Assembly (NCBI RefSeq): GCF_012222305.1
Contig: NZ_CP035730.1
Span: 2,321,501 to 2,385,500 of the forward strand
Reading direction: 5' to 3'
Source: Sulfolobus sp. S-194
GTDB taxonomy: Archaea; Thermoproteota; Thermoprotei_A; Sulfolobales; Sulfolobaceae
DNA length: 64,000 bases
Shown: piece by piece, positions 1 through 64,000 of the stretch
Position numbering within the stretch: position 1 is the first letter of the stretch
How the letters are laid out: each line of letters begins with the position of its first letter
Position numbers and translations under genes: made by a program
Notes under the pieces: generated by a model
The model's database searches: none
Seen by the model: only the letters and a program-made list of their open reading frames with translations
Told to the model about the DNA's origin: nothing

Positions 1-228
1 CCAGCAGTTATAGTTACTTTACTATTACCTCCATCCATGCTAATAAATACAATACTTGATCTCTTAGTATTCTTCGTTTATGCCTTAATAGGACCAATAA
101 TAATCCTTGGAATAATCTCAAGAAATAAAAAGATCATGGGCAAATATTATTCTAGTGGAATAAGGTTAATTGCTTACTGGATATCTGCAATAATTATACT
201 TTCAATTGCAATTATTGCAACTTTTTAA
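1..228 (+). CDS. C-terminal end of a polytopic membrane protein (partial)
   Basis: The reading frame is open from the first base of the window, so this is the last 75 residues of a gene that begins upstream. It holds two strongly hydrophobic segments separated by a short basic loop (ISRNKKIMGKYY), as at the C-terminus of a secondary transporter. An APC-type permease is one possibility, but too little is present to name a family. Its stop codon lies 17 bp inside the 3' end of the convergent M28 peptidase gene. Confidence 0.6.
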   Translation, partial: PAVIVTLLLPPSMLINTILDLLVFFVYALIGPIIILGIISRNKKIMGKYYSSGIRLIAYWISAIIILSIAIIATF

Positions 229-1291
229 ATGTAGATGTTAAACCTAAGGGTATTATACTTCCTTTCCTTTCCTTTATTTCAAATCCTTGTTGCTTAGCAC
301 AATCAAAAAATATTTTATCTAATTCTTCCTTGGTAATGTTGTCCATTTTCTCTAACATTTTTCTTAGTCCTTGTATCATCTCTTTTAGGTATATCTTATC
401 TTCGTTTAATGGAATATCCTTATCTGAATGATACCAGGGGATTAAATCATCATTATAAAGTACCATTGCAGGATAACCTTCTAAAACATAAGAGAAATGA
501 TCTGAGAAAGGCGTTGGCATTTCTACTCTTTTTACATTAAAGAAATGAGAAAACTGAAATAAATCTGGAGTAGATGAGAAAACGACCCTATTAGGGAAAA
601 GAGCATCTAAGGAAATCATAATAAAAGTACCGTCTTTTTTATGTTGAAAAGACCCGTTGCAACATCTTGGGCCTTCCTCAGAGGAAAAGAAAACGAACTT
701 GAGACCATGGTGCTTTAATTCAACTCTTAACCCCTCTATTATATCCAAGGAAAAGAGATTATCATGATAGCCGCTTAACCAGTGATCTATATGAGCGCCA
801 ATTACTATATAATCTTCTCCAGGGATAACCTCGACCTCTAAATTATAACTTTCACTGTCTCTCAAATAAGATTTAGAATAAATCTCAACTTCATCGCCGT
901 CCTTTAAAGGTAATTCAGAAAACACAGCAGGAATCTTTGAACCAACACTTATTCTTCTCAGTTTACCTTGATCGAAAAATACAACACCTTTATAACCTTC
1001 TGCAACTGCCTTATCGTAAAGGTCTTTAACCATAAAAGGATGTGGAGGCATTTCATAATACTTAATCTCCTCACTCACTTTTCCCTTAACGTAGCCAGAA
1101 GTATAGGGAAGAAGAGCTCCCTTTACTTTTTTACCATTTACATAAAACTCGAAGTTTTCAATTACCCATTCTTTGGTCTTTACAGCATATAAAGAACCAC
1201 TAAACCTTTCTTTTAACTTTCTCATAATAAATTTCTCTTTATCACTACCATGGATAATCTCTCCAAGTTGAAAAAACTCTAAAGAAAGCAT
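212..1291 (-). CDS. M28-family zinc metallopeptidase-like protein
   Basis: The 359-aa protein has the layout of a co-catalytic di-zinc M28 aminopeptidase. GAHIDHW (about residues 165-171) supplies the first His/Asp, HDN (176-178) the bridging Asp, SSEEG (203-207) the paired Glu, SLDA (227-230) the next Asp and WYHSDKD near residue 298 the last His. There is no signal peptide, so it is probably cytoplasmic. The N-terminal 150 residues are likely a PA-like or lid region. The exact substrate cannot be read from sequence. It converges on the preceding gene with a 17-bp overlap. Confidence 0.8.
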   Translation of the reverse strand: MLSLEFFQLGEIIHGSDKEKFIMRKLKERFSGSLYAVKTKEWVIENFEFYVNGKKVKGALLPYTSGYVKGKVSEEIKYYEMPPHPFMVKDLYDKAVAEGYKGVVFFDQGKLRRISVGSKIPAVFSELPLKDGDEVEIYSKSYLRDSESYNLEVEVIPGEDYIVIGAHIDHWLSGYHDNLFSLDIIEGLRVELKHHGLKFVFFSSEEGPRCCNGSFQHKKDGTFIMISLDALFPNRVVFSSTPDLFQFSHFFNVKRVEMPTPFSDHFSYVLEGYPAMVLYNDDLIPWYHSDKDIPLNEDKIYLKEMIQGLRKMLEKMDNITKEELDKIFFDCAKQQGFEIKERKGSIIPLGLTSTFKKLQ

Positions 1292-1315
1292 GAAAAAGTA
1301 AAAGAATTAAAAATA

Positions 1316-1573
1316 TTAACTTTTATTTTCTTCCTTAATAGGCTTGCCTAAAACTGATTGTGGGAATTGAGAGTAAATAACTCCAGCGATTACTAGGAGT
1401 AATGCAACTATATAGCCTACAGTAGCTACTTGTGAAGGTGTTGGTGAGAAACCATTATAGTTTTGTGTCTCGACTATCGCAACAGCAAATATTATTATCA
1501 TTCCTATGATAAATATAATTTTAAATGTTTTATCCAATTTATTCAAATATTCCTGATTTTGAATAACTGCCAT
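1316..1573 (-). CDS. Small two-TM membrane protein, partner of the YeeE transporter
   Basis: This 85-aa protein has two predicted membrane helices (IIFIIGMIIIFAVAIVE and VGYIVALLLVIAGVIY) and a charged C-terminal tail. I place the start at the ATG at 1573, directly after the stop of the upstream transporter gene (stop codon 1575-1577). A GGGGTGA Shine-Dalgarno site lies about 6 nt before that ATG; a longer form would start at 1594. Tight coupling to the YeeE/YedE gene suggests an accessory role in the same uptake system. No family is recognised. Confidence 0.75.
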   Translation of the reverse strand: MAVIQNQEYLNKLDKTFKIIFIIGMIIIFAVAIVETQNYNGFSPTPSQVATVGYIVALLLVIAGVIYSQFPQSVLGKPIKEENKS

Positions 1574-1574
1574 T

Positions 1575-2807
1575 TTATTCACCCCTATATACAACTTTTG
1601 CAGTAATTATCATAGCAACCATTACCATCACACCAAACTCTAGACCGCTTATTGACATTTGTAATGCACCACTTAAGATATGGCCAGATGCACATCCACC
1701 AGCCATTCTAGCACCAAACATCATTAATGCAGTTCCACCGAATGAACCTAAAGCTCTAATAGCTTCATTATTACCAAACCTTTTCTCCCAACTTGGTGGT
1801 ATATTTTTTCTGAATGCTGTAAACCTTCTAGTTAAGAATATTGCAGCAAAGAAGGATCCTAAAAGTGTTCCTATATCGCTAAATGGCTCCCAACCAATAC
1901 CCTTGAATACTATTTGACTATATTTAAAGTTTGGAAGGAATAATGCACCAGCCATCCACGAATATGTTGTTGATTCACCAAATATTTGGTGCATAAACAT
2001 CTCAGCAACAACAGTTAAACCTACTATTGCACCCACAGATACCATGTAATATCTTGTAACATTAGATTCAACTGCCCAATACTCGTTTAATTTCTTTGCA
2101 ATGCTTTTCTCATTATATGGTAAACCTCCATATGTTAAATACATTGCAGTATCTAGTCTCTTAGCTTTTTCAACATCATTCATTTGTCCTTTTAATGTAC
2201 CTCTTAAACAACTATGTGTTCCACCCTTGTATCTAGGTAAATAATAGGCAACGGTAAAGAATATTGCTGAATACACTAAAGATACTAGGAATAAGTCTAC
2301 TGGCGTTAGATTGCCCCATGGTATTAGATATTCTTTTCCAGTTGGATGAGATGCTCCAATTATTACACTGCCAAAATTCAAAGTGTTAACTAACCATTGT
2401 CCTGCAGGAGTTTGAAACAATGCTGTCCATGCTGCGGCACCTACTAGTCCACCTAATATCGCATAAATAGCATCCCTTCTACCTTCACCTAAAGCCATCC
2501 ATGTTGAACCTGGGAAATAGCCAGCTATTGCCAATCCGATACCAAATAGAATACCTCCTAAACCTACCCCAATAACGTATAGAGGCTTTGGAGACCAGTG
2601 AAATCCTACTCCAAGAGCATATAATCCAAACATTACTGGAGTAGATACTGCGACACCTAACAATATACAGTCTACGAATAGCCTATCTTCCCATTTTGCT
2701 AACCTTATTAAAGTCTCGGGATTTCCGATTCCCCAAGCTTCTGCTGCTGCACCAATAATAAATCCTACAACTATTCCAACCCATAATGGAGCTACGTATG
2801 TTATCAT
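1575..2807 (-). CDS. YeeE/YedE family sulfur-compound (thiosulfate-type) transporter
   Basis: A 410-aa integral membrane protein with about ten hydrophobic segments. It carries the family signature [16 protein letters not shown] near the C-terminus and a related half-motif, [11 protein letters not shown], in the N-terminal half. In characterised members (TsuA) conserved cysteines in such loops pass thiosulfate through the membrane; the C-terminal Cys is present here. A loop of about 40 residues around residue 200 (SCLRGTLKG) also has a Cys. In a sulfur-oxidising archaeon the likely role is import of thiosulfate or a related sulfur anion, but the substrate is inferred. The gene looks leaderless, with a TATA element about 26 bp upstream. 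Confidence 0.88.
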
Positions 2808-2823
2808 TTTACATTCACTAAAT

Positions 2824-2834
2824 TTTATATTTAA
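2824..2834 (-). promoter_or_regulatory. TATA box of the YeeE/YedE gene
   Basis: On the minus strand the sequence TTAAATATAAAA is centred about 26 bp upstream of the ATG at 2807. This is the expected distance when transcription starts at the first base of the start codon. Confidence 0.6.
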
Positions 2835-3058
2835 CTATATATGTATAAATTTTAGTTACTAAAATTTGTTTGATTTTAATTAACTCAGTTAATTATATCA
2901 AATGCTAAATCACTTTAAACTTTTAAAATTTTATTTATAGTTTAGAAAAATTGCAAGTAAAAATAATGAATTTGGCATTGGCATGATTATCTATTCTCAA
3001 TCATATAGTATGAGAAAATTGTTCAAATAACGGATTCCTTGAAATTACTAGAGAAAGG

Positions 3059-3066
3059 TTAATAAA
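3059..3066 (+). promoter_or_regulatory. BRE/TATA promoter of the 36-codon gene
   Basis: GAGAAAGG (purine-rich BRE) is followed by TTAATAAA, centred 26 bp before the ATG at 3088. This is a textbook leaderless archaeal promoter and supports the small gene downstream. Confidence 0.6.
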
Positions 3067-3087
3067 CTACTGTGATAATAATTCTTT

Positions 3088-3198
3088 ATGCAAACCGCAC
3101 TTGTTCAAAAGAAAGAAACAACATTAAAGAGCGTTGACGAGCTCACTGAAAGAAGTATAGATAATACAACTGTAATGGAAAGAAGAAACCTAGATTGA
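3088..3198 (+). CDS. Small leaderless protein, 36 aa, unknown function
   Basis: ATG at 3088 to TGA at 3196-3198 encodes a hydrophilic, charged 36-residue peptide beginning MQTALVQKKETTLKSVDEL and ending MERRNLD. It is too short for most gene callers. Support comes from a BRE/TATA pair at exactly leaderless distance and from the T-rich run that follows the stop. There is no membrane helix, Cys pair or recognisable motif; the pattern suggests a short amphipathic helix. I do not recognise the family, and its role is unknown. Confidence 0.55.
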   Translation: MQTALVQKKETTLKSVDELTERSIDNTTVMERRNLD

Positions 3199-3228
3199 CT
3201 TTTTAAGTCTTAATTTTTTTTCTTTTTT
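3196..3228 (+). terminator. Short hairpin plus T-run after the 36-aa gene; possibly also the next TATA box
   Basis: GACTT-TTT-AAGTC can pair as a 5-bp stem. It is followed by a run of eight T and then CTTTTTT, the kind of T-tract that ends archaeal transcripts. The same TTTTTAAG also lies about 26 bp before the PhoH ATG, so it could equally act as that gene's TATA element. Confidence 0.4.
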
Positions 3229-3229
3229 G

Positions 3230-4342
3230 ATGATTAAGCCTCTTACTTCTTCTCAGGAAGAGGTTTTGAAAGCTCTTAATGATGATAAGTATCAGATTGT
3301 AGGGATATTTGGGCCCACCGGTACTGGAAAGACTCTATTAACATTATCATATGGTATAGATGCTATTAAGCAAGGAAAATTTAAGAAATACATTATAGTA
3401 AAGCCGATAGTAGATATTGTTACTAAGAGAGAAATTACTGCAATGGAATTACCTAGTTATCACGAAGTTATACTAAGTTATATAAAAGATGTTCTTGGAC
3501 CTGAGTATTCTGCTACTGTAGACGAATTACATAAAAACGGGAGGATTGAAATTCTTGATTCAAGATTACTTAGAGGAAGAACATTTGACGACTCAATTAT
3601 TTTCATTGACGAAGTCCAAGAACTTCAACCAGAAAGCATAATTGAGCTAATAATTAGAATTGGGAGGAATAGCAAGTTAGTAGTTGCTGGAGATCCCGTA
3701 TTCCAGTCGCTTCAGATGAAAACAATTAAAGATCCTTCAGAGTTAGTTAGAGAAGTTTTATTAAATGAAGAGGATACTAAAGTGATAGATCTTGGAGTTA
3801 AAGATATTATAAGAGCTGGCGCAAAGAGAGGTTTAAGGCTTCTAATTGAGTATAGGCTAAGGAGTAGGGTATTATCAGAGGAAGAGAGTAAGGTACTGAA
3901 TGCTACTAAAGCCCATGCTCCAGACGCAGATATAATAACTGTTGTAGATTTGTCTGAAGAAAAGAAGAAACTAGGACTGGATAATTTGACTACAATACCT
4001 GATAGTATAATAGTAGTAAAGGAAGGAAATATCGGTAGATTAGTAGGAAAAGGTGGTGAAAGAATTAATTCAACCGAAAAGGAAATTGGAAAAAAACTTA
4101 GGGCTTTAGAATTATCTCTTGATTTCAAGGAATATATAAGAGCAGTTCATCCTCTTCCTTGGATCGTTAAGCACATAGATGATGCTGATTTTAAAGGAAA
4201 CGAATTAGTAGTACAGATCAAGAAGGAGACTGGGGCCTTTATGGGACAAAAGGGTTCTTATGTGAGATTTGTTGATGAAGCCATTAGAAAACTTTTAGGT
4301 GTAGGTATAAGAGTTATAGCGAAGGAGAATGAAAATAGTTAG
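3230..4342 (+). CDS. PhoH-family ATPase with C-terminal KH RNA-binding domain
   Basis: The 370-aa protein starts with a PhoH/RecD-like ATPase: Walker A GPTGTGKT (about residues 28-35), then Walker B FIDEVQEL and AGDPVFQSLQ, which read as PhoH motifs. The C-terminal third has a KH core (GRLVGKGGERINSTEKEIGKK) and a second KH-like stretch (TGAFMGQKGSYVRF). It is probably an RNA-dependent ATPase or helicase in RNA metabolism. I chose the ATG at 3230 over the adjacent TTG at 3227. It overlaps the downstream exonuclease III gene by 14 bp, so the two are likely co-transcribed. Confidence 0.85.
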   Translation: MIKPLTSSQEEVLKALNDDKYQIVGIFGPTGTGKTLLTLSYGIDAIKQGKFKKYIIVKPIVDIVTKREITAMELPSYHEVILSYIKDVLGPEYSATVDELHKNGRIEILDSRLLRGRTFDDSIIFIDEVQELQPESIIELIIRIGRNSKLVVAGDPVFQSLQMKTIKDPSELVREVLLNEEDTKVIDLGVKDIIRAGAKRGLRLLIEYRLRSRVLSEEESKVLNATKAHAPDADIITVVDLSEEKKKLGLDNLTTIPDSIIVVKEGNIGRLVGKGGERINSTEKEIGKKLRALELSLDFKEYIRAVHPLPWIVKHIDDADFKGNELVVQIKKETGAFMGQKGSYVRFVDEAIRKLLGVGIRVIAKENENS

Positions 4343-5054
4343 TTGGAATGTTAATGGGCTTAAAGCTATAACTAGAAAAGGAGCTTTAGAAGCTGTATTA
4401 AACTACGATGCTATTTTATTTCAAGAGATTCGTAGTAGCGATTTACCCTTAGATTTGTTAATGAGCGGATTTAACATTGCTTCCTTTCCAGCTAAGAAGA
4501 AAGGATATAGTGGTGTTATGACGTTAACGAGAGAAAAACCTAAAAGTGTGATAAAAGGCTTGAACGTTAAGGAATTTGATGAAGAAGGAAGAACTGTTAC
4601 AGTTGAGTTGGAAAAATTTTATTTAATCAATGCGTATTTTCCTAGAGCAGGGGATGGGCTTAGTAGATTAGATTTTAAAATATATTTTGATAGTAAAATT
4701 GAAGAATTTATGGACCAACTAAGAAAAACAAAACCAATTATTATTTGTGGTGATTTTAACGCTGTAGTTGAAAGAAGGGATTCTTCTTTTTGGGATGAAA
4801 ATGAGCCAGGTCTTTCACCTAAAGAGAGAGAATGGATGAACCACATTTTGAAAAAAGGATATATTGATGCTTATAGGTTTATTAACCCTACAAAAATTGA
4901 ATATAGTTGGAGAAGCTATAGATTTAAATGGAAAGCTATGAGAATAGATTATTGTTTAGTTTCTGAAGAATTAAAGGACAAAATTAGGGATTGCAAAATA
5001 TTAAATATATCTGGTTCTGATCACTATCCTATTCTTCTTGAGATAGAAGTCTGA
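4329..5054 (+). CDS. xth: Exodeoxyribonuclease III / AP endonuclease
   Basis: 241 aa, the usual compact length of archaeal ExoIII. The EEP-fold motifs are all present: MKIVSWNVNGLKA at the N-terminus (Asn), LFQEIRSS (metal Glu), ICGDFNAV (Asp/Asn), RIDYCLVS and the final GSDHYPI (catalytic Asp-His). It acts in base-excision repair by incising abasic sites, with 3' exonuclease activity. It overlaps the PhoH gene by 14 bp and its 3' end overlaps the convergent SpoIIM-like gene by 31 bp. Confidence 0.9.
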   Translation: MKIVSWNVNGLKAITRKGALEAVLNYDAILFQEIRSSDLPLDLLMSGFNIASFPAKKKGYSGVMTLTREKPKSVIKGLNVKEFDEEGRTVTVELEKFYLINAYFPRAGDGLSRLDFKIYFDSKIEEFMDQLRKTKPIIICGDFNAVVERRDSSFWDENEPGLSPKEREWMNHILKKGYIDAYRFINPTKIEYSWRSYRFKWKAMRIDYCLVSEELKDKIRDCKILNISGSDHYPILLEIEV

Positions 5055-6001
5055 TATATATTTTGTAAAATAGCGGCTAATTGGGTTATTAATGTTTTAA
5101 AATTCTGGTAATTATTTTGTATTTTATAGGAAAACGCTTGTTGATACAATAGATTAAGTTGAGGATATTGATAGGAAAGTGTTTGGATAACTATATCTAA
5201 ATCTTCTTTAGTATAATAAGGCATGTTCATTTTTATTGCTAGTGCAGCAATTAGGTTAATTACAGATACCCATAGAAAGTTCATAGCATTACTTAAATCA
5301 CCTTGAGATTCGTACAATAAAGCTTTAGCCCAATTATCTCTATACTGGTTAAAATATTGAGAATCTAAAGAATAATATTGTTGTGTTAATATAGGTTGCA
5401 AAGTCGAGGAACTAACTGAGATATGCTTATCAGCCACTTTCTGAAGATATTGATAGAAGAAATATAGTCCAGCTAGAACTGGTGCTGAAGCAACCCACAT
5501 TATGTAGGGATTAGATACAAAGAATAAACTTGCTTCTATTAGTGCAGCAAGGAAAAGTTCAATTGGGACTATTATGAGTGTTAGAACTCCTCTTATCCAT
5601 TCATTTCTTCTTAAAAGAATATATGTACCAGAAGCAGTTGCTATTGCATAAGATGGTAACTCCACAAAAGAGTGAGGAAGTGTTAGTAAGGATATTGCAG
5701 CTATAATTCCAGGGATATGGTTAGCAGTCATCACGGCACTAAGAATCATCCCTGTATTAACTATTGAATAAGCTAAAAATAATATTCCAATAGCTGGAAT
5801 GAAATCAAGCAATGCAACTCTGACATTGTTTGAAAATATACTTAATGCTATTAATATGTAAGGTTCGTTTCGTATAGAACTCTCTATACCATTATATTGC
5901 TGAACTAATGATGGAGAGTTTATTGGTATTGCTGAAGAGATTAAGAATATAATTATCTCAGCCACAAAGAACATTAGTATTAGTTTACTTATGGGTCTCA
6001 T
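5024..6001 (-). CDS. SpoIIM-like (DUF95) membrane protein with a C-terminal helical HEPN/PaREP1-like domain
   Basis: Residues 1-195 hold about five membrane helices and the stage II sporulation M signature: IFSNNVRVALLDFIPAIG, then a Gly/Asn-rich turn, then LTLPHSFVELPSYAIATASG. The last 130 residues are soluble and helical. KALLYESQGDLSNAMNFLW followed by LIAALAIKMN resembles PaREP1/HEPN-like helical domains. The family is widespread in prokaryotes and poorly understood. The fusion may attach a protein or RNA-interaction module to the membrane. The domain match for the tail is by eye only. Confidence 0.7.
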   Translation of the reverse strand: MRPISKLILMFFVAEIIIFLISSAIPINSPSLVQQYNGIESSIRNEPYILIALSIFSNNVRVALLDFIPAIGILFLAYSIVNTGMILSAVMTANHIPGIIAAISLLTLPHSFVELPSYAIATASGTYILLRRNEWIRGVLTLIIVPIELFLAALIEASLFFVSNPYIMWVASAPVLAGLYFFYQYLQKVADKHISVSSSTLQPILTQQYYSLDSQYFNQYRDNWAKALLYESQGDLSNAMNFLWVSVINLIAALAIKMNMPYYTKEDLDIVIQTLSYQYPQLNLLYQQAFSYKIQNNYQNFKTLITQLAAILQNIYQTSISRRIG

Positions 6002-6021
6002 AATACTTAATTTTAACTCTA

Positions 6022-8199
6022 TTAAATAAAAGCTTTCATAAGTTTATTAACAGCACTTCTGAGTATCTCCTCTGTTTCTCTTGGAGATTTTTCTATATTG
6101 TAACTTATATGTGACCAACTTTTGCCTTGAAGCACTCTACCAACTAGTACAGCTTCTTCTAATAAATCTAGTTTTATAGGCATTTCCCAAAAATATTTTT
6201 CAGTTAGTAAACTAATAGAATCGGCTACTGAATTATAAGGAAGAATTCCCTCTAAATACGCATTTATCTTATCTATATCTTGTGATTTTAGATCCTCAAT
6301 TTTCTTAAAAGCGTTAATACTTTCTAAAAGTTTAGCTAATGATAGAGGCGATACGTTAAAATATACTTGATGGGCCGTATTAATTATCTTTCTTTTCAAA
6401 TTAAAGGATAGCGTATTTGCCAGCTCTTTCGCTTTATCAGAAATAGGATAAATAACTATAACAGAGTAACCATTTAAACCTTCATTTTTTCTAGATGCTA
6501 GATAGACTGGAGTAAAACCATTTTTTACCCAAAAATTAAGGATTTTTATATCTAAAATGAAGGAAGAACCTAGCCAATCCAAATTATTGGATACTGCATC
6601 ACTTTTGATATGAGAAAGTAACTTAGAGCCTAGTCCTCTACCTTGTAATTCTGGCAAGACAGCAATCCTTATTATTCTCCAACCTTTCAATTTACCAAAT
6701 TCCTTTAACCTCTCATATTTTATAATTCTATGAGGTATCAAATGTCCTAAATTGCTCTCTCCCTTTAGAATGCTACCTATTCTCTCTTCTGATAATCCCC
6801 CTTCAAATATAACTTGAGCTAGAGAAACATCACTTAATGAATATAACTTCTGAAAATGTAAATCACCTAACAACATTAAATCATCTGGAGAGTTACGATA
6901 GTGAGCAGAAACAAGAATACCGTAAATTTGTCTTAATCTACCATCATTTTTAAATAGTTCTTCCCTGTTAACTTCTTCTATCCAATTATTTAATTGCTTT
7001 ATTTTTGGCTCTGCATCTAAGAGCATAACGTCATAGATGAATTTCTCTATGGGATCTCCTTTTGAATATCTTATAGGAAAGTCTAAAGTAACATGTTTAA
7101 AAAGATATTTTTGCTTTATTAATAGAAGATATTTAAGAAATGCTTTTCCAGAACCTTCGTAACCGTGAATAGTAGTTATAAGAATCGTTTTATTCCACTT
7201 TCTAATGATATACTCGAGAGTCTCTATTCCTAAAGCAGCTGCTTCATCAACTACAATTAAATAACCATCATAGTCTTTGGCTAAATCTGGAGCTAACCAT
7301 CTGACTATTACTTCTCCAGCTGAAACCCTCATAATTTTCCCATCTCTTGATTTAGTAACAGTATATTTTATGCCCAAGCTTTTAAGACCCTTAGCTAGAA
7401 ATCTAAAGATTTCTGTAGAAGAATAATAAGAGGGTGAGGTTATGATTATTACTGTGGGTTCTTTATATTTTAGAGAAACAACATATGATAAGAAAAGCCC
7501 TATCACAGCACTCTTTCCTCTACCTCTTGGGGCAGTCAGAGCTAAAATTCGTTTTCTATCATCATGAAGAATAAATAATGACTCTTCCAATGCCTTATTT
7601 TGATCTTCACTTAGGCAAAGATTATGTAACTTAACTGGAATAGAAGGATTAGATGGGATTTTAAGTGAAGATTTTTTTAATTCGTTTACGTTTACACTCT
7701 TAAAATTTACTAATTTTTCATCTTTTACATAAATTATCCCTTGATACGACCTTATTTTCCTCATAAATCTCTCTTCAAAGAAGTTATCAACAATCCCATC
7801 TCTTATCAAACTATTTTTGTACAGCTTGTCTTTGTATATATCATTAGTATAAATAGCAATTAATCCACCACCTCTAACCATATCAGTTAAACGAGAAATA
7901 TAGTTAGGACGAAAATCATCTATCGCATCTATTATTACTAGGTCAAATGTCTCCCCAAGAAATTTTTCTGAAGACGAATAATCAATATCTGTCATTGATA
8001 ATCCAATTTGTTTAAAAAAATCAAATCTTTCCTTTGCTTTGTTAACCCAGGGGTGAAAAGCGTAAGCTATTCTAGGTTTTTTATTAATTTCAAGAAAAGA
8101 ATTTAAAAAACCTAAAGTAGAATTCAGAAAATTATTCCCTTCTACAAAAAGTAAGTGCCTATAATAAAAATCTAAGGCTTTTTGAAACTCTTCTCTCAT
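6022..8199 (-). CDS. tmcA: tRNA(Met) cytidine N4-acetyltransferase (TmcA/NAT10 family)
   Basis: The 725-aa protein has the three-part TmcA layout: an N-terminal DUF1726-type region (about 1-190), an RNA-dependent ATPase (Walker A APRGRGKSAV near residue 225, Walker B LIVVDEAAALG near 315) and a GNAT acetyltransferase (acetyl-CoA loop VLPELQGRGLGSKLL near 515), then a C-terminal tail. It makes N4-acetylcytidine in RNA, probably at the tRNA wobble position and elsewhere in a thermophile. It sits 3 bp downstream of the repeat-protein gene, so it is probably read through from it. Confidence 0.88.
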   Translation of the reverse strand: MREEFQKALDFYYRHLLFVEGNNFLNSTLGFLNSFLEINKKPRIAYAFHPWVNKAKERFDFFKQIGLSMTDIDYSSSEKFLGETFDLVIIDAIDDFRPNYISRLTDMVRGGGLIAIYTNDIYKDKLYKNSLIRDGIVDNFFEERFMRKIRSYQGIIYVKDEKLVNFKSVNVNELKKSSLKIPSNPSIPVKLHNLCLSEDQNKALEESLFILHDDRKRILALTAPRGRGKSAVIGLFLSYVVSLKYKEPTVIIITSPSYYSSTEIFRFLAKGLKSLGIKYTVTKSRDGKIMRVSAGEVIVRWLAPDLAKDYDGYLIVVDEAAALGIETLEYIIRKWNKTILITTIHGYEGSGKAFLKYLLLIKQKYLFKHVTLDFPIRYSKGDPIEKFIYDVMLLDAEPKIKQLNNWIEEVNREELFKNDGRLRQIYGILVSAHYRNSPDDLMLLGDLHFQKLYSLSDVSLAQVIFEGGLSEERIGSILKGESNLGHLIPHRIIKYERLKEFGKLKGWRIIRIAVLPELQGRGLGSKLLSHIKSDAVSNNLDWLGSSFILDIKILNFWVKNGFTPVYLASRKNEGLNGYSVIVIYPISDKAKELANTLSFNLKRKIINTAHQVYFNVSPLSLAKLLESINAFKKIEDLKSQDIDKINAYLEGILPYNSVADSISLLTEKYFWEMPIKLDLLEEAVLVGRVLQGKSWSHISYNIEKSPRETEEILRSAVNKLMKAFI

Positions 8200-8202
8200 C
8201 TT

Positions 8203-10149
8203 TTAGTGTTTCCTCCTACTTCTTAATGCTATCCCAACAATTATTAAAATTATTATGACTATCACAACTATTATAACGAGCCAACTTATTGTATACTTTG
8301 TGTTATTCACCTCTACTATTATTCCTTGAGATATTAGATTACTAAACGCTGATGGAGATACTTGAAGAGTAAACTTATCGTTTTGCACAAACGGGAATAA
8401 TGCACCAGTCTGATTCCACAATAAAGTTATTGCCATAGTATAATTTCCAGCTTGTACACCACCACTAACATCAACAACATATGTTACATTAACCTCTTCT
8501 CCAGGCTTAATATCACCTAAGTAAGCTTCAGATGCTGTTAATGCCATTAGCGGATTTGAACTACTAACATATGGATAAATTACGTCATTAGAGCCTAAAA
8601 TAGCCTTGACGTTTTTTGCAGTAGCATTACCAACATTCTTTATTGTTATAGTTATAGGAACTTGAGAAGCCCCAGAGGATAAAGTTGGATAATATACTCC
8701 TACCACTTCTAAATTAGCTTTAGGATATACTTCTATCTTAAACGATTTTATATATTTTCCGCCATCATATTTAACTGTGAAATTAATGTAGTAATATCCA
8801 GCCTTTGTCTCATTAGGTATGTTAATTAAAAAGGTTAAATTAGCGGGAACTCCTTGAGGTAATGCCCCAACAGTAAATTCATTTGAAGAAATTAGTGGGA
8901 AAGGAGAAGATATTGAAACCGAAACGTTATTAGCTATTGCTTCACCATAATTTACTAGCACTGCTTTAATTTCAACATCATAATATCCAGGAAATACCTG
9001 AGGCGGAATTGTAAAAGCATTTATTGTAATATTCGGTGAGTATATGACTACTGGAGTATAAATAACTGTCTTAGTGTTAAAGTATTGAATAGTTACTGGT
9101 ATATAATATACTCCAGGTGTTGCATTTGGATAAACATCCACGGTTACAGAGGCATAGTTATATTCACCTGCCGGTATTATACCAACATATACATTCTTTT
9201 GAGTGAAATATAATGGATATTCAGAATCTAAATCTAATGTTACATTTAAAGCATTTACATCTCCAAGATTTCTAATAACAAAAGTTAGAGGAACTTGAGA
9301 CTGCCCAGAAGATACAGTTATTGGTGAATTAATAGATCCCCAAATTGTAGCAATAGAGAAATTAACATACCCATTTATATCCACAGTCATATTAGCCGTT
9401 AGATTAACACCGTTAAAATAACTTATAACAATAGGAACTTGATAAACTCCTTGAGTAGCGTTAGGATAAATACTTGCATATGTAGCTATTTCTACTGGCT
9501 GACCAACCGGTAAATAGCCCACATTTATTTTATTTTCTTCAAATTTTACTGGATAATGAGATTTAATAATTACTGAAACATTAGATGCTATGACATTACC
9601 AGAATTAATCAGTACTACCGTTAATGGCAAGTTATTTTCGCCACCACTCACAACTAATGGCGAAGTTAATGATCCCCAAATAGATTGTGCTGTTATTGAT
9701 ACATAACCAAGTATAGGAATTATCGCGGATACATTCTTCGACACTACAACTCCATTAGGCAGTTCTCCAGTAACTTTAAGATAAATTTTATAAATTCCGT
9801 CAGAGGCAGAAGTAGATATCTTATAAAGGAATGTCACATTTACCTGGCTACCAGTTTGTATTTCTGGGATTGTAATATTTTCAGTATTATTATAGTATTG
9901 ATATAAACTGAAAGGGTATATTGACAGTGGTGTAACATTTACATTATAGATTGGTGAACCTAAATTTATTAATGTAAATGTTATTGGTACTGGACCCATT
10001 CCTGGAGCTAAAATTTGAGAAACATGAGAAATTGCTGAAATATTAACTGATGTGTCCTGAATCTGAGAAAAAACAATTAATGTTGGTAAGATAAAGGTTA
10101 ACACAAAGAGGAGCCCTAGAGTCTTTTTGTTCATTGCCATAAATTTCAT
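8203..10149 (-). CDS. Secreted/membrane-anchored protein with tandem CARDB/NEW3-like beta-sandwich repeats
   Basis: 648 aa with an N-terminal signal segment (LGLLFVLTFILPTLIVF) and a single C-terminal membrane helix (ISWLVIIVVIVIIILIIVG) ending in RSRRKH, so the bulk is outside the cell. The ectodomain repeats a unit of about 95 residues four to five times. Diagnostic phrases are IWGSLTSPLVVSGGENNLPL and IWGSINSPITVSSGQSQVPL, each followed by NxG..A.NV. and YPNATxGVY. Many NxS/T sites suggest heavy N-glycosylation. Its own TATA box (CTTTATTAAT, minus, 10171-10180) sits 26 bp before the start. It lies beside an MMPL/RND transporter and may be its extracytoplasmic partner. Confidence 0.75.
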   Translation of the reverse strand: MKFMAMNKKTLGLLFVLTFILPTLIVFSQIQDTSVNISAISHVSQILAPGMGPVPITFTLINLGSPIYNVNVTPLSIYPFSLYQYYNNTENITIPEIQTGSQVNVTFLYKISTSASDGIYKIYLKVTGELPNGVVVSKNVSAIIPILGYVSITAQSIWGSLTSPLVVSGGENNLPLTVVLINSGNVIASNVSVIIKSHYPVKFEENKINVGYLPVGQPVEIATYASIYPNATQGVYQVPIVISYFNGVNLTANMTVDINGYVNFSIATIWGSINSPITVSSGQSQVPLTFVIRNLGDVNALNVTLDLDSEYPLYFTQKNVYVGIIPAGEYNYASVTVDVYPNATPGVYYIPVTIQYFNTKTVIYTPVVIYSPNITINAFTIPPQVFPGYYDVEIKAVLVNYGEAIANNVSVSISSPFPLISSNEFTVGALPQGVPANLTFLINIPNETKAGYYYINFTVKYDGGKYIKSFKIEVYPKANLEVVGVYYPTLSSGASQVPITITIKNVGNATAKNVKAILGSNDVIYPYVSSSNPLMALTASEAYLGDIKPGEEVNVTYVVDVSGGVQAGNYTMAITLLWNQTGALFPFVQNDKFTLQVSPSAFSNLISQGIIVEVNNTKYTISWLVIIVVIVIIILIIVGIALRSRRKH

Positions 10150-10204
10150 ATGGGAAATAGATATATCGAAATTAATAAAGCTATCTCAGCAAGGATCCAT
10201 TCAT

Positions 10205-12679
10205 TCACCGCTCATCCCTTGTAAGGTTCATCATTCTAGGCCACCAATTATATTTCTTCAATATTGCTAATATTGCAGGAACAAATAAAGGTCTTACTAC
10301 AAATGTATCGAATAAAATAGTAATACCAACTCCAAATCCTATTTCTTGTAGAAATCTCATATCTGAAGACATTAAAGAAAGAAATGCACCAGCTAATATT
10401 AAACCAGCAGCGGTAACTACTAATCCAGTTCTTTTAACAGCATTTATAATTCTTTCCTCGTCATTTCCTTTTTCTTCCAAAATTCTAATAATGATAAACA
10501 TATCATAATCAATCCCAAGACTATACATAATTGCGAAAACTATTAGAGGTGTAAGCCAGTATAGAGAACCATACACTATATAAAGGATTGAGACACCAAA
10601 TAGGGAACTTAATAAAAGAGTAAGACTTAGTCTTATAGGTACTAAAATAGAACCCAAAGTAATTATTAAGTATAATGTAATTATAACTATTGTTAGCGGT
10701 AAAACTTCTGTGTAATACAAACTTACAGTATTATCTACAATATCTATTCTTTCAGCATTACTCCCACCAACAAGATAACCTTCATTAACAAGTTGTTTGG
10801 TTAAACTTATTGCACCGTGACTGAATACTGGATACGGAATGTAAACTTCCAGTAACGAGTAATTATGAGAGTAATAAAGATTTGTAATATAAGTCCTATT
10901 AGCAAAAAGTGTCTTACCTATTGATGCTGGACCATAAACTAACGCTCCTTTATTTATTAATTCTTTACTTAGATTGTATATTTCCGAATACGTGGTATTC
11001 GGATTTCCCTTAATTATAACATAATCTACACTATAATTATATAGTTGGTCTAACAGTTGTTCTCCCCTAACCACTTCTGAAGAAGAGGGAACTATCTCAT
11101 TAATAACCACATTTGTATGATGCGTTATGAATACTAAGTATGAAGTTACAGCTAACACTAACATAAAAAGAAGAACCCAATACTTATGATTAATTGATAC
11201 TCTAGATATCTTTTCTAAATATCTTTGCCTAACATCTTGAGGATTTGGGATTTCTCTCCTTGGAAAACTTAACCATCTTAGCTGGATTGAAGAGAGAGCT
11301 GTTCTTATAAAGAGTATGGCTGGAACTAATGATGAGATTGAAGATATTACTAAGGCTATTCCAATGTTTCTTAGCAAAGGCGAAGAAGAAAAAAGAAATG
11401 ATGAAAAACCTAAGGTTATACTTAAGCCGCTGAATAGGACTGCTCTTCCTGAAGTTCTGAAAGCAATTTTCAAAGGTTCTTCCTTATTTTTCCTAATCTC
11501 TTCAAAATACCTATATAGAAATAGAATTGAGTAGTCAACTGTTATACCAAAAACTATTGGAGGAATAACCAGTCCAGAAATATAATAAATAGAATAACCG
11601 AAGAAAGTAAGAAGGTACAGTAAAGAATACGCTATTACTAACCCTATTACAGCACTGGCAATTAGTGTTAGGATAGGGACTAATGATCTCACAAGTACAA
11701 TTAAAAGTATAGTTAAAATTAATATTGTAAAAATATCAATAATTCTCAAATCTTGTTCAGTAACTACAGCTGACTCGGCATATATTGGTAAATGTCCGGT
11801 TATTATAGCATTTGGTAAAGCTTTCATAAATGTCTCTACATCAATCAAACTTTCATTAGAAGGTACTTGAATTATAAAAAGCCACTCATCTCCTTTATGA
11901 AACTGGTTAATACTTAAAGGTGGAGGAGGAAATTCCTTTTCAACTAGAATTACAGAGTAACTATACGGATCTTGAATCTCTGCTATAGATACGTTCTTTC
12001 CAGTTATAATTCTAATCAAATATGGATAATTCTTAAACTTCATCAAGGTATTGGTAACTAAATTTACATTACTGTAATTATTAAAAGAGAAAAGAAAAAC
12101 ATAAGGATCTTTGAACACTATATAACTAGCATTTCTAGCTTTTTCAATATTAGTACCATTTTTTAAAGCATTATAAGCTACTAAAAATCTTAATGCCAGA
12201 CTAGAATTACTTTTGAACTTTCCTAAAGGTAATCCGTAAGTTACGTTCAGTTGAAAATAAAAAGATGTAAGGTTATTTAACAGCAGAAGTTGTAAAGTTG
12301 TTAAATTTTTATAAAGTTCATGAAGAGGCAAAATTTCTTCATAGACCTTCTCAGTTATTGGAAATATGATAGAAAAATACGAACTATTGCTTTCATTAAG
12401 TATAGAGTATGGCGTTAAAAGTTTATAATTCTTAAGATACTTAATCGCCGTCTTATTTATAATGTTTAAAGACGTGTTGTAATTTCCTTTGATTACAATG
12501 TATATCTCGTCAGTCATCGAAAAATTGAAATATTTTACTAGGATATCTTTTACTTTAACGCTCGCAAACTGAGAATTTAGGAAAGGCGAATCAGAGTAAA
12601 CAAATAAATGTTGTATATTCAAGGCGAAAGGAGCTAAAATAACTAGAATAATTAACCATAAAATTAAATAACCCTTCAT
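10205..12679 (-). CDS. MMPL/RND-superfamily transporter
   Basis: 824 aa with the duplicated RND plan: one membrane helix, a large extracytoplasmic loop (about 30-300), a cluster of five to six helices, a second loop (about 500-640) and another helix cluster. Typical RND helix-4 text with acidic residues is present in both halves (GITVDYSILFLYRYFEE and YSLGIDYDMFIIIRILEE). Family members export lipids or other hydrophobic compounds using the proton gradient; the substrate here is unknown. The neighbouring repeat protein suggests cell-surface assembly or lipid export. A TATA element at 12701-12710 fits a leaderless start. Confidence 0.85.
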   Translation of the reverse strand: MKGYLILWLIILVILAPFALNIQHLFVYSDSPFLNSQFASVKVKDILVKYFNFSMTDEIYIVIKGNYNTSLNIINKTAIKYLKNYKLLTPYSILNESNSSYFSIIFPITEKVYEEILPLHELYKNLTTLQLLLLNNLTSFYFQLNVTYGLPLGKFKSNSSLALRFLVAYNALKNGTNIEKARNASYIVFKDPYVFLFSFNNYSNVNLVTNTLMKFKNYPYLIRIITGKNVSIAEIQDPYSYSVILVEKEFPPPPLSINQFHKGDEWLFIIQVPSNESLIDVETFMKALPNAIITGHLPIYAESAVVTEQDLRIIDIFTILILTILLIVLVRSLVPILTLIASAVIGLVIAYSLLYLLTFFGYSIYYISGLVIPPIVFGITVDYSILFLYRYFEEIRKNKEEPLKIAFRTSGRAVLFSGLSITLGFSSFLFSSSPLLRNIGIALVISSISSLVPAILFIRTALSSIQLRWLSFPRREIPNPQDVRQRYLEKISRVSINHKYWVLLFMLVLAVTSYLVFITHHTNVVINEIVPSSSEVVRGEQLLDQLYNYSVDYVIIKGNPNTTYSEIYNLSKELINKGALVYGPASIGKTLFANRTYITNLYYSHNYSLLEVYIPYPVFSHGAISLTKQLVNEGYLVGGSNAERIDIVDNTVSLYYTEVLPLTIVIITLYLIITLGSILVPIRLSLTLLLSSLFGVSILYIVYGSLYWLTPLIVFAIMYSLGIDYDMFIIIRILEEKGNDEERIINAVKRTGLVVTAAGLILAGAFLSLMSSDMRFLQEIGFGVGITILFDTFVVRPLFVPAILAILKKYNWWPRMMNLTRDER

Positions 12680-13008
12680 AACGCTAAATTCTCCCTAAGC
12701 ATTAAAAATATTAATCATAAGAATTAAAACATCCCATTTATTATGATTCCTAGACTTTTGAGACTATGTATGTCATACTTATAAAAATCTTTGTTTTACA
12801 CAGTGGAAGGACAAGGGATTTGACATACAGTTACAAACTTAGCTTTGCTAAAGGTTTATCATACAGCGACTTAAAGCCTTAGGAAATGTAATAAGGATTA
12901 GTTAGATAATCTATCATATTAAACATTTTTAAGAAAGATAACCGAATTAACTCGAAATTTATTAGTTATAAGCAGTAATACTATGAGATTAAATGAAAAA
13001 TATTTGAA
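12680..13008. other. Non-coding stretch upstream of the RND gene
   Basis: No convincing gene is visible. It contains the TATA element of the RND gene (12701-12710) and a weak inverted pair (GTATGTCA near 12766 and TGACATAC near 12821). The remainder is AT-rich with frequent stops in all frames. It forms one edge of an accessory pocket that ends before the GH15 gene. Confidence 0.4.
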
Positions 13009-13408
13009 CTAATTATGAAGCCTTTTTCCCTCTATTTGGGCTATATAATCTTCAGCCTTAATGAAATTAGCACCTCCCCTCTTAAATGCATTAAACATTG
13101 AGGGAGTAAAAAATGAATCTCTAATGATAACCACTAAGGTAGTCCTTTACTTTCAAGTATATCGTACACTTTCTTAATAATCTTCTTTCTCTCTTTAGGA
13201 ATTTTATCTACAAGAATTGCTACATCAATATCACTAGCTACTGTAAATCTTCTATCTATTACTGATCAAAAAAGTATATTTCAGCATTTATATTATATTC
13301 TTCAAGTACCTTTTTAATCGCCTCATATATTATCATAGAAATCTTAGGAAAATTTGAAAGAATACTCATCTTCTCTCTAACAAGCTCAATATAAGCGTCA
13401 AACGTCAT
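13009..13408 (-). pseudogene. Broken MNT-type nucleotidyltransferase (antitoxin of a HEPN/MNT pair)
   Basis: The minus strand reads as a minimal nucleotidyltransferase in pieces. It starts ATG at 13408 (MTFDAYIELVREKMSIL) and runs to AEIYFFDQ-stop. One base earlier in frame the next segment is VIDRRFTVASDIDVAILVDK, and a further frame gives FFTPSMFNAFKRGGANFIK with a stop at 13009. Restoring one base after the Phe pair recreates the FGSV..R active-site loop before the SDIDVAI metal motif. At least two frame breaks and one in-frame stop show that it is dead unless the sequence has errors. Its ATG overlaps the HEPN stop (ATGA). Confidence 0.75.
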
Positions 13409-13781
13409 ATCAAGTTATATATCTCTTCCATTATATTTAAACACTCTTTAGCATCTTCTTCAGTATAATCAATCATGCCATATCTAGCCTCAGTATATCC
13501 TTCTTCCAATTCTCTTAGAGAATTCCTATTCTCGTACATGAAAGTCCTTATCCTCTTATTCTGAGTATATTTATATATGTAGGAAAGTAATTCTCTTATC
13601 CCATGAATTCTAGGTATAAATCCTAATTCCTCAATATGTAAGCCTTAATTTTGAGTTGCACAGCTTGCTCCGCATAAAAACAAGACAAATCATAGTACCC
13701 CTCATTATAAGCACTAATTGCATCTTTCCTAATTTTTTCAGCTCTTCTTGGTAGTCTATTTACATCATCATAACTGCTCAT
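13405..13781 (-). pseudogene. Broken HEPN-domain protein (toxin of a HEPN/MNT pair)
   Basis: From ATG 13781 the frame gives MSSYDDVNRLPRRAEKI and ISAYNEGYYDLSCFYAEQAV, the hallmark of small HEPN proteins, then hits a stop near 13630. The sequence continues one frame over as EELGFIPRIHGIRELLSYI and on to DAKECLNIMEEIYNLI with a stop at 13405. One base has been lost around 13630-13650. HEPN/MNT pairs are toxin-antitoxin systems common in Sulfolobales. A TATA-like CTTTTTATC lies at leaderless distance upstream. Confidence 0.75.
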
Positions 13782-14342
13782 CGATATTCACTTAACAAAA
13801 AGTGATAAAAAGCTTAATGTAGAAGTTAGTTGTATGTAAAACAAATTCAAGGAGCTCTAATTTTTGGATTAATCACATTCAATTGTAGCGTAAGATGCTA
13901 TAGCGTTTTATGCCTTGATCAGGAGATTGTAGTTCTCCCAAGGTCTCATAGTAATACGATTAGTGATTTAAGGATATTCCCTTACCATAAAATTATAATA
14001 TTCTTTCAATAATTAATAAATATTTATAATTTATTCTATTACTATTATTAACTGTTAAGAAAAATATTCACTGAACGAGATAACATTTCCTAAATACTTT
14101 TAGCGTAACGTAAAATGAACGATTTTTCTATAAAGTTTGTACGGTCTTTAGGCTTCCTTTAAGTATTACGCAAGTTCTTACTTTAAGTAAAAATTCAAAA
14201 TTCCCAAGAGATCACGTTTTCTTTTGAATAAAATCTTTATACTTAACATAGATTAATTCAATTATTTGCAATTTGGAGACTCTATTACACAATGTTTCGT
14301 CCTCACTTGTTAGATCACCATAGGAGCGTCACAGCCAGTTTC
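13782..14342. other. Gene-poor stretch between the dead HEPN gene and the orphan gene
   Basis: A 60-codon frame at 13830-14012 (+) has no recognisable motif or credible promoter and I do not call it. The stretch contains two copies of the octamer TAGCGTAA (13886-13893 and 14101-14108), the second lying in the left arm of a long inverted repeat. Around 14290-14345 is a somewhat less AT-rich run (TTTCGTCCTCACTTG and GGAGCGTCACAGCC) that could be a remnant or a small RNA, but no family is apparent. Confidence 0.4.
14098..14128 (+). repeat. Left arm of a long inverted repeat
   Basis: The 31-bp sequence TTTTAGCGTAACG...ATTTTTC is the reverse complement, apart from a 2-nt gap and one mismatch, of 14996-15028. 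The arms are about 870 bp apart and enclose one orphan gene. No flanking target duplication is visible. Confidence 0.75.
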
Positions 14343-14942
14343 TTAAGGAATTGGTAACATGACTACCTTATTTATAACCTTTTTTGTCAACTGAGAAATT
14401 AGGTTATCCCAAATTTCATTTAATGATCTACCTTTTGGTTTTATTTTTAGCTGAGATGCAACGTTCTTTAAACCATATTTACATTCTGCCTTTAATGGAC
14501 AAGAATCGCACTTGTACTTATTAGAATTTAAATCAATTAGAACTAGTCCATTTTTGGTAACAGATAATAATGCTTTATCTAGAACTATTTTATCATTTTC
14601 AATAACAAAAGGAATTATAGTCGCAGAAATTAAAGCATTATCTTCTATCAGACCAACATTTTTATAGAAATCTAAAATGTAATAGTAATAGCTTTTGCTA
14701 AGCCCATCTCTATCCTGGGATATAAGAACCCTAAAATATTTTTCATCAAATATCTTATTAAATATTTCTCTACTCACTAACAATATCTTTTCAGTTTTTT
14801 TCAAAGGTCTATCATATTTACTCAGTTTATAATCGCACATCAAGTATATATATTGTAAAATCAAAATATATTTTTTAAACGTTGGACTAATTAAATATCC
14901 CTTTAAACTATGAAAATATAAAAAGTCGTTAGAGTTATACAA
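14343..14942 (-). CDS. Orphan protein with a Cys-rich C-terminal motif, unknown function
   Basis: 199 aa if started at 14942; an equally plausible start is the ATG at 14840 (MCDYKLSKYDRPL), which removes a 34-residue hydrophobic leader. The middle is helix-rich and basic (KILLVSREIFNKIF, YYYYILDFYKNVGLIED) and could be a winged-helix domain. The end has CDSCPLKAEC, three cysteines in a metal-binding-like spacing, then a Lys-rich helix. No family is recognised. It is the only intact gene in an accessory pocket beside a dead toxin-antitoxin pair and is enclosed by inverted repeats, which suggests recent acquisition or a virus/plasmid origin. Confidence 0.6.
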   Translation of the reverse strand: MYNSNDFLYFHSLKGYLISPTFKKYILILQYIYLMCDYKLSKYDRPLKKTEKILLVSREIFNKIFDEKYFRVLISQDRDGLSKSYYYYILDFYKNVGLIEDNALISATIIPFVIENDKIVLDKALLSVTKNGLVLIDLNSNKYKCDSCPLKAECKYGLKNVASQLKIKPKGRSLNEIWDNLISQLTKKVINKVVMLPIP

Positions 14943-14995
14943 CTAGCTCTATATTACCAATTTGATCCTAATATTTTAACTCGGTAGCACTTATT

Positions 14996-15028
14996 GAAAA
15001 ATCGTTACATTTTTACGTTACGCTAAAA
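14996..15028 (-). repeat. Right arm of the long inverted repeat / possible operator of the orphan gene
   Basis: The 33-bp sequence GAAAAATCGTTAC...CGCTAAAA mirrors 14098-14128. It contains two direct copies of CGTTAC about 14 bp apart and lies 54-86 bp upstream of the orphan gene, just behind its TATA-like TTAAAATATT (about 14971-14980). It could therefore be a regulator-binding site as well as, or instead of, an element end. Confidence 0.7.
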
Positions 15029-15171
15029 TTTTATTAAAGATGTTCCTTTATTGACTATTTCAGTTATAATTAATAAAAATTGAGACCCAAGTTAAAGTTA
15101 TTCATTCAACGAATTAATGATTTTTATAGATGTTTAAAATACTTAAAATACTACTTGTGAATAAGATTCCT

Positions 15172-16971
15172 TTATCCTAACTGTTTAAAATAATAAATGG
15201 TTTTAACGAATTCTGCATGACTCCAAACTAATGGGGCAACTGATGGGTATGTGTTTTTAGGACTTACTTGTTCTGGGATAATCCCCGTTGATAGCATATG
15301 AGATATAACCCAATCTATATATTTTTTAGCTTTTTCTTTATTACCTTCAAGAATATATTGTTGAGCTAACCATAGTGTTGTAATAAACCAGGCATTAGAT
15401 TTTTCGTCTTGTTTTAAATACCAATCATTTTCATATCTAGCAATTCCGCCACTTATATTTAGCTTCTCCTCTACGACTTTCCTATTGCTTATAACTCTTG
15501 GGTCTTTAGGGTCAAAAGGTCCTAAAATTGAGGCAAATAGTGTGCTCGCATCTACAGTTTTATCAATACTATTATCTTCATAAATAGTCCTAGCAAAATG
15601 ATCATTAACATAAAATCTTTCTAATCCCTTTTTCACTTCGTTAGCGGCTGTGAGGTATTTATCCTTTAAGTTTTCGTCACCAAAGAATTCAGCAAACTTA
15701 TAAGCAGACATTAATCCAGCATATACCGCTAAAGAAGTAAAGAAGTGTGTCCCAAGCCTTTCTTCCCATAAGTCATATGACGGTAAAGGTAAACCAGTCT
15801 CTTCATCTCTATAAGAGACTAAAAATTCAGCAATCTTCTTTACGAATGGAGCATAAAGCGGTTTTACAAAATCTATATCAGTAAACCTACTAAAATGAAC
15901 CCATAAGGCATAAAGCATTAACGCCGTCTCATCTTCTTGTATTGGTATACTTCTTGGGTTCCATGGATGCCAAGTAGAACCCCAATTGCCATCGCAAGTA
16001 TACTTCTGAAAGAGAAAACCATTAAAAATCAAAGGTCTAGTGAAATTAAAAAGATTTCTTATAGGATCTTGATAGCCATACAGTGTTAATGCTATCGATG
16101 CGAAAGCTGCATCTCTATGCCAAACATAATTGTATGTATCTTTGTTAAATCTCATAATATCAGTATCTAAAGCTGCTGGAAGTGCTCCATTATTTTGCCA
16201 ATGAGCTGCAATGACTAGTAAACTTCGTCTGACTAAACTATCATAATCTCTGGCTTTAACTAACCATGCCTTCCAGTAATTTTCTGTTCTTCTCAATAAT
16301 TCTCTAGAAGTTTTTCTCAAAACATAGTTATTCTTTTGGAAGACTTCATTATAGTTCCTACCACATACTAACCAACAATAGAATACTGTATTTGAAGATA
16401 CTCGTATACTTGTAACGGAATCTACTGCTCCTTGTGCTATTGGATTTCCGGAAAGTTCTCCATCTTCTGCATCTTTCCATGTACCTAAATATCCTCCAGT
16501 TTCCTTATAGCCGGTAGCATATTGATAGAATGGTATATCGCACTTAAACATGAACCATTTATCTCTTTTGTAATGAATAATAGAAGATGTGAATGGATCA
16601 TATAAAGCGGTATCGCCTATATCGTTTCCATTTATATGAAAATCACAATGGAAAAATACTCTAGTCTCCTTATTAGTAGTTAAACTAATTTCTCTAACTA
16701 AAATATTATAAGCCATGTCTACAGCATCTTTTACCTTGACTTTTACTCCGTTAAATTCCGTTGATGCTGTAACAGAAAGAGTATCTTCTTCGTAATTTAA
16801 TTTTATTAGTAAATCAGAAAACCACGAGAATTTTCCATCTACCCATAGACCAATCTTACTTTCGTGAAGATGATTATCGATAGGGAGTGGGTAATATAAT
16901 TCTCTATAATTTAATTTAGAATCTGCTAATAATGTAAGCGAACCATTGCCCAATATAACATATCTAACCAT
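15172..16971 (-). CDS. GH15 glucoamylase/trehalase-like glycoside hydrolase
   Basis: 599 aa, the usual size of archaeal GH15 enzymes: an N-terminal beta-sandwich (about 1-230) and an (alpha/alpha)6 barrel. The general acid lies in YDLWEERLG (399-407), matching the DLWEE motif of fungal glucoamylase. The general base is the Glu of GIIPEQVSP near residue 573. WHRDAAF and QEDETALMLYALW are further family landmarks. There is no signal peptide, so it acts in the cytoplasm, on glycogen-type glucans or trehalose; Sulfolobales have GH15 enzymes of both kinds and sequence alone does not decide between them. Confidence 0.85.
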   Translation of the reverse strand: MVRYVILGNGSLTLLADSKLNYRELYYPLPIDNHLHESKIGLWVDGKFSWFSDLLIKLNYEEDTLSVTASTEFNGVKVKVKDAVDMAYNILVREISLTTNKETRVFFHCDFHINGNDIGDTALYDPFTSSIIHYKRDKWFMFKCDIPFYQYATGYKETGGYLGTWKDAEDGELSGNPIAQGAVDSVTSIRVSSNTVFYCWLVCGRNYNEVFQKNNYVLRKTSRELLRRTENYWKAWLVKARDYDSLVRRSLLVIAAHWQNNGALPAALDTDIMRFNKDTYNYVWHRDAAFASIALTLYGYQDPIRNLFNFTRPLIFNGFLFQKYTCDGNWGSTWHPWNPRSIPIQEDETALMLYALWVHFSRFTDIDFVKPLYAPFVKKIAEFLVSYRDEETGLPLPSYDLWEERLGTHFFTSLAVYAGLMSAYKFAEFFGDENLKDKYLTAANEVKKGLERFYVNDHFARTIYEDNSIDKTVDASTLFASILGPFDPKDPRVISNRKVVEEKLNISGGIARYENDWYLKQDEKSNAWFITTLWLAQQYILEGNKEKAKKYIDWVISHMLSTGIIPEQVSPKNTYPSVAPLVWSHAEFVKTIYYFKQLG

Positions 16972-17007
16972 GATATAAAGTAATTAAGTTAAAGAAAAAA
17001 CATTTTG

Positions 17008-17373
17008 TTAATAATAGTGGTGATGATGATGTTCCTCATGTGTAGGTTTTATGATTTCCGGTAATTCCCCTTTTATAAACTTCTCTATTGCTGTTTTTAC
17101 ATCTAATCCCTCAGCTAAATATGCTTTTATCTTATAGTTTTGAAGTAATCTTAATCCTGGTGGTCCCATTTCAGCAACAATTACAGCATTTACACCTCTA
17201 TCTATTGCCGATTTTAACATATGCGCCCCCCTGACAGCCATAGCTTTTAAAGCTGGATTATCATATTCTTCTATTAACTTGTATTCTTGTCCTTCTACTT
17301 CATATATTTGAACTTTTAGCGCTTCTCCAGGTCCTTCTACATATCCATTTGTTACGGGTATTGCTATTCTCAT
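17008..17373 (-). CDS. NifX/NifB-type dinitrogenase-cofactor-fold protein with His-rich tail
   Basis: The 121-aa core begins MRIAIPVTNGYVEGPGEA and contains the family text GVNAVIVAEMGPPGLRLLQ and GLDVKTAIEKF. This ribonuclease-H-like fold binds metal clusters in NifX/NafY relatives. The tail ends EEHHHHHYY, a likely metal-binding cluster. I chose ATG 17373 over an upstream start at 17454: the extra 27 residues are not conserved in style, and a TATA box (17397-17405) stands 26 bp before 17373. The archaeon shows no nitrogenase genes here, so the role is probably metal or Fe-S handling. Confidence 0.75.
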   Translation of the reverse strand: MRIAIPVTNGYVEGPGEALKVQIYEVEGQEYKLIEEYDNPALKAMAVRGAHMLKSAIDRGVNAVIVAEMGPPGLRLLQNYKIKAYLAEGLDVKTAIEKFIKGELPEIIKPTHEEHHHHHYY

Positions 17374-17396
17374 TTCAATATCTAATTCGATATCGG

Positions 17397-17405
17397 AATA
17401 TAAAA
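17397..17405 (-). promoter_or_regulatory. TATA box of the NifX-like gene
   Basis: Minus-strand TTTTATATT is centred 26 bp upstream of the ATG at 17373. This supports a leaderless transcript and the shorter start. Confidence 0.5.
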
Positions 17406-17530
17406 ATTTAACTAATGATATAAACTTAATCTGTATCCCTAGAATTATCAGCATGCCAATCCTATTTATTTCATAAATCTTAAAAATAGTCTAATTCAGA
17501 TTTTTATTAAGGTATAATCATACTTAAAAA

Positions 17531-17539
17531 CTTTATATT
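17531..17539 (+). promoter_or_regulatory. TATA box of the acetyl-CoA synthetase gene
   Basis: CTTTATATT, preceded by the A-rich TTAAAAA, is centred about 26 bp before the ATG at 17561, again indicating a leaderless transcript. Confidence 0.5.
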
Positions 17540-17560
17540 GGTTTTTTCCTATTTTTATTT

Positions 17561-19546
17561 ATGTCAGTAAACTGGTCCCTTCCATTTGAAGAGAAAATAA
17601 TACCAAGTAAGTATCAGAGCAAAGTAATTTCACCGTCAATATATAAAGAGTTACATAAGATAGCTACTGAAAATTACAAAGATTTTTGGGCATCAATTGC
17701 CTCTCAATTGGAATGGTTTAAGCCTTGGGAAAAAGTACTTGATGATTCTAATCCACCATTTTATAAGTGGTTTGTTGGTGGAGAAATAAATGCTTCATAT
17801 TTAACTGTGGATAGACACGCAAAGAGTTGGAGGAAAAATAAGGTAGCAATAATTTGGGAAGGAGAACCGGCAGAAAGTGATAGACCAAAAGAAATAAGAT
17901 ATATTACATATGGTGAATTATATAGAGAAGTAAATAGAGTGGCTTATATTCTTAAGGAAGTTTATGGGCTAAAGAAGGGTGACACTATATCATTATATTT
18001 ACCAATGATACCTGAATTACCTATATTTATGTTAGCCGCTGCTAGATTGGGGATAGTATTTAGCGTAGTGTTTTCTGGATTTAGTGCCCAAGCATTAGCG
18101 GATAGAATCAATGATGCTAGAGCTAAATTATTAGTAACAGCTGATGGAGGTTGGAGAAGAGGTAAAATAGTTCCACTAAAAGATATAGCAGATAGGGCAT
18201 TAGAAAATGCATCCACTGTAGAGAATGTCTTGGTTATAAAAAGAACGAATAATAATATAAGTATGAAAGAAGGTAGAGACGAATATTTCGATAATGTATG
18301 TAAGCAAGTTCCTTTGAATGCATATGTAGAGCCAGAGAGAACAAAGAGTGAAGATCCTCTATTCATTCTATACACCTCTGGAACCACTGGAAAACCTAAG
18401 GGTATAGTTCATGATACTGGTGGATATTTAAGTATTCTTCACGCTACAATGAAGTGGGTATTCGATATTAAGGATAGTGATCTAATGTGGACTAGTGCCG
18501 ATATTGGTTGGATTACTGGTCATTCATACATAGTATTTGGTCCTCTACTAGAAGGAGCGACAACAGTAATGTATGAAGGAGCGCTAGATTATCCAAACCC
18601 AGATAGATGGGCATCTATAATTGAGAGATATGGTGTTACGATACTTTATACTTCACCTACAGCAATAAGGTCTTTCATGAAATTAGGAGAGGATGTATAC
18701 AAAGATAAAGATTTCTCTTCTATAAGATTAATGCATTCTGTAGGTGAACCAATAAATCCAGAGGCATTTAGATGGTTCTTCCGATTAGTAGGAAAAGAAA
18801 GCATACCATTTGGAAGCACTTGGTGGATGACTGAGACTGGAGGTATTATGATTAGTCATTTGCCTGGGCTTTATCTAATTCCGTTAAAACCTGGTAGTAA
18901 TGGAATGCCATTACCCGGAGTTGATGCAGATGTTGTTGATGATAATGGTAATCCAACAAAACCTGAAGAAAGAGGATACTTAGTAATTAAAAACCCGTGG
19001 CCAGGAATGCCATTAACTATTTGGGGAGATCCAGAAAGATACATTAAAGTATACTGGTCCAAATTCCCAGGTATATTTTATCCTGGCGATTTCGCTGTTA
19101 AAGATTCCGATGGATACTTCTGGATATTAGGGAGGGCTGATGAGGTAATTAAAGTAGCCGGACACAGATTAGGAACATATGAGTTAGAGTCTGCTTTAAT
19201 ACATCACCCAGCCGTTGCTGAAGCTGCTGTTGTAGGAGTTCCAGATGCATTAAAAGGTGAGGTACCAGTTGCATTTGTAGTATTAAAGGTAGGTCAAAAA
19301 GCAAATGAGGAGTTGAAAAAGAGTTTAAATGAGTGGGTAAGAGAGCAAGTAGGACCTATAGCGTCCTTGAGTAGTATCTATTTTGTCTCTAAACTTCCAA
19401 AGACAAGAAGTGGTAAAATTATGAGAAGAGTAGTAAAGGCTGTTATTACTAATCAGCCAGTAGGTGATATAACAACGCTTGAAGATGAAGCTTCAGTAGA
19501 AGAAGTTAAAAAGGCATACGAAGAATTAAAGAAGGAGATATCATAA
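17561..19546 (+). CDS. acs: Acetyl-CoA synthetase (AMP-forming, ACS family)
   Basis: 661 aa, full ACS length. It has the ACS N-terminal cap (FKPWEKVL and KWFVGGEINASYL), the adenylate P-loop YTSGTTGKPKGIVHD, the core WMTETGG, the hinge GRADEVIKVAGHRLGTYE and the C-terminal lysine loop KTRSGKIMRR. It activates acetate, or possibly another short acid, to the CoA thioester. Sulfolobales use close relatives as 3-hydroxypropionyl-CoA and 4-hydroxybutyryl-CoA synthetases in carbon fixation, so substrate assignment is provisional. A SWIM zinc-finger mini-protein follows 10 bp downstream. Confidence 0.85.
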   Translation: MSVNWSLPFEEKIIPSKYQSKVISPSIYKELHKIATENYKDFWASIASQLEWFKPWEKVLDDSNPPFYKWFVGGEINASYLTVDRHAKSWRKNKVAIIWEGEPAESDRPKEIRYITYGELYREVNRVAYILKEVYGLKKGDTISLYLPMIPELPIFMLAAARLGIVFSVVFSGFSAQALADRINDARAKLLVTADGGWRRGKIVPLKDIADRALENASTVENVLVIKRTNNNISMKEGRDEYFDNVCKQVPLNAYVEPERTKSEDPLFILYTSGTTGKPKGIVHDTGGYLSILHATMKWVFDIKDSDLMWTSADIGWITGHSYIVFGPLLEGATTVMYEGALDYPNPDRWASIIERYGVTILYTSPTAIRSFMKLGEDVYKDKDFSSIRLMHSVGEPINPEAFRWFFRLVGKESIPFGSTWWMTETGGIMISHLPGLYLIPLKPGSNGMPLPGVDADVVDDNGNPTKPEERGYLVIKNPWPGMPLTIWGDPERYIKVYWSKFPGIFYPGDFAVKDSDGYFWILGRADEVIKVAGHRLGTYELESALIHHPAVAEAAVVGVPDALKGEVPVAFVVLKVGQKANEELKKSLNEWVREQVGPIASLSSIYFVSKLPKTRSGKIMRRVVKAVITNQPVGDITTLEDEASVEEVKKAYEELKKEIS

Positions 19547-19556
19547 ATTATTTTTT

Positions 19557-19775
19557 ATGGATATAAAAATTATAAAAACTGAGAAGAAAGGAGATTTTGA
19601 AGAAATAGAGGGTTTGGTCCCAGCTAGATGTGCTTTAGGCTACTATCATGTAAAGGTGACAATAAAGGGATTTAGACTAATTGATTCTTATTGTGAATGT
19701 GGGGGAAAACTGTGCCCTCATGCAGTTAAGCTTGAAATGGCCTTTTTTAGAAGGAGAAGGGAGTTATCTAGTTAA
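19557..19775 (+). CDS. Small SWIM-type zinc-finger protein
   Basis: 72 aa. The second half has CECGGKLCPHAVKL, matching the SWIM pattern CxC...CxH, which coordinates one zinc ion and mediates DNA or protein contact. The first half is a short beta-rich segment (LVPARCALGYYHVKVTI). Starting 10 bp after acs, it is probably in the same transcript. Stand-alone SWIM proteins of this size are common in Sulfolobales but of unknown function. Its 3' end overlaps the convergent glycosyltransferase by 12 bp. Confidence 0.75.
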   Translation: MDIKIIKTEKKGDFEEIEGLVPARCALGYYHVKVTIKGFRLIDSYCECGGKLCPHAVKLEMAFFRRRRELSS

Positions 19776-21011
19776 CCAATCTTGCCACCAGAAAGTTAAC
19801 ATAGCATATAGAGAAGCGATATATTGTACTGCTAGTGCGATAGAACCGTATATTAGAGTTTTTAATTTATCTTCTGGGATTAAATAAATCATGGTTATTA
19901 TAAAGGGTATTATAGCTATAAATCCTCCGTAATGTAAGAATAAATAAAAGATAAAGAAGTCAGAATGATAACGAGTTGGCAAATATAATAGTAATAAGAG
20001 CTTAGTAGTAATTACATTAATTGAGGAATAAATCTTAAGAATTTTAGTGAAATTCATATAAAGGAACAAGATCGTAAATAATGGTAACAGATTCGTGTAT
20101 ATCATATTAAAAACGTATAGCGAACCCCTCTTACTTATACTACCGTCAACTATTTCCCTTATAAAATTAAGATAGTTTGCTCTTGTCCATCTAATTACTT
20201 GTTTCGTAAACACTTTTATATCTCTAGAAGGTTTTGTATATGCTACAGCATCAAAGACTTTTACAGCCCTATATCCTTTTTTGATAACAAAATCGGTTAA
20301 ATCCCTATCATCGGAAATTTTGATCGGTCTTCCAAACATTTTCGGCTCTAAAAACTCTTTAGATAATATATATGGCTTTACAAGTCCTGTCCTATATATT
20401 ACACATTGTCCACTTAATATTATAGCACTTCCAAAATAGTTTACCGCCCTATTTACTATCTCACTTAGTCTCTCAAAGAATTCGCCATAATAATATGCAT
20501 ATTTATTTTTCTCATTATACATAATTCTAATATTTGGTCCCACTCCACCTACAGTCTCATCAAAAACATTTAGCATCTTTAGTATAGAGTCTTTATAAAT
20601 GATCGTATCGCTATCTAAAAACATCACTAGAGGGGATCTTACATATTTAATTCCCTCAGCTAATGCATATCTTTTCCCTTTATGTTCACTCATGTAAATA
20701 AATTTACCACTATATCTTTCCGTGATTGATTTATATGGTTCTAGGACGCTATCTCCTACAACAATAAATTCTAAATTTGTATCGTATAATGTCTTTATCA
20801 CTTTTTCAAAAATATCTATTTCCTCCTTGTAAACTGGTATTACAACTGTAAGATCAGACAAATTATAAGAGCTTGAGTGCTGAGTTTTTCTATTATTACT
20901 TATTACTGCAAAAAACGAATTCAAAAAGAAATAAAGAATAGTTATAATTGTAAATGAAAGAGAATAAATGAAATATGAAATTCCGTGAAATAAGTGAAGC
21001 ATAATCACCAC
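19764..21011 (-). CDS. Family 2 glycosyltransferase, membrane-bound processive type
   Basis: 415 aa with an N-terminal membrane helix, a GT-A domain (VVIPVYKEE, then MFLDSDTIIYKDS with the metal-binding DSD, ISDDRDLTDFV with the catalytic acid) and the processive-synthase motif QVIRWTRAN. Four to five C-terminal helices follow. This is the layout of hyaluronan/chitin/cellulose synthase relatives, which polymerise a sugar and pass it through the membrane. Product and acceptor are unknown; an extracellular polysaccharide or glycolipid is likely. The coding region lies in a particularly AT-rich stretch. Confidence 0.85.
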   Translation of the reverse strand: MVIMLHLFHGISYFIYSLSFTIITILYFFLNSFFAVISNNRKTQHSSSYNLSDLTVVIPVYKEEIDIFEKVIKTLYDTNLEFIVVGDSVLEPYKSITERYSGKFIYMSEHKGKRYALAEGIKYVRSPLVMFLDSDTIIYKDSILKMLNVFDETVGGVGPNIRIMYNEKNKYAYYYGEFFERLSEIVNRAVNYFGSAIILSGQCVIYRTGLVKPYILSKEFLEPKMFGRPIKISDDRDLTDFVIKKGYRAVKVFDAVAYTKPSRDIKVFTKQVIRWTRANYLNFIREIVDGSISKRGSLYVFNMIYTNLLPLFTILFLYMNFTKILKIYSSINVITTKLLLLLYLPTRYHSDFFIFYLFLHYGGFIAIIPFIITMIYLIPEDKLKTLIYGSIALAVQYIASLYAMLTFWWQDWLTR

Positions 21012-21052
21012 TATAATGCTCGATATCGAAATATATAACGATTTTTCCTAAT

Positions 21053-21649
21053 TCACCATTCGAATTCTCCGTTCAAAAAGGGGTTAGTTAACTTTTCGTA
21101 TCCTAAAGTTGTAAAGAAACCATGACCAGGATAAACTGTTAATCCGTCATTTAATTCCATTAACTTATTTAGGCTCTTTTTTAGTAAATTTTTGTCTCCT
21201 CCTAAATCATACCTTCCAATACTCCCGCTAAATAGTGTGTCTCCCGTAAAAATTCCATCATCAAAAATATAGCAAACACTACCCATTGTATGTCCGGGTG
21301 TCTCTATTACTTTTAGTTCTTCATTTCCTATTTCTATTATAGATTTTTCGTCTATGAAACCATCTGGTACTATTCCTTTAGTCTTTTCATCTCGTCTCAA
21401 TAAATCTAAATCGCTTCTATGCAGAAAGAATGGAACATTAAAATATTTCTTCACTTCATTCACACCCAATACATGATCAAAATGTCCATGTGTAGCATAA
21501 ATTGACTTAAGTTTTATGTTATTTGCTAGGATATAATCTATAACCTCAGAGGGGTTTTCAGCAACGTCTATTAATATTCCCTCATCGCCAGAAACAACTA
21601 AGTAAGTATTGGTAGAATACTCGCCTAAAATAAATCGTTTAACTATCAT
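21053..21649 (-). CDS. Metallo-beta-lactamase-fold hydrolase (glyoxalase II-like)
   Basis: 198 aa from the ATG at 21647-21649 (MIVKRFILGEYSTNTYLVV). The metal motif THGHFDHVLG (HxHxDH), GHTMGSVC, FTGDTLFSGSIGR and PGHGFFT give the full ligand set of glyoxalase II-type hydrolases. The frame stays open upstream to 21910, but that part runs antisense to fumarase and is not coding. It probably hydrolyses a thioester such as an acyl-thiol or persulfide derivative. Divergent from fumarase, with a TATA-like element near 21671-21680. Confidence 0.85.
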   Translation of the reverse strand: MIVKRFILGEYSTNTYLVVSGDEGILIDVAENPSEVIDYILANNIKLKSIYATHGHFDHVLGVNEVKKYFNVPFFLHRSDLDLLRRDEKTKGIVPDGFIDEKSIIEIGNEELKVIETPGHTMGSVCYIFDDGIFTGDTLFSGSIGRYDLGGDKNLLKKSLNKLMELNDGLTVYPGHGFFTTLGYEKLTNPFLNGEFEW

Positions 21650-21718
21650 CACAAAAAATCTTTCTGATATCCTAAATAAGTTAACGTAAAAGTAATTAAT
21701 GATTAATACTTTAGTTAT

Positions 21719-23038
21719 ATGATGAAATACACTGAGACCGCGCCAAAACTTTTTATGAATACAGGAACTAGATTTCCTAGAAAAATAATTTGGGCTATGG
21801 GACTTGTAAAATACGCAGCAGCAAAAGTTAATGCTGATCTTAATCAGTTGGAAAAAGAAATAGCTAAAGGTATTATGCAAGCCGCAAAAGAAGTTATGGA
21901 AGGAAAACATGATGATAAAATAATTTTAGATGTATTTCAAACAGGGTCTGGTACCGGGTTAAATATGAATATTAATGAAGTGATTGCAGAAAGAGCAACT
22001 GAAATGACTGGGAAAAAAGTTCACCCTAATGATCACGTAAATTTAGGGCAATCATCTAACGATACTGTTCCTACCGCAATAAGAATAGCGGCAACCTCAG
22101 CGGTTGAAGAACAACTTATACCAGCACTTAGTAAATTTGTTTCTATTCTTAATAGAAAAAGTGAAGAATTTAAAGATATTGTGAAATCTGGAAGGACTCA
22201 TTTAAGGGACGCATTACCAGTTACCTTAGGGCAAGAACTTTCAGCATATGCAGACGCTTTCTACCACGATATGACCAATTTACAACAAGTGTTAGAATAC
22301 GTTAAGGAGCTTCCTATTGGGGGTACTGCAGTAGGTACTGGATTAAACTCGCATCCAGAATTTCAGCTGAGAGTTATCCAAGAGGTTAATAATGAAACTG
22401 GATTAGGATTCAAACCAGCTAATAAGTTTAGAGGATTAAGACTTTTAACAGATTTACTTAGTCTAAGCGGTATTATGAGAACAATAGCGGTAGATCTTTA
22501 CAGACTTGGACAAGATATTAGATTAATGTTTTCTGGACCAATGACTGGTTTTAATGAAATAGACTTACCTACGCAAGAAGAAATAGCTGGAAGTAGTATT
22601 ATGCCGGGTAAAACAAACCCAGTTACTGCGGAGGCAACATTATTAGTCTCAGCCCAAGTAGTAGGATTAGATCATGCTAATCAATTTGCATCGATGTTGG
22701 GCGAGTTTGAATTAGCCATGGGTGTTCCTTTAATTGGATATAATGTAGTTACTCAGATAAACTTACTTACGGAGGCATTGAATAAATTTGGAGATTTGGT
22801 AATTAATGGTATGGTTCCTAACGTAGAAAAAATGAAAAGATATGCTGAAAGCAGTCCTTCATTAATTACTATAATATCACCTATAATTGGTTATGATAAG
22901 GCTAGCGAAATCGGGAAGAGATTAAGCAAAGGAATGTCTATAAGAGAAGCATTAAAAGAGATAGGGTTTAAAGATGATGAAATAGATAGGATACTAGATT
23001 TGTCAAAATTAGTTAAACCAGGTTTTCCTGCAAAATGA
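21719..23038 (+). CDS. fumC: Fumarate hydratase, class II
   Basis: 439 aa (start at ATG 21719 or the adjacent ATG 21722). It belongs to the aspartase/fumarase superfamily with [32 protein letters not shown] and the signature loop [16 protein letters not shown] carrying the catalytic serine. It interconverts fumarate and malate in the TCA cycle and in the archaeal CO2-fixation cycle. It is slightly shorter at the N-terminus than bacterial FumC, as in other Sulfolobales. The Nudix gene follows with a 4-bp ATGA overlap. Confidence 0.93.
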
Positions 23039-23487
23039 TTACTTGTTTAGTAATTATAAAGGCTAATAATTTTTTATTATTTATAAGGAAAAAGAGAGGA
23101 TTAGGGAAAGGTCTAATTACATTTCCTGGAGGTAAGGTTAAAGATAATGAGAAGATTGAAGAGTGTGCAGTAAGAGAAGTTAAAGAAGAAGTTAATGTTA
23201 CTATTTTTGCACCTAAGCTTGTAGGAAAAATAAAGTTTTACCTAGGTGATTCTGAAGCAGAAACTGCCTACGTGTTTGTCACAGATAAATACGAAGGAAA
23301 ACCAGAGGAAACTGATGAAGCAATACCTATTTGGCTAAACTATATACCTTATAAAGAAATGTGGGAGGACGATAAAATATGGTTACCTCTTGTACTAGAA
23401 GAAAAGAAAATTTGCTGTGAATTTAAATTTGATAAGAACTGGCAAGAATTTAAGGGAGGATACTGCAATTTATGCGAATTTACATGA
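23035..23487 (+). CDS. Nudix hydrolase
   Basis: 150 aa. The Nudix box is complete: [20 protein letters not shown] followed by EVNVTI, matching GX5EX7REUXEEXGU except that the last Gly is Asn. The rest resembles MTH1/8-oxo-dGTP diphosphatases (PFLFIR-like start, [12 protein letters not shown], then [11 protein letters not shown]). A likely role is sanitising oxidised nucleotides or hydrolysing another nucleoside diphosphate derivative. It ends with a small Cys group (CCEF and YCNLCEF). Translation is coupled to fumarase by a 4-bp overlap. Confidence 0.85.
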
Positions 23488-23709
23488 TTTTTTTCTAGTG
23501 AATAAAATATTGTATATTTTATTAAGACACTCCTTAACGTCATCCTTGCATTCGAAAAGCTTATACCCGTCCTCCTTAGCCTTTATGATTTCTTCCTCAT
23601 TAACTGTGTGAACAATTAGTACATCTATCTTTTCTATATTTTCGTTTAACTCTATTACTCCATCTTCGTTCAAAAGAAAAAACTTTTCCTTGACCTTAAT
23701 TATTGTCAC
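23470..23709 (-). CDS. Conserved-looking small protein, 79 aa, unknown function
   Basis: A GTG start at 23709 lies 14 bp inside the end of the esterase gene, which argues for translational coupling. The protein alternates short strands and helices ([44 protein letters not shown]) and looks like a compact alpha/beta domain. No motif or membrane helix is visible. Its 3' end overlaps the convergent Nudix gene by 18 bp. I do not recognise a family. Confidence 0.6.
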
Positions 23710-24664
23710 TGTTAAACACCTTACTTATTAATGAAATGGATATATCATATCTGTAAGAAATATTGAAATGACCTCCTTCATATTCTTCGAATTCATGCTT
23801 AACATTATACCTTAGCATTTTCTTGTGCAAAATCCTCATACCAAAATTTATCCTAAACTCGTCTTTATTACCTACATCAAGATAAATCAGCCTTATTTTT
23901 CTCAAATTATCAGCATATTTTTCTATTAATCTTACTGGATCTTTTTCTAGCCATTTTTTCCACACTTCTTCAATTATCTCGCCAGTATCAAGATCAAATG
24001 GTAAAACAATTTCTGTCCCTTCTGGTGAGTAAAATGCGGCCATGGCAATAATATTTAATGTATTAAGATCATCTTTATCCTTCTTATTTTCTTTACTCCA
24101 GTATTTTTCCAACCACTTAGTAAGGCTGCCTTCTCTCCTTATATGCTTAATAGCATGAGGAAAATAAGGTAGGTAAACATATTCAAAATAAGAATCACCG
24201 GAATGATCTATTAGACCACGTATTATTTCTGGGTATTTCATTGCTAAAACTATTGAACCATAACCCCCAGAAGACTTTCCCATTAATATTACATCCTTCT
24301 TTCCGTATATATCAAAAAGATATGGGATTAACTCTTTTATAATAAAATCCTCATACATCCCTACAGCTGTGGAATTTATGTATTGATTCCCACCCAATTT
24401 TGTGAAAAGATCTGGAAGTATAAAAATTAAATTCTTAACTTTTCCTTCTTTACGTAGTCTTTCTAGTTTTTCATTTATAGATTCTGATAAAGGATCGTAA
24501 TTCAAGAGTGTAATAGAAGAAGAAAAAAAACCACTCAAATAAATTACGATCGGAGCTTGAGTTACATCTCCAACTTCTATAGAATAGACTTTTCTAACAC
24601 TGGGATCTTTTAAAGGGTTATCTTTTAATATGTTACTCTCGATTGCAAAGCTTTTGATTAACAT
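23696..24664 (-). CDS. Alpha/beta-hydrolase esterase (esterase D/S-formylglutathione-hydrolase-like)
   Basis: 322 aa. The nucleophile elbow is GKSSGGYGS, an early oxyanion stretch reads [11 protein letters not shown], and the final His is in [12 protein letters not shown], completing a Ser-Asp-His triad with DVGNKDEF. It resembles the putative-esterase family (Fes/EsteraseD/SFGH). There is no signal peptide, so it is probably cytoplasmic, and the substrate is unknown. It is followed by a coupled 79-aa gene. Confidence 0.8.
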
Positions 24665-24705
24665 CTACAAAAATAGTTATATTGACAGGGAAATAATTAA
24701 TTTTT

Positions 24706-26271
24706 ATGAGTGAATTTACTAGCTTAGCTGAAGTACTTGTTATCGCTAGCTTCTTAGGACTTTTGCTCAGAAGAATAAACGTTTCTCCAGTTATTGCTTA
24801 TCTCTTCTCTGGAATAATAGGAGTAGAATTAGGATTAAATTATAGTAGCTCAATATTTCAGTTTCTAACTTTTCTTGCGATAAATTTACTTTCATTCGAA
24901 ATGGGTGTATCTGTTAATTTAGTTGACTTAAAGAAAATATTTAGGAGAGCTTTATTCATAGTTCTAACAGAATTTCTAGTTGTTACTACAATAGTTATGC
25001 TAATTTCCCTTTTCATAAGACTTAATTTCATAAGCACAATACTTCTCATAGTAATAGGATTTAATACCAGTACTTCAATTGCATATAAATTAGCTGAAAA
25101 AACACTCGATCAGAATGATTTAAAAATAGTACTCTCAGTTTCATCTTTAGAAGACACAGTAGCTTTTGTAGTTCTTGGTGTAATTTCATCTAATTCCTTC
25201 AACCTTATAGAAATAATAGTTTCAGCATTTATTTCTATTACTTTAGGATACTTAATATCCAAATTATTAATAAATCCTACTATAAACTTCTCTGAAGACT
25301 CAATAATTTTATCTGGTGTAGCTTCCGTATTTCTTTTTAATATCTTAAGTCAGTTACTTAATATACCTTCTACCTTAGCCTCTTTTCTTCTAGGGATAGG
25401 AACCTCTTATGCTTCTTCAAATAATGAGAAAATTGTGAAAAGCATTAAGCCTTTAACAGATTTTACACTGATCCTATTCTTCTTCGTTGCAGGAAGTTAT
25501 ATTAAACTTTCAACTTACTTACTTTATGCTCTACCTATTTCTATAGTTCTAGTACTTACAAAATATATAGCATTTAGTACTGCGTATTGGATGTCTGGCA
25601 TAGAGTTTATTAGAGCATTTAGAACTGGACTTTTCATGAGTTCTCTTAGTGAATTTGGAATTATAATTTCACTAACAGCGTTACAAGAAGGGTTACCAGT
25701 ATTATCGGCATATAACATTTCAAGCATTGTAGTAGCAGTATCATCTACGATAGCAAGTATAGTAACAACTAGGAACAAGGCAATAATTTCTATTCTAAAT
25801 AAAATTTACTATAAATTAAGCCTAAATAAAGTAGATAATGTCATAAGGAGAGCTTCTTCTCACCATTTAAAAATTCCAGAAATAGTAATAGTAATGGTAA
25901 GGTACATAATTATAAGTGGGACCATAACTTTTTCTGGAGCTTATATAATTTATCTATTATACACCATAAGCCCTTTCTTGATTTATGTTTCTTACATATT
26001 GATCGTAGTGATCCCAGCCATGCTTTTTACTCTCCTTATAACCACAACAAATAATATTAGAGGAAGATATGGAGAGGCTGATTTTATAGTAGAATTATTC
26101 TTTGTAATAGTTTTTATAATAAATGTTTTTGAATTTGAAATATTCTTCCTAAAACTAATCTCATTTAACATAATCGTTTTTATACTTTCGATAGCAATAG
26201 GCAGCATAATCACAATATTATCTTTCTCAAGAATTAAAAAACTTCTTGAAGATATTGAGAAATTATTCTAA
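24706..26271 (+). CDS. Monovalent cation:proton antiporter, CPA2/KefB-like
   Basis: 521 aa with 12-13 hydrophobic segments. The N-terminus (VLVIASFLGLLLRRINVSPV and IAYLFSGIIGVELGL) is the characteristic start of NapA/KefB-type antiporters, and SSLEDTVAFVVLG corresponds to the helix carrying the ion-binding Asp. It probably exchanges Na+ or K+ for H+ to hold cytoplasmic pH in acid. There is no TrkA/RCK regulatory domain at the C-terminus. A TATA-like AGTTATATTG stands about 27 bp before the ATG. Confidence 0.85.
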   Translation: MSEFTSLAEVLVIASFLGLLLRRINVSPVIAYLFSGIIGVELGLNYSSSIFQFLTFLAINLLSFEMGVSVNLVDLKKIFRRALFIVLTEFLVVTTIVMLISLFIRLNFISTILLIVIGFNTSTSIAYKLAEKTLDQNDLKIVLSVSSLEDTVAFVVLGVISSNSFNLIEIIVSAFISITLGYLISKLLINPTINFSEDSIILSGVASVFLFNILSQLLNIPSTLASFLLGIGTSYASSNNEKIVKSIKPLTDFTLILFFFVAGSYIKLSTYLLYALPISIVLVLTKYIAFSTAYWMSGIEFIRAFRTGLFMSSLSEFGIIISLTALQEGLPVLSAYNISSIVVAVSSTIASIVTTRNKAIISILNKIYYKLSLNKVDNVIRRASSHHLKIPEIVIVMVRYIIISGTITFSGAYIIYLLYTISPFLIYVSYILIVVIPAMLFTLLITTTNNIRGRYGEADFIVELFFVIVFIINVFEFEIFFLKLISFNIIVFILSIAIGSIITILSFSRIKKLLEDIEKLF

Positions 26272-26770
26272 AACATTTATCACTAATTTGGTTTATTTTA
26301 ATCCTTTCTCGAGGCAATATATATATACTTCCATCAATTGATGAAATCTCCATTGTTTTTCTTATAGAATAGTAATATGAAGTTAGGGCACATATAACTG
26401 CATCTATAATATCTTTTTTACTACTAAACTCCTTCCAGTTTAAATTCAGATTCTTAAGGGAAGAAGTAGGATGAGTTTCTATCACGATTTTATTAACAAA
26501 CATTTCCTTTAGAGCTATAGCCTTATTAACTAACTCTCTCATCCATGAAGGAGGCAAAACTTTGTAACCCTTCCTTATCATCTCTTTATCAACTTCCCTA
26601 AATCCACTAGAAGTTGATAAAGGTGCATCTATTGAAATGACTAAAGAATCATTACACTCCTCATAAATTTCTATATTATCCATAAGCTCTTTAACACAAA
26701 CAATGTTATTTTCTAATATTCCAACAGCTGAAGGTCTTTTAACAGCCAAATCAATACCACAAAATTTCAA
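26234..26770 (-). CDS. DUF429 RNase H-like nuclease-fold protein
   Basis: 178 aa. [16 protein letters not shown] at the start and [20 protein letters not shown] near residue 47 match the acidic motifs of DUF429 (a predicted RNase H-like nuclease). [10 protein letters not shown] and [16 protein letters not shown] complete the pattern, each with an acidic residue in the expected place. The biological role is not established. It overlaps the convergent antiporter by 38 bp, the longest 3' overlap in the window. Confidence 0.75.
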
Positions 26771-26793
26771 TATTTCCTACCAGAGAAAATATT

Positions 26794-27492
26794 GTGAAAC
26801 CCCCTATAATATTAATCAACTACAAGGCATATGAGAACTCATACGGAGAAAAAGGAGTAGAGATATCTAAAAAAATAGAGAAAGTTAGCAAAGATCATGA
26901 AGTTCCAATTATTATATCAGTTCCAGCAACAATGATATATAAACTCTCTCAAATTTTAGAAATTCCAGTATATGCACAGCATGTTGATGCATTAAGACAT
27001 GGAGCACATACGGGTGCAATATTACCAGAGATGATAAAAGATGCTGGAGCTAAGGGATCATTACTTAATCATAGTGAAAGAAAAATTAGATTAGATGAAA
27101 TACATGAGGCAGTTACAAGGATAAGGGATTTAGGATTAGAGAGTGTAGTTTGTGCTGACTCTTATGAATTAGTTCATCCTCTAGCATTACTTAAACCTAA
27201 CGCTATACTTATAGAACCTCCAGAATTAATCGGAAGTGGAAGAGCTGTATCTAAAGAAAAACCAGAAGTTATAACAAGAGCAGTTAACGAGATAAAAAAG
27301 GTAGAAGGAGTTTACTTGATTGCTGGAGCTGGGATTACAACAGGTGAAGATGTATATAAAGCAATCGAATTAGGAGCTGATGGTATTGGTGTTGCTAGTG
27401 CGGTAATGAAATCATCAACGCCAGAAAAAATAGTAGAAGATTTTGTTATAAACGCTTTAAAAGCTATTGATAAAAAGAAAGAAAATCAATAA
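26794..27492 (+). CDS. tpiA: Triosephosphate isomerase
   Basis: 232 aa, the short archaeal form, with a GTG start at 26794. Active-site residues are visible: N and K in INYKAYENS, His in LLNHSERK, Glu in [10 protein letters not shown] and the phosphate loop [11 protein letters not shown] with [11 protein letters not shown]. It interconverts glyceraldehyde-3-phosphate and dihydroxyacetone phosphate, used in gluconeogenesis and for making the glycerol-1-phosphate lipid backbone. It is divergent from the DUF429 gene with only 23 bp between them. Confidence 0.93.
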
Positions 27493-27775
27493 CTATATCA
27501 AAATAAATCTTATATTTTTCAAAAATTTCAATCAATATTTCTTTTCTATTTCTTGATTCGATATATTGGATAAGGTATAAAGAGATTGCTATAATTAAAT
27601 CACAAAAAGAGTAAAATTTTAATAAGAATTCTATTACTGAAATATTTATTTTTATTCTTTTTCTCTCAACATAATAAGGTCTAAAACCCGAAAATAGTTC
27701 TATTTCTATATCCTTAAGTTCTTCTGGTATATTACAACATAATATCAATAAGTTTAAATGCAACAGAATTCTCAC
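27464..27775 (-). CDS. Hypothetical protein, 103 aa
   Basis: A GTG start at 27775 gives a protein with a long aromatic/hydrophobic middle ([20 protein letters not shown]). It overlaps the upstream gene by 44 bp, unusually long, so the true start may be a TTG at 27763 or 27748, or the two frames may be halves of one gene split by a frameshift. No family is recognised. Its 3' end overlaps tpiA by 29 bp. Confidence 0.45.
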
Positions 27776-28064
27776 CGAAGTATTTTCTTATAATCTCTTT
27801 TATTTTATCTATGTTTTTTATAAAAGCGTAAAGTATAGCTATTAGAAGATAAGAAGAAGTAATTTCGTACTCTCCACTACTTTGAACAGAAAAACTCTCG
27901 AATCTAACTGAATTTATCTTAACTGTTTTATCCTCTACTAGGGAAATGATATTATAGGGTAAGTCTATTATAATAACGTTAACATTTTCATTTGATATAC
28001 CTTCCTTAAGCAATATCTCATTAGCTATTTTAGCTATACAACCTAAATCTTTACAGTTTATCAT
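27732..28064 (-). CDS. Hypothetical protein, 110 aa
   Basis: MINCKDLGCIAKIANEILLKE starts an alpha/beta protein with VNVIIIDLPYNIISLVE and a helical second half (SSYLLIAILYAFIKNIDKIKE). No catalytic motif is visible and I do not recognise the family. It is followed by, and overlaps, a 103-aa hypothetical gene. It is the first gene downstream of the MITE-containing spacer. Confidence 0.5.
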   Translation of the reverse strand: MINCKDLGCIAKIANEILLKEGISNENVNVIIIDLPYNIISLVEDKTVKINSVRFESFSVQSSGEYEITSSYLLIAILYAFIKNIDKIKEIIRKYFGENSVAFKLIDIML

Positions 28065-28245
28065 CAGGCGAACAACCCATCATCACTTTTTCAGTTAAGG
28101 TTGGTTTCCTCATTAATTACATAATTCTTATTAATCATTTTTAAGTATTTACTTAAGAGCTGGCCTATCGTTAATTAAGCTAGGACTACTAATCTTTAGG
28201 GATCGCACATCTCACTGAACGATTGTTGAAATAAAACTTCGGGGG

Positions 28246-28253
28246 ATTAGACA
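28246..28253 (+). repeat. Target-site duplication, left copy (ATTAGACA)
   Basis: This 8-bp sequence is identical to 28382-28389. The two copies directly abut the outer ends of a perfect 10-bp inverted repeat, as expected after transposition. Confidence 0.8.
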
Positions 28254-28381
28254 GATAGTGTCGCTATTAAGCTATTTATATTTCTATATTAAAATAAGGT
28301 TTACAATAACTATATCTTGGTATCTTCTCTTGCTAGAGATCAACTCAATTAATGAAATTATATACAAATGACGACACTATC
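28254..28381. mobile_element. 128-bp MITE-like non-autonomous transposable element
   Basis: The element begins GATAGTGTCG and ends CGACACTATC, a perfect 10-bp terminal inverted repeat. It is flanked by identical 8-bp direct repeats ATTAGACA. The interior is AT-rich with no reading frame, so any transposase must come from elsewhere. Eight-bp duplications occur in IS1-type and some IS5-type families, but I cannot assign a family from the ends alone. It sits in non-coding DNA between a hypothetical gene and the tungstate/molybdate permease. Confidence 0.8.
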
Positions 28382-28389
28382 ATTAGACA
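28382..28389 (+). repeat. Target-site duplication, right copy (ATTAGACA)
   Basis: Identical to 28246-28253 and directly abuts the right end of the inverted repeat. Confidence 0.8.
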
Positions 28390-28453
28390 ACAAATATAAT
28401 CTCGCATCAAAGTAATATTTACAAAGCATAAAAATATTCTCAAAACATTAAAA

Positions 28454-29266
28454 TCATTCTCTCTTAAAACTAAAGTAAATAAACACTCTCGTAATTGCAA
28501 CTAGAATTAGAGAGAAGAGAATTAGTGTTGAAGCTTCAGTTACTGATGCATTAAAATATGTTAAAAATGTATTATAGACACATATCGAAGCTACTGGAAC
28601 ACCGTTAAATATCCAGCCAGATACATAAGGTGCAACAATAACAACTGAGCCAAACTCACTTATAGCTCTGGCCATTGAAGTTAAACCAGAAGATATTATA
28701 CCTCTTACTGAGGATGGTAAAACCAGTATAAAATATGTTCTTAGTTCTGAGGCTCCAAGACTTAATGCGTAGTATTCATGACTTCTTGGAAGAGCTTCAT
28801 AGAAATTCTGCATTGCTCTTATATAAATTGGTGAAGAAACTATCATTAAAGCAAGTATTAAACCTAAATATGTAAAGAAGAAATTTATTCCATGAGTTTC
28901 TAAAAATCTTCCTAGGGGATTTAACGGACTATCTATAAAAAGTAAAGCGATACCAACTACTGGATGAGGAATCGAAGCGGGAATGTCAACAATAGCCTCA
29001 ATGATCGGATTTCTATGCCTAGCTAAGTAATAGGCTAAGGGAGTAAATAGAATTATGATTAACATGATACTAATGGAAGATGCAAAAAACGTTAACTCTA
29101 TCGATCTTATTATGGCATCCCCAAAGGCATATTTCATAGAAAAATAGGGACCGTAACCATAATAAAGAACTGCAAAAATTGGGAAAATGAGAAGAAAGGC
29201 TAGAAAAAATACTAATACCTTAAAAAGGTTAAACTGCACTGAAGTTCCCGCCATACTGTAATACAC
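28454..29266 (-). CDS. wtpB: ABC transporter permease, tungstate/molybdate type
   Basis: 270 aa with six hydrophobic segments and the cytoplasmic EAA loop YYALSLGASELRTYFILVLP, which docks on the ATPase. SMARAISEFGSVVIV is the typical continuation in ModB/WtpB permeases. It starts inside the last 38 bp of the binding-protein gene; ATG 29251 (MAGTSVQFNL) would shorten the overlap. Together with the binding protein and the divergent ATPase it forms a complete oxyanion importer. Confidence 0.8.
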   Translation of the reverse strand: MYYSMAGTSVQFNLFKVLVFFLAFLLIFPIFAVLYYGYGPYFSMKYAFGDAIIRSIELTFFASSISIMLIIILFTPLAYYLARHRNPIIEAIVDIPASIPHPVVGIALLFIDSPLNPLGRFLETHGINFFFTYLGLILALMIVSSPIYIRAMQNFYEALPRSHEYYALSLGASELRTYFILVLPSSVRGIISSGLTSMARAISEFGSVVIVAPYVSGWIFNGVPVASICVYNTFLTYFNASVTEASTLILFSLILVAITRVFIYFSFKRE

Positions 29267-30359
29267 CTTGATTTAACAGATTAAGAATTTGTGATGGAAC
29301 ATCGCTCTCGTTTTGATAGAATAATAATGGATGAGTTATTGGTGTTATACCAAACATTGATAGTTCTTGAACGTGATCAATTATGAACTTAACAAATTCT
29401 ATAGCTCCTTGCTCGTTAGAGGCATTTAACGGAATAGTTATGTATAAATAAACGGGATTTCCATAAATCTTCAACGTTAGGCCGTTAACTGTTATTTCGT
29501 AGAAGAAGAAACTGTACCAATTAGTTTCATTAGGGTAATATCCAAAGCTTAACCATGGGGGAAGTTTTAAATATTCTAGATGTTGTGAAATTGCATAAGA
29601 AACATAAGAGAAGGTAAAGTCCAGTTTACCTGTTGCTAGATCTGGGACAAAGTCTGCTGTAGTAGGTGCAGTTACAACATTTGGATTTTGTTTAACTAAA
29701 TTAATAAAGTAATCAAAACTATGATTAGCATACAGATAACCAGCCATCTTCAAAATTAAATAAGCGTATAAGCCTTCTGGATCACTACTTGGGTTTGAAA
29801 TACCTAGACTGAACTTCGTAGTCAATAAATAGAAGAAATTGTACCAATATTTAGTATTATTAGTTTGCATAGCCATGGTGTAATTAGAGTACAGCTGAGA
29901 CCAATAAGGACTTTGGGTAGTATAGTTACTGTATATTATAGCCATTTGATCAGAGATAAAAGCTATTGCCCAACCTGGGTTTCTGCTACCTTCTAATTCA
30001 ACAGCCTGAATATAAGCTACTGGTACAAAAACACTAACAGGTTGCCCTTTTGAAATCTGGGCCGCTAATCCGAATGAACCACCTGGTACTATGTCTACCG
30101 TAATTCCAGTTTGCTGCTCAAATTGCTTAGCTAAATAATCAAATACAGCCTTGTAGGCACCAGCTACATAAACAATAACAGGACCACTTGATGATGAAAC
30201 AGAAGATGATGTAGAAGTAGGTGCGGTAGTATTTATAACTGAAGATGATGATTGATGATGAGTTAGTAATAATACACCAACTACGGCTACTATTGCTATT
30301 AGAATTATTGCTATGATAACATAAGAAGAGATTGCCTTAAACACTTTAAGCCTGAACAT
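29229..30359 (-). CDS. wtpA: ABC transporter substrate-binding protein, tungstate/molybdate type
   Basis: 376 aa. An N-terminal hydrophobic anchor (VIIAIILIAIVAVVGVLLL) is followed by a Ser/Thr linker (residues about 35-58), typical of Sulfolobales surface binding proteins. The binding domain starts VIVYVAGAYKAVFDYLAKQF and continues VPGGSFGLAAQISKGQP, matching WtpA/ModA-type type II binding folds. Many N-glycosylation sequons. It delivers molybdate or tungstate to the permease; the anion preference is inferred. The TATA-like TTTAAATATT lies about 26-30 bp upstream. Confidence 0.78.
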   Translation of the reverse strand: MFRLKVFKAISSYVIIAIILIAIVAVVGVLLLTHHQSSSSVINTTAPTSTSSSVSSSSGPVIVYVAGAYKAVFDYLAKQFEQQTGITVDIVPGGSFGLAAQISKGQPVSVFVPVAYIQAVELEGSRNPGWAIAFISDQMAIIYSNYTTQSPYWSQLYSNYTMAMQTNNTKYWYNFFYLLTTKFSLGISNPSSDPEGLYAYLILKMAGYLYANHSFDYFINLVKQNPNVVTAPTTADFVPDLATGKLDFTFSYVSYAISQHLEYLKLPPWLSFGYYPNETNWYSFFFYEITVNGLTLKIYGNPVYLYITIPLNASNEQGAIEFVKFIIDHVQELSMFGITPITHPLLFYQNESDVPSQILNLLNQGVLQYGGNFSAV

Positions 30360-30473
30360 TTATATTTAATTAGAAATATTCCTATATTTAAATATTTTCA
30401 TCAGTCCCTATATTAGAAGATTATATTTATATAGTCAAAATTTTTAAAACTTTTAGATAATTAATAGTAATTA
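30360..30473. promoter_or_regulatory. Divergent promoter region between wtpA and wtpC
   Basis: A 114-bp AT-rich gap carries a TATA-like TTTAAATATT for the minus-strand wtpA side and TTTTTAAAAC (about 30440-30449) centred near 26-30 bp before the plus-strand ATG at 30474. Both units could be controlled together from this segment. No clear operator palindrome was seen. Confidence 0.5.
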
Positions 30474-31082
30474 ATGCTTGAAGCTGAAGTGGAAAAACGT
30501 TACTCTGGTTTTGTTCTTAACACACAGTTTAAGGATAAAGGTATAATTTCGATTATAGGAAAAAATGGAAGTGGAAAGACTACTTTTCTTAGAATTTTAT
30601 CTGGAATAATACAACCAGATAGAGGATATATAAAACTTGATGGAAAAGATATTACTAATTTACCTATAAACAAAAGAAATATTATCCTAATAAACCAAGA
30701 AACATATATACCTAGTTTTAATGTTAAGAAGCACCTCAGTTGGGGGGCAAAGATTAGAAAAATAAAAGTCGATGAGAAAGAGATTATTGAAATTGCCAAG
30801 ATGTTAGACATACCAATTAGTGAAAATAAAAAAGTTGGGCAATTGAGCCTTGGTAATAAGGAAAAAGTTTCTCTTGCAACTGCTATTATAGCTAGACCCA
30901 GAGTTATACTAGTGGATGAAGGCTTTAGTAATATAAATAACAAGAGGAATTTCATAGAAAATTATATTAATCTAGCTAAAATGTACAGGATAGATATAAT
31001 ATATGTTACACAAGACATAGAAGATACAAAGCTAGCTGAAAAAACCTATATGATGGAAAATGGAAGCTTAAAATTGATTTAA
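30474..31082 (+). CDS. wtpC: ABC transporter ATPase, tungstate/molybdate type, with atypical H-loop
   Basis: 202 aa, a short ATPase: Walker A GKNGSGKTTF, Q-loop LINQET, signature LSLGNKEKV and Walker B RVILVDEGFS with the catalytic Glu. The switch position normally occupied by His (TH-D) reads YVTQDIED, with Gln instead. The regulatory TOBE/molybdate domain found in ModC is absent, which fits the small size. It is transcribed away from its permease and binding-protein genes. Assignment to this transporter rests on adjacency. Confidence 0.75.
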   Translation: MLEAEVEKRYSGFVLNTQFKDKGIISIIGKNGSGKTTFLRILSGIIQPDRGYIKLDGKDITNLPINKRNIILINQETYIPSFNVKKHLSWGAKIRKIKVDEKEIIEIAKMLDIPISENKKVGQLSLGNKEKVSLATAIIARPRVILVDEGFSNINNKRNFIENYINLAKMYRIDIIYVTQDIEDTKLAEKTYMMENGSLKLI

Positions 31083-31085
31083 TAC

Positions 31086-32285
31086 TCAAGTAACTTCTAA
31101 AACGTAAACGTTATTGACGTTTGTAAATGTATATCCGGTTTTAATAACCCTTCCGGCTTTTTCTAAAGCCTCATAAGAGGAATGAGAATAAATATAATAC
31201 TCAATATTATCAACTACTGTATTTTCATCAATAATGCAGCCAGCATATTCACTATTTCCATCTATTCCGTCAGTAGCTATAGCATAGAGTTTAAATCTAT
31301 AATTAGAATTTATTTTAACCCATTTCAAGAAACCTAAACAAACTTCACCATTTCTTCCTCCCTTACCTGCTTTACCTTCAATTTTTACATCTGGTTCTCC
31401 TCCAGCTAAAAGAGTATATGGAGGTTTTAAGCCTAGGTTACTAAAAGAAGTGTTAACAATTCCAGCCAAATTCTGACCAAAAGAGTACGCATCCCCCCTT
31501 ATCTCACTGGATAAAATAATAGGATTTTGGACAATATCTCTTAATTTTCTTAAAACAGTATTTATATCTAGAATTAAAAAATTGAATGAATTATGAACCT
31601 CTTTCTTAGTCTCAACAAGATATTTAGAATATTCTCCTAAGCCTATTTTATTTAAGATGAGTTTAGCGTCATCTACGGTACTACTATCTGGTAAAGTTGG
31701 GCCACTACCTACAGCACTTAAATCCCCTCCTGGAACATCACTGACTATTAGAGTTAAAATAGGAGCCTTGGAGAATTCAGTTAATTTTCCGCCCTTAATT
31801 AATGATAAGTGTTTTCTTACGGTATTTATTTCATTAATACTTAATCCAGATTTAACCAATTTCTCATTAATTTCTCTCAATATCTCATAAGATATACTAG
31901 AATATTCTATTAATGCTGAAGCTCCACCAGAAAGAAGAAAAATTAGTAAATCATAATCTTCATTTTTTAAGAACTTAATAACTTCCATTCCTGCCTTAAA
32001 ACTTAATTCGGAGATTTCTGGATGAGTAGATTCAATCACTTTAACCTTCGGAAGATGAACATAAGAACCTTTTGGAAGTACAACTAAACCTTTAACATCT
32101 TCAAGTTTATCTACAAAAAATTTAGCCATTTTATATGAAGCTTTTCCGACAGCAATTATTGCAAGTTTAGTATAAGGGAAATGATTACTATCAACTGTTA
32201 TTTCGTTCTTCTTGATTGCTACTCTTTCATCTAAAGCTATATAAGGATCTGAAAATGTTAAGATTTTCTCTATTATTTTATCCAT
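31086..32285 (-). CDS. Glycerate 2-kinase (MOFRL family)
   Basis: About 399 aa from the ATG at 32285, which lies directly after the stop of the upstream wHTH gene; a start at 32318 is possible. Glycine-rich LLSGGASALIEYSS, SDVPGGDLSAVGSGPTLPDS and ATDGIDGNSEYAG are characteristic of the MOFRL glycerate kinases. It phosphorylates glycerate to 2-phosphoglycerate, the last unique step of the non-phosphorylative/branched Entner-Doudoroff route used by Sulfolobales. Its stop is only 3 bp from that of the convergent wtpC. Confidence 0.88.
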   Translation of the reverse strand: MDKIIEKILTFSDPYIALDERVAIKKNEITVDSNHFPYTKLAIIAVGKASYKMAKFFVDKLEDVKGLVVLPKGSYVHLPKVKVIESTHPEISELSFKAGMEVIKFLKNEDYDLLIFLLSGGASALIEYSSISYEILREINEKLVKSGLSINEINTVRKHLSLIKGGKLTEFSKAPILTLIVSDVPGGDLSAVGSGPTLPDSSTVDDAKLILNKIGLGEYSKYLVETKKEVHNSFNFLILDINTVLRKLRDIVQNPIILSSEIRGDAYSFGQNLAGIVNTSFSNLGLKPPYTLLAGGEPDVKIEGKAGKGGRNGEVCLGFLKWVKINSNYRFKLYAIATDGIDGNSEYAGCIIDENTVVDNIEYYIYSHSSYEALEKAGRVIKTGYTFTNVNNVYVLEVT

Positions 32286-32286
32286 A

Positions 32287-32622
32287 TTATTTAGTCTCCT
32301 TATATAATTCTGATGCAATTTTTTTACCTTTTTTCGTTAAATCATAATATATTCCCTTAGGCTTATGATCTAACTCCTTGGCCTTAACTTTTAGCCATGG
32401 TTTGACTGAAGACGTGACACTTCTTTTTAGTGCACCTTGAAACCTTTGTAATAGACCCTCTTCTTCTAATTTCTTACAAGCTTTTTCAATTTCATCTTCA
32501 TTATATTTAGGTGCCCAACCACTTTCACCTAACAATCTCCTCGCCATGTACCAAGGATTATCAGGACCGTATTTGTAAATATGAATTAAGATTTTTTTCT
32601 CCAAATCTGAAAGTTCACTCAC
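32287..32622 (-). CDS. Winged-helix protein, DUF2250-like
   Basis: 111 aa. The N-terminus [19 protein letters not shown] looks like helix 1-2 of a winged helix, followed by a recognition-like segment ([19 protein letters not shown]) and an extended C-terminal strand region ([18 protein letters not shown]). DUF2250 is my best guess by eye. It overlaps the DtxR gene by 8 bp upstream and abuts the glycerate kinase downstream, so the three are likely one operon. Confidence 0.6.
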
Positions 32623-33250
32623 TAACCAACACCTCTTCAGCTAGTGCTCTAGGAATAGATTCTTTTTTACTATCAATTTCAATTACAAAATCATTTTCAT
32701 TCTTTTTAATTAATTTTATCTCGACTCCGGGCTTAATATTTAGCTCGTCAGCCATAGATAAAATCCATTCTTCTTCTCTTATAATCATTATAACTTTATA
32801 TGTTTTGTTGCATTCTGCTTCTGATAATTTTATTCCATTTATTTTAACTTCTCTTCCCGGAATAGGATGACCGTGAGGACAAGTTAAAGGCTTACCAAGA
32901 AGTTCATCAATTTTATCCACTACATCTTCTGGCCAGATGTGCTCAAGTCTATGAGCAAGCTGATGAGCCCTAATCCAATCAAGCCCTATTATATCAGTTA
33001 ACAATCTTTCAGAAAGCCTATGAGCCTTAATTAACTTCTCAGCAATCTTTTTACCTTCAGCTGTTAATTTAATTTTCTTATTATCTCTTTCAATTAATCC
33101 AATTTTCTCTAATTTTTCAAGAGCTTTACTAACTGTACCGGGTGATACATTAAAAGCAAGAATAAGGTCAGAAACCCTGGCATAACCTTTGAGTAACTCA
33201 ATTTCATACATCTCTTTTAAGTAATTTTCTAAAGGTTCAGATAATTCCAT
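32615..33250 (-). CDS. DtxR/MntR-family metal-dependent transcription regulator
   Basis: 211 aa. Residues 1-65 form the winged-helix domain ([20 protein letters not shown], then [20 protein letters not shown]). Residues 66-140 are the dimerisation/metal-binding domain with [16 protein letters not shown] and the ligand stretch CPHGHPIPG. The tail (from about 145) is a FeoA/SH3-like domain. It probably represses iron or manganese uptake genes when metal is plentiful. It leads a small operon with a winged-helix protein and glycerate kinase. Confidence 0.85.
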
Positions 33251-33258
33251 ACAAAAAA

Positions 33259-33510
33259 TTACTTAACGATAATTTTAGTTTTTACTGTTTGAATAAGCCT
33301 GGGTGTTTCTCCTTCTTCTTTTACAAATACGTTTACATTAGCCTGGAATTTACCTTCATAACCATGAGTTTTGAGATATTCCCTAACTCTATCAAGGGCC
33401 TCATCAATAGCTGATGAAATATGCTCATGCATTTTAGAAGCAATTTGTGGAACATCTAAATCTAATTCAGTTATCGCATAATATTTTTTTATTTCTTCCG
33501 AAGCTCTCAT
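33259..33510 (-). CDS. Small acidic/basic alpha-beta protein, 83 aa, unknown function
   Basis: [20 protein letters not shown] opens a sequence with one long helix ([20 protein letters not shown]) and two C-terminal strands ([12 protein letters not shown] and [12 protein letters not shown]). The overall arrangement is a helix plus beta hairpin. No catalytic residues stand out. It lies 8 bp upstream of the DtxR gene, probably at the head of that operon. No family recognised. Confidence 0.65.
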
Positions 33511-33609
33511 GTATATCTAAAATAAAACTTCTTTTCATCAAATTAAAATTTAAGGTTTTAATTTCGAACTAGAAAAGCTTAATATAAATGGAGTAATAAC
33601 ATATCATAT

Positions 33610-34035
33610 ATGTACAAAGTGATTTTTAAGATAATTAGTAATGGTTCTTTTACTAACTCCCTTAAGGAATTGAGAAAGGCTGGTTTCATTCCAATATATT
33701 TTAAGAGAGATAATGGCGTCGAAGAATATACTACTCTTTACAATTCTAATGATATTAATGAGGTTAAAGAAGCAATTATTGATTTTGCCTATTTGATCTC
33801 TAAGCAAGGTAAGAACGGAGGATACGATTTTGCTAAGATATATAAGGTTGAGGACAAGTATATTGGAAAACTAGCTGGAGGAGGTTTAGGAGCTCTATTA
33901 GGTTATCAGTTTGGAGGTATTGCTGGACTTATATTAGGAACATTAGGAGGAATATTTTTAGGTGAGTTATTCGATATATCATATGGTCAAACTTTAGTGG
34001 GGTTAATAAATTGGCCAATCCAATTAACCAGATAA
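33610..34035 (+). CDS. Hypothetical protein with glycine-zipper membrane segment
   Basis: 141 aa. The first 80 residues are soluble and mixed alpha/beta (VIFKIISNGSFTNSLKELRK). Residues about 90-125 are a Gly-rich hydrophobic hairpin (LAGGGLGALLGYQFGGIAG followed by LILGTLGGIFLGELF), a glycine-zipper pattern seen in membrane-inserting proteins. Function unknown. It overlaps the next membrane gene by 25 bp, which suggests the two form a pair. Confidence 0.65.
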   Translation: MYKVIFKIISNGSFTNSLKELRKAGFIPIYFKRDNGVEEYTTLYNSNDINEVKEAIIDFAYLISKQGKNGGYDFAKIYKVEDKYIGKLAGGGLGALLGYQFGGIAGLILGTLGGIFLGELFDISYGQTLVGLINWPIQLTR

Positions 34036-34418
34036 CTAAAAGAGGTTTAAGTATTTTATTAGGAGTTATAATGTTCCTAACATCAGTACTGCTAATTACT
34101 AAAGTTCATATTAATCTATCAGAGATATTATTCACGTTTAATCCTTATCCATTTTATTTCATAGGTTTAATATTTGGAGTTGAAAGAATATTTTACGGGA
34201 TTACAGGTAGTTCAAAACTTCTTTCACTAATTATGGGTGGAGGAGAATATTCTTCATTAAGTACCTTAGCCTTATTTATATTCTTCTTGAGTTTTGGATT
34301 ATATGTAATAATTTATACAATAGCTTATACGCAAATAATATTACAGATGTTAAATGTAATTAATGGGATTAGTTATTTGCTTTTCTCTTTAAGTATATTT
34401 AAGGCTTGGCACATGTGA
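34011..34418 (+). CDS. Four-TM membrane protein, unknown function
   Basis: 135 aa from a TTG start at 34011 that overlaps the glycine-zipper gene; a later ATG within GVIMFLTS is possible. Four hydrophobic segments are visible (LGVIMFLTSVLLI, PFYFIGLIFGV, LALFIFFLSFGLYVIIYTIA, ISYLLFSLSIF) with few charges. No known motif. Probably a small integral membrane partner of the preceding protein. Its 3' end overlaps the convergent methyltransferase by 20 bp. Confidence 0.6.
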   Translation: MANPINQITKRGLSILLGVIMFLTSVLLITKVHINLSEILFTFNPYPFYFIGLIFGVERIFYGITGSSKLLSLIMGGGEYSSLSTLALFIFFLSFGLYVIIYTIAYTQIILQMLNVINGISYLLFSLSIFKAWHM

Positions 34419-35091
34419 AAAGTGTCCAAGCACCAATTTTTTCATAATCTACTTTAAGCCCAACCTCTTCAAATATTTTTATATAATAATCTGCAGGATG
34501 TATTCTTAACCCCCAAATCGTAGCTAAAAATTGACTTATCATATTATTTTTTGTTAAAATTGTTGCAACACATCTCTTGCCATGCTTTAGTACCCTATTT
34601 ATTTCTCTAACTGCAACTAATACTGAAGGAAACATATGAAGAACAAACATTGCAGAAATACCATCGATAGATTCATCCGCAAAAGGAAGTTTTAATGCAT
34701 TCCCTCTTACTGCGATCACGTTTGGTCTTTTACTCTTTAATATTTTCAAAAACTTATACGAAATATCAAGACCCATACAGATTTCACATTTAGCATAATC
34801 AAAGATCTTCCCTGTTCCAGTACCTATATCTAGAACTATAGTACCACTTACTATTTCTCCTGCCTTTCTCATTATATAACTATAACTTTTACCAGAAGTA
34901 ATCAAAAGACCTAAAGGAGCCCAAACAGATTCATAAACAGGTGCTATTAGATCAAGAATCTTTTCACTTTTTATGTCTTCTGTTAATAAATCTATTATTC
35001 CATCAACTTCGGAAAATGCATGACCTTTTTCACATACCCATTTCTTAATAAACTTAGAACCGTCAATAGGGCACCTAAATATATCGCTCAT
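34399..35091 (-). CDS. SAM-dependent methyltransferase with N-terminal Trm112-like zinc ribbon
   Basis: 230 aa. The N-terminus IFRCPIDGSKFIKKWVCEKG and IDLLTE resembles a Trm112-type zinc-binding module, though only two Cys and one His are obvious. The Rossmann methyltransferase follows: motif I VLDIGTGTGKIF, motif II MGLDISYKFL, motif III-IV ISAMFVLHMF and REINRVLKHGKR as in UbiE-like enzymes. Target unknown (protein, lipid or small molecule). It is placed just downstream of the CBS-repeat gene with a 19-bp gap. Confidence 0.8.
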   Translation of the reverse strand: MSDIFRCPIDGSKFIKKWVCEKGHAFSEVDGIIDLLTEDIKSEKILDLIAPVYESVWAPLGLLITSGKSYSYIMRKAGEIVSGTIVLDIGTGTGKIFDYAKCEICMGLDISYKFLKILKSKRPNVIAVRGNALKLPFADESIDGISAMFVLHMFPSVLVAVREINRVLKHGKRCVATILTKNNMISQFLATIWGLRIHPADYYIKIFEEVGLKVDYEKIGAWTLFTCAKP

Positions 35092-35110
35092 TAAAATACC
35101 TATACTATAT

Positions 35111-35818
35111 CTAATATATTAAATTTGATAAAGCAAAAGCAACCAAATCTTTTAAAGTTACTATCTCTATACTTTTAGAATTAGTTACAATTACACTACC
35201 TATATTTCTTTTAATCATCGTACTAACTACTGTGTGTAAACTCTCTTCTTTACTTACACTATAAACTTCAACTATCATTATTTTATTAATACTTAAATTG
35301 AGATCTATATCATAATTATAGACAATATCTCTTGATGAAACTATGCCATATAAAAATTTATCATAAATAGGCATATGCCTAATTTTATTCTTTAACATAA
35401 GTTCACCAACAGTTTTTATCTTTGTATATGGCTCAACAAATATTGCCTCTTTAGATAATTCGCCTATGAGCGCATTACTTTTTGACCAATTTATCTGTGA
35501 TATGACATCTTTGTACGTTATTATCTTATTGTCATAAATCACTGAATCTGTATCGTTACTAATCATACTTCTCAGTATTTCCTTTAACTCATTGCTTTTT
35601 ACTATAACTGGAAATTTCAATTTAGCATCTTTTAGTTTACATTCAACATCATTATTAATTATATGATATAACGCTTCGTCAACACTAAAAATTCCTAAAA
35701 TATTGTTACTTCTGCTAACAACTATTCTTCTTATATTATTTCTCTTCATAAAGAAGAGTGCATCTATAACATAAGCGTCTGGATCAACACTTATTATTTC
35801 TCTTCCTTCAACTCTCAA
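35111..35818 (-). CDS. Protein with four CBS repeats
   Basis: 235 aa consisting almost entirely of CBS units: VDPDAYVIDALFFMKRNNI with IFSVDEAL, KFPVIVKSNELKEILRSM, VEPYTKIKTVGELMLKNKI with RHMPIY and VYSVSKEESLHTVVSTMI with GSVIVTNS. CBS pairs bind adenine nucleotides or SAM and act as energy sensors. There is no attached catalytic domain. It overlaps mobB by 11 bp, so it is in an operon with a molybdenum-cofactor gene and a methyltransferase. Confidence 0.82.
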   Translation of the reverse strand: MRVEGREIISVDPDAYVIDALFFMKRNNIRRIVVSRSNNILGIFSVDEALYHIINNDVECKLKDAKLKFPVIVKSNELKEILRSMISNDTDSVIYDNKIITYKDVISQINWSKSNALIGELSKEAIFVEPYTKIKTVGELMLKNKIRHMPIYDKFLYGIVSSRDIVYNYDIDLNLSINKIMIVEVYSVSKEESLHTVVSTMIKRNIGSVIVTNSKSIEIVTLKDLVAFALSNLIY

Positions 35819-36296
35819 TCTTTAATTCCCTAATCTTAAGATAATTCAACAAATTATATAATAGTACTGTTAATGGATCATTACATTCAACTTTTTTACC
35901 GTTAATTATGAGATTACACTCTTTCTTGCAATTCTCAGCCTCATTAACTATTCTTCTACTAATTTCATCTACCTCAGTGGGATTATGTATCTCAATTTTC
36001 TTTCCTAACTCTAAATCTTTATAACCTTCAACAAGAATAATATCGACTGGAAGAAGATAAAGGAGATTTAAATTACATCTATAAAACATAACACATTTTG
36101 AGTCATTAAAAATTACAATATCCGAACCAGCTTCCCAAAAACGATATGTATCTTTACCTTGTATATCAATCTCATGATGAGAATGCTTAACTACGGCAAT
36201 CCTATAGCCTTTTTCCTTCAAAAACTTAACAGCTCTTTCAATTGCTGAAGTCTTTCCAGTATCCTTTTTGCCTACTACTTGTATAATGCAACCCAT
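35808..36296 (-). CDS. mobB: Molybdopterin-guanine dinucleotide biosynthesis protein B
   Basis: 162 aa. The P-loop VVGKKDTGKTSAI is followed by VAVVKHSHHEIDIQGKDTYR-like text and ILVEGYKDLELGKKIEI, all typical of MobB GTPases that help load the molybdenum cofactor. A late CKKECNLIINGKKVEC may bind metal. It faces the divergent moeA, with 35 bp between the two starts, so both sets of molybdopterin genes share an upstream region. Confidence 0.85.
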   Translation of the reverse strand: MGCIIQVVGKKDTGKTSAIERAVKFLKEKGYRIAVVKHSHHEIDIQGKDTYRFWEAGSDIVIFNDSKCVMFYRCNLNLLYLLPVDIILVEGYKDLELGKKIEIHNPTEVDEISRRIVNEAENCKKECNLIINGKKVECNDPLTVLLYNLLNYLKIRELKIES

Positions 36297-36331
36297 ATGC
36301 TAATTTATACCAGTTAGTAATATTTTATAAT

Positions 36332-37498
36332 GTGCTAATAAGCTTAGAAGAAGCTAGAAAAATAATTGATATTAACATTTCTTCAAAGTATAATTATTAT
36401 AGACATGAAAGAATTTATAATTCAGTAGGAAAAATTATCCTAGAAGATATTTACGCGATAAAAAGTATTCCAGAGGTTAATTTATCTGCTATGGACGGGT
36501 TTGCGTTTAAGGTGTCTGACTATAAAAAACATGGAAAACTAAAAATAGTTGGAAAAATATTTCCCTCGTCTAAGGAAATCCCAGAACTTAAAGAGGGAGA
36601 GGCGTATTATGTAGCTACAGGCGCTCCAATACCCAAGGGCGCTGATGCAGTAGTTAGAATAGAAGCTTCAAAAGTTATAAATAATGAATTAATTGTAGGA
36701 GAAGACGTTTTTGAAGGAAAGGATATAAAATATGCAGGTGAGGACATAAAAGAAGGAGAGTTAATAGTTAAAAAAGGAGATGTATTAACTCCTTATCATC
36801 TTGGAATATTAACTTATCAAGGTATAAGGGAAGTGAAAATAGGAAATATAAAGAGTTGTGTTATAGCATCTGGGGATGAAATATCTCCGTTTAATGATCC
36901 CTTACCAGAGCTTATACCAGATTCAATATCACCAATTATTCTATCAATACTTGAAAAAATCGGAAAAGCAACCTATTATGGTGTAGTTAGAGATGAAAAA
37001 GAAAGTATAAAAGAGAAATTAATTGAAATGAAAGAAACTTGTGATATTATTTTCTTTATAGGGGGTTCTTCAGTAGGAGAAAAAGATTATGTTAAAAAAC
37101 TTATTGCAGAGCTAGGAAAACTTTTGTTTGAAGGAGTAAGTGTAAACATTATAAAAAGGGGTGGTGTAGGATTACTAGAAGAAACACCAATTGTAAGCTT
37201 ACCAGGACAAGTTGTCTCAGCAGTAACTGTTTTTTATGAACATGGACTTCACATTATATCTAGAATGTTAGATAGTGAAATAAGAAAATTTGTAAAGGTT
37301 AAGTTAGGTAAAGATATGTATGTAGAGCATAAAATGGACTCAACTTATTTGTTTAGAATTGAAAATGGAGAAGCTTTTCCTCTAAGATGGGGGACAGGAT
37401 TGTACAGTGAACTAATTAAAGCTGATGGTTTTGGTTATCTTTCGAGAGGAAAAATTCATAAAAGAGGAGAAGAGATTGAAATTCAAAAATTCCTTTGA
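36332..37498 (+). CDS. moeA: Molybdopterin molybdenumtransferase MoeA
   Basis: 388 aa with the four-domain MoeA plan: PEVNLSAMDGFAFKV and TGAPIPKGADAVVRIEA (domain III/II), ASGDEIS and FFIGGSSVGEKDYVKKL (MoCF domain) and TPIVSLPGQVVSAVTVFYEH, then a beta-barrel C-terminus. It inserts molybdate (or tungstate in thermophiles) into molybdopterin. It overlaps mobA by 23 bp at the preferred TTG start. The wtpABC tungstate/molybdate importer is about 6 kb away. Confidence 0.92.
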   Translation: MLISLEEARKIIDINISSKYNYYRHERIYNSVGKIILEDIYAIKSIPEVNLSAMDGFAFKVSDYKKHGKLKIVGKIFPSSKEIPELKEGEAYYVATGAPIPKGADAVVRIEASKVINNELIVGEDVFEGKDIKYAGEDIKEGELIVKKGDVLTPYHLGILTYQGIREVKIGNIKSCVIASGDEISPFNDPLPELIPDSISPIILSILEKIGKATYYGVVRDEKESIKEKLIEMKETCDIIFFIGGSSVGEKDYVKKLIAELGKLLFEGVSVNIIKRGGVGLLEETPIVSLPGQVVSAVTVFYEHGLHIISRMLDSEIRKFVKVKLGKDMYVEHKMDSTYLFRIENGEAFPLRWGTGLYSELIKADGFGYLSRGKIHKRGEEIEIQKFL

Positions 37499-38069
37499 TG
37501 TAATTATTTTAGCCGGAGGGGAATCAAAAAGATTTGGATCTGATAAATGCTCATATGAACTTGATGGTAAAACATTTCTAGAAAGAATAGCAGATAATTT
37601 TCAAAATCCTATTATAGTTACTCATAAAAAGAGAAATATCTTTCACGGAATTCAGATAATAGATACAGAAAGAAAAGGTCCGGTAAAAGCAATAGAGTTA
37701 GCTTTACCTTACCTTACTAATAATAAAGTCTTTATAACTGGTTGTGATTTTCCTTTCATAACATACGATTTAGCAGATTTTATTTGCAGTAAAGACAGCG
37801 AAATAAGTATCATTTTAGAAGAGGAAGAACAACCGTTACTAGCATGTTATTCAGTGAAACTTCTAAGAAAAAATATTAATAGCATCTCTTCTTTGCAACA
37901 ACTCCTTAATTTTGCTAATACGATTTATTTTATAGGTACCTATGAGCTTCAACTTCACGGTTTTTCATTATTTCAGCTCAAAAATATTAACTCTTGGATG
38001 GATTTTTTTAAAATACCAGATAAATATACGCTTAGCAAATACATTATACAAGGTAACCAAAAGTGCTAG
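37476..38069 (+). CDS. mobA: Molybdopterin guanylyltransferase MobA
   Basis: About 197 aa from TTG 37476. The frame is open from 37425, but the MobA fold begins at [17 protein letters not shown] Shine-Dalgarno-like GAGGAGA ends about 5 nt before the TTG, so I prefer that start. [14 protein letters not shown] and [15 protein letters not shown] match the nucleotidyltransferase fold and its acidic metal site. It attaches GMP to molybdopterin. The gene starts inside moeA and overlaps the next methyltransferase gene by 7 bp. Confidence 0.85.
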
Positions 38070-38524
38070 TACCGTTCGTACCCACACCAGATGAAGTTGC
38101 GATAGAAATGCTAAAGTGTGCTAATGCTAAGAAAGGTGATATAGTACTTGATCTAGGTGCAGGTAATGCTAGGCCCTTGATAATAGCGAAAAAACAATTT
38201 AATGTAAAATTAGCAATAGGAGTAGAAATAGATAAAAAATTATGTAAAGAAGCTTATGAGAATAAATCGATAGAAATAATTTGTGGTGATATGCTTACTA
38301 TGGCTCCTATTTTACTCCCTAAAGCCGATATATTACTTTCCTATTTATCTACAAGAACTAATGAACTCTTAGAGCCTTATATATTAAATTATGGTAAGAA
38401 AGGATTAAGAGTAATATCCCATGATTTCCGATATGATCATCTTACACTTTATGATACAAAAAGAGTAAAGGCGATGGGAATATTAGGGGAAACTGAACAT
38501 ATAATTTACTGTTACAAACTATGA
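38063..38524 (+). CDS. Small SAM methyltransferase, aKMT4/DOT1-like
   Basis: 153 aa with a GTG start. The opening [18 protein letters not shown] matches the N-terminus of the archaeal lysine methyltransferase aKMT family. Motif [28 protein letters not shown] and ISHDFRYDH follow the same order. aKMT4 modifies lysines on many proteins in Sulfolobus. This copy is likely a divergent paralogue, so protein methylation is inferred. It is embedded between mobA and dph6 with short overlaps. Confidence 0.75.
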
Positions 38525-39189
38525 AAATTTGTACATTATTTTCTGGAGGTAAAGATAGTACGTATTCCTTACATTGGGCTGTATTCAAGGGTTTCGAAAT
38601 CTTGTGTCTTATCACTCTTCTTCCAAAGAGAGAGTATTCATGGATGTTTCAAGTTCCTAATGTTGAACTTACTAAATACCAAGCAGAAGTTCTTGGAGTC
38701 CCCGTTTTACAAATTCCTACTTCTGGAGAAAAAGATAAAGAACTAGAAGACTTAAAATTAGCATTTAAAAAAGCAAAGGGGCTTGGTGCTCATGGGATTG
38801 TGACTGGTGCATTACTTTCAGATTACCAAAGGCTAAATATTAACATAATAGCAGAAGAAGTAGGATTAAGAACATATTCTCCTTTATGGAGAAAAAAGCA
38901 AGATGAATATCTTAGAGAACTTGTTGAAGAGGGATTTAAATTTATAATAACTTCAGCAACAGCGTACGGTTTTCCCTTTGAGTTGCTAGGAAAAATTATA
39001 ACTGAAAAAGATGTTGAGGTCATTATTGAAAGAGCCAGAAAATTTGGATTTAACCCAGCATTTGAAGGAGGAGAAGCTGAGACTTTTGTAGTTTACGCGC
39101 CATTGTTCAAAAGAGAATTAAAGATTGAAGGTTATAAAAAGAAAATAAGTGAATACGAGTGGAGATTTATAATAACACATATACATTAA
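38521..39189 (+). CDS. dph6: Diphthine-ammonia ligase (Dph6)
   Basis: 222 aa. The PP-loop [16 protein letters not shown] opens an ATP-pyrophosphatase fold. [31 protein letters not shown] and [10 protein letters not shown] are the conserved Dph6 blocks. It performs the last step of diphthamide synthesis on elongation factor 2. It overlaps the methyltransferase gene by 4 bp (ATGA) and the amidohydrolase by 31 bp. Confidence 0.9.
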
Positions 39190-40394
39190 AAAATTGCAGA
39201 TTTATTGTAAACTATGATTCTATCATAGAAAACAGCAATATTGTAATTCAAGATGGAATTATTAAAAATATAGGAAAAGAAGTTGAAGGAGATGAAATCG
39301 ATTGTAGTGACTTTATAGTTATACCCGGATTGGTAAATGCACATACTCATACGCCAATGAGTATATTAAGAGGATATTATGATGATGCAGAATTAAGTGA
39401 ATGGTTAAATAAGATGTGGGAGTTTGAGAAAAATTTTGATAGAAAACTAATGAGATTAGGTTCTGAAATTTCCATACTTGAGATGCTAATTAACGGAACT
39501 ACAGCGTTTGTAGACATGTATTTTAATCCTCTAGATGTTAAAGAATTAGCAGAAATATACAAAATAAGAGCTTTTGCGGGATTCACATTTCTTGACTCCT
39601 TAAATGATCCTTACTTTATTGATAAACTTCAAAGAAATTTAACCCCTACAATATATTTTAAACCTATAATAAATGTACATAGTATATATGCCGTAAGTGA
39701 AAATACATTAAAGTTAGCAAAACAATTACAAGAAGAATTAAATGAATGGGTTCATATTCATGTATCTGAAACCAGAAAAGAAATATATGAGATAAAGAAG
39801 AAATATGGTGTATTCCCAATAGAGTATTTAAACAAGCTAGGTCTATTAAACAGAAAAATTCAATTAGTACATGTAGGCTGGATATCTAGTTGGGAGATTG
39901 ACCTTCTTAAAAACGTCACAGTAACATATTGCCCTACATCTAATATGAAATTAGCGACAGGTAGCGCATTCCCCTTATACGATATGTTTAATAAGGGAGT
40001 AAATATAACTCTAGGAACTGACGGACCTGCAAGTAATAATTCTTTAGATCTATTCATAGAAATGAAATATGGAGTTCTACTTCAAAGACAAATGTACTGG
40101 AACACTGACGTTAAAGCATGGCATTTATTTAAAATAGCTACATTAAATGGATACAAACTCTTGGATTTACCAGGTGGATACGTAAAAGAAGGAAATATAG
40201 CTGATCTTGTTTTATTGGATAAAAACAAAATATATCCTCTTTTTAGAGATAGACTATTATCACACTTAGTATATTACGTCACTGGGAATCTTGTTAAAGG
40301 CATAATAGTAAACGGAGTACTAAGATTGAGAAAAGAACTAGAAAATCTTCTATTGGAAAAAATCACACAGATCTATGAACTACTAAATTCTTGA
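39159..40394 (+). CDS. Amidohydrolase, MTA/SAH deaminase-like
   Basis: 411 aa. The metal site is complete: [14 protein letters not shown] (HxH), [11 protein letters not shown] (His), LVHVGWIS (His) and [13 protein letters not shown] (Asp). The overall pattern matches 5-methylthioadenosine/S-adenosylhomocysteine deaminases. It probably deaminates adenosine-type products of SAM reactions, which fits two SAM methyltransferases nearby. Start is ATG 39159 inside the end of dph6. It overlaps the convergent HTH gene by 22 bp. Confidence 0.85.
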
Positions 40395-40759
40395 TCCACT
40401 AACTGTGCCATCTTTTCAGCACAATCTTTAATATCACTTAAAATTTTCTGTTTCAACTCATTATAATCTCTTGTTTTATAAAGATACCTTGGCCTGCCAG
40501 CCTTATTACCAGGTTCCTTTATCCTCATCACTAAACCCATTTCCAAGAGCTTATTTAAGCTCCTATTGATTGATGCTTTAGATAACTTTAAATCAGATTC
40601 TAAATCTTCGGTTCCCCTTGCCTCAGATTTTGCTAAAGCTATTAATACTTGTACATCCGTCTCTGACAAGCCATAGCAAAATGACAGAATATCCACCAAT
40701 CCCGCATCCTTTCCAGAGGGTAATTTTATTCTTGTCCCACTAATCTGAGTTTGAGACAT
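40373..40759 (-). CDS. Winged-helix transcription regulator (Lrs14/TrmB-like)
   Basis: 128 aa. LSETDVQVLIALAKSEARGT and DLKLSKASINRSLNKLLEMG form a winged-helix, followed by GRPRYLYKTRDYNELKQKIL, a wing plus a dimerisation helix that ends near residue 128. This is a Sulfolobales-style small regulator, reminiscent of Lrs14/TrmB proteins. Targets unknown. It is divergently oriented to the AbrB gene, with about 250 bp between them. Confidence 0.75.
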   Translation of the reverse strand: MSQTQISGTRIKLPSGKDAGLVDILSFCYGLSETDVQVLIALAKSEARGTEDLESDLKLSKASINRSLNKLLEMGLVMRIKEPGNKAGRPRYLYKTRDYNELKQKILSDIKDCAEKMAQLVDQEFSSS

Positions 40760-41008
40760 TTATATCACAAATAAAGATTCTATTATTACTCCTATTTATA
40801 TTTTTTCGTTATAATTAAAGAGACCTTTACTAATCAGTTAAACTTACATATCAATATTTATTGCATAAGGAATTGAAACTTCTAGTTTGTATAAATGAAG
40901 AATAATCACATTTACTACTATTTTCGCTTTATCTATTTAAATCTGACTTTTCCCTACTATAGTAAAGTTTTAAATATAAGTATCAATATACATTAACTTG
41001 TGAGATAT

Positions 41009-41173
41009 ATGGCTGTCGAAGAAATAGTTAAAGTATCAAGAAACTACCAAGTTACCATACCAGCTAAAATAAGGCAAAAGTTTCAAATAAAAGAAGGAGA
41101 TCTTGTAAAGGTAGTTTTCGATGAGAATGAAAACGTAATTAAAATTCAAGTATTAAGAGAACCATGGAAGTAA
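41009..41173 (+). CDS. AbrB/SpoVT-type swapped-hairpin protein, 54 aa
   Basis: ATG 41009 to TAA 41171-41173. VKVSRNYQVTIPAKIRQKF followed by IKEGDLVKVVFDENENVIK is the classic AbrB/MazE N-terminal fold. Such proteins are antitoxins or stand-alone regulators. No toxin gene follows; the next gene is TatD, 33 bp downstream. TTTAAATATA around 40969-40978 is a plausible TATA box with a short leader. Confidence 0.8.
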   Translation: MAVEEIVKVSRNYQVTIPAKIRQKFQIKEGDLVKVVFDENENVIKIQVLREPWK

Positions 41174-41206
41174 ACATAAATTTTCTTTTTTCTCTTCTTT
41201 TATTAA

Positions 41207-41935
41207 ATGTTAATAGATGTACATGCTCACATAGATGTTAAGGATTTTGATAAAGACAGAGATCAAATACTAAAAAAATGTAACATAATAGTAGTAAATG
41301 CTGGAGTAGATTTAGGAAGTAATCTAAAATCACTCGAATTAGAAAAAAAGTACAATAATGTTATAGCAGCAGTAGGGTTTCACCCAGAATTTGTTAAAGA
41401 TAAAATACACGAATTAGAGAATTGTTTAGAACTTGTTAAAAAGGCAAAAATAATTAGTGAAGTAGGATTAGATTATTTTTGGATAAAAGAAGATGAACTA
41501 AGAAGAAAAGAAATAGAAATCTTATCTAGATTTTTAGAGATAGGTGAAAAAGAGCAAAAACCATTAATTATACATGTCAGAGGAGGATTTAACGACCTCG
41601 TTAATATTTTATCATCATATAAGGTTAAGTTTGTCATTCATGCATTTGAAGGAAGTATAAAAAATGCAAGAAAAGTTATTGAATTAGGCGGTTTAATTTC
41701 TATGCCTCCTATCCTTTTAAGAGATAAAACACGACAAGAGATAATAAAAAATTTGGACTTAGAATACATTTTAACTGAAACAGATTCACCTTTTATGGCT
41801 CATGAGAAAATGATCAGAAACGAACCATGTAATGTAAAATTAACAATAGAGAAGATTGCACAATTAAAAAATATTGATATTCAAGAAGTAGAGAAAAAAA
41901 TAGAAAATAACTTTAAAAAATTACTTCATTTATGA
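41207..41935 (+). CDS. TatD-family metal-dependent hydrolase/DNase
   Basis: 242 aa TIM-barrel hydrolase. DVHAHID (HxH), GFHPE, SEVGLDYF (Glu), IIHVRGG (His), VIHAFEG (His) and TETDSPFM (Asp) give the full TatD metal-ligand set. TatD proteins are 3'-5' exonucleases of repair/RNA turnover in some species; the precise archaeal role is uncertain. It overlaps the convergent doxE by 10 bp. Confidence 0.85.
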   Translation: MLIDVHAHIDVKDFDKDRDQILKKCNIIVVNAGVDLGSNLKSLELEKKYNNVIAAVGFHPEFVKDKIHELENCLELVKKAKIISEVGLDYFWIKEDELRRKEIEILSRFLEIGEKEQKPLIIHVRGGFNDLVNILSSYKVKFVIHAFEGSIKNARKVIELGGLISMPPILLRDKTRQEIIKNLDLEYILTETDSPFMAHEKMIRNEPCNVKLTIEKIAQLKNIDIQEVEKKIENNFKKLLHL

Positions 41936-42126
41936 CTTTCTTCCTCTTCTGTAGGTGCAAAATATACGAATAGGAAGTAAGCTAGAAAGCCAATAAATGC
42001 TGCAATAGTAAATGGCAGTACATATGGAACAGCAGCTTGATGTAGTGTTATTTCTGAGATTTCCCAAACTAAACCTGCTATTGCTAAAACATATCCAATT
42101 CCTAATAGTTTAAAGAAGCTGACCAT
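41926..42126 (-). CDS. doxE: Small subunit of the terminal quinol oxidase (DoxE-like)
   Basis: 66 aa from the fourth Met (42126); GGGTGA right at the doxC stop is an ideal Shine-Dalgarno site for it, while an earlier Met pair at 42135 would sit too close. Two membrane helices (LGIGYVLAIAGLVWEISEI and VLPFTIAAFIGFLAYFLFV) and an acidic tail (PTEEEESHK). Position after doxB and doxC in the Acidianus order suggests it is the small hydrophobic DoxE subunit. Confidence 0.75.
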   Translation of the reverse strand: MVSFFKLLGIGYVLAIAGLVWEISEITLHQAAVPYVLPFTIAAFIGFLAYFLFVYFAPTEEEESHK

Positions 42127-42131
42127 TTTCA

Positions 42132-43220
42132 TCACCCTTCAACCAGAATTGTTCCCCATAGAGACATTAAATAACCTGCTTGTTCACCAGTTAGCAGATT
42201 AGACATTCCGTCTAAGTTATATACGTAGTATGCTGGATAAATAATTCCATAAACATATGCTGGCGCATTTGCCTTAAATGTGAATGTCATATAAGTATTA
42301 TATGTTGATGAATTAAGCATTTGATATGCTACTGGAGTTATTGTACCATTCCACCAAACTGCATAGACACCCACATACAGACCAGTCATTGGTTCTGGAG
42401 TTCCACTAGCGGTATAATTATCTAGCCAATTATGATCATTATCTGGAGTTGGTATATATAGTTTTAATGTAGCGGTTGAATTAGCATTTATTACAAATGT
42501 TGGACCGGGTATTGAATCATTAAATGCAGCATATTTATCGGAGACCGCATATAACACTGGTGAGGAACCTGAGACTACTATTATTGGCGGATTATAGGGG
42601 TCACCGATTAAACCGTTAGAGTGTGCAGCATTTGAAGAGCTAATGTAACTGTTTATGTCACTAGGTGAGAAATAACCACTTGCTGGAATAACTAATATTT
42701 CACCTACATCATAAGAGAACCACGGACCATTATATTCACCATCTAAGAATGCATATGCACCTTCAGCAATTGATGAACCACTTGCAGTTCCTGCATACCA
42801 TACAGCATATTGAGTTAGCCCAGGTACTATTTGGGTATCTACAACATACTTGGAATTATAAACCGGTATATACATGTTTTCAGTTGCAGTCTTACCCATA
42901 ACAGCATACATTGTCATATTCAAATACTGACCAGGATGAATTACCATGAGATTATAGTAGTATGGTAAAATTGTACCATTTGGTAATACTAATTCTGAAT
43001 CTATACCTCCTCCGTGTTCTTCAACCATAAATACGTATTCTTCAGCATATACAGTAGTTTGTATCACCATTGAAGTGGGAGTGTTTGATGGAATATCAGC
43101 AGAAAAAACAGTAGAAGTACCTCCTACAGTAAATACCTGAGGTAAAGTTGTAACTACAACTATTGCTAAAAGTAAAATTGCAAATCCAGTCCAAATCCAT
43201 TCCCAAGTTTCTTTCTTCAT
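42132..43220 (-). CDS. doxC: Subunit II-like protein of the aa3-type quinol oxidase (DoxC-like)
   Basis: 362 aa: one N-terminal membrane helix (IWTGFAILLLAIVVVTTLPQ) and a large extracytoplasmic Tyr/Asn-rich domain with cupredoxin-like strands and many glycosylation sequons. It contains no cysteine at all, so it cannot form a CuA centre, as expected for quinol rather than cytochrome c oxidases. A GGTGGGG Shine-Dalgarno site precedes the ATG. It is 62 bp downstream of the subunit I gene. Confidence 0.8.
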   Translation of the reverse strand: MKKETWEWIWTGFAILLLAIVVVTTLPQVFTVGGTSTVFSADIPSNTPTSMVIQTTVYAEEYVFMVEEHGGGIDSELVLPNGTILPYYYNLMVIHPGQYLNMTMYAVMGKTATENMYIPVYNSKYVVDTQIVPGLTQYAVWYAGTASGSSIAEGAYAFLDGEYNGPWFSYDVGEILVIPASGYFSPSDINSYISSSNAAHSNGLIGDPYNPPIIVVSGSSPVLYAVSDKYAAFNDSIPGPTFVINANSTATLKLYIPTPDNDHNWLDNYTASGTPEPMTGLYVGVYAVWWNGTITPVAYQMLNSSTYNTYMTFTFKANAPAYVYGIIYPAYYVYNLDGMSNLLTGEQAGYLMSLWGTILVEG

Positions 43221-43282
43221 ATTTCCCCACCAAATTTACAAGTTTTAAAATAAACTTCATATAATAAAAAATTAACTAACTT

Positions 43283-45064
43283 TTAAACTGTCTTAGCCCC
43301 TTTTAATGCACCTATTGCAGATAAAATTATACCTATAGTAAGCAAAGAGATCCATGCCCATTCTAAGGGGTCAGCTGGATTAGAGGCATCACCAACTAGA
43401 ACTAGTGGAATAGCACTTATGATTATTAGGATAGCACCGAATATTGCAATTCCCCACCATCCAGCAATAGCCTTTTTACTTAGCCTTGAATGATTTAATT
43501 TTATTTCTATGCCTCTTAAGCTAAATCCAGAATTAGACCAATCTAGTTGCATTGCTACAGTATTAATCAGTTGACCTAATGATAAACCCTCAGCCTTTAA
43601 TACTCTACCTTTTACTAGCGACATTACTAAGTTTAAGAACCAAACTAGTGTGGCTAGTTCAGCAATGATTGCTCCAACAGTAGCCAAATTCTCAGCATCT
43701 ATTATATATGGAACTCTAGGAACTATTTCAGCCCTTCTTAATATTCCATCTAGACCTAGTAATTCAAAACCTATAACTAGGAATATAGATCCTATCAAAT
43801 AGCCCCAGAAGTGAACCCATGCAGCCTTTATCGAATACCAGCTCCTACCAGTCATCATTGGTAGCATGAAGTACAGTACTGCCATGGCTTCTGGAACAAT
43901 ACCTAATAATATCATAGCGTGGAAGTGTCCAACTACCCACATGGTATTATGAACTACTGCATCAAAGGAAATTGTTGCATTTGAAATACCAGTAACACCA
44001 GCTAATATTGACCCAGCAAACCCAGTAGCGGTAAAAGCTGTAATTACATTCCATGAAACATTAGCTCCCTTAGCAGTAGCCCATAAGTTAAGGAATGTCA
44101 TAAATGTTGGTACTGTTACAGCGTAGGTTATTATCTCTTGTAATACCTTTAATGCAATCGGTAGGTTGACCATATACAAGTGATGAATTGGTATATTGTT
44201 GGAGAATATTAAGTAAAGTACTGCGGCAATTCTTCCCATTCTATCACTATAAAGTGGTTTGTTAGCTAAAGTTGGAATTAATAAATACATTGCAGCCACA
44301 GCTGGTAACCATGCCATATAAACTACTGCATGACCAAATATCCAGAATGCAATTTGGTTAGCAATTACATTTAATCCAACAACACCAGTGAAAGCTAATA
44401 TATCCCAAACATCAGCAACAGTAACGCCAGAATACCCAATCATGAAGAGTAAAATAATCATTAAGAAGAAGACTAATGGTACTGGCAATTTTTCTTTAAT
44501 TTGTTTTGATGCTAAGTAATAGTGATAAACTATCCAAATACCTGCTAAATAAACGAATGCATCATTTAATATCCAACCTATGAAGAATAAGGGGCTAGCT
44601 ACGTATAATGAATAGTTCGGAATTCCAATTGGTGAGAGATAATACCAAGAAGTTGCTGAGAAGTAATTATCAAAACCTTGAGCAGTTACAATTAGTATTG
44701 GTCCCTCCATAAACATCATTGAAATATTTAACAGTACAAAAGCTAGATTTAATAGCCATTTGGCTCTTGGTTGAAGATTAAGTAATTTTATGGTAAAGTA
44801 AATTATTATTGCATAAATTACTTGTTGCGCAAAACCAAATAGGTCTCTTTCAGCATGTAGTGTTATTCCTGCATAGTACTCTTGTGGAGTAAACGGTAAA
44901 ACACCATACGTACTCCACATCGTTTCTTGTATTCTAACCATTAATGAATCAATAACACCTAATAAGCCCCATATTACACCTAAAACTAACATTCCCATAA
45001 CAATTCTTGTAGTCCAATCCTTATCTAATTGGAATAATGCAACTATAATATCCTTAAGTCCCAC
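43283..45064 (-). CDS. doxB: Heme-copper quinol oxidase subunit I (DoxB-like)
   Basis: 593 aa with 13-14 hydrophobic segments. [12 protein letters not shown] provides the low-spin heme His, [13 protein letters not shown] the CuB His and Tyr (with AVV in place of the usual PEV), [10 protein letters not shown] the paired CuB His and [11 protein letters not shown] the heme a3/low-spin His pair. The Glu of the classic HPEVY is missing, as in B-type oxidases. It reduces oxygen with caldariella quinol and pumps protons. GTG start at 45064 with GGTGA about 8 nt upstream. Confidence 0.88.
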
Positions 45065-45469
45065 TATGATTCACCATTTTTAATTTCACCATCCCTTTTT
45101 TAAATCTTATTTTTATAAAAGTTACGTTTTTTATGATTAACTGAGTTTAATATTATATAATGGTTTAAAAAAACTAAAATGCATAATTATTGAATATATT
45201 TTATCATTTGATCAGAGTCTTTTCTACCCAATAGATTAATTAAAATAGATGTTCAATTTCTCTAACAAGTGCCTTTAATTAGATGCTTAAACTACTTTAA
45301 TATACTTTTTAACAAACATATATAGCAAAATTCAAATGAAAAAATCTATATAATAATTTATATTATATATAATAATAAAAAGAGAAAGATATTATCATAT
45401 TACTGCTGGTCAGAAACTTTGATAAATAACATATGCTCATTCATATTAGATGTTGCAAATATATTATAA
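45065..45469. other. Non-coding spacer between doxB and tRNA-Ser
   Basis: A 405-bp very AT-rich interval. Near doxB it contains the likely promoter on the minus strand (CTTTTATAAAAATAAGATTTA, about 45100-45121). No reading frame of 30 codons or more with a credible start is visible, and no RNA fold was recognised outside the tRNA. Confidence 0.5.
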
Positions 45470-45472
45470 TGG

Positions 45473-45557
<85 letters not shown>

Positions 45558-45579
45558 ATACTAATATTATTACAACAAC

Positions 45580-45588
45580 TATATAAAT
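45580..45588 (-). promoter_or_regulatory. TATA box of tRNA-Ser
   Basis: Minus-strand TTTATATAG centred about 27 bp upstream of the mature tRNA 5' end at 45557. Confidence 0.5.
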
Positions 45589-45625
45589 TTTTTCGAGTAA
45601 GAGTTTTGGTCATAATTCATAGGAT

Positions 45626-45931
45626 GGGTCGGCCCCCTTATACCATGACCCTTTCCTCTCTAGATTTACCCCCAGCCTTTCTCACACCGGTGACCGGTGA
45701 ACGCGGACGGCCGGACACGGTTGCTCCCTTCCGGACCTGGCCGATTCCTCCGGTTGACGCGATATCCCCTCTCCCTCCAGAGAGGAGATTCGCGTCCGTC
45801 TCGCCCCACCGGGCGGTGCTCATCGTTCAGCTGGGATCTAGAGAGGTAGGTATCATGGCATAAGGGTTACTGGTGCCCCATTACGCCATGGGGTTACAGG
45901 AGCTGGCGAGACTCCCCACCCTACCCGACCC
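45626..45931 (-). ncRNA. SRP RNA (7S RNA)
   Basis: The 306-nt GC-rich transcript folds end-to-end: GGGTCGG at the 5' end pairs with CCGACCC at the 3' end, closing archaeal helix 1/5. The diagnostic helix-8 text AGGTCCGGAAGGGAGCA, flanked by GGCC and GTGTCCGGCC, is the SRP54-binding loop. GC content far above neighbouring DNA is typical of hyperthermophile structural RNA. Apparent reading frames here (such as the plus-strand frame 45498-45863) are shadows. Confidence 0.95.
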
Positions 45932-45953
45932 AAATATAAATTATAAAAGTTCT

Positions 45954-46580
45954 TTATGAGTTTAACTCATTCATAATTTCGCATAAAGAGCTCACTATTT
46001 TTATCCCTAGACTTGTTAACTTCTCAACATTAATAGGTACTTCCGATCTTACTAGATATATTTTGCCTAATCTTGCTTTTTTAAAGGCTATTGCATCAAC
46101 TTCAGTATCTCCTATTCCTATTGATAGCCTTGGATTAAGGTCTAATTTACTTATTGCCAATAGTATCCCTTCAGGGTCTGGTTTACCGTTTATCACATCA
46201 TCAGAAGTTATAACTAAATCTACTGAAATTCCGATAGTGTTTAGAACCTCTTTCGCTGATATAGTATTAGATGAGGTAACTATAGCAGTCCTATATCCGA
46301 GTTCTTTAGCTTTTTGTATTATTTCTTTTGAGCAACTTGTTCCTTTAGCCTTTCTCTTAACCAAATCCAGATAGACGTTGTTTTTTACACTCATCAACTC
46401 CTTCCATTTGTCTTTAGCTAAAATTTTTGCTATTTCAGCAGTTTTTCTTCCTAACAAAGTCTCTATTTGTATATCTGTACTTATACCAAGTTTAGATAGT
46501 GCTATTTCCCATGCTTCTTTATGAATAAAAGCCGTATTAGCTAAAGTACCATCTAGATCAAAAATTATACCTTTATTCAT
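45954..46580 (-). CDS. HAD-superfamily phosphatase, beta-phosphoglucomutase-like
   Basis: 208 aa with all HAD motifs: [10 protein letters not shown] (I), VTSSNTISA (II), KPDPEGI (III Lys) and [15 protein letters not shown] (IV). The helical cap after motif I places it with phosphoglycolate phosphatase/PGMB-like enzymes. The substrate is unknown. It overlaps the alcohol dehydrogenase by 4 bp and is the last gene of the long minus-strand run. Confidence 0.85.
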
Positions 46581-47662
46581 GGAATTATCAAACTTCTTAT
46601 TGCCTCTCCTTGCTCTAATAGTTTTACTGCCTCATTTATCTCCTCTAATCTATATTTACCCGTAACTAATTTACTCGGATCATATTTTCCAGATCTTACT
46701 AACTGTAATAATCTGGGCATATCTATCCTAGGTCTACCCCCATAATTTCCAATTATAGTTATTCCATTTCTTACAATCACTGCTATTCTTAATGGAATCT
46801 GTGCTGAAACTGGTGGTAGTCCTACTAAGACAACTCTTCCACCAATTCTCACACTTTCTATTGCCATTTGAACTGTTTCTTGCGTCCCACCAGCCTCTAT
46901 AACTACATCCGGCCCTCCACCAGTAATGTCCTTTAATGCTTTAATGGGGTCTGTTTCTTTTGTATTTATAATATCGGTTGCACCTAACTCCATGGCTTTT
47001 TCAAGTTTCCATTTCTTTGTTCCTAAGGCAATTATTCTCCCAGCTCCACTTGCTTTAAGTAACTGAATGATTGAAAGACCAACACCACCTACTCCAACAA
47101 CTGCTACTGTTTCACCTGGTTCAATTTTAGCTGAGTCTACTGCACCATACCCGGTAATTCCTGCGCAACCTAATACTGCCACCTTTTGTAAATCCATGTC
47201 TTGAGGAACAACTGTTAATGCATTTTCATGAACTATTGCATATTCAGCAAATCCTCCTCCAAGAAATGTCCTAACTGCTGTACCATTTTTTAATCTTAAC
47301 CTGGTAGTACCATCAAACATTGTACCTTTTAATCTTACAGAAGAAAATGTTTCGCAAAGATTTTCATGTCCAGATATACAGTTTCTGCATTTCCCACAAG
47401 GATGAATAAATGCAGAGATTACTCTATCACCGGGTTTCACTCTAGTCACACCAGAACCTACTTTCTTTACAATTCCAGCTATTTCATGCCCAGCAACTAC
47501 CGGTGGCGGTACCGGTGTCGCTCCAACAAATACATTAACATCTGAATGGCATAATCCAGTTGCGACTACTTGCACCATAACCTCGTTTTCTTTAGGATCC
47601 TCTATTTCTACTTCCTCAATTTTTAATGGTTCCTTATAGTTAAATAATACTGCTGCTCTCAT
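46577..47662 (-). CDS. Zinc-dependent medium-chain alcohol dehydrogenase
   Basis: 361 aa. Catalytic zinc ligands in CHSDVNVF and [15 protein letters not shown], structural zinc loop [15 protein letters not shown] (four Cys) and NAD-binding GVGGVGLS are intact. It oxidises or reduces an alcohol/aldehyde with NAD(P); Sulfolobales hold many paralogues, so the substrate is open. Downstream of the GlcNAc-1-P transferase with a 34-bp gap. Confidence 0.85.
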
Positions 47663-47696
47663 TCATATTCCTTATTATTTATACAGTATAAAAAAT

Positions 47697-48679
47697 TTAT
47701 ATCTTTATGACTATCTCTTGGAAGATTATTGCTAATATTGCAAATATTAATTCAATTCCCCATAATATTGCAACTATTTGATATTCTTTGAATTTTCCTA
47801 ATTTCATAACCACATGAGTTAGTGAGTTAGGTTTATCATCCCAATAAAGATAACCATCAGAAGATATCTTACCAAATGATACTCCCTTAAATTTTGTTCT
47901 AGCTTTTAAAAAGAATTCTATAGCATATGGAATATAAAGGAAGAATAATGCAGTATACATATAACCAGCTATACCAATTGAGCCTATAACTGAGCCTATA
48001 AAATAGGTTCCTATATTGCCTGGAAATATCTTTGCAGGGTATTTGTTAAATAGGAGAAAAGAAAAGAGAACAAATGCTAAGATTAAAGCCATTACACCAG
48101 CATAAAATGTAGGACCATCTGATCTTAACCCTATGTAAGCTAAAGCTGAAGCCATAATTAACCCCATACCAGCACCTAAACCGTTAAGTCCCTCAAGCAT
48201 GTTAAACGCATTAGCTGTTATTGTTAATACAGCAGGTAGGATAATGAGGTAAAAAAATATTCCGAAGTTTACTTGCCCTAAGAATGGTATAGAGATAATA
48301 GAGTGCCCAGAACTATATAATATTAGTGGAACAGAAGCAAATATAGGTAGAAAAGCTCTTATTGATTGCCTTAAGTTAAATATATCATCTAGAATACCTA
48401 GATAACCTATTAAAAGTGAAGATAATAGGATTGAAACGATTACTTTTTCTATTATTTCTGACCTTGGAGAATCATGAGAAAACAAGAGAAAAGTAAATGC
48501 CCCTGCAATAAAACCAGCAACTATACTTACCCCTCCTAATACTGGAATCTCTGGTTTATCTGGCTTGTTTATATCTTTTCCTACAAACCCTCTACTTTTT
48601 GCTATATTAATAACCCACTTAGTTGATATATAAGTAACAAGATACCCTATTATCGCTGAGATAATAATTGTTGCCAGAT

Positions 48680-48683
<4 letters not shown>
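47697..48683 (-). CDS. UDP-GlcNAc:dolichyl-phosphate GlcNAc-1-phosphotransferase (GPT/AglH/MraY family)
   Basis: 328 aa with ten membrane helices. Loop motifs are family-specific: PEIPVLGGVS, YLGILDDIFNLRQS (DD pair), NAFNMLEGLNGLG and PGNIGTYFIGS, and DDKPNSLTHVV near the C-terminus. It transfers GlcNAc-1-phosphate to dolichyl phosphate, the first step of protein N-glycosylation. The adjacent GGPP synthase (4-bp overlap) makes isoprenoid precursors for the same lipids. Confidence 0.87.
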
Positions 48684-52270
<3,587 letters not shown>

Positions 52271-52274
<4 letters not shown>

Positions 52275-52948
52275 TCTACTAGCCTCGTCTCAAAGTCTTC
52301 AACTCTCTGAGGTATTTCTCCTTCTGGTGGTATTTCTCTTCTCTCTCTCAAAATCTGTCTTGCTAAGACCCAATAAAGTAATGCAAGCGATTTCCTTCCT
52401 TTATTATTAGCCGGAATTATGAAATCGACAAAATCAACCTTAGCATCAGTATCTGCAAAAGCTACTACCGGTATACCAACTTTTGATGCTTCTTTTATAG
52501 CTTGTAAATCAGTTCTAGGATCTGTAGCTACTATAACTTCCGGTTCTATATGATTAGGTAATTGTGGATTTGTAAGTATACCTGGTGGAAATCTACCTAC
52601 AATAGCCCTTCCTCTAATAACTTCAGCAAACTTAGTTACTGGAGTAAAAGCATATGGTCTTGAAGTTACTGCTAAAATATTTTCTGGAGTAAAGCGCGAT
52701 AAAAACCTTGCTGCTATTCTTAATCTTTCGTCGATTTTTCTTACATCCAGAACATAAAGACCCTCAGGTCTTACTCTGTAAACAAATTTCTCCATGTACT
52801 TAGTACATGTATGTGTACCTATATGCACTCCAGCAGATAAATAGGTATCTAGTGGTACTAATAGTTCTATTACAGCTCCTTTTTCTGACTTTTGAAGTTC
52901 TGCCTTCTCTTCTTCACTTAATTGACCTTCTTTTTCTTTCTCACTCAT
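52271..52948 (-). CDS. rps2: Small ribosomal subunit protein uS2
   Basis: 225 aa. [53 protein letters not shown] and [20 protein letters not shown] are standard uS2 text. The N-terminus has an acidic 20-residue extension. It sits 10 bp downstream of rpoN and overlaps memo by 4 bp. The RpoK gene that often lies between rpoN and rps2 in archaea is absent. Confidence 0.95.
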
Positions 52949-52958
52949 AATTTACACC

Positions 52959-53159
52959 TCAAATTGGTCTAGTGTAATGAATTACCTCCTTTATAATATC
53001 CACATGAGATAAAAGCATTCTTCTACAACAATATCTTTTTACTCCTAAATCATCTAATACTTTTCCGGGATCTTCTCCATTAGAAACCCTAGTTATGAAC
53101 GGCTCCCATTTATCACCAATAAGGGAACCACAAGTAAAACATCTAATTGGGGCAATCAT
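52959..53159 (-). CDS. rpoN: RNA polymerase subunit N (Rpb10 homologue)
   Basis: 66 aa, typical length. [16 protein letters not shown] with CxxC and [14 protein letters not shown] with CC form the zinc-binding site. It stabilises the RpoD/L platform of RNA polymerase. Placed between uS9 (6-bp gap) and uS2, as in other archaea. Confidence 0.95.
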
Positions 53160-53165
53160 AAAAAT

Positions 53166-53579
53166 TCACCTATACGACTTCTGCCTCCATCTCCTTGCAC
53201 TATATCTCATCCACTTCTCTGATTCCGTCTGCCTTGGATCTCCAGCTAACATTGTCCTATCATAAGCCCTATATATCTTCTCTAATTCCTTACTACCAGT
53301 AAATTTAACCAACGCCCTAGCTAAAGCCATCCTAGCAGCATCAGCTTGACCCATCACCCCTCCTCCTTCAACATAAATTTTTGCATCTATAGAAGACGAT
53401 ATCTTCTCACCAGCTAGTAATAATGGTTCCATAATTTTCATTCTTACTACTTCTATAGGAATTATTTCTAATGGTATATCATTCACAAATACCCTTCCCT
53501 TACCTGAAGTAAGATAGCATCTAGCTCTAGCCATTTTTCTTCTAGCATAAGTAATTATAACTTGTGACTGCTGACTCAT
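53166..53579 (-). CDS. rps9: Small ribosomal subunit protein uS9
   Basis: 137 aa. TYARRKMARARCYLTSGKGR, VEGGGVMGQADAARMALARA and the terminal SARRWRQKSYR, whose C-terminal tail reaches the decoding site, are diagnostic. It overlaps uL13 by 4 bp. Confidence 0.95.
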   Translation of the reverse strand: MSQQSQVIITYARRKMARARCYLTSGKGRVFVNDIPLEIIPIEVVRMKIMEPLLLAGEKISSSIDAKIYVEGGGVMGQADAARMALARALVKFTGSKELEKIYRAYDRTMLAGDPRQTESEKWMRYSARRWRQKSYR

Positions 53580-54016
53580 TGACTAAAACCTCCTAACAAT
53601 TTCGATAATTCACTAACAGTTATATATTTACCTTTCAGTCTTTTCACATCAGCATCCTCAAATCTTATCATCTGTTTATCTTTATATTCATCTGGAATAC
53701 CTATAAAGACTATTAAATTCTTAAGCATCATTTTTCCAGATTTGTTCTTAGGTAACATACCTCTTACTGTCCTTTTTACTATATTTATGGGATTTCTTGG
53801 TCTTTTAATTGTATTTTTTTCTGGATTTTGGAATTTTCTCACACTGAATATTAAGCTATAACCTCTTACAACTCTAGCTCTAGGCCCACTAATTATGGCT
53901 TTTTCAGCATTAACAACAACAACTCTTTTTCCTTGAATTAGGAGTTTTGCAATATGTGTAGCCATTCTTCCTAATATTTGGTTTTCAGCATTAACAACAA
54001 CTAATTGTTCACTCAT
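53576..54016 (-). CDS. rpl13: Large ribosomal subunit protein uL13
   Basis: 146 aa. [37 protein letters not shown] and [18 protein letters not shown] match uL13. It overlaps both neighbours by 4 bp (eL18 upstream, uS9 downstream), which indicates tight translational coupling within the operon. Confidence 0.95.
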
Positions 54017-54369
54017 CCTTTCATCAACCTCACATTCTTAAAATCTTTTACCTCTTCAAGTGCTTTGTATAAACTTATAACTTTTCCTCCACTTTTTTCT
54101 ATTTTTTCTTTAGCAGACTTTGAAAAAGATAAAGCTACTACTGTAACTGGATGATCTAAATTTCCAATACCTAGTACTTTCCCTGGAACAACAACTATAT
54201 CATTTGGCTTAGTATACTTATTTATTTTATAAATATTAATATAAGGACGTTGTCTACTTGGTTTTTGTAGCTCTTCTGCCACTCTTTTCCATAAAGGCTT
54301 TTTCTGCTTGCTTAATAAATCAATGAGCTTTCTAACCATTATATTTGTACTTCCAGTCCTTGCGACCAT
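54013..54369 (-). CDS. rpl18e: Large ribosomal subunit protein eL18
   Basis: 118 aa. [37 protein letters not shown] and [20 protein letters not shown] identify eL18. It starts one base after the RpoD stop and overlaps uL13 by 4 bp. Confidence 0.93.
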
Positions 54370-54370
54370 A

Positions 54371-55165
54371 TTATAGACCCTCTACCAGCTTTTTTAATTG
54401 ATTAAGTTTACGTAATAAACTTTTCCCAGCCTCTATTAAAATTCTCTCTGGCTTCAAACTTCCTACAGATTCAATCTCTAAAATGTACTTATTCTCTACT
54501 GCTGAGATAAAAATATTATTTTCACAATACTTTATGCACTCCTCACAAAGAGTACAAGCAACTTCATTTTTTACAAATAATTTTCCATTTTCCATTCCAA
54601 AAACCCCTTCTGGGCAAACTTCAAGAGCTTTTTCACAATTTCCTTTAACTTCTACGTGGGGATAATATCTTACTACAGCTATACTTACTGGACTAAATTT
54701 TACATGTTCCTTTCCATATCCAAGACGTAATCTTGCTTCTAACGTAACTTTTTGCTTAGGACCTAGTAGAACAATAGGTATATTTCCAGAAATAGGTGAT
54801 ATAGCTGGGTCATCAGTCTTTAAATCTCTAGAATAAACCATTACTGTTTCTCCTTCATTTGCCCCTACATCTAAATATACTCTAGAGTAGCAACCATCAC
54901 AGTTTTCCTTACATTCAGCACATTCTTCTGGTGGCCTATAATGATCTAATGCCTCATCAGAGGAAAACGGTATCATTGCTAATCTATGTGCCAGAATTTC
55001 ATCATAAAGAGGACTATTATTTTCTATGAAATATACTTCATCTACAGCCATTACTGGCACATATAAAATTGAGGCTCTTCTTATTGAATTAACTAATTCT
55101 AAAGGATAATTCTCAATAATAAGTTCAAGAGAATTATTTTCTTTATTTAATAAAGAAATAGGCAT
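54371..55165 (-). CDS. rpoD: RNA polymerase subunit D (Rpb3 homologue) with ferredoxin-like Fe-S domain
   Basis: 264 aa. The alpha-like dimerisation text [20 protein letters not shown] opens the protein. A cysteine-rich insert reads [14 protein letters not shown] near residue 95, and [14 protein letters not shown] with [14 protein letters not shown] near 175-215 is a ferredoxin-like cluster domain. In Sulfolobus solfataricus RpoD this domain holds a 3Fe-4S or 4Fe-4S cluster; all needed cysteines are here. It assembles with RpoL as the polymerase platform. Confidence 0.93.
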
Positions 55166-55171
55166 AGTACG

Positions 55172-55570
55172 TCAGACTCTTCTTCCTCTTCTTCCGCCAG
55201 GTCTCCTTATGGTATCATGAGGTATAGGTGTAACATCCTCAATCCTTCCTATAATGAATCCAGCTCTTGCTAAAGCTCTTATAGCTGGTTGTGCACCAGG
55301 ACCAGGTGTTTTAGAACCATAACCACCTTGTGCTCTAACTTTTATATGTATTGCCGATATTCCCTTATCAAATGCTTCCGTAGCTGCTTTATTTGCAGCC
55401 AACATTGCAGCATAGGGTGATGATTTTTCTCGATCAGCTTTTACTACCATACCACCAGAAGCTCTAGAGATTATTTCGGCACCAGTAATATCGGTTATAG
55501 TTATTAATGTATTATTCTGAGAAGCATAAACTCTAGCTATACCCCACCTAATTTCACGCCTGCTAGACAT
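55172..55570 (-). CDS. rps11: Small ribosomal subunit protein uS11
   Basis: 132 aa from the fourth codon ([17 protein letters not shown]), which I prefer over the Met at 55579 because it matches the usual archaeal start. [37 protein letters not shown] and [10 protein letters not shown] are diagnostic. Its start overlaps the end of uS4 by 8 bp. Confidence 0.93.
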
Positions 55571-56087
55571 TTTCCTCACCTTGTTGAGTTGGAGGATGCT
55601 GTTTGAATGAAGAAGTTGGATAGAAGTCTATTAAATCTTCCTCTCCTCTCATAACAATATAACCTGGAGATGTGACCCTTTTACCACCTATTGCTATATG
55701 CCCATGCACTATAAGTTGTCTAGCCTGGTATATTGTTCTGGCAAGCCCCTTCTTATATACTATTGTTTGTAGTCTCCTTTCGAGATAATTTTCTTCATTT
55801 AATCCTAGAATATCATCTAGGGTAGCATTATCTTTCTCTATTATTCCCATTCTATATAATTTTTGAATTAACTGTTTTTCTCCTGTGGATCTCTCTGCTG
55901 GAGGTAAAGCTAACAATGACCTGGCGTGGTGCCTAAACTTCCTTATTACTGTTTGGGCTAACCATAATTCTCTTTTGTTTCTTAGTCCGTATTTACCGAT
56001 AAGAACTTGCTCTTTTTCTAAGTTAATTCTTATCCAAGGATGACCCGGGCCTTCCCACTTTCTTCTGCTTTTCTTAGGATCACCCAT
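55563..56087 (-). CDS. rps4: Small ribosomal subunit protein uS4
   Basis: 174 aa. [20 protein letters not shown] and the S4 RNA-binding domain [20 protein letters not shown] with [20 protein letters not shown] are clear. It lies 5 bp downstream of uS13 and overlaps uS11. Confidence 0.95.
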
Positions 56088-56092
56088 TTAAA

Positions 56093-56611
56093 TCACCCTT
56101 GTTTCTTTTCACCACTAGAAGACGTTTGAGGCTTTTGCTGTTGTTGGGCAGCTTGAGCTGCCTTAGATCTTCTCACACCAACTGTAACTCCAGTTCTTCC
56201 AGTAGTCCTTGTCCTCTGCCCTCTAACCTTCAGACCTAACGAGTGTCTAACACCTCTCCAGCTCTTTATTTTCTTTTCTCTTTCTATATCATTCCTAACA
56301 TAAAATATAAGATCCGAGGTCACTAAATGCATGTCAATACCACTTTCATAATCCTTTCTTCTATTATACAACCAATTAGGCACTTCAAGTATTTTCTTAT
56401 CTGTTAGATAATTTTCAATTTTCTTTATATCTTCATCACTTAATTCTCCTAACCTTCTATCTTTATCTAAACCAAGTTTAAAAACAATCGCCCTAGCTGT
56501 ATTATATCCTATACCTTTAACCATCGCTAGAGCATAAGGTAATTTCATAGTTCCATCTACATCTTGACCAAAAAGCCTTACTATGTATTTAAACTGCTGT
56601 TGCTGAGACAT
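56093..56611 (-). CDS. rps13: Small ribosomal subunit protein uS13, head of the operon
   Basis: 172 aa. [40 protein letters not shown] and [20 protein letters not shown] identify uS13. The C-terminus carries a Gln/Ser-rich tail ([17 protein letters not shown]) longer than usual. A TATA element at 56632-56640, overlapping the stop of the upstream gene, is 25 bp before the ATG, so the operon mRNA is probably leaderless. Confidence 0.95.
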
Positions 56612-56631
56612 TAAATATCAACTGATACACC

Positions 56632-56640
56632 TAATATTTA
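56632..56640 (-). promoter_or_regulatory. Probable TATA box of the ribosomal/RNAP operon
   Basis: Minus-strand TAAATATTA is centred 25 bp before the uS13 ATG and overlaps the stop of the AIR synthase-like gene at 56638. It allows the ribosomal operon to be transcribed independently of that gene. Confidence 0.55.
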
Positions 56641-57906
56641 ACTCCCTTTTAAAGTTTTCAACACTTTTTCCTTTTTGGCTTTTGCAATCTGAGTAGCTAA
56701 TTCTAAGTTTTTCTCTATATAATCTTCAGTATAAGGAGAATAATTACCAATAACTTGCTTTATTGGAGTATAAGGGGATTCTCTAAACATAGGTTTTAAC
56801 GGGGAATCAGTTTCGTCAATTATTGGATAGCCCTTATATTTTGTTACTTTCCCAATAATTTCAGCTCTTACTCCTGCAGAATTTAATTTATTCTTAACTA
56901 ATTCAGGATTATCAGTAAATATCAAGATAGAATCTATAGATATACCGAATGGGTCAACTCTTAAATTCTGTAGCATAGATAAGACTTTCTGATTAATAAG
57001 TGATAAAAATAAATTTTTATCAATTCTTAATGTCACATTATTTTCTGAAATTTCTAAAGCTGAAGCTCTGATACCCCCATTAGTTACATCAGTCATAGTA
57101 TGAATAAATTCGGATAATTCACTACTACTAATTTCACAACTCACTAAATCTTTTATATTTAGGGTTTCATACATTACGTCATAAAAACCATTATATATTG
57201 CAGTTGTCGTTATTGTACCTCCACCATTCCCCTCTGTCATAACAATATATTGTCCTTCTGCTACATTTTTTCTTGAAAAGTATTTATTTTTAACAATTCC
57301 TATTGCACCAATTCCTCCACTAATTCTTTCTCCAATCACCATATCTCCCCCAATCCTTAGAGTACTTCCAGAAAGAATTGGTATGTTTAAAGCTTCCGTT
57401 ACTGTAGATACACCAGCTTCAAAATCTAATAGCATTCCTACATCACTGTCGTCTGACAAATGAATATCTACGATTACTCCTATTGGTTCTGCACCTTTCA
57501 CCATTATATCTCTTAACGCAGCTTTTGTAGCATGAAAAGCAGCCAAGAATGGAAAATAAGCTAACCTAGAGTGAATACCATCTATTGATGCTATTATTCC
57601 CTTATTTATTCTAGCATCCTCATATCCTTCTAAATTTGCAATTTTTAGGATTTTATTATGTATAATATGATCTCCTATTCCTCTGGAACCTAATCCAGCG
57701 TCACCAGCCTTAATATTTGTTCTCGGAAATTCAAAAAGTTCTCCCTTTATGTTTATTGATTTTTCTACTTCTTTAATTATAGCCTCAACAATTTTTTCTT
57801 TTAAAGGATAATTTTTTCCTTTATAAAATTCTATTTCCTCTGTGAGCTTACGCCTAATTTCATCCTTATCTGGATAAAGTTTTCTTGCTATTCCTTCTAA
57901 ATCCAT
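56638..57906 (-). CDS. AIR synthase-related (PurM/HypE-fold) protein
   Basis: 422 aa, an ATP-binding PurM-superfamily protein. NIKAGDAGLGSRGIGDHII replaces the N-terminal Gly-rich strand; MVKGAEPIGVIVDIHLSDDS and ITTTAIYNGFYD, then THTMTDVTNGGIRASALEI with the acidic phosphate/metal site, show the typical fold. It is an uncharacterised archaeal group distinct from purM itself. Position immediately upstream of uS13 may link it to translation-factor modification or cofactor synthesis, but this is speculative. Confidence 0.78.
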   Translation of the reverse strand: MDLEGIARKLYPDKDEIRRKLTEEIEFYKGKNYPLKEKIVEAIIKEVEKSINIKGELFEFPRTNIKAGDAGLGSRGIGDHIIHNKILKIANLEGYEDARINKGIIASIDGIHSRLAYFPFLAAFHATKAALRDIMVKGAEPIGVIVDIHLSDDSDVGMLLDFEAGVSTVTEALNIPILSGSTLRIGGDMVIGERISGGIGAIGIVKNKYFSRKNVAEGQYIVMTEGNGGGTITTTAIYNGFYDVMYETLNIKDLVSCEISSSELSEFIHTMTDVTNGGIRASALEISENNVTLRIDKNLFLSLINQKVLSMLQNLRVDPFGISIDSILIFTDNPELVKNKLNSAGVRAEIIGKVTKYKGYPIIDETDSPLKPMFRESPYTPIKQVIGNYSPYTEDYIEKNLELATQIAKAKKEKVLKTLKGS

Positions 57907-57933
57907 ATATTCTAGTTAGTTAAATATTAGCTT

Positions 57934-58338
57934 ATGAAGATAATTTCAAAAGAATTCGCTGTAAAAACGAGAAGTAGATTTGATAGTATAGACATTACTG
58001 AACAAGTAAGTGAGGCTATAAAGGGAATAAATAATGGGATTGCTCATGTAATAGTTAAACATACTACTTGTGCTATAATAATTAATGAAGCTGAAAGCGG
58101 GTTAATGAAAGATTTCTTGAACTGGGCTAAGAAATTAGTTCCACCAGAAGGTGAATTTGAACATAATATTATAGATAATAATGGACATGCTCATGTAATT
58201 TCAGCAATAATTGGAAATTCTAGAGTAGTACCCATTATAGAAGGAAAATTGGACCTAGGTACCTGGCAAAGAATAATTTTGCTTGAATTTGATGGGCCTA
58301 GGACTAGGACAGTATTAGTGAAAAGTATGGGAGAATAA
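57934..58338 (+). CDS. YjbQ/UPF0047 family protein
   Basis: 134 aa. GIAHVIVKHTTCAIIINEAE, HNIIDNNGHAHVISAIIGNS and GTWQRIILLEFDGPRTRTVL are the three conserved blocks with the His/Cys/Asn pocket. Family members have weak thiamin-phosphate-synthase activity in some assays, but the true function is unsettled. It is divergent from the AIR synthase-like gene with a 27-bp gap, so promoter elements must be compact. Confidence 0.9.
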   Translation: MKIISKEFAVKTRSRFDSIDITEQVSEAIKGINNGIAHVIVKHTTCAIIINEAESGLMKDFLNWAKKLVPPEGEFEHNIIDNNGHAHVISAIIGNSRVVPIIEGKLDLGTWQRIILLEFDGPRTRTVLVKSMGE

Positions 58339-58380
58339 TAGCTTTTTTACCACTTTTTTATTAATTATCTCTGATATTCC

Positions 58381-58698
58381 ATGCCACCTGGGTTTTTCTC
58401 TATACTTGATAAGATTCAGTACTGTTATACTTCTGAATGCATAGAAAAAGTAGTTAATGAATACCTCTTTTCGCTGATAAAGGAAAGTGGTAGTAATAAT
58501 AATATAAAGCTATTTAACGATGACGATTCTGTAACAGAAAATGAATTCTTTAATTATTATAAATTTAGTGAAGCATTACTAGAAAAAGCTATTGAAAATG
58601 ATATTGATCTCTCAATTATTATAAATGATCTTGAAGGAAAACTTGGTAAGACTCATCCAATTGTTGTTCTTTTAAAACAGTTCCTAATTGAGGAATAG
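58381..58698 (+). CDS. Hypothetical acidic protein, 105 aa
   Basis: MPPGFFSILDKIQYCYTSEC begins an acidic, mostly helical protein with a central NNNIKLFNDDDSVTENEF loop. No motif, membrane helix or known domain. It lies between YjbQ and TyrRS on the same strand, 42 bp after YjbQ. Function unknown; I do not recognise the family. Confidence 0.65.
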   Translation: MPPGFFSILDKIQYCYTSECIEKVVNEYLFSLIKESGSNNNIKLFNDDDSVTENEFFNYYKFSEALLEKAIENDIDLSIIINDLEGKLGKTHPIVVLLKQFLIEE

Positions 58699-58743
58699 AA
58701 TTTTTTATTGCTTTTTGCCTCTTTAACTTTGGGGATACTTACT

Positions 58744-59823
58744 TTGAATGTAGAGGAAAAAATTAAAATTATATCAAAAAACACAGCAGAGATAGTAACT
58801 ATAGATGAGTTGAGAAAAAAACTTGAGGAGAATCAAAAATTAAAGGGATATATAGGCTTTGAACCTAGTGGGTTATTTCATATAGGCTGGTTAATTTGGG
58901 CACAGAAGTTAAAGGACTTAGTTGATGTTGGAGTAGATATGTCTATATTAGTAGCTACATGGCATGCTTGGATAAATGACAAACTTAGTGGGAATCTAGA
59001 TAAGATTAAGCTTGCTGGACAATATGCTATTGAAGTTCTTAATGCTTATGGCGTTGATATGTCTAGAGTTAAAGTTGTTTATGCTGAAGATTTAGTTAAA
59101 GATAGTAATTACTGGGCTTTGGTAATAAGAATTGCCAAAAATACCAGTTTAGCTAGAATGAAAAGAGCATTAACCATAATGGGCAGAAAAGCTGAAGAAG
59201 CCGAACTCGATACTTCAAAACTAATTTATCCAGCAATGCAAGTTGCTGATATCTTATATCAAGATCTTGATATAGCATTAGGCGGAACTGATCAAAGAAA
59301 GGCTCATATGTTAGCTAGAGATGTTTCTGACAAATTAGGCAAAAAGAAAGTAATTGCTATACACACTCCCCTACTTATAGGACTACAAGGAGGACAGAGA
59401 ATGGAAGGTGTTGAAGAAGACGATTACTTAGCTAGTGTAAAGATGAGTAAATCTAAACCAGAGACCGCTATATTTGTACATGATCCACCAGAAGTCGTTG
59501 AGGCAAAATTAAGAAGTGCTTATTGTCCAAAAGGAGTTGTAGTTGACAATCCAGTTCTTCAAATAAACAAGTACATAATATTCGCTAAAGATAGTGCCAC
59601 ATTAAAGGTAGAAAGAGATATTAAATATGGAGGTGACATAGAATTTAAATCGTATGAAGAACTAGAAAAAACATATTCAGAAGGAAAATTACACCCATTA
59701 GACTTAAAGCTTGCTACAGCGAGAAAATTAAATGAAATATTAGACCCGATAAGGAAAAAATTAGAATCAAAAACTGAATTCACGCTTCTCGTAGAAGAAC
59801 TTGAAAAAGGAGTAACAAGGTGA
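58744..59823 (+). CDS. tyrS: Tyrosyl-tRNA synthetase
   Basis: 359 aa from TTG 58744 (reads MNVEEKIKIISKNTAEIVTI). The frame is open upstream to 58708, but the 12 extra residues are not part of the usual archaeal TyrRS. GFEPSGLFHIGW (HIGH-type) and SVKMSKSKPETAI (KMSKS) are intact, with the Tyr-binding text QVADILYQDLDIALGGTDQR. It charges tRNA-Tyr. It is followed 4 bp later by dnaG. Confidence 0.93.
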   Translation: MNVEEKIKIISKNTAEIVTIDELRKKLEENQKLKGYIGFEPSGLFHIGWLIWAQKLKDLVDVGVDMSILVATWHAWINDKLSGNLDKIKLAGQYAIEVLNAYGVDMSRVKVVYAEDLVKDSNYWALVIRIAKNTSLARMKRALTIMGRKAEEAELDTSKLIYPAMQVADILYQDLDIALGGTDQRKAHMLARDVSDKLGKKKVIAIHTPLLIGLQGGQRMEGVEEDDYLASVKMSKSKPETAIFVHDPPEVVEAKLRSAYCPKGVVVDNPVLQINKYIIFAKDSATLKVERDIKYGGDIEFKSYEELEKTYSEGKLHPLDLKLATARKLNEILDPIRKKLESKTEFTLLVEELEKGVTR

Positions 59824-59827
59824 AAAA

Positions 59828-61054
59828 ATGAAATATAATATAGTCTTAAAATTTGAAGTAGAGGGTATAGTCGAAAAAACTGATGTAATAGGTGCAATAT
59901 TTGGCCAGACTGAAAACTTATTTGGAGATGAATTCGACCTAAGAGAGTTGCAAGATAAGGGAAGACTAGGAAGAATTTACGTTAACATCAATACTAGTAA
60001 AAACAAGACTGAAGGAGAGATAATAATACCATCTAACTTAGACCGAATAGAGACAGCATTAATAGCAGCAATGGTAGAAAATGTAGATAAAGTAGGTCCG
60101 TATAATGCAAGATTCAAGCTAGTAGAAATCCAAGATATAAGAGAAGAAAAAATAAAGAAAATTATTGATAGAGCCAAAGAGATTCTAGGTACATGGACGA
60201 AAGAAAAGACATTAGATATTAAAGAGGTAATTTACGAAATATCATCAGCTGTTAAGGCGGGAGAGATAATAGAATATGGCCCAGACAGGTTACCTGCAGG
60301 ACCAGATGTAGATAAGGACCCAGAGCTAATAATCGTAGAAGGAAGAGCCGATGTTATTAATCTATTAAGATATGGCTACAAGAATGTGATAGCAATAGAA
60401 GGAGCTACTGGAAAAATACCCCAAACTATAATAGATCTTGCTAAACAAAAGAAGACTGTAATAGCTTTTCTTGACGGAGATCATGGTGGAGACTTAATAC
60501 TCAAAGAACTTTTAGCAAATAATGTGAAAATTGATTATGTTGCTAGAGCTCCTACAGGCAAAGAAGTAGAAGAATTAACTGGAAAAGAGATAAATAAATC
60601 ACTGGCAAATATGATGACTGTAGCACAATATATGAAAAAACAGCAAGAAGCCCAGCAAGCATTAAAAGAAGCACTAGCGCCGGAAAGTCAACCCCCAATA
60701 GTTGTTTCAAAACCAACTACTCCAGAACAAATAAAAGAAATAACAATTAAAATACCTCAAAATATTATTGAAGAGATAAAAAAATTACCTGGAACATTAG
60801 AAGGAATAATGTTTGATGAAAATTGGAACCCTATAGAGAGGATTCAAGTCAGAGATATTGTGCAAAGACTTGAGAATTTAACTGATAATCAAAATATTAG
60901 CTACATAATATTTGATGGTGTAATAACTCAACGTTTATTAGATTTAGCTTCAGCGAAGAATATTAAACTCTTAGTAGGGGCAAGAATAGGAGGAATATCA
61001 AAAAGACCTAAAAACGTAGAAATCTTAACTATGACGGATTTATTTACTTCTTAA
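59828..61054 (+). CDS. dnaG: DnaG-family primase (archaeal; RNA-exosome-associated)
   Basis: 408 aa. The N-terminus matches archaeal DnaG (FEVEGIVEKTDVIGAIFGQT). The TOPRIM core is complete: IIVEGRADVINLLRYG (Glu) and TVIAFLDGDHGGDLI (Asp-Gly-Asp). The C-terminal half contains a Gln/Pro linker (KQQEAQQALKEALAPESQPP) and a final domain. In Sulfolobus the protein binds the exosome and has primase activity. Its 3' end overlaps the convergent polymerase by 11 bp. Confidence 0.93.
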   Translation: MKYNIVLKFEVEGIVEKTDVIGAIFGQTENLFGDEFDLRELQDKGRLGRIYVNINTSKNKTEGEIIIPSNLDRIETALIAAMVENVDKVGPYNARFKLVEIQDIREEKIKKIIDRAKEILGTWTKEKTLDIKEVIYEISSAVKAGEIIEYGPDRLPAGPDVDKDPELIIVEGRADVINLLRYGYKNVIAIEGATGKIPQTIIDLAKQKKTVIAFLDGDHGGDLILKELLANNVKIDYVARAPTGKEVEELTGKEINKSLANMMTVAQYMKKQQEAQQALKEALAPESQPPIVVSKPTTPEQIKEITIKIPQNIIEEIKKLPGTLEGIMFDENWNPIERIQVRDIVQRLENLTDNQNISYIIFDGVITQRLLDLASAKNIKLLVGARIGGISKRPKNVEILTMTDLFTS

Positions 61055-63389
61055 AGAAACTTAAAATATCTACGCCACCAGTCTTAAGTGAACTTTCTTT
61101 TACTCCAAATCCTTCTAAAATTCTCATTGCAACTGGTATTATTTGTTTATCTACATAATATTCTACGTCAATTTTGTTTTTCTCTTTAACCAAAAAGTAT
61201 GGCTCAGCTTTATCAGAAATTTTTCCAGATCCCTTTACGATAACATAACCTATCTTAACACCTTTGGACACTAAATATCCAGCCTTTGCTGCCTTTTTAG
61301 CTGCAACTACATGAGGGGCTGTAACATCATACTCATCTAAGTTCTTATCTATTGTCTTCCATATTATTAAATCTTCTATTCTAAAGTTATATCTTCTTAA
61401 ATCAAATATGACTGATTTAACATATTTTATTGCATCCTCAACCTTTCCAGATTTGAGAATTAGCTCAATTACATTAGTTTGAACTTGCTTAGCTAAATCA
61501 CACCAATCTCCTCTAACGGCCTCAAACCCAACAATATCTATCCTACCATCTTCAGTTAACCCAGCATAGCGTTTCTTATTCTCAGTAAAGAATATCCTTT
61601 TATATATTTTATCTATTTTAATTTCTAATCCAAATTTGGAAGATATTTCTGCTATTAATGAATTGGTATCCCCTCCTCCCTTAACAAAAATAGAATCAGT
61701 ATCACCATATATTACTGTAAAACCTTTTTCTTTAGCAATTTTTGCTGACTCAGATATTATTTGTCTCCCCCAAGCCGTAACAGCTTCTGCACCTTCTTTA
61801 CTGTACCACCTTGCACCTAACCAGCCCATATAACCATAAAAAGCATTTGCCATTACTTTTAGAGCTCGTTGTCTCGCATCTAGTACCCTCTTGTCATATT
61901 CATCGGCTGTTTTTTCCATTAACTTCTTTACTTCTTTCCTCTCTTGTATTAGTTTCTCAAGGACATTTTTATATAATCCAGGAGGCTCTTTTCTAAATTT
62001 ATGTCCTACTGGAGAGACCCAGCAATTTTCGCATTCTCCTTTTACCAGAGTATCTGGACCAATATTATATTTTATCATTATTGAGGGATACATTGACGAG
62101 AAATCCAAGACATAGACATCTTCATGTATTCCAGGTAATGGCGAGATTACTAAACCTCCTTCATAGCTTTCATACTCTCTCTCCTCTTTATTTGGAATAA
62201 GTTCATTATATTTATACGCCTCCCTCATTAATAGCCACTCAACTCTGTGACCAACACTAGCCATGGAAAGTTGATCTAGTGGTAATCCACTAATTCTGGT
62301 TAGTTCAATTCCAAAAGGTATGAATACTTCTCCTAAAAGATACGCAGATTTTGCATCATCTAAGTTGTATTTAAGTAATATATCCCTCTTCTTCTCATCA
62401 TCCCAATACTTCGGAATATCATACCATTCCACAATCGTTCTTTTCTCCTTAGGTAATACACCTAAATAGTCTGCTATATTTTCAAGGGTTTTAACTTTTA
62501 CTTCTTGTATAGATTGGGCAAAACCATATAGGTCAACATTTAACCTCCCAGTTATCGAATAATGTCCATAAACTCCTTGAGATGGTTCACCGTTAACTCT
62601 CCTTCCTACATCTAATCTAATTCCTCTTATATTTGCCCTTTCTAGTAAATAGGGCCAATCGAAATTGTTTATATTATATCCTACAATAATGTCAGGATCA
62701 TAGGTTTGTATAAAATTAATAAATTCACGTATAGCCCTTAAATCATCATACTTATCAGCTAAAAATTGTTTTCCTCCTTCTTTTGTCCATACTCCAATTA
62801 TTATAACAGGATCTCTCCTTGGATTAGGAGAACCATATTTATTATAAACCTCAATATCAAAGGCCAAAACTTTAAGCTCTGGTATTTTATCTTCATAAAG
62901 CTTATTTATTTTCTTTAATTCATAAACTTTATTGACTCTAAAATTATTCTCTTTTACTTCTTCTACTTCAGCCTCAATCCAATAGAAAGGTTTTAGATTA
63001 TTATCTATAGAATATCTCATATAAAAACGAATATCAGCCTCTAAAACACTTTTTACTCCTTTAATCTTTGCTACTTCATCTCTATACACTCTTACATAAG
63101 CTGGAATTACTGTTTCTATTTTTAAAACCTTTACAGGTGAGCCAAAGTATTTCTTTTCTTCCACGTTTATTGAAGTGATCGGTGAATATGGTTTACTAAG
63201 TTTTAATATTTCTTTTCTAATTTCCTCAATGTTATAGTTATCATCTATCAATGCATAGAAATATGGATGGAATTTTTTCTCTAATAATACAACCTTATTA
63301 CCCTCTTTATCAATAGCCCAAATATAAATAACGGGTTTGTTTTCAACTACATCATATGAGAAGTCAAGTATAAAGAAATTATCAATCAT
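61044..63389 (-). CDS. Family B DNA polymerase (PolB3/Dpo3 type)
   Basis: 781 aa, the size of crenarchaeal PolB3. The 3'-5' exonuclease is intact: LAFDIEVYNK (ExoI), VGYNINNFDWPYL (ExoII) and YNLDDAKSAYLL (ExoIII). Polymerase motifs: DFSSMYPSIMIKYNIG (A), RQRALKVMANAFYGYMG (B) and YGDTDSIFVKGG (C). So it should both polymerise and proofread. Sulfolobales have three to four DNA polymerases; this one is probably auxiliary or repair-related. Confidence 0.9.
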   Translation of the reverse strand: MIDNFFILDFSYDVVENKPVIYIWAIDKEGNKVVLLEKKFHPYFYALIDDNYNIEEIRKEILKLSKPYSPITSINVEEKKYFGSPVKVLKIETVIPAYVRVYRDEVAKIKGVKSVLEADIRFYMRYSIDNNLKPFYWIEAEVEEVKENNFRVNKVYELKKINKLYEDKIPELKVLAFDIEVYNKYGSPNPRRDPVIIIGVWTKEGGKQFLADKYDDLRAIREFINFIQTYDPDIIVGYNINNFDWPYLLERANIRGIRLDVGRRVNGEPSQGVYGHYSITGRLNVDLYGFAQSIQEVKVKTLENIADYLGVLPKEKRTIVEWYDIPKYWDDEKKRDILLKYNLDDAKSAYLLGEVFIPFGIELTRISGLPLDQLSMASVGHRVEWLLMREAYKYNELIPNKEEREYESYEGGLVISPLPGIHEDVYVLDFSSMYPSIMIKYNIGPDTLVKGECENCWVSPVGHKFRKEPPGLYKNVLEKLIQERKEVKKLMEKTADEYDKRVLDARQRALKVMANAFYGYMGWLGARWYSKEGAEAVTAWGRQIISESAKIAKEKGFTVIYGDTDSIFVKGGGDTNSLIAEISSKFGLEIKIDKIYKRIFFTENKKRYAGLTEDGRIDIVGFEAVRGDWCDLAKQVQTNVIELILKSGKVEDAIKYVKSVIFDLRRYNFRIEDLIIWKTIDKNLDEYDVTAPHVVAAKKAAKAGYLVSKGVKIGYVIVKGSGKISDKAEPYFLVKEKNKIDVEYYVDKQIIPVAMRILEGFGVKESSLKTGGVDILSFFKK

Positions 63390-63424
63390 AAATAATTAGT
63401 ATATAAGATAAGATTTATTTTTAA

Positions 63425-63883
63425 TTATTCGAAACTCCTATCCTTAGAAAAGCTTTTAACCATTATAAATGCATGTTTACCTCTCCCATAATAGTTTTTC
63501 TGAAGTTTTACTATGATATAACCAAGTTTGTGATAGAATTCAATCGCTGTCTTATTTTTGTAGTTAACTTCTAGATACGAGTGAGTGCATTTATATATCT
63601 TAAATCTATTTTCTAGCTCCTTTAGAAGTAAAGAACCTATTCCTTTTTCTCTGTAATCTTTCTTTACTGCTATCGATACTACATGACCACGGTAACCAAA
63701 TTGAATTATTCCTAGACTATATCCCACTACCACATCTCCTTGTTTGGCTACTAAAAATAGTTCTCGTGATAAATAATAATAAGCCTTTAGCAAAGAATAA
63801 GGATAAGGGTCTTCAAAACTCTCAATTTCTACCTCATACACTTTTGGTAAGTCACTTTCATCTACATTAGTTATAATTATCAC
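63425..63883 (-). CDS. rimI: GNAT N-acetyltransferase (archaeal NAT/RimI-like)
   Basis: 152 aa. The acetyl-CoA loop [20 protein letters not shown] follows [15 protein letters not shown], and the tail [19 protein letters not shown] contains the conserved Asn/Tyr of Ard1-type enzymes. Archaeal NATs acetylate protein N-termini including Alba. It is divergent from the pelota gene with a 24-bp gap, so both promoters must be short. Confidence 0.85.
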
Positions 63884-63907
63884 TATCTCTCGTATAAATT
63901 ATGTATT

Positions 63908-64000
63908 ATGAAGATTTTAGAGTTTGATGATAAAAGGGGGATAATGAAATTACATATAGAGAATGAGGATGATTTATGGATATTACATATTATACTAAAA
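63908..64000 (+). CDS. pelA: Pelota/Dom34 ribosome-rescue factor, N-terminal end (partial)
   Basis: ATG 63908 opens a frame that runs to the last base of the window. The 31 residues (starting [20 protein letters not shown], then [11 protein letters not shown]) match the N-terminal domain of archaeal pelota. That protein binds stalled ribosomes with aEF1-alpha and ABCE1. The rest of the gene is outside the window, so the domains downstream are not seen. Confidence 0.8.

Follow-up and report, generated by a model that had tools for sequence, protein, structure and literature searches.

The stretch of DNA analysed here (the window, 64,000 nucleotides) covers positions 2,321,501 to 2,385,500 of contig C1 in the 2,789,526-bp genome of Sulfolobus sp. 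S-194 (G000). Between two genes of its minus strand lies a short element bordered by identical octamers, and the features at the locus, in window coordinates, are as follows:

28064 (start), minus strand: ORF of 110 aa without Pfam match
28246 to 28253, plus strand: left copy of the target duplication, ATTAGACA
28254 to 28381, plus strand: MITE of 128 bp, a non-autonomous IS1-family element (41 own-genome matches; 49 copies aligned and placed in a tree)
28254 to 28288, plus strand: left end in common with the parent, aligning at 89-91% over 35 bp in blastn comparisons with four copies of the IS1-family element
28289 to 28354, plus strand: middle part without match to the parent IS (short matches of chance length only)
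28355 to 28381, plus strand: right end in common with the IS (27 bp at 89% against an own-genome IS copy)
28382 to 28389, plus strand: right copy of the target duplication, ATTAGACA
28454 (end), minus strand: permease gene (Pfam PF00528)

The structure described in the original prediction was found again in all its parts: a perfect terminal inverted repeat of 10 bp (GATAGTGTCG at 28254-28263, CGACACTATC at 28372-28381), an exact 8-bp target duplication on both sides, and a length of 128 bp without a reading frame (no ORF of at least 50 aa is contained in the element). The inverted repeat of this copy reaches 15 bp at 87%; the family consensus has a perfect 15-mer here (GATAGTGTCGTCATT), from which the window copy departs by two substitutions, CT for TC at 28264-28265 (repeat positions 11 and 12). 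The left end includes a TATA-like TTTATATT, which in the IS stands before the transposase ATG; it was probably inherited from there and might act as a promoter. The suggestion that the element supplies promoter or terminator sequences gained no support, and no terminator-like site was found. The neighbours, labelled a hypothetical gene and wtpB in that prediction, are an ORF without Pfam match and a PF00528 permease.

Copies of the element and its parent insertion sequences

A search for further copies gave 41 matches in the own genome (2.79 Mb) at 81-100% identity (E values from 2e-70 to 4e-26), and the left-end pattern, with at most three mismatches, occurred at 48 genome sites against none for the reversed control, so that chance is excluded. 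Pairing of both ends in the fetched loci yielded 49 full copies, 13 of which, the window copy among them, have 8 or 9 bp perfectly duplicated immediately at their ends; about two thirds of the copies are without a duplication directly at the core. Relatives of the element were detected in 13-14 of the 60 genomes searched, in Sulfolobales. The copies of two congeners (G002 and G003) are about 70-77% identical, whereas two genomes of another genus (L032 in G028 and L033 in G030) have one copy each, 88% identical to the window copy and with its own perfect duplication; as these are closer than the congener copies, the sequences suggest a transfer of the MITE between genera. The exact left-end pattern matched only two other records across the genome collection, the element was matched in neither the plasmid nor the phage collection, and we did not find the family described in the literature searched.

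The original prediction had also proposed looking for a transposase-bearing element with the same termini, and such elements exist: IS1-family insertion sequences of 764-801 bp share the left 35 bp and the right 15-27 bp with the MITE (the last 15 bp of its right end are identical in other IS copies by blastn), and the MITE middle of about 65 bp matches no IS read. Target duplications of 8-9 bp border parent elements and many of the MITE copies. An IS with matching ends and an intact single frame of 242 aa is present in G028 (L079:1144-1933), IS1-family elements that agree with it in the left 35 bp and the right end in G011 (L085 and L082), and a same-end IS with an intact duplication (AAATTTTC) in G016 (L052). 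The L079 protein matched the NCBIfam model transpos_IS1 at 2e-28 with 99.7 bits, 0.3 bit under the cutoff of 100, and its IS1/IS1595 zinc domain scored above the cutoff; the catalytic model PF03400 was not matched in the Pfam scan.

The own-genome IS with matching ends (981058-981845) has a transposase broken by stops, the remaining pieces of such elements are fragments, and no intact partner transposase with matching ends was found in this genome. The longer IS1-like frames of the genome belong to an element with different ends; one of them, 1288427-1289089, was considered as a partner and rejected (it lies in a 1174-bp element with the ends GGGGATGTTCTC, and shares about 31% identity with the L079 transposase). 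As every transposase gene with such ends found in the own genome is broken, the MITE family appears to be stranded there now.

These data, together with the absence of the element at the congener locus (see below), bear out the original description of a transposed MITE-like element, and the MITE in the window is well preserved and of an ordinary kind. Very probably its ends are those of an IS1-family element, its middle is not transposase sequence, and it was moved here by an IS1-type transposase acting in trans. In this scheme an IS1-family insertion sequence would have supplied both ends, an IS1-type transposase would recognise the 15-bp ends in trans, move the copy to the window site and make an 8-bp staggered cut in the target, and the stagger would leave ATTAGACA on both sides. 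The derivation of both ends from the IS would also agree with an IS1-family insertion that decayed or was internally deleted at this very locus and was never amplified as a separate MITE; this is most improbable, because about 49 copies, inserted independently and with duplications of their own, agree in the 128-bp length and in the non-IS middle, which indicates that the short form itself multiplied.

Age of the insertion and its genomic surroundings

The orthologous intergenic region of three congeners (G003, G002 and G001) is without the 128 bp, so the insertion is most likely younger than the split from G003 and G002. The joined flanks align through the site at 72-73% in these two genomes (the neighbouring permease gene is 92-93% identical in them), flanks too diverged for the single pre-insertion octamer to be legible. 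The event had been called recent on the strength of its undecayed duplication, which is borne out only in part: 16 bp of intact duplication is a weak clock, and 6 of 128 positions in the window copy depart from the consensus (two of them in the inverted repeat), which makes it the fifth closest of the 49 copies (median 14). We regard it as fairly young.

Of the 48 copies examined, none falls within an ORF of at least 120 aa, as against 67% of random positions in the window, a result in keeping with purging or with gene avoidance. The same distribution would be expected of a conserved, non-mobile intergenic repeat or structured RNA gene with paired ends that merely resembles a transposon, and the element does fold better than its shuffles (z of -3.6 on the plus and -2.4 on the minus strand), largely because of these ends. 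We consider this highly unlikely: 13 copies have exact target duplications of different sequence, the ends are common to transposase-bearing IS, the element is absent at the orthologous site, and an RNA gene was rejected as Rfam gave no match inside the element.

About 140 bp from the MITE, a segment of the minus strand (window 28061-28116) resembles a C/D-box sRNA (boxes C' GTGATGA, D' and D CTGA; Rfam snoPyro_CD 19.5 bits, below the cutoff of 45), and is nearly unchanged in G001, G002 and G003 while the adjoining sequence has diverged.

Tips matching IS6-family ends at the boundaries of sister copies

About half of the sister copies, many of them without a duplication at the core, carry a 9-bp tip (GAGTGTGGA, GTGTGTGTC or variants) exactly at the boundary, reading inward; the window copy has none. 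Matches to GAGTGTGGA of at least 6 of 9 positions were found in 29 of 96 flanks (0.6 expected), and those of at least 7 of 9 concentrate at distance 0, with 15 there and no more than 2 at each of the other distances; with the second variant included, 26 of 96 flanks reach at least 7 of 9 (0.2 expected). An unrelated IS6-family group (ISC774/ISSte1) begins its inverted repeat with these 9 bp, and its end sequence is GAGTGTGGACAACAATTTTG in the ISC774 group; an ISC774-type transposase gene lies between GAGTGTGGACAACAATTT ends (308 bits, cutoff 200), and ISSte1 has the inverted repeat GTGTGTGTCCAACAAT and an 8-bp duplication (PMC4390865). The same tips flank MITE copies and whole IS elements in other genera. 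A MITE of 215 bp with IS6-group ends (GAGTGTGGA...) is also present in G000:C1 (2076262-2076476, 2200438-2200650, 2027855-2028064 and 1226935-1227143), its copies being 97-98% identical, one with the 8-bp duplication GTAAAAGT and two with an IS1-type MITE abutting one end.

The tipped copies are of two kinds. Copies of the first kind are embedded in the terminus of an IS6-group element, with a duplication that belongs to the tip; in the second, tips stand on both sides and a duplication of 7-9 bp lies outside them:

1364285, first kind: duplication AGTGTGTC
1991306, first kind: duplication with one mismatch
L163, first kind: duplication AGTGTGGA
L167, first kind: duplication TCCACACT
52965, second kind: outer duplication CTTCACTCT
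L154, second kind: outer duplication CTAGGTAT
L182/L191, second kind: outer duplication AAATAGTT
L079, second kind: outer duplication CACTTTA

The site of 52965 is empty in two relatives; for L154, which is also doubly tipped, an ortholog search found no flanks that were contiguous. L182 (G028) and L191 (G016), of one genus, share a 534-bp tipped element together with its flanks and the duplication AAATAGTT, and represent an old shared insertion.

The second kind, with outer duplications in all four cases and an empty orthologous site for 52965, is what would be seen if the tips were genuine outer ends of the IS1-type element, which could then be cut at two positions nine bases apart. We hold this to be rather unlikely, since the tips coincide with the opening 9 bp of the inverted repeat in the IS6 group (ISC774-type; ISSte1) and the first kind shows copies inserted into IS6-group ends with a duplication. 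On the core tree, furthermore, the tip state changes 9 times compared to 9.6 for shuffled labels (the tree is weakly resolved); as it does not track the phylogeny of the MITE, the target seems to be the source of the tips, rather than descent along with the core.

Our preferred reading is targeted insertion into IS6-group ends, the second kind then losing the IS6 body through a reaction at the tip on the other side. Adjacent deletions are a known property of IS1, and one locus (315430-315729: a tip, the MITE, then a truncated IS6-group MITE) looks like a partial deletion of the IS6 body. As a tentative and more far-reaching proposal, the IS1-type element and its MITE may home on the 9-bp ends of the IS6 group and, in a second reaction at the tip on the other side, replace the body. 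The products would be hybrids with an IS1-type core between two IS6 tips; they would retain the target duplication of the IS6 element, and either transposase may then move them. Tip-tip palindromes were considered as ready targets for the doubly tipped copies and rejected, none being found in the genome with 0-30 bp between tips.

Another recurrent boundary sequence, CTATATAGGA, in some copies with ACTAATAAACC beside it, abuts MITE or IS (flanks of 1362648, 1382923, 1946389 and 2028065 in G000, and of L109 and L181); it is possibly the end of a third element.

Comparison with known mobile elements

The MITE families SM1-SM4 of Sulfolobus solfataricus have 25-44 copies each (Redder 2001, as given in PMC10969869), and S. 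islandicus has SM3A (164 bp) and SMN1 (320 bp; PMC3718332); SM families whose partner transposase is broken have been reported (SM3A/ISC1058). The SM families resemble the window MITE in being short and ORF-free, with inverted repeats, small target duplications and Sulfolobales hosts, and are mobilised in trans, as is probable for the present family. Compared by description, the window MITE differs from SM3A and SMN1 in its length of 128 bp and its IS1-family partner. The parent agrees with the IS1 family in its size and its 8-9-bp duplication; its transposase is a candidate IS1-type protein, the L079 protein being a single frame of 242 aa that matches transpos_IS1 just short of the NCBIfam cutoff and leaves PF03400 unmatched. 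With the ISC774/ISSte1 group and the 215-bp MITE the family has an 8-bp duplication in common, and many of its sister copies the 9-bp tip; the window copy is without a tip, and core and transposase are unrelated.

Insertion sequences of the IS4321/IS5075 type target the terminal inverted repeats of other transposons. The sister copies inserted at the terminal repeat of an unrelated transposon resemble them, but the transposase is of another family and the habit is a preference and not a strict specificity, many copies, including the one in the window, lying at unrelated sites.

What emerges is an IS1-type MITE family of high copy number in a Sulfolobales archaeon, along with its parent element and its likely stranded state. 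The target habit of the sister copies is unusual and a more interesting lead than the window MITE; it suggests that two transposon families without relation to each other are linked through targeting.
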